Assembly: GCA_013306675.1 (NCBI GenBank)
Contig: JABLUY010000074.1
Location: 80,835-144,834 of the forward strand
Direction: 5' to 3'
Source of the DNA: Thraustochytrium sp. TN22
Lineage: Eukaryota > Sar > Bigyra > Thraustochytrida > Thraustochytriidae
DNA length: 64,000 bases
Shown here: one piece after another, positions 1 to 64,000 of the stretch
How positions within the stretch are numbered: position 1 is the stretch's first letter
Layout: each line of letters opens with the position of its first letter
Position numbers and translations under genes: made by a program
Notes under the pieces: model-generated
Told to the model about the DNA's origin: nothing
Database searches by the model: none
The model's input: only the letters and a program-made list of their open reading frames with translations

Positions 1-387
1 CGAAAACGCGTTGCGCGCGCGGACTCCGAGGGGGCCCCCCGCGGCCAGCGCGGCGGCGCGGCGGCGCAGAACCAGCGCGAGAGCGGCGCCGGCGTCGGGC
101 GCGGCGGGGAGGGGAATTTGGTCAAGGCGAGGCGGGCGGCGCGGGGCGGGGCGGGGCGGGACGGCGGCGGCGGAGGCGGCGGAGAGAGCGCGGCCCGCGC
201 AGGCGCGAGAGGCGCAGGCCGGAGCGCCAACTTGACTGCGAGGCGCGGGCCGGCCGGCAGCGCAGAAAGACGTTGGGGGCGGTCATTGACCTCGGGCGCA
301 GCGCCAGGCTCAGCCCGGTCGTCTCGGTCAAGCTGGGCGAGAGGCACTGCGCTGCGCTGCACTGGCAGAGCGCGGAGGCGAGGCAGG
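1..387. other. Upstream region of the EF-hand-like gene
   Basis: Extremely GC-rich leader with runs of GGCGG and GCGGGGC. A reading frame stays open from about 118 into the gene but uses only a TTG start and is Ala/Gly/Arg-rich, so I treat it as untranslated leader. No TATA-like element is evident. Confidence 0.4.
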
Positions 388-1071
388 ATGGCCGGGGCGG
401 AAGACGAGTTCAAGCAGATGGAGAGCGAGGCGTCGGTGACCTCGTCGTCCATGGGGAGAGGGCTGACGTGGCGAGGGGAATGGGACGGCGAGTGGGCCGG
501 CGCGTGGAGCTCGGAGCAGCAGCTGCAGGACGGCGCGGCGGCGGACTGGATCGGGTACGCGGCCGAGGCCGGCAGCTCCATGTACGCGCTGACGGAGGAG
601 CAGCGCGAGGAGCTGCGCGCCATCTTTGACCTGTCGGCGCAGAGCAGGCTGCAGGCCTCGGGCGAGGACGCCGAGCTGCTCGTCCACCGCAACCAGCTTG
701 GCGAGCTCATGCAGATGCTGGGCATTCTGCTCACGGACGACGAGACCGCGCGCCTGCTGCAGGAGGTGCCGCTCCAGAACCACGACGAGATGACCTTTGA
801 GGAGTTCTGCGATGTCGCGGCGCGCGTCTACGCCTCCTACGACGTGCACGAGGAGATCAAGGAGGCCTTCGTCGCGATGCGCGAACCCGTGCTGGCAGAC
901 GACCAGGAGCAGTCTATCTCTGCCGCCAGCCTGCTCAAGACCTTTCGCGACAACGGCAACGATCACATCTCTGAGGAGGACTGCGTGCGCATCGTCCAGC
1001 TCGTCAGCGGCGGCGCCGATTCCATCTCTTGGTCTGCCTTTCAGCACCACATGATGGCCTCTGCGTTCTAA
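388..1071 (+). CDS. Calmodulin/centrin-like EF-hand protein with degenerate calcium loops
   Basis: 227 residues from the ATG at 388, the first ATG in an otherwise Ala/Arg-rich open frame. Residues from about 66 follow the calmodulin layout: an entry helix resembling LTEEQREELRAIFDL, then four helix-loop-helix-like units ending near FEEF, AFVAM and the C-terminal WSAFQ. None of the four predicted loops keeps the DxDxDG calcium-ligand pattern; the second reads VPLQNHDEMTFEEF. The first 65 residues are acidic and Trp-rich with no recognisable domain. The protein is therefore probably a structural, calcium-independent member, like an apo light chain or a centrin-like adaptor. A myosin essential light chain is an alternative. 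Fold assignment is fairly secure; partner and role are unknown. Confidence 0.7.
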   Translation: MAGAEDEFKQMESEASVTSSSMGRGLTWRGEWDGEWAGAWSSEQQLQDGAAADWIGYAAEAGSSMYALTEEQREELRAIFDLSAQSRLQASGEDAELLVHRNQLGELMQMLGILLTDDETARLLQEVPLQNHDEMTFEEFCDVAARVYASYDVHEEIKEAFVAMREPVLADDQEQSISAASLLKTFRDNGNDHISEEDCVRIVQLVSGGADSISWSAFQHHMMASAF

Positions 1072-1540
1072 AAAGTGCTGAGCAAATGTGCGCGCTGACG
1101 TGACGCTTTCTTTTTTCCAAAGCATAGCAGTTCAGCGGCTGACGGCAACGACGTTGCCCAATCCCTGATTTTGCTTTTTGGCGTCAAGCCAACTCGGCGC
1201 GGCGCCTCAGAAGCGGGGGCTTTTCAAGAGATGGAAGGAGGGCAAGGCTTTTTCCTCAGCCTGAACGAGCCAGCCTGGCCAGCGCGCCCACGACAATGGC
1301 CATGCAGCCGAGGCCCCATTCACTGTGGCACAGAATTCCAACGTGACAAGGCTTGAACAATACCGCGGTGCACACCGGGGTGCGCATTAAGGTTCGCTTT
1401 CCATCTCGGCACCACGAAGCGAACTCGCGGAATGCGAATCGCGCGAGGGCAAGCGTCAGAGGGCGGGGTGGCGGCTCATCACGGCGCGCCGCGCGTCGCC
1501 GTTGAGCTCCGCGTCGCACCGTGCCGCGCCGAGGTACACC
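1072..1540. other. Intergenic region, nothing recognised
   Basis: Separates two same-strand genes. It is less GC-rich than the neighbouring coding sequence, with a short T-run near 1109-1117. No repeat, RNA gene or supported reading frame was seen. Confidence 0.4.
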
Positions 1541-2032
1541 ATGCAGCACCAGCAGCAGCACCAGCGCACCGAGGCGCTCGCCTTCGTGGCGCGCGTCAAC
1601 AGCCTGACACAAGCTGCCGAGAAGAGACGCCTGGCGGAGGAGAAGCAAGCGCAGCGCCGCGAGGTGCAGCTCCGCACGGAGCGTCAGCGCCTGCGCAGGT
1701 TGCGCGAAAAGCAACGCGCGCAGGTGGCCGCGCAGTCCCGTGGCGACGAGCGCCGGATCGAGGTCGCGCGCCAAAAGCTCGTGCTCAAGGAGCTCTTCCG
1801 TATGCAGGCGCGCCAGAATGGCTTCGACATGGACAACTTTTGCTACAAGCCGGGCGCGAGTCAGATACTCTCGGGCTCGCGCTCCAGCCCTGGCCTCGGC
1901 ACTTCGCTCTCCACCATTTCCATCGTGTCCATGCCGGGCCCGGACTCGGCCCGCGTTGAGCAACACGGATCGCGCGACAACTTCACATCCCTGCGCCATT
2001 CTGCCAGCTCAACTTCTATGCGCAAGCACTAA
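1541..2032 (+). CDS. Small coiled-coil protein of unknown function
   Basis: 163 residues from ATG 1541 (the frame is open further upstream but only with non-ATG starts). Residues 1-8 are a Gln/His patch. Residues about 25-90 form one long Arg/Glu/Gln-rich helix (for example EEKQAQRREVQLRTERQRL), a strong coiled-coil pattern. The last 60 residues are Ser/Gly-rich and probably disordered. I recognise no family. An antisense frame over 1256-1999 is open but has no domain and a biased Leu/Arg composition, so the plus strand is preferred. AATAAA overlaps the stop codon at 2031-2036. Confidence 0.5.
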   Translation: MQHQQQHQRTEALAFVARVNSLTQAAEKRRLAEEKQAQRREVQLRTERQRLRRLREKQRAQVAAQSRGDERRIEVARQKLVLKELFRMQARQNGFDMDNFCYKPGASQILSGSRSSPGLGTSLSTISIVSMPGPDSARVEQHGSRDNFTSLRHSASSTSMRKH

Positions 2033-2632
2033 TAAATTAAAAACGCGGATTGCCTTTGCCTTCCACATGGAACCCGGTCCTGCGCCAACCATCTTCTTGA
2101 TCTCCATCTCCCTTCAAGTCAAAGCGCATTCCATCTCGCATGCGCCCTTTGTCCCATCAGCGGACGCTCTGTGCTCATCTTCGTCTCATCTTCGTCTCAT
2201 CCTCGCAGAAAGACTTGCCCTCTTTCCCCGTCCCGCAGCTCCCCTCTCCCTCCAAATCCACCACCACGCGCCTCCGAGTCGTCTCGCCGGCTCAGCCCAG
2301 GCTCTCTCTCCGTGCCGACTCGGACGCGTGCCGACGGCTCGGACTCGGAGCCGGCGCCCCATTCCTTTCCTCTCCCGCCGGGTCGTCACGATGCTCAGCT
2401 GCGCGCCGTCGCCCTCAGGCTCGTGCGATGCCGACTCAGAGTGGCCGGCGGGAGTGAGCGGGCCCGTTAGGCCGGCGGAAAGCGGGCTATCGAGCCGAAG
2501 CTTCGCTGCGGTTGTGATCGCGGCGGCGGCGGCGGCGATCAAGCGCGCGATCAATCAACGAAGCGGCAGCCCGTCGGCCGGAGGAGCGGCGGCGCGGCGC
2601 GGAGCGGGCGGCGCGGAGCGAGCGGCGGCAGG
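2033..2632. other. Upstream region of RPN1
   Basis: 600 nt between the coiled-coil gene and RPN1. Pyrimidine-rich from about 2095 to 2400, with short tandem TCTTCGTCTCA units near 2180-2205, then GGC/GCG-rich close to the RPN1 ATG. Probably promoter and 5' leader; no discrete motif can be assigned. Confidence 0.35.
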
Positions 2633-5578
2633 ATGTCCGAGCCGGGCGGCGAGCGGCCGACGGCCAAGATCGCGGTGCGCTCGCGCGACCCGGACCTGGA
2701 CGACGACGCGGACCCGGAGCCCATCCCGCCGGAGACGGCGCCGGTGGAGGGCGACGACGAGAAGGAGAATGCCGGGCTGAGCGAGGAGGACCTGCTGCTG
2801 AAGGAGACGCTGGAGCGAGCGGTGGCGAAGCTGACGGCGAAGAAGAGCAGCTCGAGCTCGCGCGAGGCCGCCGTGGAGACGCTGGCCACGGAGATCCGCA
2901 ACGCGACGTCGAGCATGACGTCGGTGCCGAAGCCGCTCAAGTTCCTGCGGCCGCACTACGGTCCCATCAAGGAGTTCTACGGGTCGCTCAAGGCGGGCGA
3001 GCTGCGCAAGAACGTGGCGGACGTGCTGTCGGTCATGGCCATGACCATGGCGGAGGTGGGCTCGCGGGAGTGCCTGGGTTTCAAGCTGGAGGGCCACCGC
3101 AAGGAGCTGGGCGCCTGGGGCCACGAGTACATTCGCGCGCTGAGCGGCGAGATTTCGCAAGAGTACGTGGCGCGCGTGACGGCGGAGCCGCCCGATGACC
3201 CGTCGGAGCTGATCGAGCTGGTGGACGTGATCGTGCCGTTCCAGATGGAGCACAACTCGGAGATCGAGGCGGTGGACCTGCTGCTGGAGGTGAACGAGCT
3301 GAGCAAGGTGCTGGCGTACGTGGACAAGAGCAACTATGACCGCGTGGGCCTCTACCTGCTTCGGCTGGCCGAGTACCACCTGGCGCTGGAGGACCTGGAG
3401 GCTGCGCTGAGCGTGGCGTTCAAGCTGTACCTTGGGCAGAAGGACATGGCGAACGCGCTGCGCGTGGCGATGCGGCTCAACGACGTGGGCCTCGCCACTC
3501 AGGTTATGGAGGCGGCCGAGTCGATGAAGCACGGCGGCCTGGTGCAGAAGCAGCTGGCGCTCATGATGGGCTCGCACAAGTTCTTCGGCTACACGGCGGA
3601 CGACGATGAGATCAACTCGCTCATCGGCAACGAGGAGTTGTGGAACCACTTCCAGAGCTTGGCGCGCGAGCTTAACGCCGAGGACGCCAAGACGCCGGAC
3701 GACGTGTACAAGAGCCACCTCTCGGAGTCGTCCTCGCTCATGCGCGAGGCGGCGCAGGTGGAGTCGGCGCGGCAAAACTTGGCGTCCACCTTTGTGAACG
3801 CCTTCGTGAACGTGGGCTTCCAAAAGGACGCGCTCATGACGCCCGCCGAGAGCAAGTGGCTGTACAAGAACAAGGAGCACGGCATGATTAGCGCCGCCGC
3901 TTCGCTCGGCATGATTCTGCTCTGGAACGTCAACGAGGGCATGTCCCAGATCGACAAGTACCTGTACAGCTCCGATTACATCAAGGCCGGCGCGCTGCTG
4001 GCGCTCGGCATCGTCAACTGCGGCGTGCGCGACGAGGTGGACCCGGCGCTCAGCCTGCTTCCCGAGCACTTTGAGGAGGGCAAGCCCGACATGGTGCGCA
4101 TGGCCGCGGCGCTCGGCCTCGGCATCGCGCACGCCGGCAACCCCAAGGAGGAGGTGGCCGAGGTGCTCCTGCCCGTCGTGGCCGACACGTCCCCCGCGGC
4201 CAACATGGAGGTGGTCGCGCTGGCTGGCCTCGGCCTCGGCCTCGTCTTCGCCGGCACCGCCAACGAGGACGTCTGCACGGTCATCGTGCAGCGCCTCATG
4301 GAGGCCTCGCCCGCCGAGCTCGACCAGCCCATCGCCAAGATGCTCTGCGTCGGCCTCGGCGTGCTCTTCATCGGCGCCCAGGAGAACGCCGAGCCCACCA
4401 TCGAGGCCGTCAAGACCGTCGAGCACAAGATTGCCAAGTTCGCTGCCGTCGTCATTGAGACTTGCGCCTACACCGGCACCGGTAACGTGCTTCAGGTGCA
4501 GAAGCTCATGCACCTCTGTGCCGAGCACCTCGATAAGAACGGCGACTCCGTGGCCGAGGCCGCCGCCAACGCCGACGACAGCGAGGCCGCCGCCGCCAGC
4601 AGCTCCGCAGCCAACGCCTCGGGCGACGGCGGCGCCGACGCCGCAGCCGCGGCCGCCGCGGCCGCCGCCGAGGCCAAGGCCGCCGAGGAGAAGGAGGAGG
4701 AGCAGCAGACCGAGGAGGAGCGCGAGGAGGAGAAGCAGCAGGCCGCCGCCAACGCCATGCATCAGTCCGCCGCCGTCATCGGCGTCGCGCTCATCACCAT
4801 GGGCGAGAAGATTGGCCGCGAGATGGCGCAGCGCACTTTCCAGCACCTGCTCCAGTACGGCGACCTGGCCGTGCGCCGCGCCGTGCCGCTCGCCATGGCG
4901 CTCTGCCACATCTCCGACCCGGAGTATGCCCTCATTGACGTGCTCAGCAAGCTCACGCACGACGCCGACGTGCCCACCGCCATGTCGGCCATCTTCGCGC
5001 TCGGCCTGCTGGGCGCCGGCACCAACAACTCGCGCATCGCCCAGCTCCTGCGCTCGCTCGCCACCTTTTACAGCAAGGACGCCAACCCGCTCTTCATTGT
5101 GCGCATCGCGCAGGGCCTGCTCCATGCCGGCAAGGGCCTCGTCACCATGGCGCCCTACCACAGCGACCGCACCCTCATGTCTGCCCCGGCCATCGCCGGC
5201 ATCCTCGCCGTCATCTACTGCTGCCTCGACCTCAAGGGCACTATCCTCGGCAAGCACCACTACCTGCTCTACACCATGGTCACCGCCATCCGGCCACGCA
5301 TGCTTCTCACGCTCGACGCCAAGACCATGGAGCCCCTCCCGGTCAAGGTGCGCGTCGGCCAGGCCGTCGAGATCGTCGGCCAGGCCGGCCGGCCCAAGAC
5401 CATCACCGGCTTCCAGACCCACTCCACCCCGGTCCTCATGGGCTTCGGCGACCGCGCCGAGCTCGTCTCTGATGAGCACGAGCCCCTCACCGATGTCCTC
5501 GAGGGCGTCGTCCTCCTCCGGAAGCGCAAGAAGCGCTCCTCCAAGGACCGTGACGGCGACGTTGAGATGGCCAAGTGA
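2633..5578 (+). CDS. RPN1: 26S proteasome regulatory subunit RPN1 (PSMD2)
   Basis: 981 residues, a usual length for RPN1, the largest non-ATPase base subunit, which scaffolds ubiquitin receptors and UBL-shuttle proteins on the 19S particle. The acidic N-terminus is followed by a conserved-looking segment (PHYGPIKEFYGSL). Repeated Ala/Gly-rich proteasome/cyclosome helices such as LLALGIVNCGV and AALGLGIAHAGNP lie around residues 430-620 and again after 715, giving the toroid. Between them, residues about 642-706 form an Ala/Glu low-complexity linker. The C-terminal beta-rich piece (KTITGFQTHSTPVLMGFGDRA) is typical of the family. No intron is needed. A decayed copy of its last 240 nt lies immediately downstream. 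Confidence 0.96.
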   Translation: MSEPGGERPTAKIAVRSRDPDLDDDADPEPIPPETAPVEGDDEKENAGLSEEDLLLKETLERAVAKLTAKKSSSSSREAAVETLATEIRNATSSMTSVPKPLKFLRPHYGPIKEFYGSLKAGELRKNVADVLSVMAMTMAEVGSRECLGFKLEGHRKELGAWGHEYIRALSGEISQEYVARVTAEPPDDPSELIELVDVIVPFQMEHNSEIEAVDLLLEVNELSKVLAYVDKSNYDRVGLYLLRLAEYHLALEDLEAALSVAFKLYLGQKDMANALRVAMRLNDVGLATQVMEAAESMKHGGLVQKQLALMMGSHKFFGYTADDDEINSLIGNEELWNHFQSLARELNAEDAKTPDDVYKSHLSESSSLMREAAQVESARQNLASTFVNAFVNVGFQKDALMTPAESKWLYKNKEHGMISAAASLGMILLWNVNEGMSQIDKYLYSSDYIKAGALLALGIVNCGVRDEVDPALSLLPEHFEEGKPDMVRMAAALGLGIAHAGNPKEEVAEVLLPVVADTSPAANMEVVALAGLGLGLVFAGTANEDVCTVIVQRLMEASPAELDQPIAKMLCVGLGVLFIGAQENAEPTIEAVKTVEHKIAKFAAVVIETCAYTGTGNVLQVQKLMHLCAEHLDKNGDSVAEAAANADDSEAAAASSSAANASGDGGADAAAAAAAAAAEAKAAEEKEEEQQTEEEREEEKQQAAANAMHQSAAVIGVALITMGEKIGREMAQRTFQHLLQYGDLAVRRAVPLAMALCHISDPEYALIDVLSKLTHDADVPTAMSAIFALGLLGAGTNNSRIAQLLRSLATFYSKDANPLFIVRIAQGLLHAGKGLVTMAPYHSDRTLMSAPAIAGILAVIYCCLDLKGTILGKHHYLLYTMVTAIRPRMLLTLDAKTMEPLPVKVRVGQAVEIVGQAGRPKTITGFQTHSTPVLMGFGDRAELVSDEHEPLTDVLEGVVLLRKRKKRSSKDRDGDVEMAK

Positions 5579-5631
5579 ATAAGTGAAGTTGACACATTCC
5601 ATGATGATTTGTCGTGACCTTAGCTAGCTAG

Positions 5632-5878
5632 AGGCGGTCGAGATTGTCGGGCAGGCCGGCCGGCCGGCCCACGACCATCACTGGCTTTCCAGACCCACTC
5701 CTGACCCTCGTCCTCATGGGCTTCGGCGATCGCACGGAGCTCGTCTCTGAGTGAGCACGAGCCCCTCACCGATGATGTCCTTGAGGGCGTCCTTCGGAAG
5801 CGCAAGAAGCACTCCTCCAAGGACCGTGACGGTGACGTTGAGAGGACCAAGTAAATAAGTGAAGTGGACACATTCCTT
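5632..5878 (+). pseudogene. Truncated tandem copy of the RPN1 3' end and 3' flank
   Basis: Positions 5632-5878 align with 5361-5602. The RPN1 tail, its stop region and the trait AATAAGTGAAGTxGACACATTCC are all repeated about 271 bp downstream. The copy carries several small insertions and deletions plus an early TGA within the stretch matching LVSDEHE, so it cannot be translated in the RPN1 frame. It lacks everything upstream of the last 80 codons. It is best read as a partial tandem duplication that is decaying, or as duplicated 3' regulatory sequence. Confidence 0.9.
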
Positions 5879-5890
5879 AGCAGCCAGCCT

Positions 5891-5896
<6 letters not shown>

Positions 5897-5936
<40 letters not shown>
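5897..5936. repeat. (GA)n dinucleotide microsatellite
   Basis: About 20 uninterrupted GA units, directly behind the decayed RPN1 copy and about 400 bp upstream of the CDC45 start codon. Confidence 0.95.
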
Positions 5937-5937
<1 letters not shown>

Positions 5938-6239
5938 GAAGGGGCCATTGGCGAGAACGCCGAAAGAGAAGGGAGGAGGGCAGGACGGGCGCAGGGAGCC
6001 CAAGCTGAGACACTGGCACCAGCTTCAAACTTGGGAAATCACCAAGCCTCGCGGCCGAGGACTTGGCGAAACTTTCATGCGTGGTGGAGGTGAGTTGGTC
6101 TCAAGAAGGGGTCCAAAAAGAGACGCAAGAACCTAACGACCGCCAGCGCCGTTGCTTCCCGTCAAGCAACCCAACCATCACCGCGGCGCCCACGGACCAA
6201 ACCAAGCCAAGCCACGCCACGGCCAAGCCAAACCGCCTG

Positions 6240-6277
<38 letters not shown>

Positions 6278-6338
6278 GGAGCAGAAGCGCGCGTGTGCGC
6301 GCGTCGGCGGCGGCGGCAGAGGCGGCGGCAGAGGCGCG
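5937..6338. other. Upstream region of CDC45
   Basis: Purine-rich after the GA tract, then a CCAAGCCAAGCCACGCC stretch near 6200-6230 and GGC-triplet runs at about 6240-6330. The frame of CDC45 is open through this region but has no ATG, and its composition is unlike protein. Confidence 0.35.
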
Positions 6339-8687
6339 ATGCTGTGGCCGGCAGAGCACCTTCATGAGGCGTACGAGCACGTGCGCAACGATGCGCTGGG
6401 CGCCGGGTGCACGGTGGTGATCTACGTGGCGCTGGACTGCGACGCGCTGTGCGCGGCCAAGATTCTGACGAGCCTATTCAAGGCGGACAACGTGGCGTAC
6501 AAGCTGCGGCCCGTGCGCAGGCAGGCAGACATTTTGGAGGACTTTCGCGACACGTCCAAGGCGGAGGCCATCAAGTCTATCATCATGATCAACTGCGGCG
6601 GCGACGCCAACGTGCAGGAGATGTTCAACCTGGATGAGTCCATGATCTGCTACGTGGTGGACTCGAGCCGGCCCTTCAACCACGCCAACCTGCTGCCCAC
6701 ACACATGCAAACCATCGTTCTCGCGGACGAGTTCATGAAGGCCGAGGACCTTGTGCAGGACGCGCGAGCGCTCGAGCATCTCGATGAAGACGACGTGGAC
6801 GAGATTCTGGGTGGTGGCGCCAAGCGTGGTGTTGACGGCGACGACGATGACGACGACGACGACGACGACGACGACGATGGCGACGGTGACGATAACAATG
6901 GTGATCACCACGACCTCGACGACGATGATGCGGACGCTGACGGAAAGTCCAAGGCGCCCGGCACGAAGAGGCAGGACGCGGACGCGGAGTCAGAACAGGA
7001 GTTCGAGTTTGATGCCGGCGCGAGTCGCGGCGCTGTCGGCCATGAGGAGGATGGCGAAGACGATGAAGACGATGATGATGATGATGACGGTGACGGTGAC
7101 GAGAACGACTCGAGCAGGGTACGCAGCAAATCGGCCGGAGAGGCGGGCTCTCGCGCCAAGCGGCGCCGCACGACGTCGTCGTCCACCGGCGGCAGCGGAG
7201 ACGATCAAGACACAAACGCAAACGACGACGACAAGGACGCCGAAGCGCGCGCCGAGCGCTCTGGCGAAGCGGAGCTGCAGCGCGAGCGCGTCAGGGCGTT
7301 CTACGCCGGAGCGTCACGCGGCACGTCAGCCGCGCACGTGATGTTCACGCTCGCGCAACAGCTCAACAAGGACCAGAAGCTGTTTCTTTGGCTCGCCATC
7401 GTCGGCACGACGCACCACTTTTTAGCGGCGGAGATCTCGGAGGAGGACTACCTAGCGCGCGTGTTCACGTATCGGGACGTGGTACGAGACCGGCTCATCA
7501 GGCCGCAACAGCGGCAGCGCGACGGCAGCAGCGGCGGCGGCGCGACTGGCGAAGATGAGGCGAGCGTGCCGCAGCTGGAGGCACAGAACGTGGACGTCGT
7601 GGACGAGATGCGCCTCATGCTGCACCGGCACTGGTCGCTGCACGAAGCCTTTTTGTACTCGGACTACGTGGCGGCCCGCTTGGGCATTTGGCGCGAAGAC
7701 GGCGAGGCGCGGCTGCGCACTTTTTTTGCCAAGATGGGCATTAGCCGCAAGGACGCCGAGCAAAAGTACCCGTTCATGAACATGAACGCGAAGCGCGCGC
7801 TGAGAGACAAGATCGGCGCGCACGGCGCCGACTTCAAGCTGGACGAGACCTTTCTGTACGTCTCCTTCCAGTTCCGCGCCGGCTTCGGCCTGCAGCTCTC
7901 CGCCGCCGACACGGCCCAGTGCGTGTCTGCGCTCTTGGAGAGCGCCGCGACGCACGCTGCGCTCTTTAGTGACGCCGTCGACGCCGACCTCGCCGAGGAT
8001 GCCACGGAGGTGCCGGAGATGGCCCTGGAGACGGACGCCACAGACCCCGCCGGCAAAGCGGCCGCAGGCGGCCTCGCCGGCGAGGCCAGCAGCGAGCAGA
8101 GCAAGACCTCCGCGCTTGCGGCCTCGCTCTGGCAGCGCAGCTTCAACGCCGCCTACGATGTGTTGTCCTTCTCGCACACCGCCCGCAACCAGCGCCTCGT
8201 GGACCAGGGCCTCGACAGCGCCAAGGCGCTGCAAAAGGCCATCGTGCAGGAGGGCTGCAACATCATCTCTGGCAACAAGGTCCTCAGCGCCGGCAGCTTC
8301 CGCTACGTCGTCATGGAGGGCCTCCCGCCCAAGCTCGTCAGTGTCTTTTCGCAGCCCGATACCCTGCTCCGTCTCGCCGGCTTCATCATGTCATCTCGCG
8401 TCGCGGCTGGCAAGTGGTCCGGCCCCGGCGCCACCCCCTTTGTCGTCGGCGTCCAGGACCACCGCGCCAACCTCGCGCATTTCGTCGGCATCCCCAACCC
8501 CACTGCGGATGACGCCGTCGCCGCGGACGGGGCCATCCTCAACCCCTTCAGCCGCTACTTTCGCCAGGCCGCATTGCGAATAGGCACCGCGCACGACCAC
8601 GTCGGCTTCAACCCGGCCTGCATTGACGTGCCGCTTCCCCTCGTGCAGCGCTTCCTTGTCGCCTTGCACGAAATCACTGCTGCATGA
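6339..8687 (+). CDS. CDC45: Replication initiation factor CDC45
   Basis: 782 residues from ATG 6339. CDC45 is the DHH-phosphoesterase-like subunit of the Cdc45-MCM-GINS replicative helicase. The N-terminus has the family pattern: a hydrophobic strand TVVIYVALDCDALCAAKIL (residues about 23-41), then YKLRPV, then MINCGGDANVQEMF and YVVDSSRPFNH. The C-terminal half retains LFLWLAIVGTTHHF and a long conserved tail (GFNPACIDVPLPLVQRFL). Residues about 150-305 are a very long Asp/Glu-rich insert with (GAC)n-coded Asp runs and a basic KRRR patch, which makes the protein longer than most orthologues. No intron is evident. Origin firing is its expected nuclear role. Confidence 0.95.
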   Translation: MLWPAEHLHEAYEHVRNDALGAGCTVVIYVALDCDALCAAKILTSLFKADNVAYKLRPVRRQADILEDFRDTSKAEAIKSIIMINCGGDANVQEMFNLDESMICYVVDSSRPFNHANLLPTHMQTIVLADEFMKAEDLVQDARALEHLDEDDVDEILGGGAKRGVDGDDDDDDDDDDDDDGDGDDNNGDHHDLDDDDADADGKSKAPGTKRQDADAESEQEFEFDAGASRGAVGHEEDGEDDEDDDDDDDGDGDENDSSRVRSKSAGEAGSRAKRRRTTSSSTGGSGDDQDTNANDDDKDAEARAERSGEAELQRERVRAFYAGASRGTSAAHVMFTLAQQLNKDQKLFLWLAIVGTTHHFLAAEISEEDYLARVFTYRDVVRDRLIRPQQRQRDGSSGGGATGEDEASVPQLEAQNVDVVDEMRLMLHRHWSLHEAFLYSDYVAARLGIWREDGEARLRTFFAKMGISRKDAEQKYPFMNMNAKRALRDKIGAHGADFKLDETFLYVSFQFRAGFGLQLSAADTAQCVSALLESAATHAALFSDAVDADLAEDATEVPEMALETDATDPAGKAAAGGLAGEASSEQSKTSALAASLWQRSFNAAYDVLSFSHTARNQRLVDQGLDSAKALQKAIVQEGCNIISGNKVLSAGSFRYVVMEGLPPKLVSVFSQPDTLLRLAGFIMSSRVAAGKWSGPGATPFVVGVQDHRANLAHFVGIPNPTADDAVAADGAILNPFSRYFRQAALRIGTAHDHVGFNPACIDVPLPLVQRFLVALHEITAA

Positions 8688-8911
8688 TAGAATTCTCCGA
8701 GCATTTGTAGTGCGCTGTAGGTAACTAACTTTGAAGGAGAACGTCTACCGCCTCTCACGCGGCGGGCTGGCCGTGTCCGAGAGCGTGTGGAGTGCGGCAC
8801 TGCGGCACGCGCGGTGCACGGCGGCACGCGCGGTGCAGCTGGAAAGGAAATCTTCACTCCGAGTCAAAGTTGCTTACAGTGCATCAGTTGTCAGTGGCCT
8901 TGCTGGCCTAG

Positions 8912-10243
8912 TCAAAGCACGTGCTGGTAGGTGGAGAACCAGCCGGCGGAGTGCTGGATGCCGGGCATGGCGTCCGGGTCCGGCTCGGATGGGTCGAGCT
9001 GGTGCAGCAGGTGGCGGAAGAAGCTCTCGCGGGCGTGCTGGTTGCGGTAGTTCTTGTTGTCGAACTGCATCTGCATGGCGACGGTCTTGCCGAGGTTCTG
9101 GACTGCGTGCTGGATGCCCTGCGGGATGAAGACGATCTCGCCCTCCTTCTGGACGCAGTGGAGCAGCTCGGAGTCGTCCTCGAGCTCCTCGGTGACGTTG
9201 AGCGCCTTGATCTTGTCGGCAAAGGCACCCAGACCGGAGCGCGCGACGACCTCCGGGTCCTTGCTGAGCGCGGGCAGGTCGGCCTTGGGCTCGCGTGCGC
9301 GCAAGTCGGCCACGGCGTCCTCTTGGTCCCAGTGCGCAAGGCAAACCGGATCATGGTCGCCGAAGCGCGCACAGTAGGTCTCGTCCGGCGTGGCTGCCGG
9401 CTCGATGAGGCGCACAAGGTCCTGGGCCTCGAGCTCCGAGTAGCCCGCCACGACGCGTCGAGGCACCTTCATGTACCACAGCTTCTTGCCCTCGAAGATG
9501 AGATTGATGGCCGTCTGGTGCGCGTGGTAGTCGATGCCGCTCCCGGGGTAGCCAACGAGGAAGCCGGAGTGCGTCACGAGGTTCGGCGGCTTGAGCACCG
9601 AGTCTTCGCCCACCACAAAGGCGGGCACGCGCACGCGCGTGAGCAGGTTGCAGGCCACGGTGAAGTTATGGTGGATAGGCTCGGACCGCTCGTTGTAAAA
9701 GGACACGTACGGGAGGCACTCGTCCTTGTGGTTCCACAGCGACCACGACGTAGGCACCTGGCCGTACTGGAAAATGCCCGGCACCTCGGCGAGCTCCGTG
9801 GCCTCGTCCCCAAAGGCGCGCTCCGCGGCCTCCAGGTACTCGTCCATGGTCATGAGCTCTTTCGGGTACGGGCCTGCACCCACGCGAAGGAGCTCGTCAC
9901 CGAACACCTCGCGCAGCCTATCCCAGCGCAGCACATCGCGCGCGCTCCAGTCGTCCATGGCGTGTTCGAGCACCACGGGCCGCCCCGCCATCACGAAGAG
10001 CTCGCGGAACGCCTCGGGCGTCAGCCCGCGCGCGTCGACGCGTGGAAAGTCGCAGCCCTCATCAAGCTGCTCCAGTGACGCGCTCCAGGAGGACGTCGAC
10101 GTTGCCGCCGACGCCGCCGACGCTCCAGACGCGGACGAGGAAGACGACGACGACGACGACGACGACGCGGCCCCGGCAGCTCCAGCCACCAAGCACAGCG
10201 CCACGGCCAGCGACATTCTCCGGTTACCGCGCTGCCTCGCCAT
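8912..10243 (-). CDS. JmjC/cupin-8-like 2-oxoglutarate oxygenase with N-terminal signal peptide
   Basis: 443 residues from the ATG at 10243 (complement). MARQRGNRRMSLAVALCLVAG is a typical signal peptide, followed by an 11-Ser run, so secretion or ER entry is predicted. The catalytic core matches the JmjC cupin: SGIDYHAHQTAINLIFEGKK, and distally IPQGIQHAVQNLGKTVAM. The iron site normally reads HxD/E...H. Here it reads H240-A-H242 with distal H379, so the acidic ligand is replaced by His. Close relatives hydroxylate protein side chains (JMJD6, factor-inhibiting-HIF-like). Substrate here is unknown, and activity is uncertain because of the ligand change. The gene converges on CDC45 with 224 bp between them. 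Confidence 0.8.
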   Translation of the reverse strand: MARQRGNRRMSLAVALCLVAGAAGAASSSSSSSSSSSASGASAASAATSTSSWSASLEQLDEGCDFPRVDARGLTPEAFRELFVMAGRPVVLEHAMDDWSARDVLRWDRLREVFGDELLRVGAGPYPKELMTMDEYLEAAERAFGDEATELAEVPGIFQYGQVPTSWSLWNHKDECLPYVSFYNERSEPIHHNFTVACNLLTRVRVPAFVVGEDSVLKPPNLVTHSGFLVGYPGSGIDYHAHQTAINLIFEGKKLWYMKVPRRVVAGYSELEAQDLVRLIEPAATPDETYCARFGDHDPVCLAHWDQEDAVADLRAREPKADLPALSKDPEVVARSGLGAFADKIKALNVTEELEDDSELLHCVQKEGEIVFIPQGIQHAVQNLGKTVAMQMQFDNKNYRNQHARESFFRHLLHQLDPSEPDPDAMPGIQHSAGWFSTYQHVL

Positions 10244-11281
10244 CGTGCCGCGTCCGCCGCGCGCCACGCGAGAGGAGAGCGAGGCCGTGGAGCGTGTCCG
10301 AGCACTGCTGTCGCCGCGAGAAGCTGCGGTGCAACCAGCACCAAGTCTTCTGAGAACTAGGCTCGACTCGAAGCCACGCAGCTGCGCCGGGCCAAGCGCC
10401 GCGGGCAGCGGCCGAGCAAGCTCGCGAGCGCGCGAGCCAGCCAGCCAACGCAGCTGGAGCAGGTCCGGGCCGTCGGGGGTCTGCCGCGCCGAGGTTGCCA
10501 CGCGCGGCGTCCGCGCCGGGAACACGGGGCCCGGGCCACCATTTTCGCACACACGTGGTCCGCGGAGATGGTCTGGTCAACCCGCAGAAACCATGAAAAG
10601 GCATGAAGAGAGATACGAGGCGAAACAAGTGGAGCGAGGCAGGCGCTCTCGTCAGAGCGATGGACCACACGAAGAGTGCGAGCATGGCATGACATGGCAC
10701 CCGCGTAGCTTGTCGTGCCAGCCGGGGCCTGATGCGCTTTCGTTCAGGTGCCATACTTGGACTCCTTCGGAACGACTCTTGCAGTGCGCTCGCCTTGCGC
10801 AGCGCTCGTAACGCTGAGAACCACGGCCTCGACGGCCCTCCACGTCACACTCCTCCCGCCGTCAAAGGCCTGTGGTCATGGACGGCGGGAGGCGCTCGTC
10901 GCGCTCGAACTGTCCGTGGCGGGGAGCCATCGCAACGTCGAGGCTCTTGGGCTCCCGCGGCGTCCGGGGTCTCGTTTCCCTTCTGCCCGCGTGCTCGTCG
11001 TCCTCGTCCGCGCCCTCTCGGCTCTTTCAAGCTGGGAGACGAGCTCCTGGCCGCCCTTGTCGCCCTGGTCGTCCTGGGCGGCGTGGTTGACCTCGGCGAG
11101 CGGCGGCCGCAGACCCCAAGCTGCGCTGCGCAGCGCCGCACGGCGGCTCGCTCGGGCGGCAGCGGCGGCGGCGGCGGCAGGGGGGCGGCAGCGGCGGCGG
11201 CGGCGGCAGGGGGGCGGCAGCGGCGGGCCCGGCGCGCCGCGTGCGAGCTCCCGACAGACGCTCTTCGTCGGCATCGCGGCC
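10244..11281. other. Intergenic region between divergent JmjC-like and Nup42-like genes
   Basis: 1.0 kb divergent intergenic region, so both promoters must lie here. The stretch 10244-10560 is GC-rich leader of the JmjC-like gene. From 10560 to 10800 it is less biased. From 11155 to 11220 GGC runs encode only Gly in an open frame without a supported start. No TATA element or RNA gene was recognised. Confidence 0.35.
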
Positions 11282-11293
11282 ATGTGGGGCGGT

Positions 11294-11338
<45 letters not shown>

Positions 11339-12925
11339 TTTGGTGCGGGCGCCTCGCGCAACAACGGCGGCGGCGGCGGGCGGAGCAGAGGAGGCCGTCG
11401 CGGCAACAGCAACAACAACCGCAGCAATCATGGCCGACAGCAGCAGCAAGGCGGCTTTGGCGGTGGTGCGAGCAACTCCGGCTTTGGCGGCGGCAGCAAC
11501 AGCAACAGCGGCTTCGGCGGCGGCGCGAGCAGCGGTGGGTTTGGCGGCGGCGCAGCAGGCTCTGGATTTGGTGGCGGCGGCGGCAACAACAATAGCGGCT
11601 TTGGCGGCGGAGCGAGCAGCTCCGGCTTCGGCGGTGGTAGCACGAGCGGCTTCGGCGGCGGCGCAACCAACAACAGCGGCTTTGGTGGCGGCAACAACAA
11701 CAACAACAATGGCGGCTTTGGTGGTGCTAACAACAACAACAGCAATAACAACAGGTCCGGCTTTGGCGGCGGCGCCTCGGGCTTTGGCGGCGGTGCCTCT
11801 GGCTTTGGTGGCGGCGCTTCTAGCTTCGGCGGCGGCGGCGGCGGTGGCGGCGGCGGTGGCGGCGGTGGTGGTGGTAGCTCAAAGCCTTGCAAGTTCTTCT
11901 TGCAGGGCAGTTGCAAATTCGGAAACCAGTGCAAGTTCTCGCACAATGTGCCCCCTCAACAGCAGCCACAGCATCAGCAGCATCAGCAGCATCAGCAGCA
12001 GCAACAACAACAACAGCAACACGGCTTCGGCGGGGGCGCCTCTGGCTTTGGCGGCGGGCAGGCAGCTCCCTTCGGCGCCTCAAATGGCGCTACTCAGCAG
12101 TCCCCTTTTGGAGGCGGAGCGAGCAGCAATGCGTCGTCCTTTGGCGGTGGCGGCTTTGGCGGCTCACAGCCGTCCAACTCCATGTTTGGCGGGAATGCCG
12201 GTCCGCAAGCCGGAAACTCTTCCTTCTTTGGCGGCGGCGGGGGCTCGCAGCAGCAGCAGTCGAGCTCGCCGTTCGGCGGCGGTGCCGGTCAACAGCAGCA
12301 GCCGAGCTCAACGTTTGGCGGCGGCGCCGGCAGCGGCGGGCAACCGGCGTTTGGCGCTGGGTCGTCGCAGCCAGGCGCCTCCATGTTTGGGGCGAACGCG
12401 GGTGCATTTAACCCCAACAACAACAACAACAACAATGGCAACAACGGCAGCAGCAAGCCTCCATGCCGCAACTTTGCTAGCGGACACTGCCGCTTCGGAG
12501 ATCGCTGCCGGTTCTCGCATGACACGCAACAGCGAGGTCCGGGCGGGCAGAGTGGCGCTCCGGGTGGGTTTGGCGGGCAGCAGGCCAACGCCGGCTTCGG
12601 CTCCAACTTTGCCGCGGCGTCGGCGTCGAGCGGCGGTGTGTCGAGCGGTGACCAAATTACGGCGAGCAGCGGGCAGGCGCGCGCGCTCATCCCGTCCGAT
12701 ACGCATGACCTGTTCGAGAGGAAAAAGGAGGACACGAGCGCGACGGCGGCAAGCGTGGCCCAGCCCGGCGGCGACGACACAGACGGCGGCAAGCCGCGAC
12801 GCACGTGCCCGAAAAGCTCTCCCTTTTACAAGGACAAGCTCTCGTTAGAGGAGGAGTCGGACGAGTTTGACAAGGACTCCTTCACGCTGGGCCGCGTCCC
12901 GCTCAACATCCAGCTCCTGGCGTGA
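11282..12925 (+). CDS. Nup42-like FG-repeat protein with two CCCH zinc fingers
   Basis: 547 residues from ATG 11282. Most of the protein is Gly/Asn/Gln/Ser low complexity with dozens of GFGGG/FGGG units, the FG-repeat signature of phase-forming nucleoporins. CCCH finger 1 (CKFFLQGSCKFGNQCKFSH) is at residues about 201-220 and finger 2 (CRNFASGHCRFGDRCRFSH) at about 394-413. The extreme C-terminus ends FTLGRVPLNIQLLA, resembling the Gle1-binding tail of animal NUP42 (FTLGKIP-type). Together these suggest an mRNA-export nucleoporin acting with Gle1/DBP5 at the cytoplasmic face of the pore. Two fingers instead of one is unusual. A generic CCCH RNA-binding protein is the alternative. Confidence 0.75.
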
Positions 12926-12957
12926 TGCGCGGCGCACCATGTTCATAAGTAGCAGGG

Positions 12958-13110
12958 GCAACATCGTTTCAGTCCTTTTACCGCAGGGGGCAACTCGTCT
13001 CAGTCTTTTACCGCAGGGACAACATCGCTTTCAGTCCTTTTACCGCAGGGGGGCAACATCGTCTCAGTCTTTTACCGCAGGGACAACATCGTTTCAGTCT
13101 TTTACCGCTG
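12958..13110. repeat. Minisatellite of about 31-bp units in a dimeric A-B-A-B pattern
   Basis: Five tandem units starting near 12959, 12990, 13020, 13054 and 13084, each containing CAGTC(C)TTTTACCGCAGGG. Units 1 and 3 share CAGTCCTTTTACCG and a longer G run; units 2 and 4 share TCTCAGTCTTTTACCG. The array therefore probably grew by duplication of a 61-64 bp dimer. It fills the gap between two convergent genes. Confidence 0.9.
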
Positions 13111-13143
13111 ACTTGGCATGCGGTATCACCTTGCTTGCATCGT

Positions 13144-14100
13144 CTACTCCTCGCAGGTCGCTGCAGTACCACGCAGTTTGGCGAGCTGCGCGATGTGAGA
13201 CGGCCCAATGCCGCAGCAGCCGCCGACGATGGAGGCGCCCGCCGAGATCCACTTCTTGGCGTAGTCGGCGTAGACCTCCGGCGTGGTGTCCTCGCGCATC
13301 TTGAGCACCACGGTGTTGGCCTTCTCGGGCGCCTGGGTATCGCGAAAGGCGTTCGCGTAGACGCCGAGCCGCGGCGACGTAAAGCCGGCCTGGTCCTCCG
13401 AGAGCGCCTTGGCGGCCTCGCGCACGGCGCTCTCCATAATCTCGTGCCGCGAGCAGTTGAAGAGGACGGCCTCCACGCAGCCACCCAGCTCCCGGTTAGT
13501 GGCTTGCACTGCGCGGGCCCATTGCTGGACGCTCTCGCCAGAACGAAGCCTAACAGGCTCGTCCGGGCACAAAGAGGCGGCCACCCAAACGGGCTTCTTG
13601 GTCTGCGCGCAGAGTTCGAGACCGACGCGCGTTTCGTCGATGCTCGAGATGGTCTCCATGAGCATCAGATCGCACAAGTCTACCTGCGCCTGGATGAGGA
13701 CCGCCCAGATGCGGCGCGCCTCGGCCTCGTGGCCGGCGAAGTTCGGTTGCCAGCTGCCCAGCGTGGGCGGCACGCAGGCGGCCACGCGCGGCGCCGACTG
13801 GCCCGGGTTCTCGGACGCAACCTTTTGCGCCGCCTCGACTGCCAGCTCGGCGGCGTGGCGCGCGAGCTCCGCCCCGCGCGCCTCAAAGACGTCCGCGCCA
13901 ATGTGGAAGGGCACCACGGCGTACGCGTTGCTCGTGAGCACCTCGGCGCCTGCACGAGCAAAGTTTTCGTGTGCCTCTCGGACGAGCTCAGGCGTCTCCA
14001 TGAGCGCCAGCGCCGACCACTGCGGCTTGCGCATCGGCGCGCCCATGGCTGCCAACTCGTGGCCCATGCCGCCATCGAGGACGATGAGCTTTTCAGCCAT
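13144..14100 (-). CDS. Homocysteine S-methyltransferase family protein
   Basis: 318 residues from the ATG at 14100 (complement), a normal length for the stand-alone enzyme. It belongs to the zinc-dependent Hcy-binding barrel family, which transfers a methyl group from S-methylmethionine or betaine to homocysteine to give methionine in the cytosol. Visible signatures are LDGGMGHELAAMG near the start, LTSNAYAV, LFNCSRHEIM with the first zinc Cys, and VGGCCGIGPSHI with the paired Cys ligands near the C-terminus. All three zinc thiolates are present, so it should be active. Methyl donor cannot be told from sequence alone. It converges on the Nup42-like gene across the minisatellite. Confidence 0.93.
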   Translation of the reverse strand: MAEKLIVLDGGMGHELAAMGAPMRKPQWSALALMETPELVREAHENFARAGAEVLTSNAYAVVPFHIGADVFEARGAELARHAAELAVEAAQKVASENPGQSAPRVAACVPPTLGSWQPNFAGHEAEARRIWAVLIQAQVDLCDLMLMETISSIDETRVGLELCAQTKKPVWVAASLCPDEPVRLRSGESVQQWARAVQATNRELGGCVEAVLFNCSRHEIMESAVREAAKALSEDQAGFTSPRLGVYANAFRDTQAPEKANTVVLKMREDTTPEVYADYAKKWISAGASIVGGCCGIGPSHIAQLAKLRGTAATCEE

Positions 14101-14612
14101 GATCGTTGTTGGCAACAAGCCTTCGCGACTTCACCACCCGGTGTCGAGTTTGGTTGCAGCGTTGCGGGTCTGGTAGGGCAGCCTGCGCGACTGCCGACTT
14201 GGCGAAGCGCTTACGGCGCTCACGACCTCGTCCCCAGGACGAATTTTGGGACGTCTGCGCTGCTGAGGGCGTGATGGCATGCCTGTGAGGCGCCGCGCAT
14301 CGTTCGGGTGCGTCGAAGCTGGCTATAATCATGGTCGGTACCGGTTGGGTCAGCATGATAGCAGTTGCCGGGCCCATCAAGGTCTTCCCGTCGCTGCGGT
14401 GTCGGCGATGTCGCGGGTCCCCTCTGCAAGCACTGGCATGGCAGGCTGTCCCTCCGACTCGGCGGAAAGCAAATAAACGCAGCGGGCGGTCGTGAGACCT
14501 TTCCGAATGGAGAACGACGCGAAGCGATCAGGCCGCGTGAGCGCAAGCTGCTGTTCATAGCCTTCGACCACTCACTCACCAAGTTAGCTTTCTTGGACGC
14601 TGTTCTCGTGCA
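14101..14612. other. Divergent intergenic region, methyltransferase and AC19 promoters
   Basis: 512 nt between two divergently transcribed genes, noticeably less GC-rich than the genes. No TATA box, repeat or RNA gene was recognised. Short open frames on both strands have no recognisable content. Confidence 0.35.
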
Positions 14613-15194
14613 ATGACAACAGGCGCTCATGGGCAGATGGGAACGCGGGACACCGGCGCGGGCGACGAGTGGCAGAGCAGAATCGACGTCGCCATGGGCG
14701 AGGAGGGCGGCGCGGAGGCAAACCAGGGCGGCGCGGCGGCGCGGCGGCGGCCGGCGGCTGCGACCGAGGCCGCGGACCTGCCACTGACCTATGTACGTTT
14801 GATGGGCGCGCGGGCGAAGGGAGATGCCGATGGCGCCAGACCACGCGCCGGAGCAGAGGGCTGACGAGGCGCGAACGCTGCTGCGCAGGTGGACGTGACG
14901 TCGGCGAACTCCAAGTCGTACGCGTTCGCAAAGGAGGGCCACACGCTGGGCAACGCGCTGCGGCATATGGTGCTGCGGCAGCCGCACGTGGACTTGTGCG
15001 GCTACACCATCCCGCACCCGATGGAGGACCTGTACCACATGCGCGTGCAGACGGACGGCGCGATCGACGCGGACCAGGCGCTGGAGGCCGGTCTGGACAG
15101 CCTCGAGAAGCTTTGCGGCGACCTGCTGCAAAAGGTGGACGCGGCGCACGCAGTCTTCGAGGAGAAGCAGGCCAAGGCCGGCGCCAAGGCGTAG
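14613..15194 (+). CDS. RPAC2: RNA polymerases I and III subunit AC19 (RPAC2), two exons
   Basis: Exons 14613-14792 and 14889-15194, 161 residues. The intron 14793-14888 (96 nt) starts GTACGT and ends GCGCAG; the phase-0 junction joins LPLTY to VDVTSANSKSYAF. The second exon has the RPB11-like alpha-NTD fold: FAKEGHTLGNALRHMVLRQP, then CGYTIPHPMEDLYHMRVQT, then a C-terminal dimerisation helix. AC19 pairs with AC40 in assembly of Pol I and Pol III, equivalent to the bacterial alpha dimer. The first exon is an Ala/Gly-rich, poorly conserved N-terminal extension. Without the intron the conserved part would have only a GTG start, which supports the splice model. Confidence 0.93.
14793..14888 (+). 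other. Intron of the AC19 gene
   Basis: Donor GTACGT at 14793 and acceptor GCGCAG ending at 14888. Phase 0, 96 nt. Confidence 0.88.
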
Positions 15195-15238
15195 TCGATG
15201 TGCGCGCCGCGCGCACACATGAGGACGAGGAGGGACGC

Positions 15239-15277
<39 letters not shown>

Positions 15278-15280
15278 AGA
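15239..15280. repeat. (CAG)n trinucleotide repeat in the AC19 3' flank
   Basis: About 13 AGC/CAG units interrupted twice by AGT, between AC19 and the convergent SANT gene. Confidence 0.9.
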
Positions 15281-15359
15281 ACAGCGACAGCAGCCGCGCC
15301 CATTGTACCCAAAATCACCCGTTCATTTGTCCCTACCCGTCTCAGCTCAACTACTTTAC

Positions 15360-16446
15360 TCACCTCTTGCGGCGCTTGCTCGCGGTCTTTCGCCGCTTGG
15401 AGCGCGGCGCCTCAAAGTCCGAGTCCATGCCGTCATAGGGGTCGTAGAAATCGTTCCCGTCGCCCTCTTCGGCCTGCAGGCGCAACGCGAGCTCCATGTC
15501 AAGCTCCTCCTGTGTCTTGGCAACGCGCGCGCCGCCGCCGCCGCGCGTCTTCTTGGCTTTCGGATTAGACTTGGTCTTGGTCTTGGTCTTGGTCTTGGCC
15601 TTGGCCGGTGCAGCGGCGGCGGCCTTCTTCTTCTTCTTGCGGGCCGGCCCAGCGACTTCCTCGGACGCAGCCTCTGGCGCCGGCGCCTCGGGCCCGGCGT
15701 CGGCGTCAGCGTCGAAGGCGCCCTTTTCGTCCTCGGGGATATCCGCGGGTTCGCCGGCCCGCACGCGTTCCAGCGCGGCCGTGAGGCTGGCCAGCTGGCG
15801 CTGCAGTTGGCGCATGCGCTCGTAGCGCGCGTGGCGCAGCGAGGCCTTGTGCTGGAGCGCCGTCGTGGTGGTGACCACGTTGGAGGTGTCCTCATGACGC
15901 AGCACGGGGATGACGATGTTGCGGATCTCGGCCGGGTCCATGCCGAACTGCGCCTGGTTGGTGGCGCGCTTGCGCTTGATCTCCGCCTGCGTCGGGTTGT
16001 CCTCCATGTTGATGAGGCAGCCGTTCTTGCGCTTGCCCTGCTTCTTCTGGTTCTCCGCAAACACGCGCGACGGGTCAATGTGCAGGCCGGTGAACTCGCT
16101 CGTCGACTGCTGGCCCAGCATGCGCTGCATCTGGTTGTTGAGCTGCGCCACCGTCTTGCCCGGCAGGCATCCCGCCTTGACGATGTCCGTCCACCTGCCG
16201 AGCCCAAACTTCATCAGCGCCAGCCGAAACACCTCCACCTCCTTCTCCGTCCATCCTGCGCCGCGCCCTCTCGCCGTCAGCCTCCCTCTCGCTCCTCCTG
16301 CTCCGCGCGCGAAACGCTACGCTACCCTCGGCCCGCGTCGCCTCGCGCCGCCACGTACCCGGCGAGAGCGTGTAGTTCCACAGGCTGCGGCTGTCGTTGC
16401 TGTGCAGCGCCGCGCCGGCCGCCGCGGCCGCCGCCGCGGCCGTCAT
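15360..16446 (-). CDS. SANT/Myb-domain nuclear protein of unknown function, two exons
   Basis: Complement of 16359-16446 joined to 15360-16255, 327 residues. The 102-nt intron has donor GTACGT (16358 downward) and acceptor GCAG (ending 16256), phase 1. Splicing joins NDSRSLWNYTLSPG to WTEKEVEVFRLALMKFGLG, completing the first SANT helix with its Trp. A second Trp follows in GRWTDIVK, then LPGKTVAQLNNQMQRMLGQQ, typical of a Myb/SANT third helix. The remainder has a coiled-coil, a Lys/Ala linker with (TK)n repeats (KAKTKTKTKTKS) and C-terminal basic clusters that look like nuclear localisation signals. It is probably a chromatin or DNA-binding factor; I do not recognise an orthologue. The start codon at 16446 opens an Ala run. 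Confidence 0.8.
16256..16358 (-). other. Intron of the SANT/Myb gene
   Basis: On the minus strand: donor GTACGT beginning at 16358 and acceptor GCAG ending at 16256. It restores a continuous SANT domain across a phase-1 junction. Confidence 0.8.
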
Positions 16447-16761
16447 CGCGAGCCCGCCGCGCCGCCGCCGCCCGTTCGCGCTCTGCCGCCGCCGCCGGGG
16501 CCGCGCCGCCGCTCTGTCTGCACCAAGGTCAAACTTGCCCAACCGGCACTCCGGCGCACCGGGACCGCGGGTGCGCCGGTCCCGGAAATCAGGCCCCGCG
16601 CCGCGACGCACTACAGGCCTGCTGCTGCGTCGCGTGTCCAGGACCCGCGGCGCGGCGCGGCGGCAGAACTCGGAGGCCTGGCGGTCGCGAGCGGGCAGCG
16701 CGGTCGGCGCTTCGCGCGGGAAAGGGCGAAGAAACGCAGCGCGAGGAGGGCCGCGGCCGTC
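16447..16761. promoter_or_regulatory. Short divergent promoter shared by the SANT/Myb and SDR genes
   Basis: Only 315 nt separate the two start codons, so both transcription starts and leaders must fit here. The sequence is extremely GC-rich (GCC/GCG triplets) with no TATA-like element. Confidence 0.5.
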
Positions 16762-17865
16762 ATGTGGATCCCCGGCGCGTCGCACGTGCTCGCGGCGCTG
16801 GCCGCGGCGCTGGTGTACCAGTGGACGCTGGTGCGGCCCAAGGTGGACTGGACGCCCGCGGCGCACGACGTGGCGCTGCAGGCGTGCCCGGAAGGCACGC
16901 AGGAGACGACGCTCATGTTTGGCGCGACGTCCATGCTCGGAAAGTACATCGTGGAGTCGTACAGGCGCGATGAGAGCATCTGCGTGGTGAACTTCGGGCG
17001 CAGCAAGTGCCGCGGCTGCCACGTCAATGTCAAGGGCGACCTGCGCGACGCGCGCCACGTGCAGCGCGTGCTGGCCTTCTACGCGCCGGAGACCGTGCTG
17101 ACGTCCGTCAAGCCGCCGCTCGAGGGCATGCACTACAAGGTGTACATCGAACTGAACCTGCTCAGCATGCTGGAGCTCATCAAGGCGGCCAAGGCGGCCG
17201 GCGTGCGCCAGTTCATCTACGTCTCGAGCATCGCGGCGGCCAGCCACTTTTTGCCGCACGAGAACGCCACCGAGGCCGATCCGCAGCCGCACTACACGGA
17301 CTACGAGGCGCCCTACGACGTGTCCAAGCGCGTGGCGGAGGACGCGCTGCTGGCGGCGCACGAGCCGGACTCCTTCGCCACCATCAGCGTGCGCACCAGC
17401 GGCATCATCGGCGGCCCGGGGGACCCGTACAGCTTCTACTACAGCACCTTCCCCTTCGTGCCCTCCTTCGACACGCCCGCGGTCGTCGACATCAACTACG
17501 CGGGCAACATTGGGGACGCGCTCTACGAGGTGCACCGCGGCCTGCAGCGCAACCCGGAGCTCGGCGGCCAGTTCTACTACTACACGGGCGAGCACCTGTC
17601 GGAGATGGACCAGGCCGCCATCACCGCCAAGGTGCGCGGCGTCCCGGTGCTGCGCCTTCCGTACTGGCTGCTGGAGCTCGCCATCGCGGCCGGCCAGTTC
17701 GTGCGCTTCGAGCACGACATCTACAACATCATCGACATGATGCGTATGGCCGTCGTCCCGCAGACCTTTGACAATTCCAAGTTTCACCGCGCCTTTCCCT
17801 CCTTCACGCCGCGCTACACCATGGCCGAGGCCATCGCGCGCGTGTACGCGGATGGAAACAAGTAG
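16762..17865 (+). CDS. Extended SDR, 3-beta-hydroxysteroid dehydrogenase/isomerase-like
   Basis: 367 residues from ATG 16762. An N-terminal hydrophobic stretch (residues about 5-25) may be a signal anchor or ER hairpin. A Rossmann segment FGATSMLGKYIVE (residues about 52-64) replaces the usual GxxGxxG with a looser GATSMLG. The catalytic pair Y185-x3-K189 (YDVSK) is present, preceded by the YVSSIAAAS strand carrying the catalytic Ser. The GGPGDP region follows, as in NSDHL and 3-beta-HSD-type enzymes. It probably oxidises a sterol or other membrane-associated hydroxy substrate with NAD(P)+. It shares a divergent promoter with the SANT gene. The exact substrate is unknown. Confidence 0.82.
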   Translation: MWIPGASHVLAALAAALVYQWTLVRPKVDWTPAAHDVALQACPEGTQETTLMFGATSMLGKYIVESYRRDESICVVNFGRSKCRGCHVNVKGDLRDARHVQRVLAFYAPETVLTSVKPPLEGMHYKVYIELNLLSMLELIKAAKAAGVRQFIYVSSIAAASHFLPHENATEADPQPHYTDYEAPYDVSKRVAEDALLAAHEPDSFATISVRTSGIIGGPGDPYSFYYSTFPFVPSFDTPAVVDINYAGNIGDALYEVHRGLQRNPELGGQFYYYTGEHLSEMDQAAITAKVRGVPVLRLPYWLLELAIAAGQFVRFEHDIYNIIDMMRMAVVPQTFDNSKFHRAFPSFTPRYTMAEAIARVYADGNK

Positions 17866-17990
17866 CTAAAGCGACGCCACATGGGTCCCGCGGGAGGAGG
17901 CGGCGCTTCTCCGTAGGAGAGCCTTCAAGGCCCGTCTCCGCGCCGTCACAAAAAGTCATTCATTCAATATTTATCCACTTCCAATACTCA

Positions 17991-19742
17991 TCAGGCAAGC
18001 AGAGACGGCGAAAAGAGTTTCCATGTGCGGTCGTAGGAGGACGTCAGGATGGCGTCTGCGGCGGGGCTCCAAGCCACGCCGGTGACCATCTTGTCGTGCG
18101 CACGAAAGTCCGCCAGGGGGAGACCCTCCGGCGCGTCCCAGAGCTTGACGGACTGGTCGTACGAGGCCGTGGCCAGCACGACTCCGTGCCTCGGGTCGAA
18201 GCGCACGTCGCGCACGACCGACATGTGGCCCGGCAAGGTGTGCAGCGACGAGCCGGCGCGCAGGTCCCACACGCGCGCCGTGTTGTCGGAGGCGCCCGTG
18301 GCCGCCAGGTACCCGTTCAGGGAGAAGTCCGCGGCCAGCACCTGACCGGCATGGCCCTGCAGCGTCTTGACGGCCTTGCCGGACCGCAGGTCCCAGAGCC
18401 GCGCCACGCCGCCCAGGTCGCCCGACAGCGCCAGCGAGCCGTCGGGGTGGAAGGCAAAGGCGTACACGGCGTCGCCATGGCCGTCTTGATGCAGGAGCTG
18501 CGCCCCGGTCTCCACGTCCCAGAGTCGCCACGTCTCGTCGTAGCTCGAGGTACCCAGCAGGGTGCCCATGGGGTGCCACGCCACGCGGCTCAGTCGCTGC
18601 ACGTGGCCCTTGAGTGTCGCCACGGGCCGCAGGCTCCGCGCCAGCTCCGCCTCCTCGGCCTCATCCGCGTCCTGCGCGGCAACTTCCGCCATGTCCACAT
18701 CCACGGCCGCGTCGCCCGACGTGGCCGCGGTGCCCACGGGAACGCGCCACAACTTGGCCGAGCAGTCCGCGGAGGCGGTGGCCACGAAGAAGTGGTCCTG
18801 GCCGGCCGCGGGCGCCGGCGCGTTGCACACCGCCACGTCCACGACGCGGTCCTCGTGGTCCGCCAGCGTCCAGCAGGCCTCGAAGGACGCGCGGTCCCAA
18901 ACGCGCGCCCAGCCCCGCGCGGATCCGGTCACCATGCGCGGGACGTGCGTCGCGATGGCGCAGCACGTGAGCGGCCGGCGGTCGCCGACCTGGCTCGCCT
19001 CCACCGCAAAGTGCTTGAGACCGTCCTCAAAGTCCAGGATGGCGTCGTCCATGCGCAGCAGGGCGTCCTGCGAGGCGGCCTGCGCGCGCTCGCGCTCCAG
19101 CCGCGCGTCGGCGCGCGCCCACGAGAAGCCGCAGATTGCCTTGCGCGCGCGCGTCAACGCCACGCTTGCAGGCGTGTAAAAGGTCTCCTGCTCGGGCCGG
19201 GCCTCGTCCGCGTCGGCGCGGGCCGCGCCGAGGTCCTGGTCCGGCGCCACGCCGCCCTCGGGTAGCGCCAGGTCGCCGCGCCGCGCGGCCGCGCTGGCGC
19301 GCTCCAGGCGCTCCTGCAGGCCCTTGCGCTCGTCAGCGTCCACTTCGAGCAGCGCGAGCTCGTGGCGCAGGCGGTCGCGGCGGTCCGCCTCGCGCTCGCC
19401 GAAGAGGCAGATCGGGTGGCCCAGCTCGCGCAGCTGCGCCTTGACCTCGGCGTCGCCTGTCGGCACGGCCAGCGTGCGCGCGCGCCGCTTGGTCTCCAGC
19501 TCCAGCAGCGCCTCTGCGCGCTTCTCCTGCTCCTCCAGCGCCGCGGCGCTCAGCTCTAGCGTCTCCGCGGCCTCCGAGCTCACGTTCACGTTGCCGCTCG
19601 CCACGGCCGCGCGCAGGTCCTCCGCGTCGTCCTCCGCCGCCGCGCCATGCTCCCCGGCCTCGCCGCGCGCCGCCGCCGCCGCCTCCAGGCTGCCGAAGTG
19701 GACGCGCGCGCGCTTCGCCGGCGGCTCCTCGCCGTCCGCCAT
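17991..19742 (-). CDS. PRPF4: U4/U6 snRNP protein PRP4 (PRPF4)
   Basis: 583 residues from the ATG at 19742 (complement). Residues about 92-140 form the SFM (splicing factor motif) domain, VPTGDAEVKAQLRELGHPIC, diagnostic of PRP4. The C-terminal 340 residues are seven WD40 blades with repeated W/L-W-D endings: RVWDRASF, KLWRVP, RLWDVETG, RLWDLRSG, RVWDLRAG, KLWDAPEG and a terminal KLFSPS. PRP4 bridges PRP3 and the U4/U6 duplex in the tri-snRNP. An in-frame ATG at 19940 would add 66 residues, but these are low complexity and end just 11 bp from the transposon inverted repeat, so the inner start is preferred. Confidence 0.94.
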   Translation of the reverse strand: MADGEEPPAKRARVHFGSLEAAAAARGEAGEHGAAAEDDAEDLRAAVASGNVNVSSEAAETLELSAAALEEQEKRAEALLELETKRRARTLAVPTGDAEVKAQLRELGHPICLFGEREADRRDRLRHELALLEVDADERKGLQERLERASAAARRGDLALPEGGVAPDQDLGAARADADEARPEQETFYTPASVALTRARKAICGFSWARADARLERERAQAASQDALLRMDDAILDFEDGLKHFAVEASQVGDRRPLTCCAIATHVPRMVTGSARGWARVWDRASFEACWTLADHEDRVVDVAVCNAPAPAAGQDHFFVATASADCSAKLWRVPVGTAATSGDAAVDVDMAEVAAQDADEAEEAELARSLRPVATLKGHVQRLSRVAWHPMGTLLGTSSYDETWRLWDVETGAQLLHQDGHGDAVYAFAFHPDGSLALSGDLGGVARLWDLRSGKAVKTLQGHAGQVLAADFSLNGYLAATGASDNTARVWDLRAGSSLHTLPGHMSVVRDVRFDPRHGVVLATASYDQSVKLWDAPEGLPLADFRAHDKMVTGVAWSPAADAILTSSYDRTWKLFSPSLLA

Positions 19743-19950
19743 CGCGCCGCCGCGCCGCCGCGCCGCCGCGCTCGCGCGTTCGCTGTCTGCGCCGGCCTTG
19801 GTTGCAGACCTCGCGCTTGCGGCCGCCGTCGCCGGCGGGGCGGTGGTCGTGGCGGCCGCCGACCCGGACAAGGACCACCTCAACTTCCTTGGAGGGAAAT
19901 GGCCAGCCGCGGACTTGAGACCTGCCTCGCCAGCACGCATGTGCGAAGCT

Positions 19951-19966
19951 AATAGATGAGATGCGC
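19951..19966 (+). repeat. Left terminal inverted repeat
   Basis: AATAGATGAGATGCGC, exact reverse complement of 25320-25335. After the 16 bp the two ends diverge. Confidence 0.88.
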
Positions 19967-20050
19967 TGGGCGAAAATCCAAAAAAACGCCTCCAGCCTAC
20001 CCCCCCCCCCCGCCTGCCCGGGCGCCGGCCGAAAGTCAGGGCGGACAGAA

Positions 20051-20062
20051 GTGGCGCTTCAG
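20051..20062 (+). repeat. Left subterminal inverted repeat
   Basis: GTGGCGCTTCAG, matched in inverse orientation at 25213-25224 at almost the same distance from the element end. A candidate transposase-binding site. Confidence 0.6.
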
Positions 20063-20323
20063 CGCCTCTTGCGCCTTGCCAGAGACATAACGAAGGGCGG
20101 AGGACTCACGCGCGCGGGCTGCAGCGCACGCTGCGTGGCGGGCGCGCAGCGCGGGCAGAGGCGTGGGCGCGGGGGGGAGGGAGGTCGTGTTAGGCTCAAG
20201 CCCTGCGGTTGGCCCTGGCGCGCTCGTAGCCGGTCAGGCAAGAGACCGGAGGGAGCCCTGGACGCACGTGGTCGTTAGGTTGACGCCAAGCCGAAGACCT
20301 CGCTCAAGACACGCCTGGATGAC

Positions 20324-22549
20324 ATGGCGCGCACTCCAAGCATCTGCGTGGTGACCTCGGATGCTGGGCTCAGCCCGGACAAGGTCTTAGAGCCTGCCGG
20401 AGCACAGGCGTCGCCACCGGCGTCACGGTGCACGTGCGAGTTGGCGTGGTGCCAAGCGAAAGACGGTATCTTCCGCACGAGCCAGATCTACAGGAAACGA
20501 CGTTTTCGCGGGGTGGTCTCGAAGAACGCGGAGACGGACTCTGACAAGCAGGATCAGCGTGCGCGAGACCGAATCTTCACCAAGCTGCGGCCGAAGTCTC
20601 AAGCCGAGCTGTCGCCCAACACGAGGGCGCGATTCCGGTGGCACCACTTCCGCCCAGAGTCCTTTCGCTTCGACGAGAAGAAGGGCGACTGGGTTTTGAA
20701 GACGAGCTCGATCACTCAGGTGATAGCGATGGAGACCATGATGACACCGCCACCAACTCGCGAACCAGCCGTGTGGAACTCGAGCAGGTGGGTTCTTCAA
20801 CACGAGAGTGCCACGCCGACTTCAACGGCGGAGCGAAGACTCGCGAGTCAAGTTGCGTCTCCGGAACGCAAGGCTCTTGGGCGCCGCGCTCATTCGGCCG
20901 CTCGTGCAGCCGAAAGTGATCGGGAGCACGCGCAGCAGCAGCTGGAGAAGAAGAGAAAGGCCGAGACTGCCCTCGCGCTGCGACGAGCAACGGAGGCCGA
21001 GGCGAAGCTGTCACGCCAAGTTCACGAAGCTAGCGTCGCAGAGTCTAGAATCAGGGCAAACTCGGAGCTGACAGTGGCGGCTTCTGTATCCCGCCAGATG
21101 CTGAAATTCAAGGAGATGATGAAGGCGAGGAATGCTGCCAAGGGTTCTCAGCGTTCGGCAGAAAAGGCCACCTTCGACGCGATCGTCCTGGACCTGAAAG
21201 CCGACAAGGCAAAGCTTAAAGCCGACAAGGCAAAGCTAGAGCACGACAAGGCGAAGCTGCAGGCCGACAAGGCGAAGCTGCAGGCCGACAAGGCGAAGCT
21301 GGAGGCCGACATGGCCTTGTTTCAGTCGATGTTAGCTTGCGCCGACACCGAGAAAGAGAAGATCAGGGCGAGCACGGTTGATGCCGAGGCACGGATCAAA
21401 GCTCTGCAGACGGAACTCTCCCACTCAAAGGCGGCCAACGAAGAGAACGAGCAGGTGATCAAGATTCTCAGTGCGACTCGCACTGAGGCAGACCCTCTTC
21501 GGTGGAACGTGTTCAAGTCAACACGGCGCTTCGCCGACAAGATCAAGTTCTATACTGGGGTGTCAAGTGTCAAATGCTTCGAAAAATTGGTTTCGCTCGC
21601 TCGCGTCGCTGGTGGAGACGACGCCCTGCAGCGCCCTGCAAGCACCGCGGCCTGGAAGGCTTTCAAGGAGGGCAATAGGGACTTAAAGCCCCAGTACGTG
21701 AGCACCAGAATGACGTCCAAGTCCGCCTCAACCAGCGCGTCGTGCCGGAGTAGCGCAGCCCGCCTCGTGCTCGAAGATCGCCTTCTCATGACGCTGATGA
21801 TCCTGCGCCTGAACCTGAGCCAGGTAGTAATCGGATCGCTGTTCGGCGTGAACCAGGGCACAGTCTCGCGCAACTTCGAGTTCGGGATCCAGACGCTGTA
21901 CGAGGTCTTCAGCCATGGCTTGGAGACACCTGACTCAGAGATGCTGAAAGCGTCCTGCCCCGACAAGGTCAAGAAAAAGTTCGGGAATCACATGATCAGC
22001 TGGCTCCTCGACGCGACGGAGCTCGAGATTCAGGTCCCCGATAACCCTCTAGCGCAGAGTGCGACCTGGAGCGAGTATAAGTCGCGCAACACTGCGAAGC
22101 TGCTCTTAGGTTTGACTCCTAGCGGCTACGTTGGTTGGGCTTCCCAGGCCTACCCGGGCAGGATCTCCGATCCTGTGATCACGGAGCGCTCGGGGTTCTA
22201 CTCGGAGTGTGTGCACCCAACTCAAACCATCATGGCGGACAAGGGCTTCATGTTGCATGCGCCGCTGGCCAGCCGTGGTGCGCAGCTCTACGTTCCGCCC
22301 AAGCGATTCAAGGGTCAAAAGGTGCTGTCTCAAAGCGAGGCAAACGATACCCGCAAGATTGCCAACTTTCGCATTCACGTGGAGCGAGCAATTAACCGTG
22401 TCAAGGACTTCCATTGGCTCACGAGTAAGGTTGCACTCCACCAAGCTGACCTGATTACACCTGCCTTCAAGGTCGCTTGCTACATCACTGCACTATGCGG
22501 CCCTCCAATCACCGCACCTTCAAACACCGCATCAAGCGGAAAAAAATGA
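20324..22549 (+). CDS. THAP-like, HTH and DDE transposase (IS5/PIF-Harbinger-related)
   Basis: 741 residues from ATG 20324. N-terminal residues about 35-125 resemble a THAP C2CH finger (CTCELAWC ... FRWHHFRPESFRF), but the third ligand Cys is Arg, so the finger is degenerate or divergent. Residues about 195-390 form a long coiled coil with KADKAKL heptad-like repeats. A helix-turn-helix (LSQVVIGSLFGVNQGTVSRN) lies near residue 505. The RNase-H-like DDE domain follows: D563 (LLDATELE), D639 (IMADKGFML) and E687 (HVERAINRVK), with spacing typical of DDE_Tnp_4. All three catalytic acids are intact and there is no frameshift. Its stop is 3 bp from the stop of the convergent SWIM gene. G+C is visibly lower than in flanking housekeeping genes. 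Confidence 0.92.
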   Translation: MARTPSICVVTSDAGLSPDKVLEPAGAQASPPASRCTCELAWCQAKDGIFRTSQIYRKRRFRGVVSKNAETDSDKQDQRARDRIFTKLRPKSQAELSPNTRARFRWHHFRPESFRFDEKKGDWVLKTSSITQVIAMETMMTPPPTREPAVWNSSRWVLQHESATPTSTAERRLASQVASPERKALGRRAHSAARAAESDREHAQQQLEKKRKAETALALRRATEAEAKLSRQVHEASVAESRIRANSELTVAASVSRQMLKFKEMMKARNAAKGSQRSAEKATFDAIVLDLKADKAKLKADKAKLEHDKAKLQADKAKLQADKAKLEADMALFQSMLACADTEKEKIRASTVDAEARIKALQTELSHSKAANEENEQVIKILSATRTEADPLRWNVFKSTRRFADKIKFYTGVSSVKCFEKLVSLARVAGGDDALQRPASTAAWKAFKEGNRDLKPQYVSTRMTSKSASTSASCRSSAARLVLEDRLLMTLMILRLNLSQVVIGSLFGVNQGTVSRNFEFGIQTLYEVFSHGLETPDSEMLKASCPDKVKKKFGNHMISWLLDATELEIQVPDNPLAQSATWSEYKSRNTAKLLLGLTPSGYVGWASQAYPGRISDPVITERSGFYSECVHPTQTIMADKGFMLHAPLASRGAQLYVPPKRFKGQKVLSQSEANDTRKIANFRIHVERAINRVKDFHWLTSKVALHQADLITPAFKVACYITALCGPPITAPSNTASSGKK
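21196..21310 (+). repeat. In-frame 21-bp tandem repeats coding KADKAKL units
   Basis: Repeats of GCCGACAAGGCAAAGCT-type sequence encode about five heptad units (KADKAKL, EHDKAKL, QADKAKL, QADKAKL, EADMALF) in the transposase coiled coil. They indicate recent in-frame slippage. Confidence 0.85.
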
Positions 22550-22552
22550 TCT

Positions 22553-23755
22553 TTACCACATGTCAGGACTCTCGTCAGAGTGCTCGTCGAAGATGGGATC
22601 GAGGGCCAACTCGGTGGATTCGTCGATGGGGAGCTGGTCGAGGCCGGTTCTGCGTAGCTCCGCAGCAGCACGGTCCTTCCAGAAATTCTTGGACACGAAA
22701 CCGTTCAGCACCGGCGTAAACATTTGCGAGGCGGCAGACTCCCCACCTGGGCATGTCTCTGCGCCCGCCGCGATGCACTCAGCTAATGCTTTCACGTAGT
22801 TGCTGTTGCGGCCCCTCTCGGCGATGTCGCGCAGTGTTGCAGCATGGACCTCGGGAGGAAACGGGTTGTACTCGAGTCGGCCAAGAGTGTTCTGCCGGCA
22901 GACGGGTTCGCCGTATCGCCTTTTCTTCGCACGAGGGGTTCGCTGGGCTCGCTCGAAGATGAGGTAGGCGAGGGGGTTATTTACCAGGTCCTCGTCTGCC
23001 TCTTGCCTCGGCCGGTTCCACTCGCACCTCCTGTCGGTGGCAGGGCCGTCTTCACAATGGTCACGTTTGAGGTTTTGGACGGCCTGCAGCAGTGCGCTCA
23101 CATGCACACAGCCGCTGTCGGCACGCGCCGCGGGACACTCGCACATTTGGTCCTTGATCTTGGTGATGACCGGGGGCCGGTTGTTTGGGCGCCACTGGAC
23201 CTCGCATTTGGCGTAGACCTGATACACGCCGTTGACCATTGACCTCGGGCAGAGAAGCCTGAGCCAGCAGGTGTCAGGGAAGCGATCGCCATTGCTCGGG
23301 TAGTAGGCGCCGAATCCGCGCAGGTGTGTGCGGAAGCAGATGCGCTTGTAGCCCTTCTCAAGCACCCCGTCCTTCGTGCATACGTCCTTGAAGTGCGCTT
23401 GCAAGACCGTCTCGGAGACAACTGGCGCGCGCTCTTGCATCTCACCGATGTTCGAGATCCAGTCCTCATTCTGAATGCCCTTGAGCATCGAGCTGACCTC
23501 GGCGTTGTCGATGAGTGGGAGCTCGTGGGTTCTGCGCCCGTTATTGCGCAAGATTTGGAGAGCGCTCAGGACTTCTGGGCAGCGTAAGTTGGTGAGCGCT
23601 TTGTGCTCCTTGCGTGCCTCCTCCTCAACGCGCAGCTGCGTTCGAACATCAGCGTGGAGCTCAGCCACCTTTCTGTTGCCCGGAGACTGACCGCGAGTGC
23701 GAAGTCAGCGAGCCAGCTGCGCTTGCTTGGCCGTATCTACCTCGCTTTCAGCCAT
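22553..23755 (-). CDS. SWIM zinc-finger protein of the transposon (second accessory protein)
   Basis: The main exon is the complement of 22553-23686. No ATG opens its frame before residue SSMLKG. A 54-nt intron (23740-23687, donor GTAGAT, branch-like CTGAC, acceptor GGTCAG) would join it in phase 0 to ATGGCTGAAAGCGAG at 23755-23741, giving 382 residues. That 5' end is tentative. The SWIM finger is CECPAARADSGCVH (CxC-x8-CxH). Downstream features (CEWNRP, LIFERA, YNPFPPE) resemble what follows SWIM in the SWIM-YqaJ proteins of ISL2EU-like transposons, but no YqaJ nuclease motif is visible. The tentative ATG overlaps the stop of the FEN1-like gene. Confidence 0.65.
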
Positions 23756-25049
23756 CTTGGCCCTCGGTGAGATCGACAGTCTCAAAGCCATCCTGGGGTT
23801 GCACTTTGGTGACCCCGTCACCCACGTCGTGTTGCTTGGACGCACGGCCGTCGCACTCACACGTCCCGCGGAGGCCGTTGCACTCGCAGTCACACGTCTC
23901 GCGGAGGCCGTTGCACTCACACCTCTCGCGGAGGCAACGTAGCCCCAGCGCGATGAGGTCAACGTGATCCCTGTCAAAGCCTGTCTTGCCGACGAGCGCC
24001 GACACGTCGGTCTCGGCCAGCACGTCCAAATCCAGCGAGTCGACCTTTCCCGAGGCGAGGAAGAGCCCAACGCCAGCGAGAAGACCGCCCTTTGCCGTCT
24101 TCATCTGCAAGCAGACTTCCTCCTTCAGCGCCCGGGGCCAACCCATGTGCGCGATGAGCTTGCCGGCGAGCTTCTCGGGCTTGAGCCACTCCGTTACGTC
24201 CACCTGCTCATCAAGAAGCTTGTCGAGGACGCGGAGCGCCGTCAAAGGCCCAACGCCCCTGATGTCGTGGTAGTCAGTCTTGACGAGCAGTGCGTACGCC
24301 AAGCACACGGCAGCCGCCGCAACCTGGGGCTCGCAGTCTTTCTCATCTGCGAGCTCGTCGATGATGTGTCCAAGGTCACGTTGACACGCTTCCCCGGACT
24401 CTTCGTCCAGAGGCGCTGTAGGTCCGGCAGGCTCGAAGAGGGTTCCCATGCCGGCATGCCAGTCTCCAGAAGGTACGACGAGGAGGTTGCCTCCTTCGTG
24501 CACGAGCATGTCCGAGTCGACCGAGATGATGTATTGAATGGTCTGTTCGCGAAGCATCGCCACGAGAGTGTGGTCTGCGGCGGAAGGCGCCACCCGGGAC
24601 GCGAATCCACACTCGCGCAGCCGACGCAGGACCGCAGAGACGAGCTCTCGCGAGCCGCCGGCGTTGACCTTGGAGAGCTTCTCCAAAAGATCGGGAGGAG
24701 GCTCTTCACCCTTTGCAGCGTGCTCCTGAAGCTGACTTGCTAGGGCGTCGGCCTTGTCCTTGCGCTTCTTGCTTCTCGCCGAGTTTGTACGACACTTCAT
24801 CGGAGTTGGCGCCCCATCAAAGGCAACGATGGGCCTCGCACCCATTCTTTTGAGCTCCGTGAGCCGACTGACAAAGCTCTCCACGGTCTTGGTGAAGTTC
24901 TTCTTCGTGATGTCCTCGTGCATGACACTCACGTACATGTGGAGCCAGACAGAGGCGTCCACGCCGACGTCCTTGTCGGACAAGAGCTCGCAGAGCTTGA
25001 CCTCGCGCGACTTGGATGCCAGAAGCCGCCGAAGGCCAGTAACGCCCAT
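23748..25049 (-). CDS. FEN1/XPG-like structure-specific nuclease carried by the transposon
   Basis: 433 residues from the ATG at 25049 (complement). The start MGVTGLRRLLAS matches the MGIxGL N-terminus of FEN1/XPG/EXO1 nucleases, whose alpha-amine sits in the active site. Metal ligands are seen at D31 (GVDASVWLHM), D78 (VAFDGAPTP), D178 and D180 (SVDSDMLVHE) and D259 (VKTDY). The H3TH motif DIRGVGPLTALRVL follows. The conserved APSEAE reads APSAAD, so the first Glu ligand is Ala157 and the second is Asp159. The C-terminus has a short Cys-rich repeat (CECNGLRETCDC). No PCNA-binding box is recognised. It probably cleaves flaps or gap structures during transposition; no host role is implied. Confidence 0.85.
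   Translation of the reverse strand: MGVTGLRRLLASKSREVKLCELLSDKDVGVDASVWLHMYVSVMHEDITKKNFTKTVESFVSRLTELKRMGARPIVAFDGAPTPMKCRTNSARSKKRKDKADALASQLQEHAAKGEEPPPDLLEKLSKVNAGGSRELVSAVLRRLRECGFASRVAPSAADHTLVAMLREQTIQYIISVDSDMLVHEGGNLLVVPSGDWHAGMGTLFEPAGPTAPLDEESGEACQRDLGHIIDELADEKDCEPQVAAAAVCLAYALLVKTDYHDIRGVGPLTALRVLDKLLDEQVDVTEWLKPEKLAGKLIAHMGWPRALKEEVCLQMKTAKGGLLAGVGLFLASGKVDSLDLDVLAETDVSALVGKTGFDRDHVDLIALGLRCLRERCECNGLRETCDCECNGLRGTCECDGRASKQHDVGDGVTKVQPQDGFETVDLTEGQDG
23855..23935. repeat. Short tandem repeat coding the Cys-rich tail of the FEN1-like protein
   Basis: Three near-identical units of about 27-33 bp containing CGCGGAGGCCGTTGCACTC, coding repeated CECNGLRET/CECNGLRGT-type peptides. 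Confidence 0.8.
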
Positions 25050-25319
25050 CCTGGCTGAGAAGCAAGAGGCGCGAACGCAGGCGCGCTGCCCAGCTCTCCC
25101 GGCCCACCCCTGCCGCGCTGCCGCCTTGCTCCGCGCCTCCGCGTCAGCGTCCGCCGCGGCGACTCGAGGCTACAGTTATGTTGGCTCGCGCGTCGCTCGC
25201 GCTGCTCAGAGCCTGAAGCGCCACGCGAGAGGTGAACAAAAAAAGGAAAATGCGTTGCGGAAGCCGCAAAGGGGTAGCGGACGAGTCTCCTCGGCGCTCC
25301 CTCCTTGGCGCGGAGGGCG
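25050..25319. other. Right non-coding arm of the transposon
   Basis: 270 nt between the FEN1-like start and the right terminal repeat. It holds the subterminal inverted repeat at 25213-25224 and must also contain the promoter of the minus-strand genes. An A-run lies at 25238-25244. Confidence 0.55.
25213..25224 (-). repeat. Right subterminal inverted repeat
   Basis: CTGAAGCGCCAC, exact reverse complement of 20051-20062. Confidence 0.6.
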
Positions 25320-25335
25320 GCGCATCTCATCTATT
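25320..25335 (-). repeat. Right terminal inverted repeat
   Basis: GCGCATCTCATCTATT, exact reverse complement of 19951-19966. The TA at 25332-25333 mirrors the TA at 19953-19954. Confidence 0.88.
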
Positions 25336-25679
25336 GCGCGCGATTCATTGCTGTGCTGTGTCGGACGCGCCACAACGTCGCATCGTCACGAGGAAACGCG
25401 ACCAAATCCGGCTCTCCGAGGCCTGCCGCGGCTGCGTGCGAAAGCTGTGCCACTCGTGCAGATTTCTATCGCACGTGAGGAGCTGTACGCTGCCGCGGGC
25501 TTCTCCTCTCGACGCTTCGAGGTGACTAACCTCGCTGACCGAACGAGGGCCACAGCGAGCCGGCCGGCGAATAGCTCTGCAAGTTCGCATACGTCTACGT
25601 GGACACAGACTCTGGAAAGTCGCTCTACTACTAAGTAGAGGTAGCGGGGCAAGATCTTTGCAGCTTCGTTCAGGTATTG
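25336..25679. other. Right flank of the transposon, nothing recognised
   Basis: 344 nt of mixed composition between the element and the stop codon of the next minus-strand gene. No repeat or RNA gene was seen. A short TCTACTACTAAGTAGA palindrome lies at 25622-25637. Confidence 0.35.
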
Positions 25680-26633
25680 TCAGGTTTTGTTGGCGTTCTC
25701 TAGCCAGGAACGCTTTAGCGCCAGCTCGCGCTCGCGCAGTCTGCGGCGCAGGGCAGCCGGCAGACGGGGCTGCAGACCATGGGGGTCGAGCTCCGGGTCC
25801 CACATGCGCAGCGCGCCATGATGGTCGAACGCGAGCTTGGCTCCGTTGGCGTACTGGTGCTCCGCGCGTCCGCGGGCGCTGGACAGATTGGCGTGTAGCT
25901 TGGTGACGGCGCGCACCAGGGCCATGTTGCGCCGCAAGCGGCGTCCGGCTTGCTGCTTCTGATGCTCTCGCGCCTTGTCGGACTCAATCGCGGCCCTGGC
26001 CTCGGCCGCGGCCTCGTGCGCGGCACGCACCGCGAGCCTGCGTTGCTCCTCCTCGCGCTCAGCTTCCCGAGCCCTCACGGCCCGCGCTTCGCCAAGCTTG
26101 AGCCGCGCGGCGGCTTGAACTGAGGTCAGCGCCGTCGTCCACGACGCTTTGGCGGCCAGGACTTTGGCGTGACGCTCGGCGGCCCTCTTGCCCGCGCGGT
26201 CCTCCTGGGTCAGTTCCTGGACCAGTCTCTCGATCGCGATCCGCTCCTCCCACTCGTCCCACTCGTGCTCTTGCTGTGTGTCGCCCGGCGCAACCCCCTC
26301 GTCGCTTGCTGGCGTGGCGCTCGTTGGCATACTCTCGTCGCCTGCGTTGGTCTCGCCATGCGTGCTTGCGCCGCTTACCGCCATGGGATCTGGCATGCTC
26401 TCGTCACCGACATGCATTTCTGGCATGCTCTCATCTCCCGTCAACCCGTGCAACACCGCCTCGCTCTCCGTCTCCCGCTCAGGTTTGGGCAGCAGCGACT
26501 TGTCGCACGCCTTGCCCAAGTCCAGCGGCCTGAATATCGCCTTTTCCCTCCTGCTGCCCGTGCTCGACGGCCTCTTGAGCCTCCTGGCCGCGTGCACGCC
26601 GGCACCTGCCGGCACCACCGCGCTCCGCGTCAT
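25680..26633 (-). CDS. Coiled-coil protein with GDESMP repeats, unknown function
   Basis: 317 residues from the ATG at 26633 (complement). Residues about 65-105 carry three copies of GDESMP in an acidic, Ser/Thr/Pro-rich region. From about 120 to 240 the sequence is a long Ala/Arg/Glu helix (EAEREEEQRRLAVRAAHEAA), a strong coiled-coil pattern. The basic C-terminus (LRRRLRERELALKRSW) could bind nucleic acid. No family was recognised. It starts outside the transposon inverted repeat, so it is probably a host gene, though low-complexity composition leaves room for doubt. Plus-strand frames over the same interval lack such structure. Confidence 0.5.
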   Translation of the reverse strand: MTRSAVVPAGAGVHAARRLKRPSSTGSRREKAIFRPLDLGKACDKSLLPKPERETESEAVLHGLTGDESMPEMHVGDESMPDPMAVSGASTHGETNAGDESMPTSATPASDEGVAPGDTQQEHEWDEWEERIAIERLVQELTQEDRAGKRAAERHAKVLAAKASWTTALTSVQAAARLKLGEARAVRAREAEREEEQRRLAVRAAHEAAAEARAAIESDKAREHQKQQAGRRLRRNMALVRAVTKLHANLSSARGRAEHQYANGAKLAFDHHGALRMWDPELDPHGLQPRLPAALRRRLRERELALKRSWLENANKT

Positions 26634-27403
26634 TTCCGCGGCTCCTCACCTCCGAGGAGTTCCTCTCCTCGTCAGGCTCCTGGTCATCGTCCTGCCTCAG
26701 CCTGGCCTGCTTCAAGTTGGCCGGGTCCGGGACCCGGTCACTCAGCCTCGGCTTCGTCTTTCAAGTTCGCGGCGCGCCGGGCCCTGCCACTGATGATGAC
26801 CGGCGTCATTCCTTCGCACACCTATCCGGTTCGTGGTGCATTGCAGTGCATGGCGTCCGCAGTGCGGCCCGAGAATGGCGTCTAGTAGCTCTAGCTACCA
26901 GGGCTGCAGTCAGTCACTGTCAGTCCGTTGCAGTCCGCTGCGATCTTCGACGAGCAATCGCACACCAAACGCGCCGTCTCGCTACACCCTCTCCTCCGAG
27001 TCAGCTAGCTAACTCTGTTAGCTTCCAGCCGCCCAGCGTTCACGCCTTGCACGTTCCAGCCAGTTGCAGCCACCGCGGCGATTTCTTCCCCGCCAGACTC
27101 TGTCCTTTTCCCAGCCATGATCGCCATCATGATGATGAGAAGCGAATAGAACACCTAAAGAACGTCGGAACGCCGCGTGCCCGGCGTGACTGGCGCGCAA
27201 GCAGGGCTGGAGGAGAACGCAACAGGAACGTAAAGAACGGGCGCCGGGGCGCGCCGGAAAGGCGGTAACCCTGGGCGGGGCCGGGCGCGGGTGGGTGGCT
27301 TGCGGCGAGCAGTGGCGCCGCAGGCAGGCAGGCAACGCGAGGGCGCGGCAGACTGCAAGGCAGAGGTCGCGGAGCAGACTCGGCGCACGGGGAGGGGGAC
27401 AAG
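26634..27403. other. Divergent intergenic region upstream of eL33
   Basis: 770 nt containing the promoters of the coiled-coil gene and eL33. It includes CAGTCAGTCACTGTCAGTCCG-like short repeats near 26908-26940 and an AGCTAGCT run at 27003-27011. Pyrimidine-rich blocks occur around 26980-27110. No gene is supported. Confidence 0.35.
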
Positions 27404-28330
<927 letters not shown>

Positions 28331-28865
28331 GACACTTGTTGGGACCTCTGGATAAATCGTACGTGCTGCTATTGAGACTGTTTTCCCCTTGCTTGCAGGC
28401 TTGTCGCGAAGCCGACTGGCGTGCCCTGTGGGTCTCTCGCCGCTGCTCACCCGCTACTCACGCTTGGAGCGCTCTGCTGCCTGGGACTGCTCTTTTGCGC
28501 TCGCTTTCGCCGAGCGTCGCCGACCACGAGATGTACGACGCGGTTGCAAAACACACTCTTCCCGCGACTTCGACATGAGGCTCCGTGCGGTCTTCAACAT
28601 TGCTCGCAGCGGCCAGCATTCTGGCATGGTCTTGGCAAAGCTCTGCGCAGTGATCTCTTGACCAGCCAGCCAGCCAGGTCGAGCCTCGGCTTTCTTGGTG
28701 CGCAATCGCGGAGGGCCGGCATAGGGCAGCGTCCCTAGATTGGAGTCAGGTTGTGCACCCCGGCGTCCGGCCGCACGCACGCCGAGCGCGACTCCGACGA
28801 GGACCCTGGCTTGCCAAGAGCAAGCAAACCCGCAAAGGGCGATCAACGATCCAGAGCGGAAGAGG
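28331..28865. other. Intergenic region between eL33 and prolyl 4-hydroxylase
   Basis: 535 nt with no supported gene. Short CCAGCCAGCCAG run at 28661-28677. Open frames here are shadows without recognisable content. Confidence 0.35.
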
Positions 28866-30053
28866 ATGGCGCGCGCGCAGGCCAAGGCGAAGAAGAGCCC
28901 GGCGGCCGCGGCGGCGGCCGCGGCGGCCGCGGCGCACGGCGGCAAGAGCAGCAGCGGCAACGGCGGCGGCGGCATGCTGTCGGCGCTGTACGTGGCCGTG
29001 GGCGTGGTGGTGCTGGCGGTGGCGCTGGCGACGCTGCGGCAGCAGGACGTCGCGGCGACGGAGGGGGCGCCCCGCAGGGCCGCCCTGCCGCCCGTGGAGA
29101 ACCGGGTCCAGGGTATGTCGTTGGGCGAGATCGCGGCGCAGGCCCAGAAGCGCCCGTGCTCGAACAGGCACACGGACCGGGACTGCCACGCGTTCGCGGC
29201 GCAGGGTCAGTGCGCGGCGGCGCCCGGGTGGATGGCGGTGTTCTGCGCTGCGAGCTGCGACGTGTGCGAGCTGCGCGACCCGACGGTGCGCTGTGACGCG
29301 GAGCGCATCGGGTACGAGCGCACGCCGGCGCTGCAGGCCGGGTCCGTGGACGACCTGTTCCAGGACCTGGCGGAGCGGTACCCGGAGTACAACGTGACGT
29401 ACCTGGCCAAGCCGCCGGGCGCGCCGTGGGTGGTCAAGTTTCACAACTTTCTGAGCGACGAGGAGGTGGAGACGTTGATCGCGCAGGCAGCCGGCGGCCT
29501 GCAGCGCAGCACGGATCAGGGCGGTTTCAGCGAGGACGGCGTGCAGGAACAGGTGGTGTCCAAGGGGCGCACGAGCGAGAACGCGTGGTGCGACTCCAAG
29601 TGCGAGGCGAACCCGGTGGTGCGGCGCGTCATGGACCGCATCTCGGCCGTGTCCAGGGTGCCGCCAGAGAACTTTGAGTCCTTCCAGTTGCTGCGCTACC
29701 AGATCGGCCAGGAGTACAAGCGCCACCACGACTCGTCGGCAAACGACAACAAGATGCTGTCGGGCCCGCGCATCTACACCTTCTTCCTCTATCTGTCGGA
29801 TGTCGAGGAGGGTGGCGGCACGCGCTTCACGGACCTGCCGGAGCCCGTGACCAACCTTCCGGAGCGCGGCAGTGCCATCCTCTGGCCGAGCGTCACCAAC
29901 GACGACCCGACGCGCATCGAGCCGCTCGCGTACCATCAGGCGATGCCTGTGATCAAGGGCACCAAGTTGGCGGCAAACATTTGGATCCACCAGTACAACT
30001 ATGTCGTGCCGAATCTGCATGGCTGCACGGGTGCTTTTTCTGAGTTCGACTGA
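28866..30053 (+). CDS. Membrane-anchored prolyl 4-hydroxylase with ShK domain
   Basis: 395 residues from ATG 28866. Basic/Ala-rich cytosolic tail, then a single transmembrane segment (residues about 37-58, LSALYVAVGVVVLAVALATL), a type II ER topology. Residues about 97-137 are a six-Cys ShK-type module (CSNRHTDRDCHAF ... CAASCDVC). The C-terminal 200 residues are the 2-oxoglutarate/Fe(II) P4H catalytic domain: FESFQLLRYQIGQEYKRHHD with H287-x-D289, then RIYTFFLYLSDVEEGGGTRF, distal H357 and 2OG-binding K367 (VIKGTKLAANIWIH). All catalytic residues are present. It should hydroxylate proline in secretory-pathway proteins. P4H plus ShK is a known combination in plants, algae and stramenopiles. 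Confidence 0.93.
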   Translation: MARAQAKAKKSPAAAAAAAAAAAHGGKSSSGNGGGGMLSALYVAVGVVVLAVALATLRQQDVAATEGAPRRAALPPVENRVQGMSLGEIAAQAQKRPCSNRHTDRDCHAFAAQGQCAAAPGWMAVFCAASCDVCELRDPTVRCDAERIGYERTPALQAGSVDDLFQDLAERYPEYNVTYLAKPPGAPWVVKFHNFLSDEEVETLIAQAAGGLQRSTDQGGFSEDGVQEQVVSKGRTSENAWCDSKCEANPVVRRVMDRISAVSRVPPENFESFQLLRYQIGQEYKRHHDSSANDNKMLSGPRIYTFFLYLSDVEEGGGTRFTDLPEPVTNLPERGSAILWPSVTNDDPTRIEPLAYHQAMPVIKGTKLAANIWIHQYNYVVPNLHGCTGAFSEFD

Positions 30054-30361
30054 TTTTCCGTGTGTAAGAAAGAAAAAGACTGCGATCCTGTCAAGTTGAC
30101 GCGTGGCGCGCGGCGCGAGTGTTTGTGACAAGGTCATTTGCCCGTGCAAACGCGATGCAGTCTGAGCGATTGTCTTGTGGTCGTCCTGTAGCGCCATGCG
30201 TTGCTGCGTATATCTGATAGCGATCACGTCAGCCACATCATCCATGACATCATCTCGCACCAAAAGCTACGCTTGGCTTTCTCGTGACAAGCCACGTGCA
30301 AGCGGGTTGGTAATTTCAATCAGCAACACAAAAGCAAGGCGCGTGCAGGGACCAGACCGGC
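30054..30361. other. 3' flank of prolyl 4-hydroxylase
   Basis: 308 nt of moderate GC, no gene seen. It leads directly into the duplicated beta-tubulin 3' flank. Confidence 0.35.
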
Positions 30362-30978
30362 CGTCGGGACTTGTGTGTGCTCGCGCGCCGTTTTCGCTCC
30401 TCCAATCACTCTCATTGCGTGCTTGTTTGGTCTGGCACATCACAGGTTCAAGCAGCAGCACGCTTGTAGGACGGCAAACATCATCGTGGCGCGGCCGGCA
30501 GGCGGGGCATTCCCTCGCGCCGCAAGACGCGGGTTGGTGGTCTGTCGCTCGCTTGCTTCTTGCGGTGCGCGTTGAGCGTGTCACGCTTCGTCGGGACTTG
30601 TGTGTGCTCGCGGCGAGTTGCGCGCCGTCATGGTCCAGTCACTCTCATTGCGTGCTTGGTCTCTCTTGTCTTCTCTCTCCCTTGGAAATAAGAGACGAAG
30701 CAAGAGACAAACAAAAGAAAGGTGGGACGTCAAACAAAAGAAAGGTGGGGGACGTAAAACTCGGTTACCACGAACGAAACATCAAAAGTTCAAGCAGCAG
30801 CACGTTTGTAAGACGGGAATCATCATCTTGCAGGGCGGCAGAGGAGGCCGGCAGGCGGGGCATTCCCTCGCGCCGTTAGAAGCGGTTGGTGGCCGCTCGC
30901 TCGCTTGCCAGCCAGGCGGTGCTCATCAGCAGAGGGTGGTGTTGGACCGTCTTGCGGTGCGCGTTGAGCGTGTCACGC

Positions 30979-30980
<2 letters not shown>
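30362..30980. repeat. Tandem duplication of the beta-tubulin 3' flank
   Basis: Copy 1 (about 30362-30588) and copy 2 (about 30591-30980) share, in order, GTCGGGACTTGTGTGTGCTCG, CACTCTCATTGCGTGCTTG, TTCAAGCAGCAGCACG, GGCAGGCGGGGCATTCCCTC and GCGGTGCGCGTTGAGCGTGT. Copy 2 is longer through insertions, including a GAGACGAAGCAAGAGACAAAC-type purine stretch. The shared block of copy 2 runs to the tubulin stop codon and no further, so copy 1 is a duplicated 3' untranslated/terminator region. Confidence 0.88.
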
Positions 30981-32622
<1,642 letters not shown>

Positions 32623-33030
32623 TTAGTTTCCGCTAGCCGCGCGCTAGCGCGGCCTAGCGCCGAGCCCTGTCCGTTGCGCGCGGGCGCGCCGCGGGCGGCC
32701 GGCCGGCGCGGCGCGGCGCGGCGCCGCCGCCGCGCGGGGCCTCCGGGTTCGCGGCGCGGCGCGGCGCGAGCGAGCAGCGCGGCGAGAAAGAGCGCAGAAA
32801 GAATGAATGAGCAGAGCGGAGGAGAGAGGCGCGGGAGAGAGAGAGGCGCGGACCGGGGGCGGATCTTTTGAGGAACCCTGACAGACCCTGAGCGGCGCGG
32901 CGAGGGCGAGGAGAGGGCGGCGGCGCGCGGGCAGGAGGAGGAGCGGCGGCGCGGAGCGCGGCGAAGAGGGCGGCTGCCGAGCTCGCTGGCAGCTGGCCGT
33001 GGCTGGTGGCCGAAAGCGAGGAAGCGCGAA

Positions 33031-33071
33031 GAAAGCGAGAAAGCGAGAAAGCGAGAAAGCGAGAAAGCGAG
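33031..33071. repeat. (GCGAGAAA)n octanucleotide repeat
   Basis: Five near-perfect GCGAGAAA units upstream of beta-tubulin. Confidence 0.9.
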
Positions 33072-34006
33072 CCTCGACTCGCGCCTTGGCGCTGGGTGGG
33101 CCGAGCCGGTAACGGCTCGGAGTGGTTAGTTAGTTAGTTAGCGAGCGGCTCGGACTCGGGGCGCCGCCGCGCGCTGCAGCAGGCTGGTGCGGACGGCGTG
33201 AGTGGGTTAGCGGCGGCAGCGACGCGCGCGGAGCGTGACGAAGCCGGGGCGACTCGGATGGCTGGCTTGGTTGGTCCTGCTTGTGCCTGCGTTTGGTTCG
33301 TGGTACGTCAACTACGAGCTGGGCCCAGCTAGGCTAGCTAGCTAGTAGCTTCGCACGGAGGAGTTGAGGCGAGCGAGGCTGCGCGAGACTGCGCGAGGCT
33401 GGTGGGCCGGTGCGGCGAGCCGAGACGCGGCATGGCAAGCCTGGCAAGTCGGCCACCGGACGGGAGCCTGGCTGTTGGGCTCTGGTTGGTAGTTGGCGGC
33501 GTCGCGCCGCGCAGCGGCGCAGGCCTTGCCAACCTTGGGCTCCACTGATGAGCCACGGCGGGATGGCGTGCAACGGCTCGCGCACACTTCGCGTGCACGT
33601 TCGCGTTGAGGTTGAGCTTTTGAGCTTGAGCTTTCAGATGTCTCGGTGGGTCGGACCTCGAGCCACCGTGCCGCCGGTGGAGAGCTGAGCTCGGAGGCGG
33701 GCCGACCGTCACGAGTCGGAGTCCACTGCACCACACAACCACCTGGCACGGCACTCATGTCGAGCGCAGGTGCGGGAACTTTGGTGCTTGCGCTCGCTTG
33801 CTCGCTTCACATTTGTGTGAAGCCACTCTGTTCTACTTGGTCCTTGCGGGGTGGCTTCGGCATGACACGAGCCCCCGTCTCGCACTGTCAGACGCACTCT
33901 CGTCCCCGCCTCGCACTGACAGTCGCACTCTCCTCGTCGTCTCGTCAATCTGACAGTGAGCAAGGACAGAAGCACACATGCAAGCAACGGCATGACATAA
34001 CTAATC

Positions 34007-34116
34007 AATCGGAAAGAAAAGAAGATTGCTTGATAAGATTACTTGTAACGATTGCTTGATCATCGGAAAGAAAAGAAGATTGCTTGATCATCGGAAAGAA
34101 AAGAAGATTGCTTGAT
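34007..34116. repeat. 28-bp AT-rich tandem repeat
   Basis: Units built around ATCGGAAAGAAAAGAAGATT followed by GCTTGAT at 34007-34033, 34061-34088 and 34089-34116, with a degenerate unit at 34034-34060. Strikingly AT-rich against the GC-rich surroundings. Confidence 0.92.
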
Positions 34117-34520
34117 CATGACATTGTACCAGCATAGCAACCTTTCGTGGGTTGATTCGGAAAAGGTATAAATGGGTGGGTCTCTCTCAAGCGCGCGCTG
34201 TGGTGGCTTGGATGTCTTGGGTCGCTAGCTAGCTCGCTCGCTCCATTGCAAAGCTTGCTAGCTAGCTCCATGGTTGGATTCTCTCTCAAGCGCGCTGTGG
34301 CTGCCTTGGAGATTTTGAGATCGGAAGTCTCTCTCATTGGTCTCGAGGTGTCGCACGACGCGGAGGTGCTGGAGCCTGGCAGACTATCTGTTGCACAGGC
34401 AGTCCAGACTGGGCGTGCATGGCGTTCATTCGCATTGGTGTTCGCGCATTCGCATTCACATCTGACGCATCTGCACTGTGGAGGCTCATGCGTGCGATGG
34501 GGCTACGTGATTGATTGATC

Positions 34521-36194
34521 CTACTGCATGGCGCCAGCGGGCTCGGGCTGCCGCATGAGCGCGTCGCGATACCTGCGCTCCTTGCGCTCCTTGCGGGCGG
34601 CAGCGCGAGCTGCACGCTCGCGCTGGCGCTTCGCACGCGCAGGGCGGTAGTAGAGGACGAGGATGGCGATCACGTTGATGAGCAGGCCCAGACGGGCCAC
34701 GGCCGTGAACATGCGCACGAAGTCGTGCGCAAAAATGTGCTCGAGCGCGAAGCCGCTCAGGGAGCCCACCGCGATCTGCGCCACGCCCATGCACGCCGAC
34801 ACCATGGCGACGAGGAAGCCAGAATGGTCGCTGTCCTTCTCGTCTTCGGCGTCGCTCTCGGACTCGTCCTCCTCCTCGGTGGCGTCCGTGTCGCTCTCGT
34901 TAGGGGCATCGGCGCCGTTCGCATTCGCGTTGCCGCCGCCGTTCGCCGCAGACAGCGTCCCGTACGAGCGGCGCGCAGCCGCGGCAGCCAGCGCGGCGCG
35001 CGCCGCGTGCTCCTTGGCGCGGTGGTACAGCGTGCGCACGGCGATGAGCATGTTGTTCACATGCGGCGGGTAGCAGAGGCCGGCAAGGCCCGCCACGACA
35101 ATAGTGCCGGCGCCGTCGCCGAAGAGCGGCAGCAGCAGCATGGACAGGCCGTAGAGCAGCTGCGCCGAGAAGTAGACTATCCGGGGGCCGTAGCGCACAT
35201 TCAAAGCGCGGAGCCGAAAGCTAACCAGGAAGCTCAGCAGCGCGCCCAGCGCGAGGCCGGCGAAGCTCGTCCGCAGATGGAGCGAGCTCGTGATCTGCAC
35301 CGTGCTGGTCCACGCCGAGGTCCAGTACAGGTCCTTCAGCATGATCTGGATCCAGCCGAACCAGTGCACCACGAGCAGCACGCCTCTCCGCCACGGCAGC
35401 GACTGCCAGGTGATCTCTGGCGTCACCAAATTGAGCATGGGCAGGCTGTCGTGGCCCTCCGAGGCCGGGCTCGGGTCCTCCACGTCGAGCACGGTCTCGC
35501 TCGACTCCATGAGCGGGTCCACCTCAGCGTGGTCCTTTTCTGAGCGCTCGGAGGGCGCCAGGCAGAGCAGCGTCGATGTGCACACCACGAGCACCACGGC
35601 CGCGCAAAGTGCCAGGCCCACCAGGTGGTTCGCCGGCGCTGACGTGATGGGCACGTGCGAGAAGGACCGCACGTCGAGCATGTAGCCCACCGGGAAGGCG
35701 CCCAACAGCATGGCAAAGAGGCGGCCCGCCATTTGGAACCGCGAGAAGCGCGCGTTGAGCTCGTTGCGCCGATCCGGGTCGCGCAGCGTCAGGTCCTCAA
35801 TCATGGCGCGCGACGGCACTAGCAAGGCGTCGTGGCTGCAGTCGCTGATGGCGAACCCGGTCACCGCCAGGAGCGCCACCGCCGTCTGCGTGTCGGCCAA
35901 TCGGTACGAGAGCATGAGGAGCGTCAGCCCGAGCAGGCCTGTCAAGGCCAGCGCGCCCAGGAATGGCTTGCGCCGCCCCAGCGAGTCACTGAACGCGCCA
36001 ACGCCCAGCTGCAGCCCCACGCCCAGGATTGGGTTCACCAGGTACGCGAACCCCGTGTACTTGAGTGGCACATTCAGCCACAGCAGGTACGGCACGATAG
36101 TCGACTCCTGCACGGCCCACGTGAACTCCACCGCCAGGCCGACAAGCCCGGCCCACTGCGCCACCATCTCTCGCCCATGATCGTCGTCCGACAT
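34521..36194 (-). CDS. SLC45/SUT-like sugar-proton symporter (MFS, GPH family)
   Basis: 557 residues from the ATG at 36194 (complement). About twelve hydrophobic segments are visible. Family marks include the N-terminal LVGLAVEFTWAVQESTIVPYL, which resembles the sucrose-transporter start, and the loop SDSLGRRKPFLGALA, the MFS loop 2-3 signature with RRKP. A second half begins near WFGWIQIMLKDLYWTSAW, matching the W-x-x-x-x-x-D/F-x-TDW region of SLC45/SUT proteins with TSAW in place of TDW. A large acidic cytosolic loop (residues about 445-470, ESDTDATEEEDESESDAEDE) precedes the last membrane segments. Likely imports disaccharides with protons at the plasma membrane or a vacuolar membrane. Substrate is not determinable here. 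Confidence 0.85.
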   Translation of the reverse strand: MSDDDHGREMVAQWAGLVGLAVEFTWAVQESTIVPYLLWLNVPLKYTGFAYLVNPILGVGLQLGVGAFSDSLGRRKPFLGALALTGLLGLTLLMLSYRLADTQTAVALLAVTGFAISDCSHDALLVPSRAMIEDLTLRDPDRRNELNARFSRFQMAGRLFAMLLGAFPVGYMLDVRSFSHVPITSAPANHLVGLALCAAVVLVVCTSTLLCLAPSERSEKDHAEVDPLMESSETVLDVEDPSPASEGHDSLPMLNLVTPEITWQSLPWRRGVLLVVHWFGWIQIMLKDLYWTSAWTSTVQITSSLHLRTSFAGLALGALLSFLVSFRLRALNVRYGPRIVYFSAQLLYGLSMLLLPLFGDGAGTIVVAGLAGLCYPPHVNNMLIAVRTLYHRAKEHAARAALAAAAARRSYGTLSAANGGGNANANGADAPNESDTDATEEEDESESDAEDEKDSDHSGFLVAMVSACMGVAQIAVGSLSGFALEHIFAHDFVRMFTAVARLGLLINVIAILVLYYRPARAKRQRERAARAAARKERKERRYRDALMRQPEPAGAMQ

Positions 36195-36825
36195 CCTCTC
36201 GACCCGATCGAAGATCTCTCGATCGATGATCTCTCGATCGATGATCTCGACGACCTGATCGGTACCTTGCCTGCGCGCGCTTTGCTCGCTTGCTTGCCTG
36301 CTTGCCTGCTTGCCTGCCTGCGCTGCTCACTCGCCCCTGTCCTGCACCTCGCTCGCGGCCGTCAGCCCCCGAGCCGAGGCGAAGATACGCGCCCCCCTCG
36401 CGCCCCGCAGACGTCGCTCAGCCGCGCCCACGGCGCCGCAGCCGCTCCAGCGCCGCAGAGGCTCGTCCCCGCTCCCGCTCTGCCGCCCCGCGCAGCCGCG
36501 CGGCGGACCTCGCGCGCCGGCCGGCGGTCTGCCGCGCCGGGCGCGCCTGCCCGACGCTCGAGGCGCCGTCGCCCGTCTTTTGGAGGCCCGCCGCCCCGGG
36601 GTCACCCACCCGCGCACCCGCGTGTGCGCGCGAAGCAGAAGCAGTACAGCGCGAATCAGCCTGAGCGATTCCAGTGCTGTGTGGCGGCGCATCGCGAAGC
36701 GCCCGAAGAGGCGCGCGGGGCACCCGGCTCCCTGGATCAGTGGTGATGGATCGGGTGGCGGCGCTGCGCGTGCAGAGGCAGAGCTGCCGGTGCCGCCGGT
36801 GGCTGGTGCTGCTGGCGGCTGCCAG

Positions 36826-36861
<36 letters not shown>

Positions 36862-38655
36862 CATGCGCGCAAAAGGCAAGAGAGAGCGGGCGTCGGAGCC
36901 GAGCTTGCGTGCGCCGTGCAGTGCAGTGAAGAGGGAGCGAGCGAGCCTCCCAGCTGGCTCCCACGAGTGCTGCGCTGACCGCGGTCCGAGTCGTGCCAGC
37001 CACTCCTACACTCTGTAACACTCATCAGGCTGGCAAGCTCAAGTTAGCCAACGTTAGGCCTCTAGAGACTCGCAGCGTGGCGCGGCGTCAGCCACTGCAC
37101 GGCGACTGGGCTCACTGTCAGTGCCAGTCTCGTGGCACGCATGTGGTGAGAGACGTGTGGAGAAGCGGACGGCCTTGTGTGGCATGTAGGGGGCACGGGA
37201 AGGCACGGAAGTCCTTGGACGATCGATGGCAGAGGAGGAAGCCCTGCCGCAACTTGACCTGGCAGATGAAGTGAGCCCGGTAGTCAGGCGAGCGTAAACT
37301 GCGGGATCGTCACAGCCTGAGCTTGTTGAACACGCGAGCGGTCACCGTCACAGAGTCAGGGCCACTGCAGACGAGCTTTGCTCGCCATCGAAGTCATTGC
37401 GACCTCTAAGTTAGAGGCTCTTGCTGCCCTGCAGTGGCCGGCCTCCAGCTAGCTACCACTGATGTAAGCAGCAAGGGCCTTTCCGCCAGCCCAGGTGGCT
37501 GGCTACTAGTACAAGCATCAACATCTTCGCACTGGCATCGGCAACGGCTGAGCCAGGCAAGCTGCACTGCACTGGCAGGCAGAAGCAGCGCTGCCTCGTT
37601 ATCGTCAGGCCCACAAGAGAGCTTGCGTGCAATGTTTGCCGCGCGCGCAGGGCACACAGCACAATCCCGCGAGCAACTCAGCGTGTGTCTCCTAGCCTGG
37701 CGATGCCCGCGATCTTGACGTTGCGGCTGGTCAGTTGGCAGGCAGGCTTGCGCCAGCCGCAGCCCAAAAAGTCGAGCGTGCGCCGCGGCCGCGTCTTGCG
37801 CCAATGCGCCGCGATCTTTCGGACGGCTCGGAAGATCTCCGGCCGGAGGCGGGCCGAAAGACGCAGAGGCCTCGCCCGGCTCGCCGCCCACGTCACGAGC
37901 CAGCACGAGCCACCTTTCCACCTCGTCCGAGCTCTGTCCGTTGTTTCCTGCTTGCCTTGCCTTTTAGCTGCCAGCTGTAGAGGCCTGCAAGTTAGTAAAG
38001 GCCGGCAAAGGCTTGCGGCCAGTGGCCACAGGCTCAAGCCAGCGGCGGCGGCAGCCAGGGTGTGCGTCCGTTCTCCCCGCTGCAATCGAGCCATCGTCGA
38101 GCCCGCGCTGCTCCGCTCCGAGTCCGCTTCGCGCCGTGGCCGCTCCATCCCGTCGCCAGGCCGATCACGGCGCAGCGTGACGTACTGTACTACTGGCAGC
38201 GCAGCCGCGGCGCCCTCCTCGCCACCGTGCCAGCTCTCTACTAGCTAGAAACGCGGCCATTGCTGTGCCGAATGGCTGACGACCTCGAAGCGCTGCCCGC
38301 TGGCTTGCTGGTACGCGCTGCAGGTACGTGGACGCTGTCACGGTGGCAGGCCGGAGGCCACCAATGACCATGGTGACTGGGAAGGGCCGGGGGGAGGGAA
38401 GGGCTCGTCTAGTAGGCCTAGGCCTTAGTTACATAATTTTACATTCTGACTGACGACGTGACGCGGCGGCTGCTGCAGCCCGCAGCAGAACCGCAACTGA
38501 CGTCACGGTGACGGGGCGACTAGGCCTAGGAGGCCTGGCCCACGAGCAGTGGATTCTGTGCACCAAGTGCAGGGCCGCGGGACAGGGCCGCAACATAGTT
38601 TGGTGGAGGGCGTGACACAACGAAGACCCTGCGAGGCGTGTGGCGGCCTGCTGGG
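36195..38655. other. 2.5-kb region with no supported gene
   Basis: Starts with a GATCGAT-rich stretch (36200-36260), then CTTGCCTG repeats (36285-36320), GC-rich sequence to about 36700, a (TGGC)n run at 36821-36858, and mixed sequence with scattered Ala/Arg-rich frames that look random. CTAGCT runs occur at 37447-37455 and 38238-38246. A CCTAGGCCT-type palindromic motif occurs at about 38413 and 38523. The promoter of the following helicase-like gene should lie near the right end. Confidence 0.4.
36821..36858. repeat. (TGGC)n tetranucleotide repeat
   Basis: About eight GGCT/TGGC units in the gene-free stretch. Confidence 0.9.
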
Positions 38656-41511
38656 ATGGGCGACGAGCACGAGGAGCCCAGTGGCTCCTCGTCGCGCAGT
38701 GCCAGTGGCTGCTCCGAGTCGTCGCGCGGTGGCTGCTCGTCGCGCAGCGGGTGCGCGACGCTCAGCGATGACTTGCCGCAAGACGTGAACGGTCGCGGCG
38801 TGCGCGAAAGCGCTGCCAGTGAGATTTCGGACGACTCGGACGACGAGGGCATCGGCATCTCGGATGAGTCGGACGAAGAATACGAGGACGAGGACGAGAA
38901 GAAGCAGCAGCGTGTGGAGAAGACCAAGACCCTTGTAGAGGAGGTCTTCAAGGATTACGAGGTTCAAGATTGGTCGGAGGACGAAAGCCGGGCCTTCGCG
39001 CTGGGTCACACGTCGGACGAGGTGCAGCAAAAGGCGGCCTTAGCGATGAGCATTGCCGAGCTTGCCCAGGCGCAACAAACCCCAGACTCGCTGGTTCGTA
39101 TCGGCTTTGCCATCGAGATCATGCGCGGTGAGCCGGAGGCAAGGGACCTGCTCAATACGAGCTCCGATACCTTTGAGGAGTTCTGGAAGGCGGACTCCTG
39201 CTTTGTCTCCTTCAAAACGCACTGGAGCAAACTGCGTTACGCGGTGGTGCTGCGCAGCCTCGTCCTGGGTCAAAACAAGCCAGTGGTCTTGCTCCTGGAC
39301 ACCAAGAACCAGGGAAAGTACGACATCGACTCCGCCGTCTCCTGGCTGAATGACGCTTACGTGAGCATCTTGAAACCGCACAAGCTTCAGGATGAGCGGC
39401 CTCGGCAGCTGGTAGTCGTGAAAAACTTAGCCAGCACCAAGCTTCCCAAGACGGGCGTACAGAACGGTGCAGTCGTCTTTTACATGCGCATCTTCAGGAC
39501 GGACTCACTCAAGACGCTCCCAGAGAGGCACATCCGGAAACGCAAGGCCATGGTAGTCCTCGTGGAGGCAAATGAGGTGCTCGGTAGCGTGGAGATTCAG
39601 GAATTGGTGCAACGCTGGGCCCAGAAGTACGGCCTTGCACTGACTTTCGTGAGCGCAACGCCCGAGTCGCATCGCTGCGTGGCCAAAGCGCTCGGTAGCC
39701 CACTGCGGCGCGTAAATGTCCTGGCCCGAGAGGGTTACTTCCTCAGCATTGAAGTCGACGAGAACGGCGCGGCGCCTGCTGCAGATGAGAAGCGGGTTTT
39801 CCCCGTGAGGTATCAGACTCTGGAGCGGTCCGAGACGCCTGTGGGAGAGGCCGATGCGGACAACCTGCTGCTTGCCGACGCCACCCTTGACTCTCTGAGG
39901 CTCGCGTTCCCGCACCATAGCTTCATCGGCGGCGACTCGGCGCGAGCACTCTTCAAGTTCGATGCTGAGTCAAGCCGCGGCAAACGCTCGCCGATAGACG
40001 CTCGCTATGTCGAGCACCTGCGCAAGATTGTCTCGGCGCGGCACTCCAGCTGCACGCTCGCTCTCAACCCGTTCAGGTCCGTGGAAAGGAAAGTCTTCAC
40101 TTCGAAGAGCAGCAAACCAGGCAAGCGAAAGACGCTCCGATGGACGGAGACCACGCAGAGCAAGACGGCGGGTCACATGCGCTTGGCACGATGGCTGGCC
40201 AGAACCGCAGAAGCAAGCAGCCGCGCGCAGCCCGACGTGAAGCCTTCAGTTGCAACGTGCGCACTGTACACGGTCTGCCGCGACTCGCGCCAGTACCAGA
40301 AGCCGCGCCTTTTCCTCAATTTTTGGCTCTTGCGAGCCCTCGCCAAGATCGGCTCGGACTCGCTGGATACCTTCGTGAAGGGCATCTTCGAGCCCAAATT
40401 TATCGGCGAGGCGCAGGAGCAGCAGGACAAGTGCCGTGGAGGCGCGCCCCTCATGGCGCAGGACCAGAAGCGACAGCAAGATGAACGCGAAAAACTCGTT
40501 CGCGAGCTGAAAGAGATCCGCATCGATGCCAGGAAACTTCTCAACTCCAGCGAAGATACCAAGAAACTCCCCAACTCCAGGAAGGCCCGGCTTTTGAGCC
40601 ACGGAAGCAGCATCTTCTCCTTCTGCCTCGGCAAGCACCCTCTCGGGCTAGACAAGATCCTCGCTCTTGTGCGGGCCTTGCACGAGCAGCGCTTCAAGGA
40701 GCCAGGCGCCTACAGCCAAAAGCCCCTCAAAATCGCGGTCGTTGGCTGGGACGACCTCGGACAGTCCGTCGACGCGCACAGCGCGTGCGGCGAGGTTCAG
40801 GTCACCGACCTCGTCTACCTCAGCCCCCGCACTAAGCACGTCAAGCACGCTGCCCTCAAGGAGAGAACGCTGCTGCTCAGGAGACTTGGCAGTGTCAATC
40901 ACGGCCTCAACACGTCGGCCTTCTACAAGTCCGCTTTCCCCGGCTCGAAGACCCACGCCGACCGCCGGCCTCGCGTCTTCGTGCCGGAGCGCGTCATGAC
41001 CATCTGCGCGGGCAAGGGCGTGCAGACTGAACAGCTCTACGAGGACGTCGCGCTTCCTGCAGTGTTGCCTGTACGGGTGGCCGAGGGCCCAGCGGCCACT
41101 GCAGTCGCCCCGATCCGCATCCCGTCGTCGCCGGCCTTCGCGCGTGGGTCGCCACAGAAGCGGCTGCGAGTACGTCAGGACTGCGACGTAGAATCCTTCT
41201 TCGCACGCTGGGCCAAAGATCAAGGTCTGCCGCACAGTGCTACGGCCTCTCTCGTCGCATCGCTCCACCCGCACGCGCAGGCGCACCTTTCCCTCAAGGA
41301 GGTTCGCATGCGGCTTGCGAGTGTTTCGCCGCAGAGCGAGGTGGTGGCGCGCTTCCTCGACGACGAAGGCGCCTGGCGCAATTTGCTCTCGACGTCATTG
41401 CGCAGCCCATCGCCCAAGCAACCCCGCACGCATCGCTTGAGTCCATCCTCCAGCACTCGGCCGGGCTTTAGTTCCTGGACCTTGGCATCTTCGCCTGGCC
41501 CCGACTGTTAA
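38656..41511 (+). CDS. Degenerate SF2 helicase-like paralogue (pseudo-ATPase)
   Basis: 951 residues from ATG 38656. It aligns along its length with the next protein: compare FAIEIMRGEPEARDLLN with HVIEILREEPEAVDLLN, AVVLRSLVLG with AIVLRSLVMA, and PLKIAVVGWDDLGQSVD with PLKIFVVGKSLLRQSVN. The Walker A segment reads FKTHWSKLRYAVV (residues about 186-198), with no GKT. The DEAH box is replaced by E304-A-N-E. Motif III survives as FVSATPESH. The motif VI-like stretch is LLLRRLGSVNHG. The N-terminal 90 residues are Ser/Asp/Glu-rich and disordered. The frame is open over 2.9 kb, so selection keeps the protein although ATP hydrolysis is unlikely. Role unknown; perhaps a regulatory partner of its neighbour. 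Confidence 0.8.
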   Translation: MGDEHEEPSGSSSRSASGCSESSRGGCSSRSGCATLSDDLPQDVNGRGVRESAASEISDDSDDEGIGISDESDEEYEDEDEKKQQRVEKTKTLVEEVFKDYEVQDWSEDESRAFALGHTSDEVQQKAALAMSIAELAQAQQTPDSLVRIGFAIEIMRGEPEARDLLNTSSDTFEEFWKADSCFVSFKTHWSKLRYAVVLRSLVLGQNKPVVLLLDTKNQGKYDIDSAVSWLNDAYVSILKPHKLQDERPRQLVVVKNLASTKLPKTGVQNGAVVFYMRIFRTDSLKTLPERHIRKRKAMVVLVEANEVLGSVEIQELVQRWAQKYGLALTFVSATPESHRCVAKALGSPLRRVNVLAREGYFLSIEVDENGAAPAADEKRVFPVRYQTLERSETPVGEADADNLLLADATLDSLRLAFPHHSFIGGDSARALFKFDAESSRGKRSPIDARYVEHLRKIVSARHSSCTLALNPFRSVERKVFTSKSSKPGKRKTLRWTETTQSKTAGHMRLARWLARTAEASSRAQPDVKPSVATCALYTVCRDSRQYQKPRLFLNFWLLRALAKIGSDSLDTFVKGIFEPKFIGEAQEQQDKCRGGAPLMAQDQKRQQDEREKLVRELKEIRIDARKLLNSSEDTKKLPNSRKARLLSHGSSIFSFCLGKHPLGLDKILALVRALHEQRFKEPGAYSQKPLKIAVVGWDDLGQSVDAHSACGEVQVTDLVYLSPRTKHVKHAALKERTLLLRRLGSVNHGLNTSAFYKSAFPGSKTHADRRPRVFVPERVMTICAGKGVQTEQLYEDVALPAVLPVRVAEGPAATAVAPIRIPSSPAFARGSPQKRLRVRQDCDVESFFARWAKDQGLPHSATASLVASLHPHAQAHLSLKEVRMRLASVSPQSEVVARFLDDEGAWRNLLSTSLRSPSPKQPRTHRLSPSSSTRPGFSSWTLASSPGPDC

Positions 41512-42335
41512 CTTGCTCTTCGCACCCCGTGGGGAATCACATTGTAAATAACCTTAAGCCTGAAAGAAGATTGGACATGTCTCGGACAGCTTCGCAGCGC
41601 CCAAAGCGTCGCGGTGGTGCGGCACTGCGGCACAAGCGCGGCCCCTGGGCCCTGCGTGAAAGACCTCCTGCGCGATGCGATGAGCGCCAGCCACGCGCCG
41701 CGCGCTGGTCCTGTATCCGTGCCGCGCACGTTCCGCACACGTTCCCTCCAATTAGCCACCAACAATCGAGCTGCCAGTGCGAGCAAGCTGGCCACGCGCT
41801 CACCCCGGCCGTGACTAGCGCAGCACTGTATCTTCTATCTATCCCGGCGGCGCGATCGCAGCCTCGCCAGCCTCCTCCTCCACCATGAGCGCCGCGAGCG
41901 GGGGAGCGAGCCCAAGATCGAGTTCATTGCCCGTCGCTCGCTCGCCCTCTCGCTCGCCCTCTCGCTCGCGCTCTCGCTCGGCCCCTCGCTTGCCCCTGCT
42001 GGGCGTAGCTAGCTAGCTTGCGCCCTCGAGCTAGCTTGCTTGCTCGGGCACGCTCGCTTGCTCCCGCGAGCCCGCCGCACCGCAATCGCACGCGGGTCTC
42101 ACGGCGCTCCCGCTCCCGTCGCGCTCCCTCCTCGGCGCTCGCCCAGCTTCCAGTTACAGTCTGACCAGACTATGGGCGCGTCCCGCAAGACGCGCGGCGG
42201 CGGCGGCGCGGCGCCCCCGGGCCTCGGCAGCAGACCCGAAAGAGCCAAGGCAAGCGAGGCCCCGCACCGCACGCGCGCAGCAGCGGCGAGCAAGACCTGA
42301 CCGTGAGTGACCCCGCGCATCGCGCGGCAGGCAGC
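41512..42335. other. Intergenic region between the two helicase-like paralogues
   Basis: 824 nt. CTCGCTCGCCCT tandem units at about 41934-41995 and a GCTAGCTAGC run at 42006-42018. A 42-codon upstream reading frame begins ATGGGCGCGTCCCGC at 42172 and stops at 42300, just before the helicase start; it may be a translated uORF in the leader. A GTGAGT at 42303 looks like a splice donor, but no suitable acceptor arrangement is required. Confidence 0.4.
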
Positions 42336-44966
42336 ATGCCGGCGCAGATGAACCGGTACTACTCGACGGAAGACGCGGAGATCTCGAGCAGCGACGAGAG
42401 CAGCGACGAGAGCAGCGAGCTCTGGGCGTCAGGGGACTCCGTGGTGTGCTCAGAGGACTCGGACGAGGAAGTGCGCGAGGAGGACCGGCGGCAGGAGCGC
42501 GAGCGCGAGCAGCGGGAGCGGTGCCAGACAGAGGTGCTGTCGAGCTGCTTCCGAGGCACGCGGTTCAACGGCATGGACTGGGATGAGGCGCGCTGCGAGG
42601 CGTTCGGCCTGGACCTCCAGGGCCCCGAGCTGGAGGAGAAGGCGAAGCTGGCAGTGGACATCGGCAACCGGACGCACGCGGAGCAGAGCGCAGAAAGCAT
42701 CATCCTCATCGGGCATGTGATCGAGATCCTTCGCGAGGAGCCGGAGGCTGTAGACCTCCTCAACCCGGGGACGGAGGCCTTTGAGGACTTCTGGACGCCA
42801 GGCCGTTGCCTCATCTCCTGCACGATGCAGGGCGGCAAGACGTACCGCGCCATCGTGCTGCGCAGCCTCGTCATGGCGGGCGTGCGCGAGAAGCATGTCG
42901 TGGTGCTGAGCAACTCCAACTCCGCGAGCTACACGGACATGGAGCGCGCCATCAAGCGGCTGAACAAGGCGTACGATACCCATGTGCGCGCGCGTGTGGC
43001 CGGCTTGGGCGATACGACCAGCAAGTACCTGCCGGCCAAGCTCGGCGTCTACACGAAGCTCAACTCGCCGGAGGCCAAGCGCATCCAGGCCAGCAGCCTC
43101 GCAGAGGGCGTCCACTTCAACGTACGCCTCTTCTCCAAGAAGAACCTGGAGACCATGGTGAAGCGTCGCAACGATTTCGCGTGCACCCCAGAAAACTCGG
43201 TGCTCGTCATGGACGAAGCACACGACTGCCTGCGCGGCAACGGCGCGTCCAAGGCCTTCCGCCACATGGCCCGCAAGTGGAAGAAGGACCTGGCCCTCAT
43301 CACCGCAACGCCCAACCCGCACAAGCTTCTGCCGGACATTCTCGGCGGCAAGCTGCGCGCCGTGGCGCTGCGCCCGCGCCCGGGCTTCTACCTGTACACC
43401 GAGGCGGGCGAACACGACGACCTTGACAACGATCTCCGGGTGGTGGACTACCGCGTCCTGGAGGACATTGTGCCGAGCGCCGCGCCCGCCGACCATGACC
43501 GCGTCCCCTTCCCTCGCTCCCAGTTTGAGTCCTCCATCCTTCTCGCTGGCAGCCACGGCGAGACTGGCATCGACGAGCGCAGCCTGGTCCACCTTCGCGA
43601 GGTCTGTGCGGCGCCCAGCTCGACCTGCACCATGGTCTGGAACGACTTCCAGGCCAAGCCAAAGTCCACCCGCAGGCGTAGGTCCTCCAAGTCTATCGAT
43701 CCCGACGCGCTCCGGCCGAGCAAGGCGAACTGGTCTCCGAACGCCGGCCACATCCAGCTCGCCGAGTGGCTCGCTCAGGTCGCGGCCACCGCGCACAAGA
43801 CGCGCGCCTCTGTCGCCGCCTTCGCGGCCTACGACAGCTGCCGGAGCGACCCTCGCTACAAGTACCCGCGCGTTTTTATCAACAGGAAGCTCCTCGGGGC
43901 GCTCGCCAGGTGCGACGACGTCGAAAAGAGCATTGTGGACCAGGTCTACACCCAGTACGAGAAGGATGCTGCCACGCACCACCTCGTGACTCAGGAGGTC
44001 CGTGAGAGCCTTGTCGGCGACCTGGCAAGGGCCAAGAATGCCGCAAATAAGCTTCTCAGGAAAACCTCGCACGGCCGCAAGACCTCGCGGCGGGGCGAGT
44101 CGCGCTTCTTCATGAATCACGGCCACGGAATTTACTCCTTCACCTTTGGCCCCCTCCGTCTCCACCTCAAGATCATCCTCAGCATCGTGCGTCACATGCA
44201 CGAGCTCCGTCTCGCCAAGAACAACTGCACCTACGTGGAAAAGCCCCTCAAGATCTTTGTGGTTGGCAAGAGCCTCCTGCGCCAGTCCGTCAACGTCGAG
44301 AGCATCTGCCGCCAGGTCCAGCTCACCGACCTCGTCTACCTCAGCAAGCAGACCGTTGGCCTCGACCAGACCGCACTGCTCCAGGGGCTTGGCCGGGTCA
44401 ACCACGGCTACGATGACGGTTCCAGCAGCTTCATGGCTTCTGCGTTCCCGCAGGCCTCCTGCCCTAAGGAGTACCGGCCGCGGGTCGCTCTCGCCAAGAA
44501 GATCAAGGACTTCGTCGTTCGCACGCCCGAGTTCCAGAGCCGCATCGAGGCCGGCGGCGAGCATTCTGACGTTCACCACGACATGGAAACCGTCACGAAA
44601 CGGAGTGTCAGCATCCACCGCCCCTGCACCGAGCTGAAGACCAGCGAGCGCGCGATGCCCCACGCTCTCAACCAGGCTCGCAAGCGCAAGGCCTCCGCCC
44701 CCGCCCCGCCCTCGCCTGACGACATCCTGAAGAGCCTCCTGGACACGCACGGCTCTTGGGCGCAACCCAACGAACGCAAGCTTATCCTCTGCGCGCTGCG
44801 CGAGCCCTTCAAGGCTTGCTTGCCCCACGCACGCCTCAATGGGTGCCTCCCTCGCTCGACGCCTGCTGCGAAGCCGCTGCAACGCTTTCTCGAGCATCTC
44901 CCAGCCTCTTCTTGGTCGCAGGCGCTGACCGAGTTGGCGCCCGCCAAGCGCGTCCATGCAGCTTGA
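42336..44966 (+). CDS. SF2 DEAH helicase-like protein
   Basis: 876 residues from ATG 42336. The N-terminal 60 residues are Ser/Asp/Glu-rich. The ATPase core starts near residue 150: Walker A CTMQGGKTYRAIV with K168, Walker B VLVMDEAHDCL with D293-E-A-H296, motif III ALITATPNPHK, and a C-terminal lobe with LTDLVYLSKQT and LLQGLGRVNHGYDDG, a position and pattern like motifs V/VI although the second arginine finger reads NHG. The MQGGKT loop resembles those of giant-virus and Z1-type SF2 ATPases more than cellular DEAH helicases; that is an impression, not a search result. The C-terminus is basic and low in conservation. Substrate unknown. It lies directly behind its degenerate paralogue. Confidence 0.8.
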   Translation: MPAQMNRYYSTEDAEISSSDESSDESSELWASGDSVVCSEDSDEEVREEDRRQEREREQRERCQTEVLSSCFRGTRFNGMDWDEARCEAFGLDLQGPELEEKAKLAVDIGNRTHAEQSAESIILIGHVIEILREEPEAVDLLNPGTEAFEDFWTPGRCLISCTMQGGKTYRAIVLRSLVMAGVREKHVVVLSNSNSASYTDMERAIKRLNKAYDTHVRARVAGLGDTTSKYLPAKLGVYTKLNSPEAKRIQASSLAEGVHFNVRLFSKKNLETMVKRRNDFACTPENSVLVMDEAHDCLRGNGASKAFRHMARKWKKDLALITATPNPHKLLPDILGGKLRAVALRPRPGFYLYTEAGEHDDLDNDLRVVDYRVLEDIVPSAAPADHDRVPFPRSQFESSILLAGSHGETGIDERSLVHLREVCAAPSSTCTMVWNDFQAKPKSTRRRRSSKSIDPDALRPSKANWSPNAGHIQLAEWLAQVAATAHKTRASVAAFAAYDSCRSDPRYKYPRVFINRKLLGALARCDDVEKSIVDQVYTQYEKDAATHHLVTQEVRESLVGDLARAKNAANKLLRKTSHGRKTSRRGESRFFMNHGHGIYSFTFGPLRLHLKIILSIVRHMHELRLAKNNCTYVEKPLKIFVVGKSLLRQSVNVESICRQVQLTDLVYLSKQTVGLDQTALLQGLGRVNHGYDDGSSSFMASAFPQASCPKEYRPRVALAKKIKDFVVRTPEFQSRIEAGGEHSDVHHDMETVTKRSVSIHRPCTELKTSERAMPHALNQARKRKASAPAPPSPDDILKSLLDTHGSWAQPNERKLILCALREPFKACLPHARLNGCLPRSTPAAKPLQRFLEHLPASSWSQALTELAPAKRVHAA

Positions 44967-45258
44967 ATGAACACTATGAACAATACCACTGAGTTAATTT
45001 GATGCATTCGACCTGAACCGGATGAAATGCTCGAGGGGCTGTTCGTCGAGCTTGATGCGCTCTTCCTTCCTTGCTCTTACTCGTTCTCTCTCACTGTCCG
45101 CGCGCGCTCTGCGGGTCGACAATCGCCTCGTCGAGCCGGGCCAGCTGCCTCCATCACCAGCGACGATTCGATCAGCTCGCAGTCCGCAAGCGCAAGCACG
45201 CAAAGAGGAAACAGCGAGCGAGCGAGCACGCGACCACGATCAGCTGAGCTCGCTGCAC

Positions 45259-45590
45259 AAGCTCTGCAGACAGACCGCAAGCTCAAGCCAAGCTCATTCG
45301 CTGGGAGAGCAAGCGGGAAACGCAGGAAGCGGCGAGCGTCTGAGATCGATCGGCCGCTCCTCGCAGGCTTGGTTCAAGCTTCTCTCGCCCCAGGACTTTG
45401 ACTCCCAGGCCACGGTGCGCACGGTGCGCCCAAGCTCTGCAGACAGACCGCAGGCTCAGGCAAAGATCAAGCCTCTTAGCTAGCTAGCTAGCTAGCTAGC
45501 TGGAAGAGCAAGCGTAAAGGCAGGAAGCGGCGAGCGCTTGAGGTCGGTCGGTCGCGCCTCAGGTTTTCTCGCCGCAGGACCCGGGCTCGG
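45259..45590. repeat. Tandem duplication of about 173 bp in the USP 5' flank
   Basis: Copy 1 (about 45259-45405) and copy 2 (about 45432-45590) share AAGCTCTGCAGACAGACCGC, AGAGCAAGCG, CAGGAAGCGGCGAGCG and a CTCGCxxCAGGAC ending in the same order, offset 173 bp. Copy 2 has gained the (AGCT)n run. Confidence 0.85.
45476..45500. repeat. (AGCT)n palindromic tetranucleotide run
   Basis: Six consecutive AGCT units, self-complementary. Similar shorter runs occur at several intergenic positions in the window. Confidence 0.92.
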
Positions 45591-45604
45591 ACGCCCTCGC
45601 CATC

Positions 45605-48600
45605 ATGATGGTGCAGTGCGCTCCGAGTCGGCGCGCCCGTTATGTCGGCGAACGCGACCCCGCTCAAGCTCGGGCCGCGCAAGTGGAAAAACCGATCAGA
45701 CCGAGGATGGAGCCGCGCGGCTCGGGGCGCGCGGGCGCGCGCGGCGGCGGGCGGAGCGGGCCGGGCGCGGGCGGGGCGGGCCCGTGGCGCGGGCCGGGGC
45801 CGACTCCGGCGCACGGGGCCGGCGCGGATGACGATGATGAGGATGGCGGGCTGCTTGCGCTCTCCGTCCTGACGTCGCTGCTGCCGCCGCCGAGCGAGTA
45901 CGCGCTCGTGCACGACGTGCCGGAGGCGCTGTACGCGGTGCTGGTGCGAGGAAGCGACAAGGCGCCCGAGGCGCTGGCGCTGCTGGTGGAAGGCTTCCTG
46001 GCCGTCAAGGACTACCTGCTCAAGCTGGGCGCCGCGGGCTTGCGAAGTGGCGAGCACGAGGCGCTCCTGGACGCGCTGCTGCTGCTGCTTCGCGACATTG
46101 ACGTGCGCAGTGAGGTGCGGGACCTCATCAGCGTCGCGGATCTGCAGGGCCTGCTCGGATTAGCCCCCGAACGCCCCTTCGCCAGCATCCCGGAGGCACC
46201 TAACGACGACGACGAAGGTGCCGAGGACGATGACAAGGGCCGGCGGCGAGAGCGCCGCAAGGAGGACCGACCCGCGCTATCGTCGAGCGGTAGTAGCAGC
46301 CGCGACAGCCCGAGCACACCGCTCTGGGCGGCGCCCGTGCTCTTCTGGTCGATGCGCTGGTTGCTGAGCTCGCGACCCGCTGCGGAGCGCGACCAGACGC
46401 TTCTGCGGTCCATGCAGACGTTTGTGCGCACGTTGCCGCTGCCACGCCTGCGCGAGTTCGAGCTACGGAGCCTCGAGCAGCTGAGCAATATTCTCTCGTC
46501 GCTGGAGAGCCGCGACGACCTGCGCAGAACGACCGCTCTCGTGTTCCTGGAGAGCCCCGTGTTGCAGCGGCGGCTCGACGCCATGGGCCTGCTGGACGAC
46601 ATGGGCTGCTCCGCGGAGTGGATGCACGCGCACGGTGTGCTGGGCGCCGTCGTGGGTCGCGGGCCCCTTCACCCCGAGCTGTCGCGCCGCGCCGCGCCGC
46701 TTGTGCGGAGGCTGGCCCGCGACGGCCTGCTCTCCGGCGACGCGCTCGCGCTCCTGCGCACATCCGGCAGCACGGACCTGCTCTGCGAGGCAGCGCGCGT
46801 GCTGCCGAATCAGACGCTCCTCAAGGAGGCGGTGCGAGAGGCTGCCTCCACCGGTATGCGTGCCGCCGACCTCGGCCGCCTCGTGGGGACGATCGCGGCC
46901 CGCCTTGACCTAGACTCGGAGCTCGCCGAATCCTGCGTCCTCGTGCTCTGGGACCTACGCGACGCCAAAGCTATCGCCGCCGCGCTCCAGGCGCACGCCA
47001 CGGCGGACGATGACCTCGTGGACCTCGTCGTCGACCTCTGCGTGAGGGACCTCGCGCCGACGCCGGAGCCCAGCACCGGCGCCGGCACCGGCGCCGGCGC
47101 CGGCTTCTTCGCGCACCGCGTGCTCGGTCTCCTGTGCCAGGACGTACCTGGCGTGGCAGAGCGGCTACGGCTCGAGTGGCACATCGAGGAGCGCTGGATC
47201 GAGGCGCTCGCCGCTTGGCTCCAGCAGCTGGACCTCGTTCTGCTGGACACCGAGGCCAATCTGTCGAGCACCTTCGAGCTGGGCGTGCACATTCTCCTCT
47301 TGGCGGGCTCCGCAGCGGGGCAGAGCGCGCTGGCACTCCGCATCTGGGACCTCTTCGTGCAGCACCTTGGCGACCAGTCCACGGCGCGCGCGCGCGTCAC
47401 GGGCGCCTTCTTCTCATGGATGGCGCACCTGTGCGACGCTCGCATCTTCACCCGCGAGGCGGTCACCAAGCTCTTTGAGGCCCGCGTCTCGGCCTTTATG
47501 CAGACGTCTCAAGCCACCGGCACGCGCTATGTGCTGGGCCCCGCGGCCTTTGAGTTCCTTCGCGCCATCTTCGTCTCGTACAACCGCACCTGCCTTGTCG
47601 ACCTCCGAGACAAGCGCTCCGTCGACGACATCAAGCTGGAGCAGCAGCAGCAGCAGCACCTGCCGCATCAGACGACCTTCCCCGAGGACGACGAGCTTTT
47701 AGCGTCCGCAGACCCGCTCGCTTTCCTGGTGCCCACGTGCGACCCTGGCGACCTGCCCGGCGTCGACCTGCTCTGGCAGACGGCCATCCACACGTGGGAC
47801 AGCGGCGTGGCTGAGAACGCGGTCAGCGCGCTGCAGCTTCTCTATGACCCGTCCCTGGACCCGGAGAGCTCGCGCGCGCTACGCGTGCGTCGCGACTACG
47901 TCGCCAAGTGCGTCCACCTGCTCGAGGCGCTTCCAGACAAGGCCGCACAGCCCACGCAGCGCTGCCTCGGCTTCATTGAGGCACTCTTGAACGAGGCCGA
48001 TCATCTCGGCACGCGCGGCTTTCGCTCGCACGGTGCCAGGCAGCGCGGTCACATCCACAGCCTCACGCTCGAAGTAGACGAGGACTCGGAGCACGAAGGC
48101 AGTTTGCTGGCCACCGGGGAATCAGCCTACGAGGTCACCCTCTACAGTAATGCGACCATCTGGGACGTGCGCTGCGCCGTGGCCTCGCGCCTGCCGCGGC
48201 CCGTCCCGGCCGCCACCGTGGGGCTCACCTGGCCCGCCAACACCGACAACCCGATGCTCGGGCCTGAGGACAACTCTACCACACTCTCGGACTTTGGCTT
48301 CTCCGCTGCGGAAACCCTGGTCTTCACCATCACCGAGGAGGAGACCTTGCTGCGCCGTGCGCCTCGGGTGCGCCTGCTCACCGAGGATGCGGAGGACTTG
48401 ACACCGCCGGCGCGCGCCGCCTTTGAGATCATCTTCAATCAGTGGGTCAGCGATCACGATCTCGGCCTGCTCACCTACGCTGACTTTGCGCAGCTCTTTA
48501 CCTTTTGCACCAACGCCAGGAATTCGGCGGCCATCGAGCGTCGCTGCGTGTCGGTCATGCGTCATCACGCGTCGCACCGCGTCCGCGCTGAGGACGACCC

Positions 48601-51600
48601 GTACAACTACCATGCCCAGCACCAGCACCAGCACCAGCACCAGCACCAGCACTTGCACTTGCACCAGCACCAGCACCAGGAGGAAGTCGAGGAGGACGCC
48701 TCCACCACCTCGACTGGCAAGGAGGACTTTCACAACCTTGCCATGTCCAAAGAAGACTTTCTGGAGTTCTACAAGGAGGCCGCCAAGGACCGTCCGCTCA
48801 GCACGTGGAAGGATCTCATAAAGCACGGCTTCGACACCAAGCTGCAGAGGTCCGAAGTAGACCGCGCCAACGGGCGGCTCACGAGCGAGTTCCGCCTGTC
48901 CTGGTTCGAGCAGGCGAGCGAGGCGGGCGTTGACGCCGACGACGAAGCATCCGCGACCTCGCCGCGCTCCATGAGCGAAATCGGCTGGCGGCCCATTTTG
49001 GCGCGCGAGCCGACGCTCTACCGCGAGCTGCTTCGAGTCCTGCGCGTGTCCTCGTCCACGGCCGTGCAGCGCTCCGCCTGGTCCATCTTGCTGCGCCTCC
49101 CCACCGCCGACTCCGTGCTGGTCCCACTACGCCATGTGCAGACTGCGCGCCTAGCGCCCTTCCTCAGCATCTCGGAGGCTGGCCTGCACTTTGTGCTCTA
49201 CTCCCTGCACGTGATCGTCTCGTTCATGGAGGCGGATGAGTCGCGGGAGCTCATGAGCGCGGGCGGCGGCTCGCGCGCCGCCGCCGCCTCCAGCGTAGAG
49301 CAGCACTTTGAGCGCGCGCGTCGCGCGTCCTTTGAGCCGCCGTCGCGCGGGCCTGGTGCCAGCGACGCGCACGACCACCTGTGGACACAGGACTTCCTGC
49401 AGCAGGGCGGTTTTTCGCTCCTGCAGGACCTCGTGTTGGACGCGCTCAACGCGGTGGCGGCGTCCGGCGACAACCAGGGTGGTGGCGCCTCGCTCGAAGC
49501 ATCGCAGCGCGGGCCCATCCTCGAGCTTGCGCTCAAGGCGACCAAGCTCTCGCTCACCTGCACCAAATTTGGCGCATCCTCCGTGCTCGCCGGGCTCGCG
49601 CTCGAGGAGCAGCTCGTCCTGCTCGCACAGAGCCGCCGCGTGCTGGACGGCGTCATCGCGGGCAGCATCCGATCGAGCCTTTCCGCAGAGAACGCGCTCT
49701 TCATTTGGGACTTTTATTACTCCTGGCTTAGCAAGCAGTCGCCAGAGGTCGTGGCGCCGCGCCTCGCGCAGACCGTCTGCATCGACCTGCGGCCCGCGCT
49801 GCGCTGGGACGACGCCGCCTCCAGCGAGGCGCACTTCACGCAGCAGGTGTGGCGGGGCCTGCTCATGGAGGCGCTCGTGCGCGTCTGCTCGCGTTTCCCG
49901 CTCGTGCGCGATCTCTACCTGGACGCCCTCCGCGAGCTTCAGCTGCGCGACGGCTTGCGCGGATGGCTGCTCGACCTCTGCGCCGAGCTGCTCGTCACGG
50001 AGCCGCCCACCCGCTACCTGGCCAGCAGCGCGGCCTTTGACGTGCGCCTGCTCAACAGCCTCGTCAAGGGCGTCTCCGCCGGCGCCTTCGACCAGTGCAC
50101 CCTCCTGGCATGCATGGTACGCGCCGACGAGCGCGTCGTGGCGGCGCTGGCCGGCACCGAGTTCACCGTTCAGGAGGTCGTGGTTCAGCTCGCGCACGCG
50201 CTCACCTCGACCACGGGCGCCACGCACAATCATCATCCCCACCACCACTACCATCAGCAGCAGCAGCAGCGCAGCGCCATCCTTGACCTGGTCGGCGCGC
50301 TCGCGGAGCACGACGAGGCTGCCGCGCGTCTGGCTGCCGAGGCTGTCGTGGTCCCGCTGCTGCGGTCCAAGGACCCGACCGTGACCAAGAAAACGAGTCG
50401 CCGCCAGTCGCTCGAGCGCCGCAAACATCGCGTCGGCCTCGTTAACCTGCACAACACCTGCTACCTGAACAGCGTCCTGCAGCTGCTGGCGCTCGCCGCG
50501 CCGGTGCGCGACTTAGCGTTCGCGCCGCGCTCAAAGCAGGCAGCCGCCGAACAGCCTGCGCCCTGGTTTCTCGCGCTGCAGGAGGCCCTGGCGTACCTGC
50601 TCCGGTCCGAGCGCAAGGCGTACTCGCCCGCGCCACTCGTGCAGGCGCTCCAGATCAACCCGCGCGAGCAGCAGGACTGCGAGGAGTTCCTCAACCGCAT
50701 CCTGGACCTGCTCGAGCAGACCACGGCGGACCGCGAGCTGTGGGCAGCTGCCTTTGGCGGGAGCATGCACGTGATTCGCACGTGCGGCGCCTGTGAGGCG
50801 CAGACCTCGGTCGTTGAGAGCCTCGGCACGCACCTGGCCATTGACGTGGAGGGCGCCTCCTCAGTGGGCGAGTCGCTGGCGCAGTCCACCTTTGCCACAG
50901 AGGCGCTGGAGGACTTCCGCTGCGACTCGTGTGGCCAGAGCGGCCACGTGACGCAGCGCCGCGCCATGTCCTCGGTTCCCGAGACGCTCGTGCTGCACCT
51001 CAAGCGTTTCCGCTACGACCTGGGCCTCGGCGTGAAGCAAAAGCTCAAGAACCCCTTCTTCTTCGAGGAGGAGCTCTTTGGGCGCGACCTGGTCGGCATC
51101 GTCTGCCACCAGGGCGCCGCGGATGGGGGCCACTACTACGCCTATGTGCGGGCGCGCCCGGACGAGATGACCGAGGCCGCCTGGTTCGAGCTCAACGACA
51201 CCAATGTGCGCACGCTCGAGGGCTTTCCGTCCGAGGCCTACGAGTCCGCCTACTTGCTCTTTTATATGGACGCGGCGCATCTGGCGGCTCCTCCGCCGCT
51301 GCTCCCGCGGGCGCTCCAGGCCGAGATTGACCGCGACAACCTCTCGCTGGAGAGCTCCTGCACCGTGCGCCACCCGCTCTTTTGGCAGCTTTGCGACGCG
51401 GTCTTTGCGAGGCTGGCCGAGGCGAAGCTGGCGGCCGACGCAAGAGACGCCGCCGCCTCGGACCCGGCAGCCGACGTCAGTGCCGACGGCGACGACAGTC
51501 AGCCTTCGTCTGTCTTCGCCCCGGCTACCCCGACGCGGCCTGGCGCGGATGCCCAGAGCCTCTCGCCGGCGAGCCGATCGTCGCCGGACCGCAGCCGCGA

Positions 51601-53140
51601 CGGCGGCTTGAGCCCGTTGTCCTCTCTGGCCTCGCCCGAGCCGTCCGCCGGTGCGCGGCCCCGCCACAGCAGTATCTCGTCCGCCGGCGCGCTCGTCCCG
51701 TCGTGGTGGCCGCAGTCGCCTGCGCCGGCCACGACCGTGGCCAGGCCGGGCCGGTCCCCACCGCCCTCGCCCTCGCATCGCGCGCGGCGGCTCTCGGGCG
51801 CCTCGGCGGCCTCGGCGGCGGCCGGCGCGCGCCCAGCGCTACTCGTGGACAGTCTGGGCCTCATGCTGCTGCGCATGCTCTCCATCGAGAGCATCTTCCA
51901 CGTGGACCACGAGGTTGCGGACCGCGTCTTCGGCAACCTGCTGGCGCTCTGCGCGCAGCGGGAAGACATGGTGCTGCTGGTCGCGCAGACGCTCGTTACG
52001 CTGGCGACCTCGTACCCGATCGTGCCGCACACGTTCACCTTCGTGGACCGCTTTCTGCGCCAAGCGTCCGAGGACGGCTTCTTGGACCTCGCGCACGGCG
52101 TGCTCATGCGGTCCGAGGGCTTCTTGGAGGCCTGCGCGGCCTGCATGGACAAGGGTGACGTGGACGCGACGCGGAGCGTGTGCACCTGCGTCATGCTTCT
52201 CGTGCGGGCCACGGCGGGCGAGGCGCCAGGGCCCGTGCGGGCCGCGGCCTGCGAGGCCTTCGACTGGGTGCTGTCCAATGAGGGCGGCTTCGTGCGCACC
52301 TTTTTACGGGCATGCGAGGGGCTCGTGGAGCACGAGGAGGAGTTCGCCATGGTAGCGCGCGACCTTAGCGTCCTCTCTCACACGTGCGCGGACCTGGTCA
52401 CCTCGGCGCTCTTTTGGGGGCTGCGCGTGGCCGAGAACCTTTACAAGCCGGCCCTGCGGCTCGTCCTGGCGCTCGACGACGCCCTGAGTCGGGCAAGGCT
52501 CAAGGCGCTGCTCGCCTCGCGCGGTGCGCCCGGCTGGGATCAATACATTGGCAAGGTCCTGGCCATGGTTGACCCAGAGGTTGACCAGGGCGTGCGCATG
52601 GTGCCTCTGGGTAGTCCGGCCGGTCTGCTGTTCTGCTGCACGAACTCGACCGACGCGCCCGTCACGGTGCAGCTCTGGTTCCCGGACCCGGCATCGCGAC
52701 TCACGTACCATTTGGAGGAGCCCACCACGGCGATTTCTATGCAAATCCCGGCCGGCGCCACGCGCGTCGTCTACCACGCGGAGCGCAAGGCCCGGACCCC
52801 TGGCAAGGCGGTCTCGCCGAGCCGCGGGGGCATCGCGCGCTGCGAGTTTGAGTGGGACGTGTACCGGGACGATTCGCGCGAGAACATGGACGCAAATGCG
52901 CTGGAGGACGCCATGGTGATGCAGGACGGACACGCGCAAGCGGCCAAGAGCAACGACGCTGCTGCTGCTGCTCCGGAGGACAGCGGCGCGGCTCGCCTTC
53001 GCGAGCAAACCAAGGCCCTGGCAGCCATGGGCTTTGCAGACACGGATGCGATCATGAGCGCCCTGCGCGCCGCCGAGGGCGACGAGCAGGTTGCCGTGGA
53101 GATTCTTCTCTCTGCAGTGGGGACAGCTTCCCCCGAGTAA
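45605..53140 (+). CDS. Giant ubiquitin-specific protease (USP9X/USP24/USP34-like) with UBL and C-terminal UBA
   Basis: 2511 residues, one exon; a start at ATG 45710 is also possible. The N-terminal 830 residues are Leu-rich helical repeats, as in the USP9X/24/34 group. A ubiquitin-like domain is at about 838-915 (VTLYSNATIWDVRCAVASRL). Residues 930-1090 are EF-hand-like with an inserted HQ repeat (about 1006-1027). The USP core starts GLVNLHNTCYLNSVLQLL, with catalytic Cys1619; the usual NLGNTC reads NLHNTC. Zinc-ribbon pairs CGAC and CDSCGQ follow. The His box GAADGGHYYAYV gives His1843, then WFELNDTNV. A final UBA domain (TKALAAMGFADTDAIMSAL) is at about 2462-2509. It should deubiquitinate cytosolic or nuclear proteins; targets unknown. 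Confidence 0.93.
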   Translation: MMVQCAPSRRARYVGERDPAQARAAQVEKPIRPRMEPRGSGRAGARGGGRSGPGAGGAGPWRGPGPTPAHGAGADDDDEDGGLLALSVLTSLLPPPSEYALVHDVPEALYAVLVRGSDKAPEALALLVEGFLAVKDYLLKLGAAGLRSGEHEALLDALLLLLRDIDVRSEVRDLISVADLQGLLGLAPERPFASIPEAPNDDDEGAEDDDKGRRRERRKEDRPALSSSGSSSRDSPSTPLWAAPVLFWSMRWLLSSRPAAERDQTLLRSMQTFVRTLPLPRLREFELRSLEQLSNILSSLESRDDLRRTTALVFLESPVLQRRLDAMGLLDDMGCSAEWMHAHGVLGAVVGRGPLHPELSRRAAPLVRRLARDGLLSGDALALLRTSGSTDLLCEAARVLPNQTLLKEAVREAASTGMRAADLGRLVGTIAARLDLDSELAESCVLVLWDLRDAKAIAAALQAHATADDDLVDLVVDLCVRDLAPTPEPSTGAGTGAGAGFFAHRVLGLLCQDVPGVAERLRLEWHIEERWIEALAAWLQQLDLVLLDTEANLSSTFELGVHILLLAGSAAGQSALALRIWDLFVQHLGDQSTARARVTGAFFSWMAHLCDARIFTREAVTKLFEARVSAFMQTSQATGTRYVLGPAAFEFLRAIFVSYNRTCLVDLRDKRSVDDIKLEQQQQQHLPHQTTFPEDDELLASADPLAFLVPTCDPGDLPGVDLLWQTAIHTWDSGVAENAVSALQLLYDPSLDPESSRALRVRRDYVAKCVHLLEALPDKAAQPTQRCLGFIEALLNEADHLGTRGFRSHGARQRGHIHSLTLEVDEDSEHEGSLLATGESAYEVTLYSNATIWDVRCAVASRLPRPVPAATVGLTWPANTDNPMLGPEDNSTTLSDFGFSAAETLVFTITEEETLLRRAPRVRLLTEDAEDLTPPARAAFEIIFNQWVSDHDLGLLTYADFAQLFTFCTNARNSAAIERRCVSVMRHHASHRVRAEDDPYNYHAQHQHQHQHQHQHLHLHQHQHQEEVEEDASTTSTGKEDFHNLAMSKEDFLEFYKEAAKDRPLSTWKDLIKHGFDTKLQRSEVDRANGRLTSEFRLSWFEQASEAGVDADDEASATSPRSMSEIGWRPILAREPTLYRELLRVLRVSSSTAVQRSAWSILLRLPTADSVLVPLRHVQTARLAPFLSISEAGLHFVLYSLHVIVSFMEADESRELMSAGGGSRAAAASSVEQHFERARRASFEPPSRGPGASDAHDHLWTQDFLQQGGFSLLQDLVLDALNAVAASGDNQGGGASLEASQRGPILELALKATKLSLTCTKFGASSVLAGLALEEQLVLLAQSRRVLDGVIAGSIRSSLSAENALFIWDFYYSWLSKQSPEVVAPRLAQTVCIDLRPALRWDDAASSEAHFTQQVWRGLLMEALVRVCSRFPLVRDLYLDALRELQLRDGLRGWLLDLCAELLVTEPPTRYLASSAAFDVRLLNSLVKGVSAGAFDQCTLLACMVRADERVVAALAGTEFTVQEVVVQLAHALTSTTGATHNHHPHHHYHQQQQQRSAILDLVGALAEHDEAAARLAAEAVVVPLLRSKDPTVTKKTSRRQSLERRKHRVGLVNLHNTCYLNSVLQLLALAAPVRDLAFAPRSKQAAAEQPAPWFLALQEALAYLLRSERKAYSPAPLVQALQINPREQQDCEEFLNRILDLLEQTTADRELWAAAFGGSMHVIRTCGACEAQTSVVESLGTHLAIDVEGASSVGESLAQSTFATEALEDFRCDSCGQSGHVTQRRAMSSVPETLVLHLKRFRYDLGLGVKQKLKNPFFFEEELFGRDLVGIVCHQGAADGGHYYAYVRARPDEMTEAAWFELNDTNVRTLEGFPSEAYESAYLLFYMDAAHLAAPPPLLPRALQAEIDRDNLSLESSCTVRHPLFWQLCDAVFARLAEAKLAADARDAAASDPAADVSADGDDSQPSSVFAPATPTRPGADAQSLSPASRSSPDRSRDGGLSPLSSLASPEPSAGARPRHSSISSAGALVPSWWPQSPAPATTVARPGRSPPPSPSHRARRLSGASAASAAAGARPALLVDSLGLMLLRMLSIESIFHVDHEVADRVFGNLLALCAQREDMVLLVAQTLVTLATSYPIVPHTFTFVDRFLRQASEDGFLDLAHGVLMRSEGFLEACAACMDKGDVDATRSVCTCVMLLVRATAGEAPGPVRAAACEAFDWVLSNEGGFVRTFLRACEGLVEHEEEFAMVARDLSVLSHTCADLVTSALFWGLRVAENLYKPALRLVLALDDALSRARLKALLASRGAPGWDQYIGKVLAMVDPEVDQGVRMVPLGSPAGLLFCCTNSTDAPVTVQLWFPDPASRLTYHLEEPTTAISMQIPAGATRVVYHAERKARTPGKAVSPSRGGIARCEFEWDVYRDDSRENMDANALEDAMVMQDGHAQAAKSNDAAAAAPEDSGAARLREQTKALAAMGFADTDAIMSALRAAEGDEQVAVEILLSAVGTASPE
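48618..48686 (+). repeat. (CAGCAC)n hexanucleotide repeat coding His-Gln
   Basis: About eleven CAGCAC-type units encode alternating Gln and His within the EF-hand-like part of the USP. Confidence 0.92.
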
Positions 53141-53414
53141 AAGCGACGGGCTTGACGAACCAACGAATGATATGACTGACTGACTGGCCGGTTGGTTGGT
53201 CAGGCAGACGGACGGACCGATCGCCGGCCTTACCGACCGACGCAGCGTCGCTGTCTGTACGTAACAACAACGCCTGAAGATAGATGATCTCTCCTTTCCT
53301 TTTTTACTCTTTTTTGAAGTTGTGCTCCTTTCACGTCGGCAGAGGCGCCGGCGCTGCGCGCCTCGCGAGAATGCAGTGCCAAGCTGCACGCGCGCGCGCA
53401 TCTTGCCACGGCAT

Positions 53415-53992
53415 TTACACGATATTCTCCACGAAAGCCAGCAGCTCGATCTCGAAGATGAGGTCGCTGTCGGGCGGGATCCTGCGGAGGTCGAGCAGTC
53501 AGTGGCGCACGGGCTCTGGGACAAGTCGCACTCTTCTCGCGCGCACGCGCACGCGCACGCGGACGCAAACGCGGACGCAAACGCCCTCTCATACACGTAC
53601 ACGGGTGGGTAGCCAGTGATGCCGTAGGCCTTCTCGCTCGGCACCAGCACGCGGATGATCTGGCCGCGGCTCATGCGGGGGATGGCCTCCTCCCAGCCAG
53701 TGATGACCTGCATGTCGCCCAGACGGAACTCGAATGGCCGCCCCCGCTGTCGGCTCGAGTCGAAGGCTTCCTTGGTCTTGGCCAAGTAGCCCTCGTAGTG
53801 CACGCGCACCGTGCAGCCCTTTTGCGGGTAGTTGGTGCTATCGCCAGGCCGCAGCGTCTCGATCGTGCACTGGCGCTCGTCGCTTTCCTCCTCATTCTCC
53901 TCCTCTCCAGCCTCGTCCTCCTCCTCGCCGTCCTTGCGCTGCTCGCTCTCGTCCTCCTTCTGCTTCCTCGCGGCCGCCATGGCGCTGCGCAT
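53415..53992 (-). CDS. FKBP-type peptidyl-prolyl isomerase, two exons
   Basis: Complement of 53601-53992 joined to 53415-53481, 152 residues. The 119-nt intron has donor GTACGT (53600 downward) and acceptor CCGCAG (ending 53482), phase 2, joining GITGYPPV to IPPDSDLIFEIELLAFVENIV. Residues 5-45 are an acidic Glu/Asp-rich leader. The FKBP core follows: VRVHYEGYLAKTKEAFDSS, FRLGDMQVITGWEEAIPRMS and the spliced VIPPDSDLIFEIELL. The Trp and Tyr of the FK506 pocket are present. It is a single-domain FKBP12-type rotamase. Without the splice the frame would run into an unrelated Ala/Phe-rich extension, which supports the intron. An alternative start at 53980 removes four residues. It converges on the USP. 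Confidence 0.92.
53482..53600 (-). other. Intron of the FKBP gene
   Basis: On the minus strand: donor GTACGT at 53600 downward, acceptor CCGCAG ending at 53482, 119 nt. The intron contains a GCGTTTGCGTCC/CGTGCGCGTGCG repeat region. Confidence 0.88.
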
Positions 53993-54370
53993 GATGCCGG
54001 AGCGCACGCGGACAGGACGGCGGCCGGCGCAGGCGCGCAGCGGCGCGGGGGCGGGGGCGGCGCGCAGGCGCAGGCGCAGGCACAGGCACAGGCACAGACG
54101 CAGGCGCAGATGACTGATTTGGGCTTGGAAACCACGGCGCGGTGGCGGCGGCGCCGGCCCGTCGCCGACTCGGATGGTCTGTCTGTGCCGCGGTTGCCTC
54201 GTAACGGCAAAAAAGGCTCCCCGGGCGGCGGCGGCCCGGACCCGGGCTCGAGTCGCTAAGCCCACTCCAAGTCGCAGAGGCCGACTTGACGTGTAACCTG
54301 GAGCCCGTGGCGAAATGCTCGTATGGCACATTCGCGCGCAGCGCAGCGCTGCGCAGCGCTGCGCAGCTCC
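53993..54370. other. Upstream region of FKBP
   Basis: 378 nt between the RRP4 stop and the FKBP start on the same strand. It contains a (GGCGCA/GGCACA)n hexanucleotide run at about 54058-54112 and a CGCAGCGCTG repeat near 54335-54365. Confidence 0.4.
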
Positions 54371-55468
54371 TCATGAGCGCACGCTGCTGTCCAGAAGCGT
54401 GCGCGCGACGTCAGGCGCGAGCATGGCCTTGGGCTCAATGTCGAGCTTGGCGGAAAGGTCGTAGATGGCCATGACGGGCGTCGGGTGCACGGAAAGCTCG
54501 TTGTTGGCAAGGAGCAAAATAGCGTTTCGCACGCGCGCGAGGGCGAGGCGGCTGGGCGCGTCGATGACGCGCAGCGCGTGCTTGCGCTTGTCCTCCTCCA
54601 TGAGCTCCGTCATGCGCGAGCGCTCCAGCACAGCCGCGCGGTCGCGCTCAGCCGCGTCCTCCAGATCGACGTCGCCGTCCGCGCCGGCCGCACGAGGGGC
54701 CTTGTTGCCGCCGCTGCTGCTGCTGCTGGCGCCGCCGCGACGCTTGGCAGCGCTCGTGAGCCAGATGCGGCCGTTGAGGCCGAAGACGGCGTCGACGCCG
54801 CAGGGAAGGCTGACAAAGTGCTGGCTGAGGCGCTTCATGAGGCTAGAGGAGACGGTGACAAGGATGCCGTTCTCCAGCTTGCCGTAGCGCATACTGCGCG
54901 TGTGGATGCCCATTCCGCCGTGCTGATAAAAGGAGGACACCTCGGCGGTGAGCAGGTCGTTCTCGGCGAAGAGCTGGCGCATCTGCAGCTGATCCTCGAG
55001 CGTGCGGCGGCGCAGGGCACCGCCCGGCAGGTTGATGGAGCCGAGCTGCAGCACGGCGAGCTGGCGCGCGCCCAGGTCGACGCGCCACTGCTTGTTGCCA
55101 ACCTCGACGACGCGGCCGACCACAACGTCGCCCACGTCGCCGCTGTAGCGGCTGCGCGGCGCCTGCACAGACACCAGGCGGTTCACGCGCAGCACGACGC
55201 CGGCGACCGAGGCCACGAGGCGCGCGCCAAGCTGCGAGCCGTCGCCGCCATCCTCGTCATCCTGCTCCAGCGCCGGCGCCTCGTCGTCGTCATCCTCGCC
55301 ATCGGCCTCGGTAAGCGCCTCCAGGTAGGTTCCGTGGCCCCTCAGGAACCCGCTGCCGCGCGTGATCTCCTCGCCCGGCACCACGACGTGCCTCGCGTCG
55401 TCGCCGCCGAGCCTCGCCAGCTCGCCAGCGAGCACCTCCTCATCGTCCACATCCTGCGCCGCGTGCAT
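54371..55468 (-). CDS. RRP4: Exosome complex RNA-binding subunit RRP4 (EXOSC2)
   Basis: 365 residues from the ATG at 55468 (complement). The N-terminal domain has VVVPGEEITRGSGFLRGHGT, the RRP4 beta-hairpin signature. The S1 domain follows (YSGDVGDVVVGRVVEVGNKQW to about residue 150), and then a linker with LRRRTLEDQLQMRQLFAEND. The KH-like domain contains the diagnostic GLNGRIWL. RRP4 is one of three cap subunits that guide RNA into the exosome barrel in nucleus and cytoplasm. A Ser/Gly/Ala insert (residues about 240-275) lengthens the C-terminal part compared with the usual 290-300 residues. The frame is open upstream but lacks an ATG. Confidence 0.94.
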   Translation of the reverse strand: MHAAQDVDDEEVLAGELARLGGDDARHVVVPGEEITRGSGFLRGHGTYLEALTEADGEDDDDEAPALEQDDEDGGDGSQLGARLVASVAGVVLRVNRLVSVQAPRSRYSGDVGDVVVGRVVEVGNKQWRVDLGARQLAVLQLGSINLPGGALRRRTLEDQLQMRQLFAENDLLTAEVSSFYQHGGMGIHTRSMRYGKLENGILVTVSSSLMKRLSQHFVSLPCGVDAVFGLNGRIWLTSAAKRRGGASSSSSGGNKAPRAAGADGDVDLEDAAERDRAAVLERSRMTELMEEDKRKHALRVIDAPSRLALARVRNAILLLANNELSVHPTPVMAIYDLSAKLDIEPKAMLAPDVARTLLDSSVRS

Positions 55469-55912
55469 CTCGGCCTCGGCGACCGCCCCGGCGCGACAGC
55501 CGACGGGAGGCGAGCCTCGGGACCTTGCTCTGCGACCTGCGGCCCCGGGGCGCCCGCGTCCCGCGTCGGTGGCGCGAACGGCGGGGGCGGCGCCGGCGGA
55601 CTCGCTCGCGCTCTGCGTGTGGCAGCTGTGGCTGGCCGTGGTGCCCGAAACCGCCCAGACCGCAACGACCTGCCGTGCGTTGCGCCAACCGACCGCTGCC
55701 GCGCCCGCGGTGGTTAGGTTGGCGCCGTTGGCCGCGCGCAGAACGCGATCGATCACAATCAAGCAGCGCAAGCAAACAAGCAAGGCGCGGCGCGGCGCGG
55801 AGCGGCACGGCACGGCAGCTCGGCTTGGCGTGGCTTGGCTCGGCTCGGCTCGGCTCGACTCGGCTCGGCTCGGCTCGGCTCAGCTCAGCTCAGCTCGGCT
55901 CCGCTCTGCACG
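55469..55912. promoter_or_regulatory. Divergent promoter region of RRP4 and glutaredoxin, with (GGCTC)n repeat
   Basis: 444 nt between two divergent starts. A pentanucleotide (GGCTC)n run at about 55822-55905 directly precedes the glutaredoxin ATG and probably lies in its leader. No TATA-like element. Confidence 0.5.
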
Positions 55913-56206
55913 ATGGCGACGGTGTACTGCAAGGACACGTGCAAGTACTGCGTGCTGGCCAAGGAGTTCTTGCGTGAGCACGAGATCCCGTTCGAGGAGG
56001 TGAAGCTGGACCCGGAGGCGCCCGACTACGCGGAGCGCAGGGACAAGCTGATTGAACAGAGCAATGGCCACAAGACCTTCCCGTGGGTCTTTGTGAAGGA
56101 GGACTTTCTCGGCGGGTACACGGACCTGGTGCATGCTTTCAACACGCAGAAGCTGCACCAGATGCTTCAGGCCGCCGGCGTCACCGTGGAGGAGCCTGAC
56201 TTTTGA
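55913..56206 (+). CDS. Monocysteine- or dithiol-type glutaredoxin
   Basis: 97 residues from ATG 55913, a complete single-domain glutaredoxin. The active site is CKYC (KDTCKYCVLAKEFL), with Lys replacing the usual Pro of CPYC. The cis-proline loop KTFPWVF and the glutathione-binding GGYTDL are both intact. The end is typical helix (LHQMLQAAGV). Both active-site Cys are present, so dithiol and monothiol catalysis are possible: reduction of protein disulfides or glutathione mixed disulfides. No targeting peptide is visible, so it is probably cytosolic. It is divergent from RRP4. Confidence 0.93.
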   Translation: MATVYCKDTCKYCVLAKEFLREHEIPFEEVKLDPEAPDYAERRDKLIEQSNGHKTFPWVFVKEDFLGGYTDLVHAFNTQKLHQMLQAAGVTVEEPDF

Positions 56207-56753
56207 AGTGGGTGGGTCGAACAGGTCGCGCGTGGCCAAGAATGCCTACGTCTCACTCTGCTCCAAGACAAGTTCGTGCGCAACGGAGCTACAGCCGTCT
56301 CCGCGATCTAGCGCTATCTTCGCGTCTCTCTCTCTCTCTCCCTCCCTCCCTCCCTCCCTCCCTCCCTCCCTCCCTCCCTCTGCTACAGGTCCGTGCGTAT
56401 GCGAGACGCGGCTGACGTAGCGCTATCAGATAGTGATTTTTCTTTTTGTTCCTTCTTTCTGTCATGGCAATAGAGCCCGTGCCAGCTGTTCTTGCTCCTT
56501 CTTTATGCCGTGGCAACACTGCCCGCCACGGTGCCAGCGCCACGGTGCCAGCGCCACGGCAATGAATGCTTTTGCCTGTTCTTGAGCAAGCCTCGCCGGC
56601 GGGCGTCGCCGAGGGTCATTTTGCCCGGGCCCGGCCGTAATACGAACGCTGAGCTAGCGGCCGCGCCTGAGCCCACCTCGGTCGCGCCAGAAAGCCCACG
56701 CCATTCCTCTGCCACTTGGGAGCTGCGTGCACGTCTCGTGTTTCCAATGCTTC
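56207..56753. other. Intergenic region between convergent glutaredoxin and ankyrin genes
   Basis: 547 nt. It contains a (CT)n tract followed by a (CCTC)n tract at about 56326-56380 and duplicated CACGGTGCCAGCGC near 56526-56552. No gene seen. Confidence 0.4.
56326..56380. repeat. (CT)n(CCTC)n compound microsatellite
   Basis: About seven CT units followed by about nine CCTC units in the glutaredoxin 3' flank. Confidence 0.92.
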
Positions 56754-57884
56754 TCATGAGCCAGAGGCCTCCGCCTGATTCTCGCCAGCGGCTGTCAAGA
56801 CCTCAACGCAGGCGTCACGCTTCCATCGGCGTGCCAGATCAAGCGCAGTGAGCTCACCGTGGTTCGAGACAAGGTCGGTCCGGACGCCGGCGGCCACGAG
56901 CTCGCGCACCACGTCGTCAAATCCCTGGACGCAAGCGAGCATGAGCGCGGAGGCGCCGTCGATGTCCTGCAGGTCGCGAAAGGCAGGCGCCTCTGGCCAG
57001 CGCAGCACCTCGCGCACCGTGGACGCGTGGCCCTCGCGACTCGCAACGTGCAGCGGGTGCCGCAAGTTGCGGTCCAAGAGCGCGGCGGGCGGGGGCGGGG
57101 CGCCGCCATGGAGCTCGTTGAGTGCGGCGAGCGCCGCGTCCTGCGCGTGCGCCGCAGCCTCGTGCCAAGCCGTGGTTCCCGAGGAGTCGCATGCCTCGGC
57201 CGGGTCCACCGTGGCGCCGTGCTTGACGAGCAGGCGGAGTGCGTCCAGGTGGCCGCCCATGGCGGCGGCGTGCACGGGACGGCGCTGATTCTTGTTCTCC
57301 GCGTTTGGGTCGCCGCCAGCCTCCAGAAGGCGCGTTACGAGGTCCACGCGGCCGTTGCGCGCAGCCAGGTAGAGCGGGCCGCTGCCCTCGCGGTTGCGCT
57401 CGTGCACGAGGTCGCCGCGCAGGCGCAGCAGCAGGTCGGCGGCCTCGAGGTGGCCCTTCTCGCACGCGTACATAAGCGGCGTCCAGTCGTTGAACTTGGT
57501 GGCGTTCAGCAGCGCGCCACACTCCGCCAGCAGCGCAATGGACGCCGTGTCGTTGGCGGCCGCCGCCTCGTGCAGCGCCGTCTTGTGGAGCGCGTTCGCG
57601 ACCTCCACGTCCACCTCGCACTCGCGCACGAGCCACGCGGTCACGTCCGAGGCAGCGCCCTGGCAGGCGCGGTGCAGCAGCCCGCTGCCCGCGCCGTCGC
57701 GCAGCTCGCGTGCCAGGGCCTTGACTGCCTCGGCTGCCTCGGCCTCGGGCTCATCGTCTTCGTGGTCGGGGCGAGCACCATGACGCTGCGCGGCCGCCGC
57801 CTTGCGCAGCTCCGCCTGCAGTGTGGCCAGCTCGTTGCGTTCTGCCAGCGAGCACAGCCGCCGCGTCTGGCCCTTGCCAGGCAT
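56754..57884 (-). CDS. Ankyrin-repeat protein
   Basis: 376 residues from the ATG at 57884 (complement). An in-frame ATG at 58025 would add 47 residues with an Asp run; the inner start is followed at once by ordinary sequence. About eight ankyrin units are visible, for example GSGLLHRACQGAASD, HKTALHEAAAANDTAS, DWTPLMYACEKGHLEAADLLL, GSGPLYLAARNGRVDLVTRLL, QRRPVHAAAMGGHLDALRLLV, RHPLHVASREGHASTVREVL and GASALMLACVQGFDDVVREL. No additional catalytic domain is present. Such proteins are binding scaffolds; partner and location are unknown. The N-terminal 60 residues contain a short coiled coil and an acidic patch. Confidence 0.88.
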   Translation of the reverse strand: MPGKGQTRRLCSLAERNELATLQAELRKAAAAQRHGARPDHEDDEPEAEAAEAVKALARELRDGAGSGLLHRACQGAASDVTAWLVRECEVDVEVANALHKTALHEAAAANDTASIALLAECGALLNATKFNDWTPLMYACEKGHLEAADLLLRLRGDLVHERNREGSGPLYLAARNGRVDLVTRLLEAGGDPNAENKNQRRPVHAAAMGGHLDALRLLVKHGATVDPAEACDSSGTTAWHEAAAHAQDAALAALNELHGGAPPPPAALLDRNLRHPLHVASREGHASTVREVLRWPEAPAFRDLQDIDGASALMLACVQGFDDVVRELVAAGVRTDLVSNHGELTALDLARRWKRDACVEVLTAAGENQAEASGS

Positions 57885-58183
57885 GGCGACGTGCTGCCGT
57901 CGCTGCGCGCGGAACGCCAGCCCTGGGCTGGTGTGGAGACCTTTGCAGGTTTCCACTCGGGGCCCGAGACTGTCACAATGTGCCGCATTGTCGTCAACGT
58001 CGTCGTCGTCATCGCCACGGCGCATCAAACAACAAACGTCAATCCAGCAAGACCTTTAGGCCCGATGATCAAGAGCTGATGATCACAAGGGAGCAGGTCT
58101 TGAATCAGTTGCTGTCATAAACATGATTGAATCTCAAGGTACAGGGCAAGGGAGGAGGGCCAGGGGGTGGGCCTGGCGGCACA

Positions 58184-60574
58184 TCATACAGCGACCATGG
58201 CAATGCCAGGACGCGAGTCGGAAAGCTGGAAGGAGTTCACGCGAGCATCAGAGTCCACACGAGCTTCGGAGTCCTCGTGCAATTCGCGATCGTGCTCCGG
58301 GGCCGGGTTGGGACCCTCGTCGATGCTCACCTCGAAGACACGAGAGCGCGCGAAGGCAAAGTGGCGGTGCATCACGTCCTTGTCGCGCGGAGGGTCCCAT
58401 TTCCCGCGCAAGCAGTGACATGAGCAACAGAGGACGACGGTGGCCACCAAGAGACCCACCATGGAGCAAAGGATGAGGAAATGCACCACCCCCTCCGAGA
58501 CGCAAAGCTCCCCTGGGTCGCAGCCGTCCAGGTAGCCAGCCGCAATCTGGGCGTCCGTGACCTCGGAAGCGCCGGGGCTGCGTGCCTCCTTCTGTGACCT
58601 CGTCTGTTCGCTGGCAGCGGCCAGCTTGGACTTGCTCAGAAATATGAGCACCTGCATGAAAGCGAGGAAGGAGAAGAGCGCAATGAAAGCCGCGGCGCAC
58701 AGCGCGCCGCGGCTGTTGCGCGACACGGCGTAGGCCGTGGCGATGCAGGCCAAGACCGCGCACAGGAAAGCAACCCAGAGGAAACCCCGCGCCGTCTGGA
58801 AGATCTTGTCTGGGTCCAAACCGCGGGCGGGGCCCAGGCTGCACTGGTACGCGAGCTGATCAATGGAGTCGACCGTCGACTTGTAAAAGACAGCGGCCAC
58901 ATCGAGCGAGGCTCGCAACGCCTCACAGTCCGCCATGTCCGTGTAGCCGCGAGCCGCGCAGGGCTCCAGGAGCGCGTCTGCTGCGTCGAGACCGGTGCGA
59001 GACGCGAAGGTCCTGAGCGTGCATGTGCTCCAGAATAGCTCGGCCGCGGAGCGCGCCGCGTCCAGCGTTGCCACCTCCAACGAAACAGGCAGCATGCGGC
59101 AGAGCGCGAAAGGGTCGGCGAGGCGGGCCGGGAGCGGGTCGCCGGTCGCGAGATCGACGCGCGAGAAGTCAGCCATGCAACCGTCGATGCTTCGCGTCGG
59201 CGGGCACGACTCGAAAAGAATAAAATTCTCCGCCAGATCGTGGCTCGTGACGAAGGAGAGTGCGTTGCAGACGTCCGACATGTGCACGCGCGTTCCGCGA
59301 ATGCGGAGATCTTCCGTGGAGATGACATCTTCGCCGTACCAGCCGATGTCATCCTCGGAGCTTTCGCGCATTGCCGAAGAGTCGGCCATCCACCAGTCCG
59401 GATGGTCGCAATAGACGCGGACGTCGACGTCCGCTTTGCCATCGCTGTCTTGATCGGCCCCGGCCGGGGCCGACCCGATGGCGCCCACGGTCGCACGAAG
59501 CTCAGCGAGAACAAAGTCCTTTACGCCGCCTTGGTAGACATCACCAGCGCGCAACGCCAAGAAGACCGTGGCAAGCGAACAGGTTTCTTGTGCGCCGCGC
59601 TGCACGGCGGCCAGAAGCCCCGCCTGCCCGAAGGCAGCGCAGAGCGGGTGCTCGCGTGTGTCGAGCGCCACGGCGTACTGCAGCGGGCCAATCCTGCTGA
59701 CGGAAGCCACCGTGACTGAACGGAGGAACTCCGTCAGAAACATGCGGAATCCGAGGTCCGTCATGTTCGTGACGGTCACGAGGTCCGGCACTGACTCGCC
59801 GCGAGCGACGGCGATACTCAGGTAGAAGCGTTGGCTGTAGGCCATGAGCTCCTCCAAGGCTGCCGCGCAGTCGATGCTGGCGTTTTCGCAGACCGCGTCG
59901 GCGCCAGCACCCGCCAACAAGCTCGCGTGCAGCGCAATCCAGGAGAGAGTCCCCGCGTTCGCGTCCCCCGCGCTCGTCGCGTTTAGTGTCTCAATGAGAG
60001 AGCCGAGCGCCGGCCGCGACACCTCCAGAGCATACAGCCAGAGCAGCGCAAGCGCGCCGGTGTCCAAAAGCTCCATCTGCTCGCTGAGCCCCGCGTGGTA
60101 ACCTGTCCATGCTGTGACGAGGGCGTCCCGCGTGGCGTTGGTCGCCGCGGACTCGGTGTTGCCTTGCGCCCCAAGGGCCACGACCAGGTCCGAGGCCCAG
60201 AAGTCCGTGCACGTGACCACGTCCGCGCCGCGCAGGCGCATGACGCGGCCCACGAGCGCGTCGCCCGCCAGCTCGAGCGCCGGCGTGTTGGGCAGTACCA
60301 GCTCGCTCGGCAGCTCGCGCGCTCGCAGCGCTCGCAGGCCCGTCAGATTGACCCCATCCAGCACGCCGTCGTGCAGGTCACCGAACAGGCACGCGGGCCG
60401 CACCTCGGTCGTGATCATGCCGACGCTCATGAGCGGGTCCTCCGCCGTGCACAGCGGCTGCACCGTGACGGTGAAGAGCGGATTGGCCGCCAGCTCCGCG
60501 ATGCCCAGCACCACGCCGAGCCACACCAGCACGCCCAGCACGGCGCCGGGACACGCGCCGCCGCGGCCGCTCAT
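58184..60574 (-). CDS. Multi-pass membrane protein with large ectodomain, paralogue 1
   Basis: 796 residues from the ATG at 60574 (complement). One N-terminal hydrophobic segment (residues about 10-30), an ectodomain of roughly 560 residues with many Cys and N-glycosylation sequons, then three more membrane segments near 594-615, 622-645 and 695-717, and a hydrophilic tail of about 75 residues. A DQDSDGKADVDV stretch near residue 370 resembles a calcium-binding loop. It aligns with the protein encoded at 61273-63936: compare CTAEDPLMSVGM with CTADDPLLRVSV, TEVRPACL in both, and LRASLDVAA with LRGSLDLAA. No known family was recognised. The pair forms a tandem duplication on the same strand. 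Surface or vesicle location is inference. Confidence 0.85.
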   Translation of the reverse strand: MSGRGGACPGAVLGVLVWLGVVLGIAELAANPLFTVTVQPLCTAEDPLMSVGMITTEVRPACLFGDLHDGVLDGVNLTGLRALRARELPSELVLPNTPALELAGDALVGRVMRLRGADVVTCTDFWASDLVVALGAQGNTESAATNATRDALVTAWTGYHAGLSEQMELLDTGALALLWLYALEVSRPALGSLIETLNATSAGDANAGTLSWIALHASLLAGAGADAVCENASIDCAAALEELMAYSQRFYLSIAVARGESVPDLVTVTNMTDLGFRMFLTEFLRSVTVASVSRIGPLQYAVALDTREHPLCAAFGQAGLLAAVQRGAQETCSLATVFLALRAGDVYQGGVKDFVLAELRATVGAIGSAPAGADQDSDGKADVDVRVYCDHPDWWMADSSAMRESSEDDIGWYGEDVISTEDLRIRGTRVHMSDVCNALSFVTSHDLAENFILFESCPPTRSIDGCMADFSRVDLATGDPLPARLADPFALCRMLPVSLEVATLDAARSAAELFWSTCTLRTFASRTGLDAADALLEPCAARGYTDMADCEALRASLDVAAVFYKSTVDSIDQLAYQCSLGPARGLDPDKIFQTARGFLWVAFLCAVLACIATAYAVSRNSRGALCAAAFIALFSFLAFMQVLIFLSKSKLAAASEQTRSQKEARSPGASEVTDAQIAAGYLDGCDPGELCVSEGVVHFLILCSMVGLLVATVVLCCSCHCLRGKWDPPRDKDVMHRHFAFARSRVFEVSIDEGPNPAPEHDRELHEDSEARVDSDARVNSFQLSDSRPGIAMVAV

Positions 60575-60714
60575 GCTGCGGCGACCGCGCGCCCGTGGCC
60601 GCTGAGGCCGCCGCCCGCGAGCGCGCCGGCCGCCTGCGCCTCCTTATTCCCGAGCTCTGCGCCCCGCCGCCGCCGCCGCAGCAGCAGCAGCACCACCACC
60701 ACCAGCGGCAACGC

Positions 60715-60748
<34 letters not shown>

Positions 60749-60767
60749 GGCAGCAGCAGCAGCGAGC

Positions 60768-60810
<43 letters not shown>

Positions 60811-61272
60811 GCTGGCCGCGCCGGCGCGGGTTGGCAGGTCTGCGTTGCGGCGACTTTGGCGACGACCACGCCGGCACGCGCGCCGGAAAGAGAACGAGAA
60901 CTGAAGAACAGATGTGCGCGGGACTTGCGTGGGGGGCGGCCACGGCGCCACGGCGCGCGGAAACCTGGGGCGATGCTCGCCAGCGACGACCGGGACGGGC
61001 TGCGACGTGCGACGGCGTCGAGTCGTCTCCGGCTTCGTCCCCGGCGTTCGCCCGGAGGTGCCTGGGCGCCTGGGCGGAGAGGAGAGAATCTCTAAGTTAA
61101 GTCCCCCGGCGGGCACACGCGCTGCGGGCTCCAAGACAGTCGAGACTTGACGACGACTTGGGAGCTGGCCGGGCGAGGCCGTCGGCATGACGCGACTCGA
61201 ACATGACGCGAGGCGAGAACCGTTGACTGTGAGTTTGGAGTCGATATCTACAGGTGTCGCCGTGTCGGCGGA
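60575..61272. other. Intergenic region between the two membrane-protein paralogues
   Basis: 698 nt upstream of paralogue 1. It includes (CAG)n at about 60678-60762 interrupted by CACCAC and CAACG, then (GCC)n at about 60770-60802. The rest is mixed GC-rich sequence; no gene is supported. Confidence 0.4.
60678..60802. repeat. (CAG)n and (GCC)n trinucleotide repeats
   Basis: Two adjacent trinucleotide tracts just upstream of the paralogue 1 start codon; in its sense orientation CTG and GGC repeats of the leader. Confidence 0.92.
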
Positions 61273-63936
61273 TCAGATGATGTGGATCGAGGTGGTGGTC
61301 GCTGGCGGGGAAGAAGAGGAACCGGCCGAGGTGGCGGTGGAGACGACGCTGCTAGGCCGGGCTGGCAGCTCGTCGAGAAGAGGCGGGACGTCGCTGTCGA
61401 CGACGCCGTGTCCACCGCGGTCGCCGTTCCCGTGGGCCCCGGGCTCGACGTCGCCTTCGCTGACGGCGTCAGCAGTGCTGGCGTCGTCGCTCGCCGCGCC
61501 GCCGATCCAGCTGCTGCGGAGTGAGATGCGTCCCGTGCTGGAGTAGAAGCCTGCAGGGCCCGCCCCGGAGGTCACAAGCTCGACGTCGTCGTCGTCGTCG
61601 TCGTCATCCAGAAGCGCCTCGTCGCGCTGGATGACGGAGCGAAAGTGGGAAAACTGCACCTCCTTCGGGGTGTGCTCGCGCCGGCGCGTCCGCCGGTCGC
61701 AGCAAAAGGAGCAGGTAAGCAGGACCGTGCTCAAGATGGCAGTGATGAGCCCAAGCTCGAGCATGCTGTATTTGCATGCATAGTAGAAGCACAGCTTGCC
61801 TTCCTCGCAACCGTCCGCAAGCATAAAGGGGTCGGAGGAGGAGGCGTTCCGGTCCGATGACCCTGCGGCGTACTGGGTCTGAGTGTAGGTCCGAATGGCG
61901 ATGCCTCCGGCGACTGGGCTGAAATTGAAGAAGACCAGCGCGCAGGTAAAGGCGGCCGTGGCGAGCCCCGCGAGCGTGATGCCCATGCACATGCTGCGGT
62001 GCAAGCCACGCGAGAGGGTCATGGCAACGGCTATGGCGGCCAGCGCGGCCGCGAGCGTGCCCATGAGGGAGAAAAGTTGCACGAGCGCAAGGAAGTTTGC
62101 GTTCCTGTGCTTGGCGGCCGGGCCCTGTGCGCAGATCGCAGTGAGCTGGTCCACGTCGACGAGGTCGCTGGTCTGAAACCATTGCGCCGCGAGGTCCAGC
62201 GACCCACGCAACTGCGCGCAGGCATCGGTCCCCGTGATACCCTCCGCCAGACAGGGCTCGTAAAAGTACGTGGCAAGTGTGGCGGCGTCAATGGCCTCGC
62301 CTTGCGTGCGCAGGTAGATGGTGAGCGTGCACTCGTCCCAGAGCGCCTGAAGGCGGTCAGCGCCCACAGTCAGCGAGCTGGCCGTGCCGGGCGAGACGGA
62401 CTGCGCGTTCGACTCGAGGCTTAGCTGCTGCTTGAGAACCTCGGAGTCCAGGCTGCGGCAGAGCGTGAGCGGGGTGCTCAGGCCGAGTGGAATGGAGGAT
62501 TCGCTGACAGACCCGGTGAAGTTGGCGCGGCACGCCGCGACGGTCGAGTCCGCGGCGCAGGTTTCGCCCACGAGAAAGTTGGCAATCAGCACCGACTCGC
62601 TCGCGAGCCTGGATGCCTTGCAGATGCGCGAGGCGAAGTCTGAGCCCGTGAGGCTCGAGGATGAAGCCGTGCTGGCGCTGCTGTCGGAGCAGTCCGTGCC
62701 CAGATCGTCTTGCACGGAGCTCAGAAAGTCTTGCACACGGTCAGGCTCGCGCATCAGGAGCGCCCAAGCAACCCTGGCAAGGGGGCAGTCTCCGCCGGCG
62801 CCCGCGTCATCGTCGTCGTCGTCACCGTCGTCGCCATCATGACCGTCCTCCTCGGCCCCGGCCAGAGCGCCCGCGCGGGCAAGCGCGGTGCAGAGCGGGT
62901 GGGGCTCTGCCGCGTTCTTGAAGGTAATGGCCACGGGTCCCGGGTCGGCGATCCAGGAGAGCACAAAGGTGAAGTAGAGAGCGAGCACTTGAACATCGCG
63001 GAGCGCGCTGGCGAGCGCGGAAACATCCCCGGGGCTGGCACTGCCTGCGGAATAGAGCACGTCCATGAAGGGATCCAGGTTGAGTGCCTCGGAGAGATTG
63101 CTGAGGCGTGTGTAGTTGGCGAAGCATGCCGCTGCGTCTGCGCTGGCAGTGCCGGCGCAGACCTCCTCTGCGCCGTCATCTACGAGCAACTGCGCGCGCG
63201 CCACGACGCTGGCCAGCGCGTCGCTTTCATCCCCGTCGCCGGGGCTCCCTTTGCGCGGGGGTTGGTCGGCGTCCGCCTCGAGCGCGCGGACCAGGCCCTG
63301 CAGCGGGCCGTCCGCGGCCTCCTGCAGCGCCATGGCCCAGAGTGTTGGCAAGAAGTCGGCAGCAAAGGTGGCAACGTCCGTCTCCAGGTCCTCGTGAAAC
63401 ACGAGAGCGTCGCCGTAAAGCAAGCCGGCCACGTCCGCGTAGGCGCGCCACCAGCTTGGGGTGGTGCCGTTCCAGGTCCCGGTCAGATTGACGCCGAGAT
63501 CGCGCGGGTCGACCTCCAGCCAGGCCGCCGCGCAAGCGTCCGGGTCGAAGGCGTCGCCGCGCGCCGACTCGTTGGCCACGACGACGGTGAGCGCCGCGTT
63601 GAAGAGCGCGAACGCGCTGGCGTCCTCCGGCGAGCTGGCGCCGAGCGGCGGGAAGAAGGTCTCCGTCCTGAGCCAGGACGCCTGCGCCCCGGCCGCCAGA
63701 AGCTCCACGCTGTACGGCGCCTCGACGCCGGCCGGCATGTCCCGCCCCAGGCAGGCCGGCCGCACCTCGGTGTAGAAGACCGACACGCGCAGCAGCGGGT
63801 CGTCCGCGGTGCACAGCGGCGGCAGCGTGACATCCGCGACGCCCCAGCGCGCCGCGAGCAGCATGATGGCGCCCGCGACGGCGCCGCCCCAGACCAGCAG
63901 GCCGAGCGCCACGCCGGCGCACAGCGGGCGCGACAT
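61273..63936 (-). CDS. Multi-pass membrane protein with large ectodomain, paralogue 2
   Basis: 887 residues from the ATG at 63936 (complement). Layout matches paralogue 1: membrane segment at residues about 10-32 (GLLVWGGAVAGAIMLLAA), a Cys-containing ectodomain of about 570 residues, then three membrane segments at about 612-637, 648-672 and 718-745. The cytosolic tail here is longer (about 140 residues) and carries an Asp run (LLDDDDDDDDVEL) and Ser-rich parts. An internal acidic insert (EEDGHDGDDGDDDDDDAGAG) sits in the ectodomain. Conserved Cys pairs flank the shared TEVRPACL and LWDECTL/FWSTCTL regions. Sequence identity with paralogue 1 is low except in those blocks, so the duplication is old. 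Function unknown. Confidence 0.85.
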   Translation of the reverse strand: MSRPLCAGVALGLLVWGGAVAGAIMLLAARWGVADVTLPPLCTADDPLLRVSVFYTEVRPACLGRDMPAGVEAPYSVELLAAGAQASWLRTETFFPPLGASSPEDASAFALFNAALTVVVANESARGDAFDPDACAAAWLEVDPRDLGVNLTGTWNGTTPSWWRAYADVAGLLYGDALVFHEDLETDVATFAADFLPTLWAMALQEAADGPLQGLVRALEADADQPPRKGSPGDGDESDALASVVARAQLLVDDGAEEVCAGTASADAAACFANYTRLSNLSEALNLDPFMDVLYSAGSASPGDVSALASALRDVQVLALYFTFVLSWIADPGPVAITFKNAAEPHPLCTALARAGALAGAEEDGHDGDDGDDDDDDAGAGGDCPLARVAWALLMREPDRVQDFLSSVQDDLGTDCSDSSASTASSSSLTGSDFASRICKASRLASESVLIANFLVGETCAADSTVAACRANFTGSVSESSIPLGLSTPLTLCRSLDSEVLKQQLSLESNAQSVSPGTASSLTVGADRLQALWDECTLTIYLRTQGEAIDAATLATYFYEPCLAEGITGTDACAQLRGSLDLAAQWFQTSDLVDVDQLTAICAQGPAAKHRNANFLALVQLFSLMGTLAAALAAIAVAMTLSRGLHRSMCMGITLAGLATAAFTCALVFFNFSPVAGGIAIRTYTQTQYAAGSSDRNASSSDPFMLADGCEEGKLCFYYACKYSMLELGLITAILSTVLLTCSFCCDRRTRRREHTPKEVQFSHFRSVIQRDEALLDDDDDDDDVELVTSGAGPAGFYSSTGRISLRSSWIGGAASDDASTADAVSEGDVEPGAHGNGDRGGHGVVDSDVPPLLDELPARPSSVVSTATSAGSSSSPPATTTSIHII

Positions 63937-64000
63937 CCCGCCCCCCGCCGCGCGCCGCCGCGCGCCGCGCGCCGCGCCGCCGCGCGCGCCGCCGCGCCCG
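63937..64000. other. Upstream edge of the window
   Basis: GCGCGCCGCC-type sequence upstream of paralogue 2; nothing recognisable. Confidence 0.4.

Follow-up and report, generated by a model that had tools for sequence, protein, structure and literature searches.

A recently active DNA transposon, probably ISL2EU-like, that carries a separate XPG/EXO1-family nuclease gene

The window (the whole 64,000-nucleotide stretch of DNA analysed) contains a 5.4-kb transposon unit bounded by a perfect 16-nt inverted repeat (19951-19966 and 25320-25335). Gene 1 (20324..22549, + strand) encodes a 741-aa transposase with a THAP-like N-terminus, a coiled coil, and HTH and DDE regions identified as Pfam domains. 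Gene 2 (22553..23755, - strand) encodes a SAP/SWIM-like protein of 400 codons from the ATG at 23755, and gene 3 (23748..25049, - strand) encodes a 433-aa nuclease of the XPG/EXO1 family; the gene 3 stop and the gene 2 ATG overlap by 8 nt. Copies of the unit are named below by their contigs in the same assembly (C-numbers), C425 being the copy seen in the window.

The gene 1 frame is open in all five copies compared (C425, C88, C177, C398 and C267). Its product contains an HTH_Tnp_4 domain (aa 480-529; 21761..21910, + strand; Pfam E=3.5e-12) and a DDE_Tnp_4 domain (aa 562-721; 22007..22486, + strand; E=1.3e-33), in which the DDE triad described from the sequence alone is indeed intact (D563, D639, E687). 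The finger proposed for the N-terminus fares less well: the first 169 aa match no Pfam family at E<=10, and what is visible is a THAP-like C..C / HHFxPxSF pattern, a zinc-finger candidate (CTCELAWC ... WHHFRPESF; 20429..20665, + strand) common to relatives on C20 and C216. Between these regions, a repeat with a 21-bp period (21173..21336, + strand) codes for the lysine-rich coiled coil, which is two units (14 aa) shorter in C267. The window copy differs from C267 in gene 1 by 19 silent and 35 changing substitutions, fewer amino-acid changes than the neutral expectation (P 0.037, one of several comparisons, uncorrected).

Gene 2 has no Pfam match at E<=10, YqaJ included, and no PDB match at E<=10; its single PHROG match has an E of 0.29. 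A remote YqaJ fold may have escaped such a profile search, and AlphaFold models made without alignments were of low confidence for gene 2 (mean pLDDT 36.9) and gene 3 (39.1) alike. The genome contains a single YqaJ match, on C78, which has no similarity to gene 2. The protein contains a zinc motif, CECPAARADSGCVH (23102..23143, - strand), which is SWIM-like and whose last Cys is replaced by Tyr in C267; on such motifs gene 2 is presumably a homologue of the second gene of ISL2EU elements. Among distinct full-length copies gene 2 is without sign of constraint, with pairwise dN/dS of 0.88-1.78 computed on the frame 22556-23668. A GT..AG pair would allow an intron that joins gene 3 to gene 2; this reading was provisionally set aside because C398 keeps the stretch in frame and splicing would remove the SAP-like core.

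Gene 3 matches XPG_N in Pfam (E=2.8e-15) and RAD2, EXO1 and FEN1 in the PDB. XPG_N was detected in all five gene 3 copies scanned, and XPG_I lies above its curated cut-off of 24.9 bits in four of them (C88, with 30.9, and C398, C267 and C73), the exception being the window copy (18.5 bits). By these two domains gene 3 belongs to the XPG/Rad2 family, and alignment of the C88 protein to EXO1 and RAD2 shows the EXO1-type acidic motifs in place. The frame is open in all six copies that retain this half of the element (C425, C88, C177, C398, C267 and C73); C111 holds a broken remnant. Fewer changes than the neutral expectation were found between C398 and C267 (14 silent, 18 changing; P 0.0095, uncorrected and, like that for gene 1, calculated with gene 1 site proportions). 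The comparison of C88 with C267 (8 silent, 14 changing) was not significant (P 0.13), and some other comparisons, among them C88 against C73 (dN/dS 0.79), are near neutral by ratio.

The sequence-only reading had described a complete and probably autonomous three-gene element. Its three long frames hold; completeness and autonomy are not supported. In the window copy an in-frame stop interrupts gene 2 at codon 17, where the C398 frame is open, and all 14 of its gene 3 substitutions fall in a window-only patch of 77 bp (24579..24655, - strand). All 14 are transversions, and together they alter the VAPYEA active-site motif, which is kept in each of the five other copies aligned there (VAPYEAD in four, VAPYEAN in C73). 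The window copy is thus probably damaged and not autonomous, and would probably be mobilised, if at all, by other copies.

The element is a real DNA transposon and has been recently active. Contig comparison places it repeatedly at unrelated sites in the same genome: four copies are near-identical (C425, C88, C398 and C177), two are fragments at contig ends (C24 and C399), and three are older (C267, C73 and C111). C88 and C177 share 5,335 bp without a difference. When the window copy was compared with 1 kb of flank on each side, homology to C88 and C398 broke off within two bases of 19951 and 25335; the refuting condition named with the first description, homology running on beyond these positions, thus did not arise within this genome. 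Segmental duplication or assembly artefact, in place of transposition, is a very improbable source of these repeats. The assembly is fragmented at the repeat (C24 and C399 end inside it, and the C177 copy adjoins a 515-N gap), and C73 carries a 2.4-kb tandem duplication; however, the flanks of the C88 and C398 copies are unrelated beyond both terminal inverted repeats (TIRs), and five copies have an unbroken transposase frame.

The 16-bp inverted ends of the earlier description are confirmed, with their outer three bases reassigned to the target: they are better read as a 13-bp TIR, AGATGAGATGCGC, next to a duplicated AT from an A|AT|T target, which gives an element of 5,379 bp (19954-25332). 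The 5' TIR (19954..19966, + strand) is identical in five of the eight tabulated copies (C425, C88, C398, C267 and C24), the 5' end being absent or unassembled in the other three (C177, C399 and C73). The 3' TIR, GCGCATCTCATCT (25320..25332, - strand), is identical in six copies (C425, C88, C398, C177, C267 and C399); C73 lacks its last T, and the C24 fragment ends before it. The adjoining 5' target bases, A plus the proposed AT duplication (19951..19953), read AAT at C425, C88 and C24, GAT at C398 and TCC at C267, and the 3' bases, AT plus T (25333..25335), read ATT at C425, C88, C398, C177, C399 and C73 and GAA at C267. C425 and C88 are therefore flanked as AAT|element|ATT, and C398 as GAT|element|ATT, with AT on both sides in three of the four copies that have both ends on one contig, a pattern to which alternative readings are symmetric. 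Further inward lies a perfect 12-nt inverted pair, GTGGCGCTTCAG (20051..20062, + strand), present also in C267, and CTGAAGCGCCAC (25213..25224, - strand), retained in C267 and mostly deleted in C73. These confirm the subterminal repeats seen earlier; the pair is one of seven inverted pairs listed, and its length alone allows for chance.

The TA target duplication first proposed fits these flanks less well than AT in A|AT|T. Young copies by themselves accommodate three readings, AAT|..|ATT, AA|TA..TA|TT and a 16-bp TIR, because the outermost bases are symmetric, and C267 has no duplication at all. A Spy-like insertion without duplication, in which the whole 16-bp repeat belongs to the element, or a duplicated TA, is nevertheless unlikely. 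The 5' side of C398 reads GAT, and C267 keeps the same 13-bp ends with neither AAT nor ATT outside them and about four target bases missing. The joined-flank search placed the C267 copy in a dispersed repeat, whose 11 aligned paralogous sites read GATT (3/11) or AGTT (8/11) and never TA (0/11). The HECT frame broken by the C177 copy ends ...MTE at GAA|T, which fits GAATTN (E then F or L), and a paralogue at C423 has L after that E, as GAATTN would allow. The check on empty sites suggested earlier gave nothing for the four young insertions (C425, C88, C398 and C24/C399 as a presumed pair): the joined-flank search returned 44 matches, and none of the 40 candidates scored was an empty site.

The DDE_Tnp_4 and HTH_Tnp_4 domains place the transposase in the PIF/Harbinger-ISL2EU-Spy (PHIS) group, and the 13-bp TIRs with a target duplication in the short range of that group (0-4 bp; none at C267) agree with this. 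The element is quite likely a cut-and-paste transposon of this group, nearest to ISL2EU in target and domains; the copies, the ends, the two domains and the target site all support the earlier view of a eukaryotic, IS5/PIF-type, ISL2EU-like element. According to Han et al. 2015 (PMC4482050), ISL2EU elements duplicate AT in A|AT|T, average 4,840 bp and have TIRs that usually start with GG, and most autonomous candidates encode a YqaJ exonuclease in the second gene. The present element shares with that description the HTH and DDE transposase, probably the target, a size of about 5 kb and an extra ORF for a DNA-processing or DNA-binding protein, but its TIR starts with AG, its finger shows a THAP-like pattern where ISL2EU has a THAP domain, gene 2 has no YqaJ detectable by Pfam at E<=10, and a separate XPG/EXO1-family gene is present. 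Spy elements, as the same source and PMC9179366 describe them, also have a PHIS transposase with HTH and an AT-rich target; however, they lack a duplication, insert at AAATTT and mostly have a single ORF, whereas here AT stands on both sides in three copies and there are three genes. Pangu TIRs often begin with AG and its second ORF has no known domains, but Pangu duplicates a 3-bp ANT, and the two 3-mers here differ (AAT and ATT). The AcademX transposase is of another family, and its nuclease is presumably XPG-type. Like the present element, AcademX is a lineage of DNA transposons reported (PMC10045372) to carry a nuclease gene, but Academ and AcademX have an Academ-type transposase and duplications of 3-4 bp, against DDE_Tnp_4 and a 2-bp AT here. 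The element is thus best filed, from domains and target site, as an ISL2EU-like variant carrying another nuclease. Its novelty appears to be the gene content, a separate XPG/EXO1-family nuclease gene and a SAP/SWIM-like gene without detectable YqaJ, which upholds the impression of unusual gene content and would add a transposon type bearing such a nuclease gene. No paper linking XPG to ISL2EU was found in the literature searched. The ISL2EU families surveyed by Han et al. 2015 (PMC4482050) are all animal; if the present host is not an animal, ISL2EU-like elements would extend beyond them.

In the proposed mechanism, the transposase would bind the element ends via its N-terminal finger and/or HTH, excise the element and insert it at RATT sites, a 2-nt stagger leaving the AT duplication. 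The products of genes 2 and 3, encoded on the opposite strand, may by homology be DNA-processing helpers, with the gene 3 nuclease occupying the place of the ISL2EU YqaJ exonuclease. Its task could be resection of the donor break, which repair from another copy would then refill, or alternatively the trimming of flaps at insertion. Tentatively, an ISL2EU lineage may have swapped nucleases: the SAP/SWIM-like gene would have lost its YqaJ domain, and the gene for an EXO1/XPG-type 5' nuclease would have replaced it as a working part of transposition that promotes donor-break resection and copy-templated repair. Such repair would also account for gene-conversion mosaics, and the copies do show mosaicism consistent with copy-to-copy repair.

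It is also possible, if doubtful, that the element picked up the nuclease gene from a host as cargo without a role in transposition and that the remainder is an ordinary ISL2EU-like element. Transposons are known to take up host genes; gene 3 was not found in the limited flanks of the more distant transposase relatives on C216, C396 and C291; the window copy, otherwise fresh, has a damaged nuclease; and some gene 3 comparisons are near neutral. Set against this are the open frame in the six copies and the constraint in one comparison, with C111 alone holding a remnant. The remaining genome matches to gene 3, at three places, are just 26-35% identical, so that no gene present in this assembly can be its recent source. 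If the nuclease does participate, the unrelated folds of YqaJ and EXO1/XPG would do the same job within one transposon group, and the reason why such elements carry nucleases would become testable.

Scans of viral contigs with all three proteins, by a method that detects close relatives only, found no relative (0, 5 and 10 pattern matches, 0 confirmed). A genome search with the 15-mer ATAGATGAGATGCGC for short non-autonomous derivatives gave no evident MITE family with exact element ends. The search returned 61 matches, 9 exact, 0 with one mismatch and 52 with two. All nine exact matches are ends of young copies or contig-end fragments, and four of the 52 lie at C73 and C267; the two-mismatch matches exceed the backward-pattern control, which gave 14. 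The host genome is GC-rich.

When 401-bp stretches from the two ends of the element were searched against the genome that the window comes from (37.9 Mb, 453 contigs), matches appeared on other contigs. Nine regions were retrieved and compared against the element extended by 1 kb of flank per side. Copies on contigs C88 (99.7%) and C398 (99.2%) are homologous end to end and, with the 1-kb flanks included in the query, their homology stops at most two bases from 19951 and 25335, which bears out the sequence-only reading of a transposon ending at or near these positions. Because such end-to-end copies occur on other contigs and their homology stops at the ends, comparison of the copies well supports transposition, and recent transposition. 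The C177 match spans 5,335 bp, over which C88 and C177 are identical; the first 50 bp of the C177 copy lie inside a 515-N assembly gap. Two contig ends carry short terminal pieces of about 55-59 bp, C24 that of the left end and C399 that of the right. The C267 copy is older and retains both ends (96% across the main stretch). C73 (95%) has lost everything but genes 2 and 3 and the right end, only a degraded remnant is present at C111, and C291 holds a relative (about 77-79%). At the C73 locus (L023 256-5594), a 2.4-kb tandem duplication (97%) takes in the right end of the copy.

The perfect 16-nt inverted repeat described earlier is confirmed, with 19951 and 25335 as its outer bases; the TA target duplication is not upheld. 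Flanks were compared for eight copies or contig ends. The left flank reads AAT, followed by AGATGAGATGCGC, in the window copy, C88 and C24, GAT in C398 and TCC in C267. The right end, GCGCATCTCATCT, is followed by ATT in the window copy, C88, C398, C177 and C399; the right flank is ATT in C73, where the last T of the repeat is absent, and GAA in C267. For ISL2EU, Han et al. (2015, PMC4482050) describe an AT duplication with flanking A and T, in a target A|AT|T. The element's flanks fit this target, and thus an element of 19954-25332 with 13-bp terminal inverted repeats (TIRs) fits. The sequence is symmetric, and the young, near-identical copies (window, C88, C398, C177) would therefore look no different under a TA duplication or a 16-bp TIR lacking any duplication; however, none of 11 sites paralogous to the C267 insertion has TA at the insertion position. 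These sites belong to a dispersed repeat inside which the C267 copy sits, and were fetched and aligned at 72-87% identity: three carry GAAGTTCC, as C267 does, ahead of the site and read GATT, and the other eight read AGTT. In this alignment C267 lacks the four target bases (GATT or AGTT) and shows no duplication, which counts against a simple reading of the C267 copy. The repeat (L019 around 2413 and 7708; loci L070-L080) is a dispersed family with a CTAG-rich tail and may be a SINE; ARAGORN found no tRNA in the four loci scanned.

Gene 1 encodes a transposase of 741 amino acids with Pfam matches to DDE_Tnp_4 (E 1.3e-33) and HTH_Tnp_4 (E 3.5e-12). Its catalytic triad, already recognized as intact, is D563, D639 and E687 in the DDE_Tnp_4 domain. 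The frame is open in all five copies compared (window, C88, C177, C398 and C267), extending further at its end in C267; relatives at C291, C216 and C396 contain stops. The window and C267 copies differ by 19 silent and 35 amino-acid-changing substitutions (dN/dS 0.56, one-sided P 0.037). As to the proposed THAP-like finger, the N-terminal pattern CTCELAWC ... WHHFRPESF is common to relatives at C20 and C216 and resembles a THAP finger, though the usual third cysteine is absent, and no THAP or other Pfam family matched the N-terminus at E<=10. An intact 390-aa frame at C20 (L062 1435-2607) is like the transposase N-terminus only (THAP-like finger and coiled coil, about 50% identity); no DDE domain was found within 3.8 kb, and the frame is possibly a domesticated gene or a repressor. 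A long open frame of 1520 codons at C27 (L069) encodes a distant DDE_Tnp_4 protein, which might be a domesticated transposase.

The gene 3 product of the window copy matches Pfam XPG_N (E 2.8e-15), and XPG_I is also above its curated cut-off in C88, C398, C267 and C73. A sequence search of the PDB with the C88 protein gave RAD2 (1.1e-11), EXO1 (4.4e-11) and FEN1 (5.6e-7), and the protein has VAPYEAD and a DSD motif in common with EXO1. VAPYEAD is also present in C177, C398 and C267, and C73 has VAPYEAN. The window copy reads VAPSAAD and, as given, is predicted to encode a nuclease that has lost the active-site Glu, at odds with a probably autonomous element. With P values that use gene 1 site proportions and are uncorrected, gene 3 shows 14 silent and 18 changing differences between C398 and C267 (P 0.0095), and 8 and 14 between C88 and C267 (P 0.13); dN/dS between C88 and C73 is 0.79. 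No gene 3 remnant was found within limited flanks beside C216, C396, C291 and C20.

The active-site motif is altered by a 77-bp patch (24579-24655). Over the whole element, the window copy differs from C88 and from C177 by 14 mismatches, all within this patch and all transversions; C88 additionally has one 1-bp gap. At each of the 14 patch sites C398, C267 and C73 have the same base as C88, and C111 is gapped there. An even spread would put 13 further mismatches in the same 77 bp with a chance of about (77/5379)^13 = 1e-24. The patch may be a genuine mutation cluster or may have arisen as an error of sequencing or assembly.

The gene 3 stop overlaps the gene 2 ATG at 23755 by 8 nt. From this ATG the frame runs for 400 codons in C398; a stop at codon 17 interrupts it in five of six copies (window, C88, C177, C267 and C73), which in the window copy speaks against the complete, probably autonomous element of the sequence-only reading. 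The portion downstream of this stop corresponds to a frame starting at 23668. Gene 2 contains SAP-like (LARWLRTRG..GNRKVAEL), SWIM-like (CEC(P)..CVH) and CEWNRPR motifs, which in the second genes of ISL2EU likewise precede the YqaJ domain. None of the domain and structure libraries searched recognized it (PHROGs only E 0.29), and pairwise dN/dS among distinct full-length copies (0.88-1.78) shows no constraint. Copies with the stop have amplified all the same; thus, either full-length gene 2 is dispensable in cis or copies such as C398 supply it. Next to two of the relatives, C291 (E 5e-5) and C396 (E 6e-4), there are short gene 2-like stretches, suggesting that gene 2 is probably old in the element's lineage.

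C398 differs from the window copy by 40 mismatches over the whole element, one of them in gene 1. In the one aligned half covered by the mosaic comparison, its differences are 25 sites within 24106-23181, the 14 patch sites, a single-base gap and one position at the end. C267 and C73, each 4-5% diverged elsewhere, contain stretches with zero differences from the window copy: 24164-23181 in C267 and 24075-23259 in C73. The mosaic zone comprises window 23181-24164, where C398 mainly differs, and matching parts of L017, L019 and L023. These mosaics resemble gene conversion among the copies and would be in keeping with repair templated by another copy.

The AcademX nuclease is of the XPG type. Among known elements, AcademX is mentioned with a nuclease in PMC10045372, and PMC12730594 groups ISL2EU with Spy. 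Han et al. (PMC4482050) describe a YqaJ exonuclease as the second ORF in most of the autonomous ISL2EU candidates, and PMC9179366 likewise states YqaJ for ISL2EU. In contrast, gene 2 has no detected YqaJ domain, a separate XPG/EXO1-type nuclease being present instead, and the element's ends lack the GG start that is usual for ISL2EU ends. Since YqaJ and the GG start were both looked for and neither was found, the element is classed with the PIF/Harbinger-ISL2EU-Spy (PHIS) group as an ISL2EU-like element whose nuclease differs, rather than as canonical ISL2EU; the unusual gene content noted earlier stands. A literature search found nothing on XPG with ISL2EU, Academ or DNA transposons, which is weak evidence of novelty because most subscription papers and Repbase lay outside the search.

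For an element whose transposase domains, ends, flanks and mobility are established, the proposed mechanism would involve binding at the TIRs and at 12-nt subterminal repeats (20051-20062 and 25213-25224) and insertion at RATT with a 2-nt stagger; the EXO1-like nuclease would process DNA, the SAP/SWIM-like protein being its putative DNA-binding partner. C267 retains both subterminal arms, and most of the right arm is deleted in C73.

A PRP4-like WD40 splicing-factor gene lies on the minus strand at 17991-19940 with the element directly upstream, and about 14 bp separate the first ATG of its frame from the element. On C177, the copy cuts a HECT-domain frame after ...FWELMTE (Pfam HECT positions 2-224 of 306), interrupting this ubiquitin-ligase frame (L018 7621-9570) within its catalytic domain; the insertion is perhaps segregating or very recent. 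The codon after ...MTE would be TTN if the target were GAATTN, and a paralogue on C423 carries a hydrophobic L at about this position, which is consistent, if weakly, with such a target.
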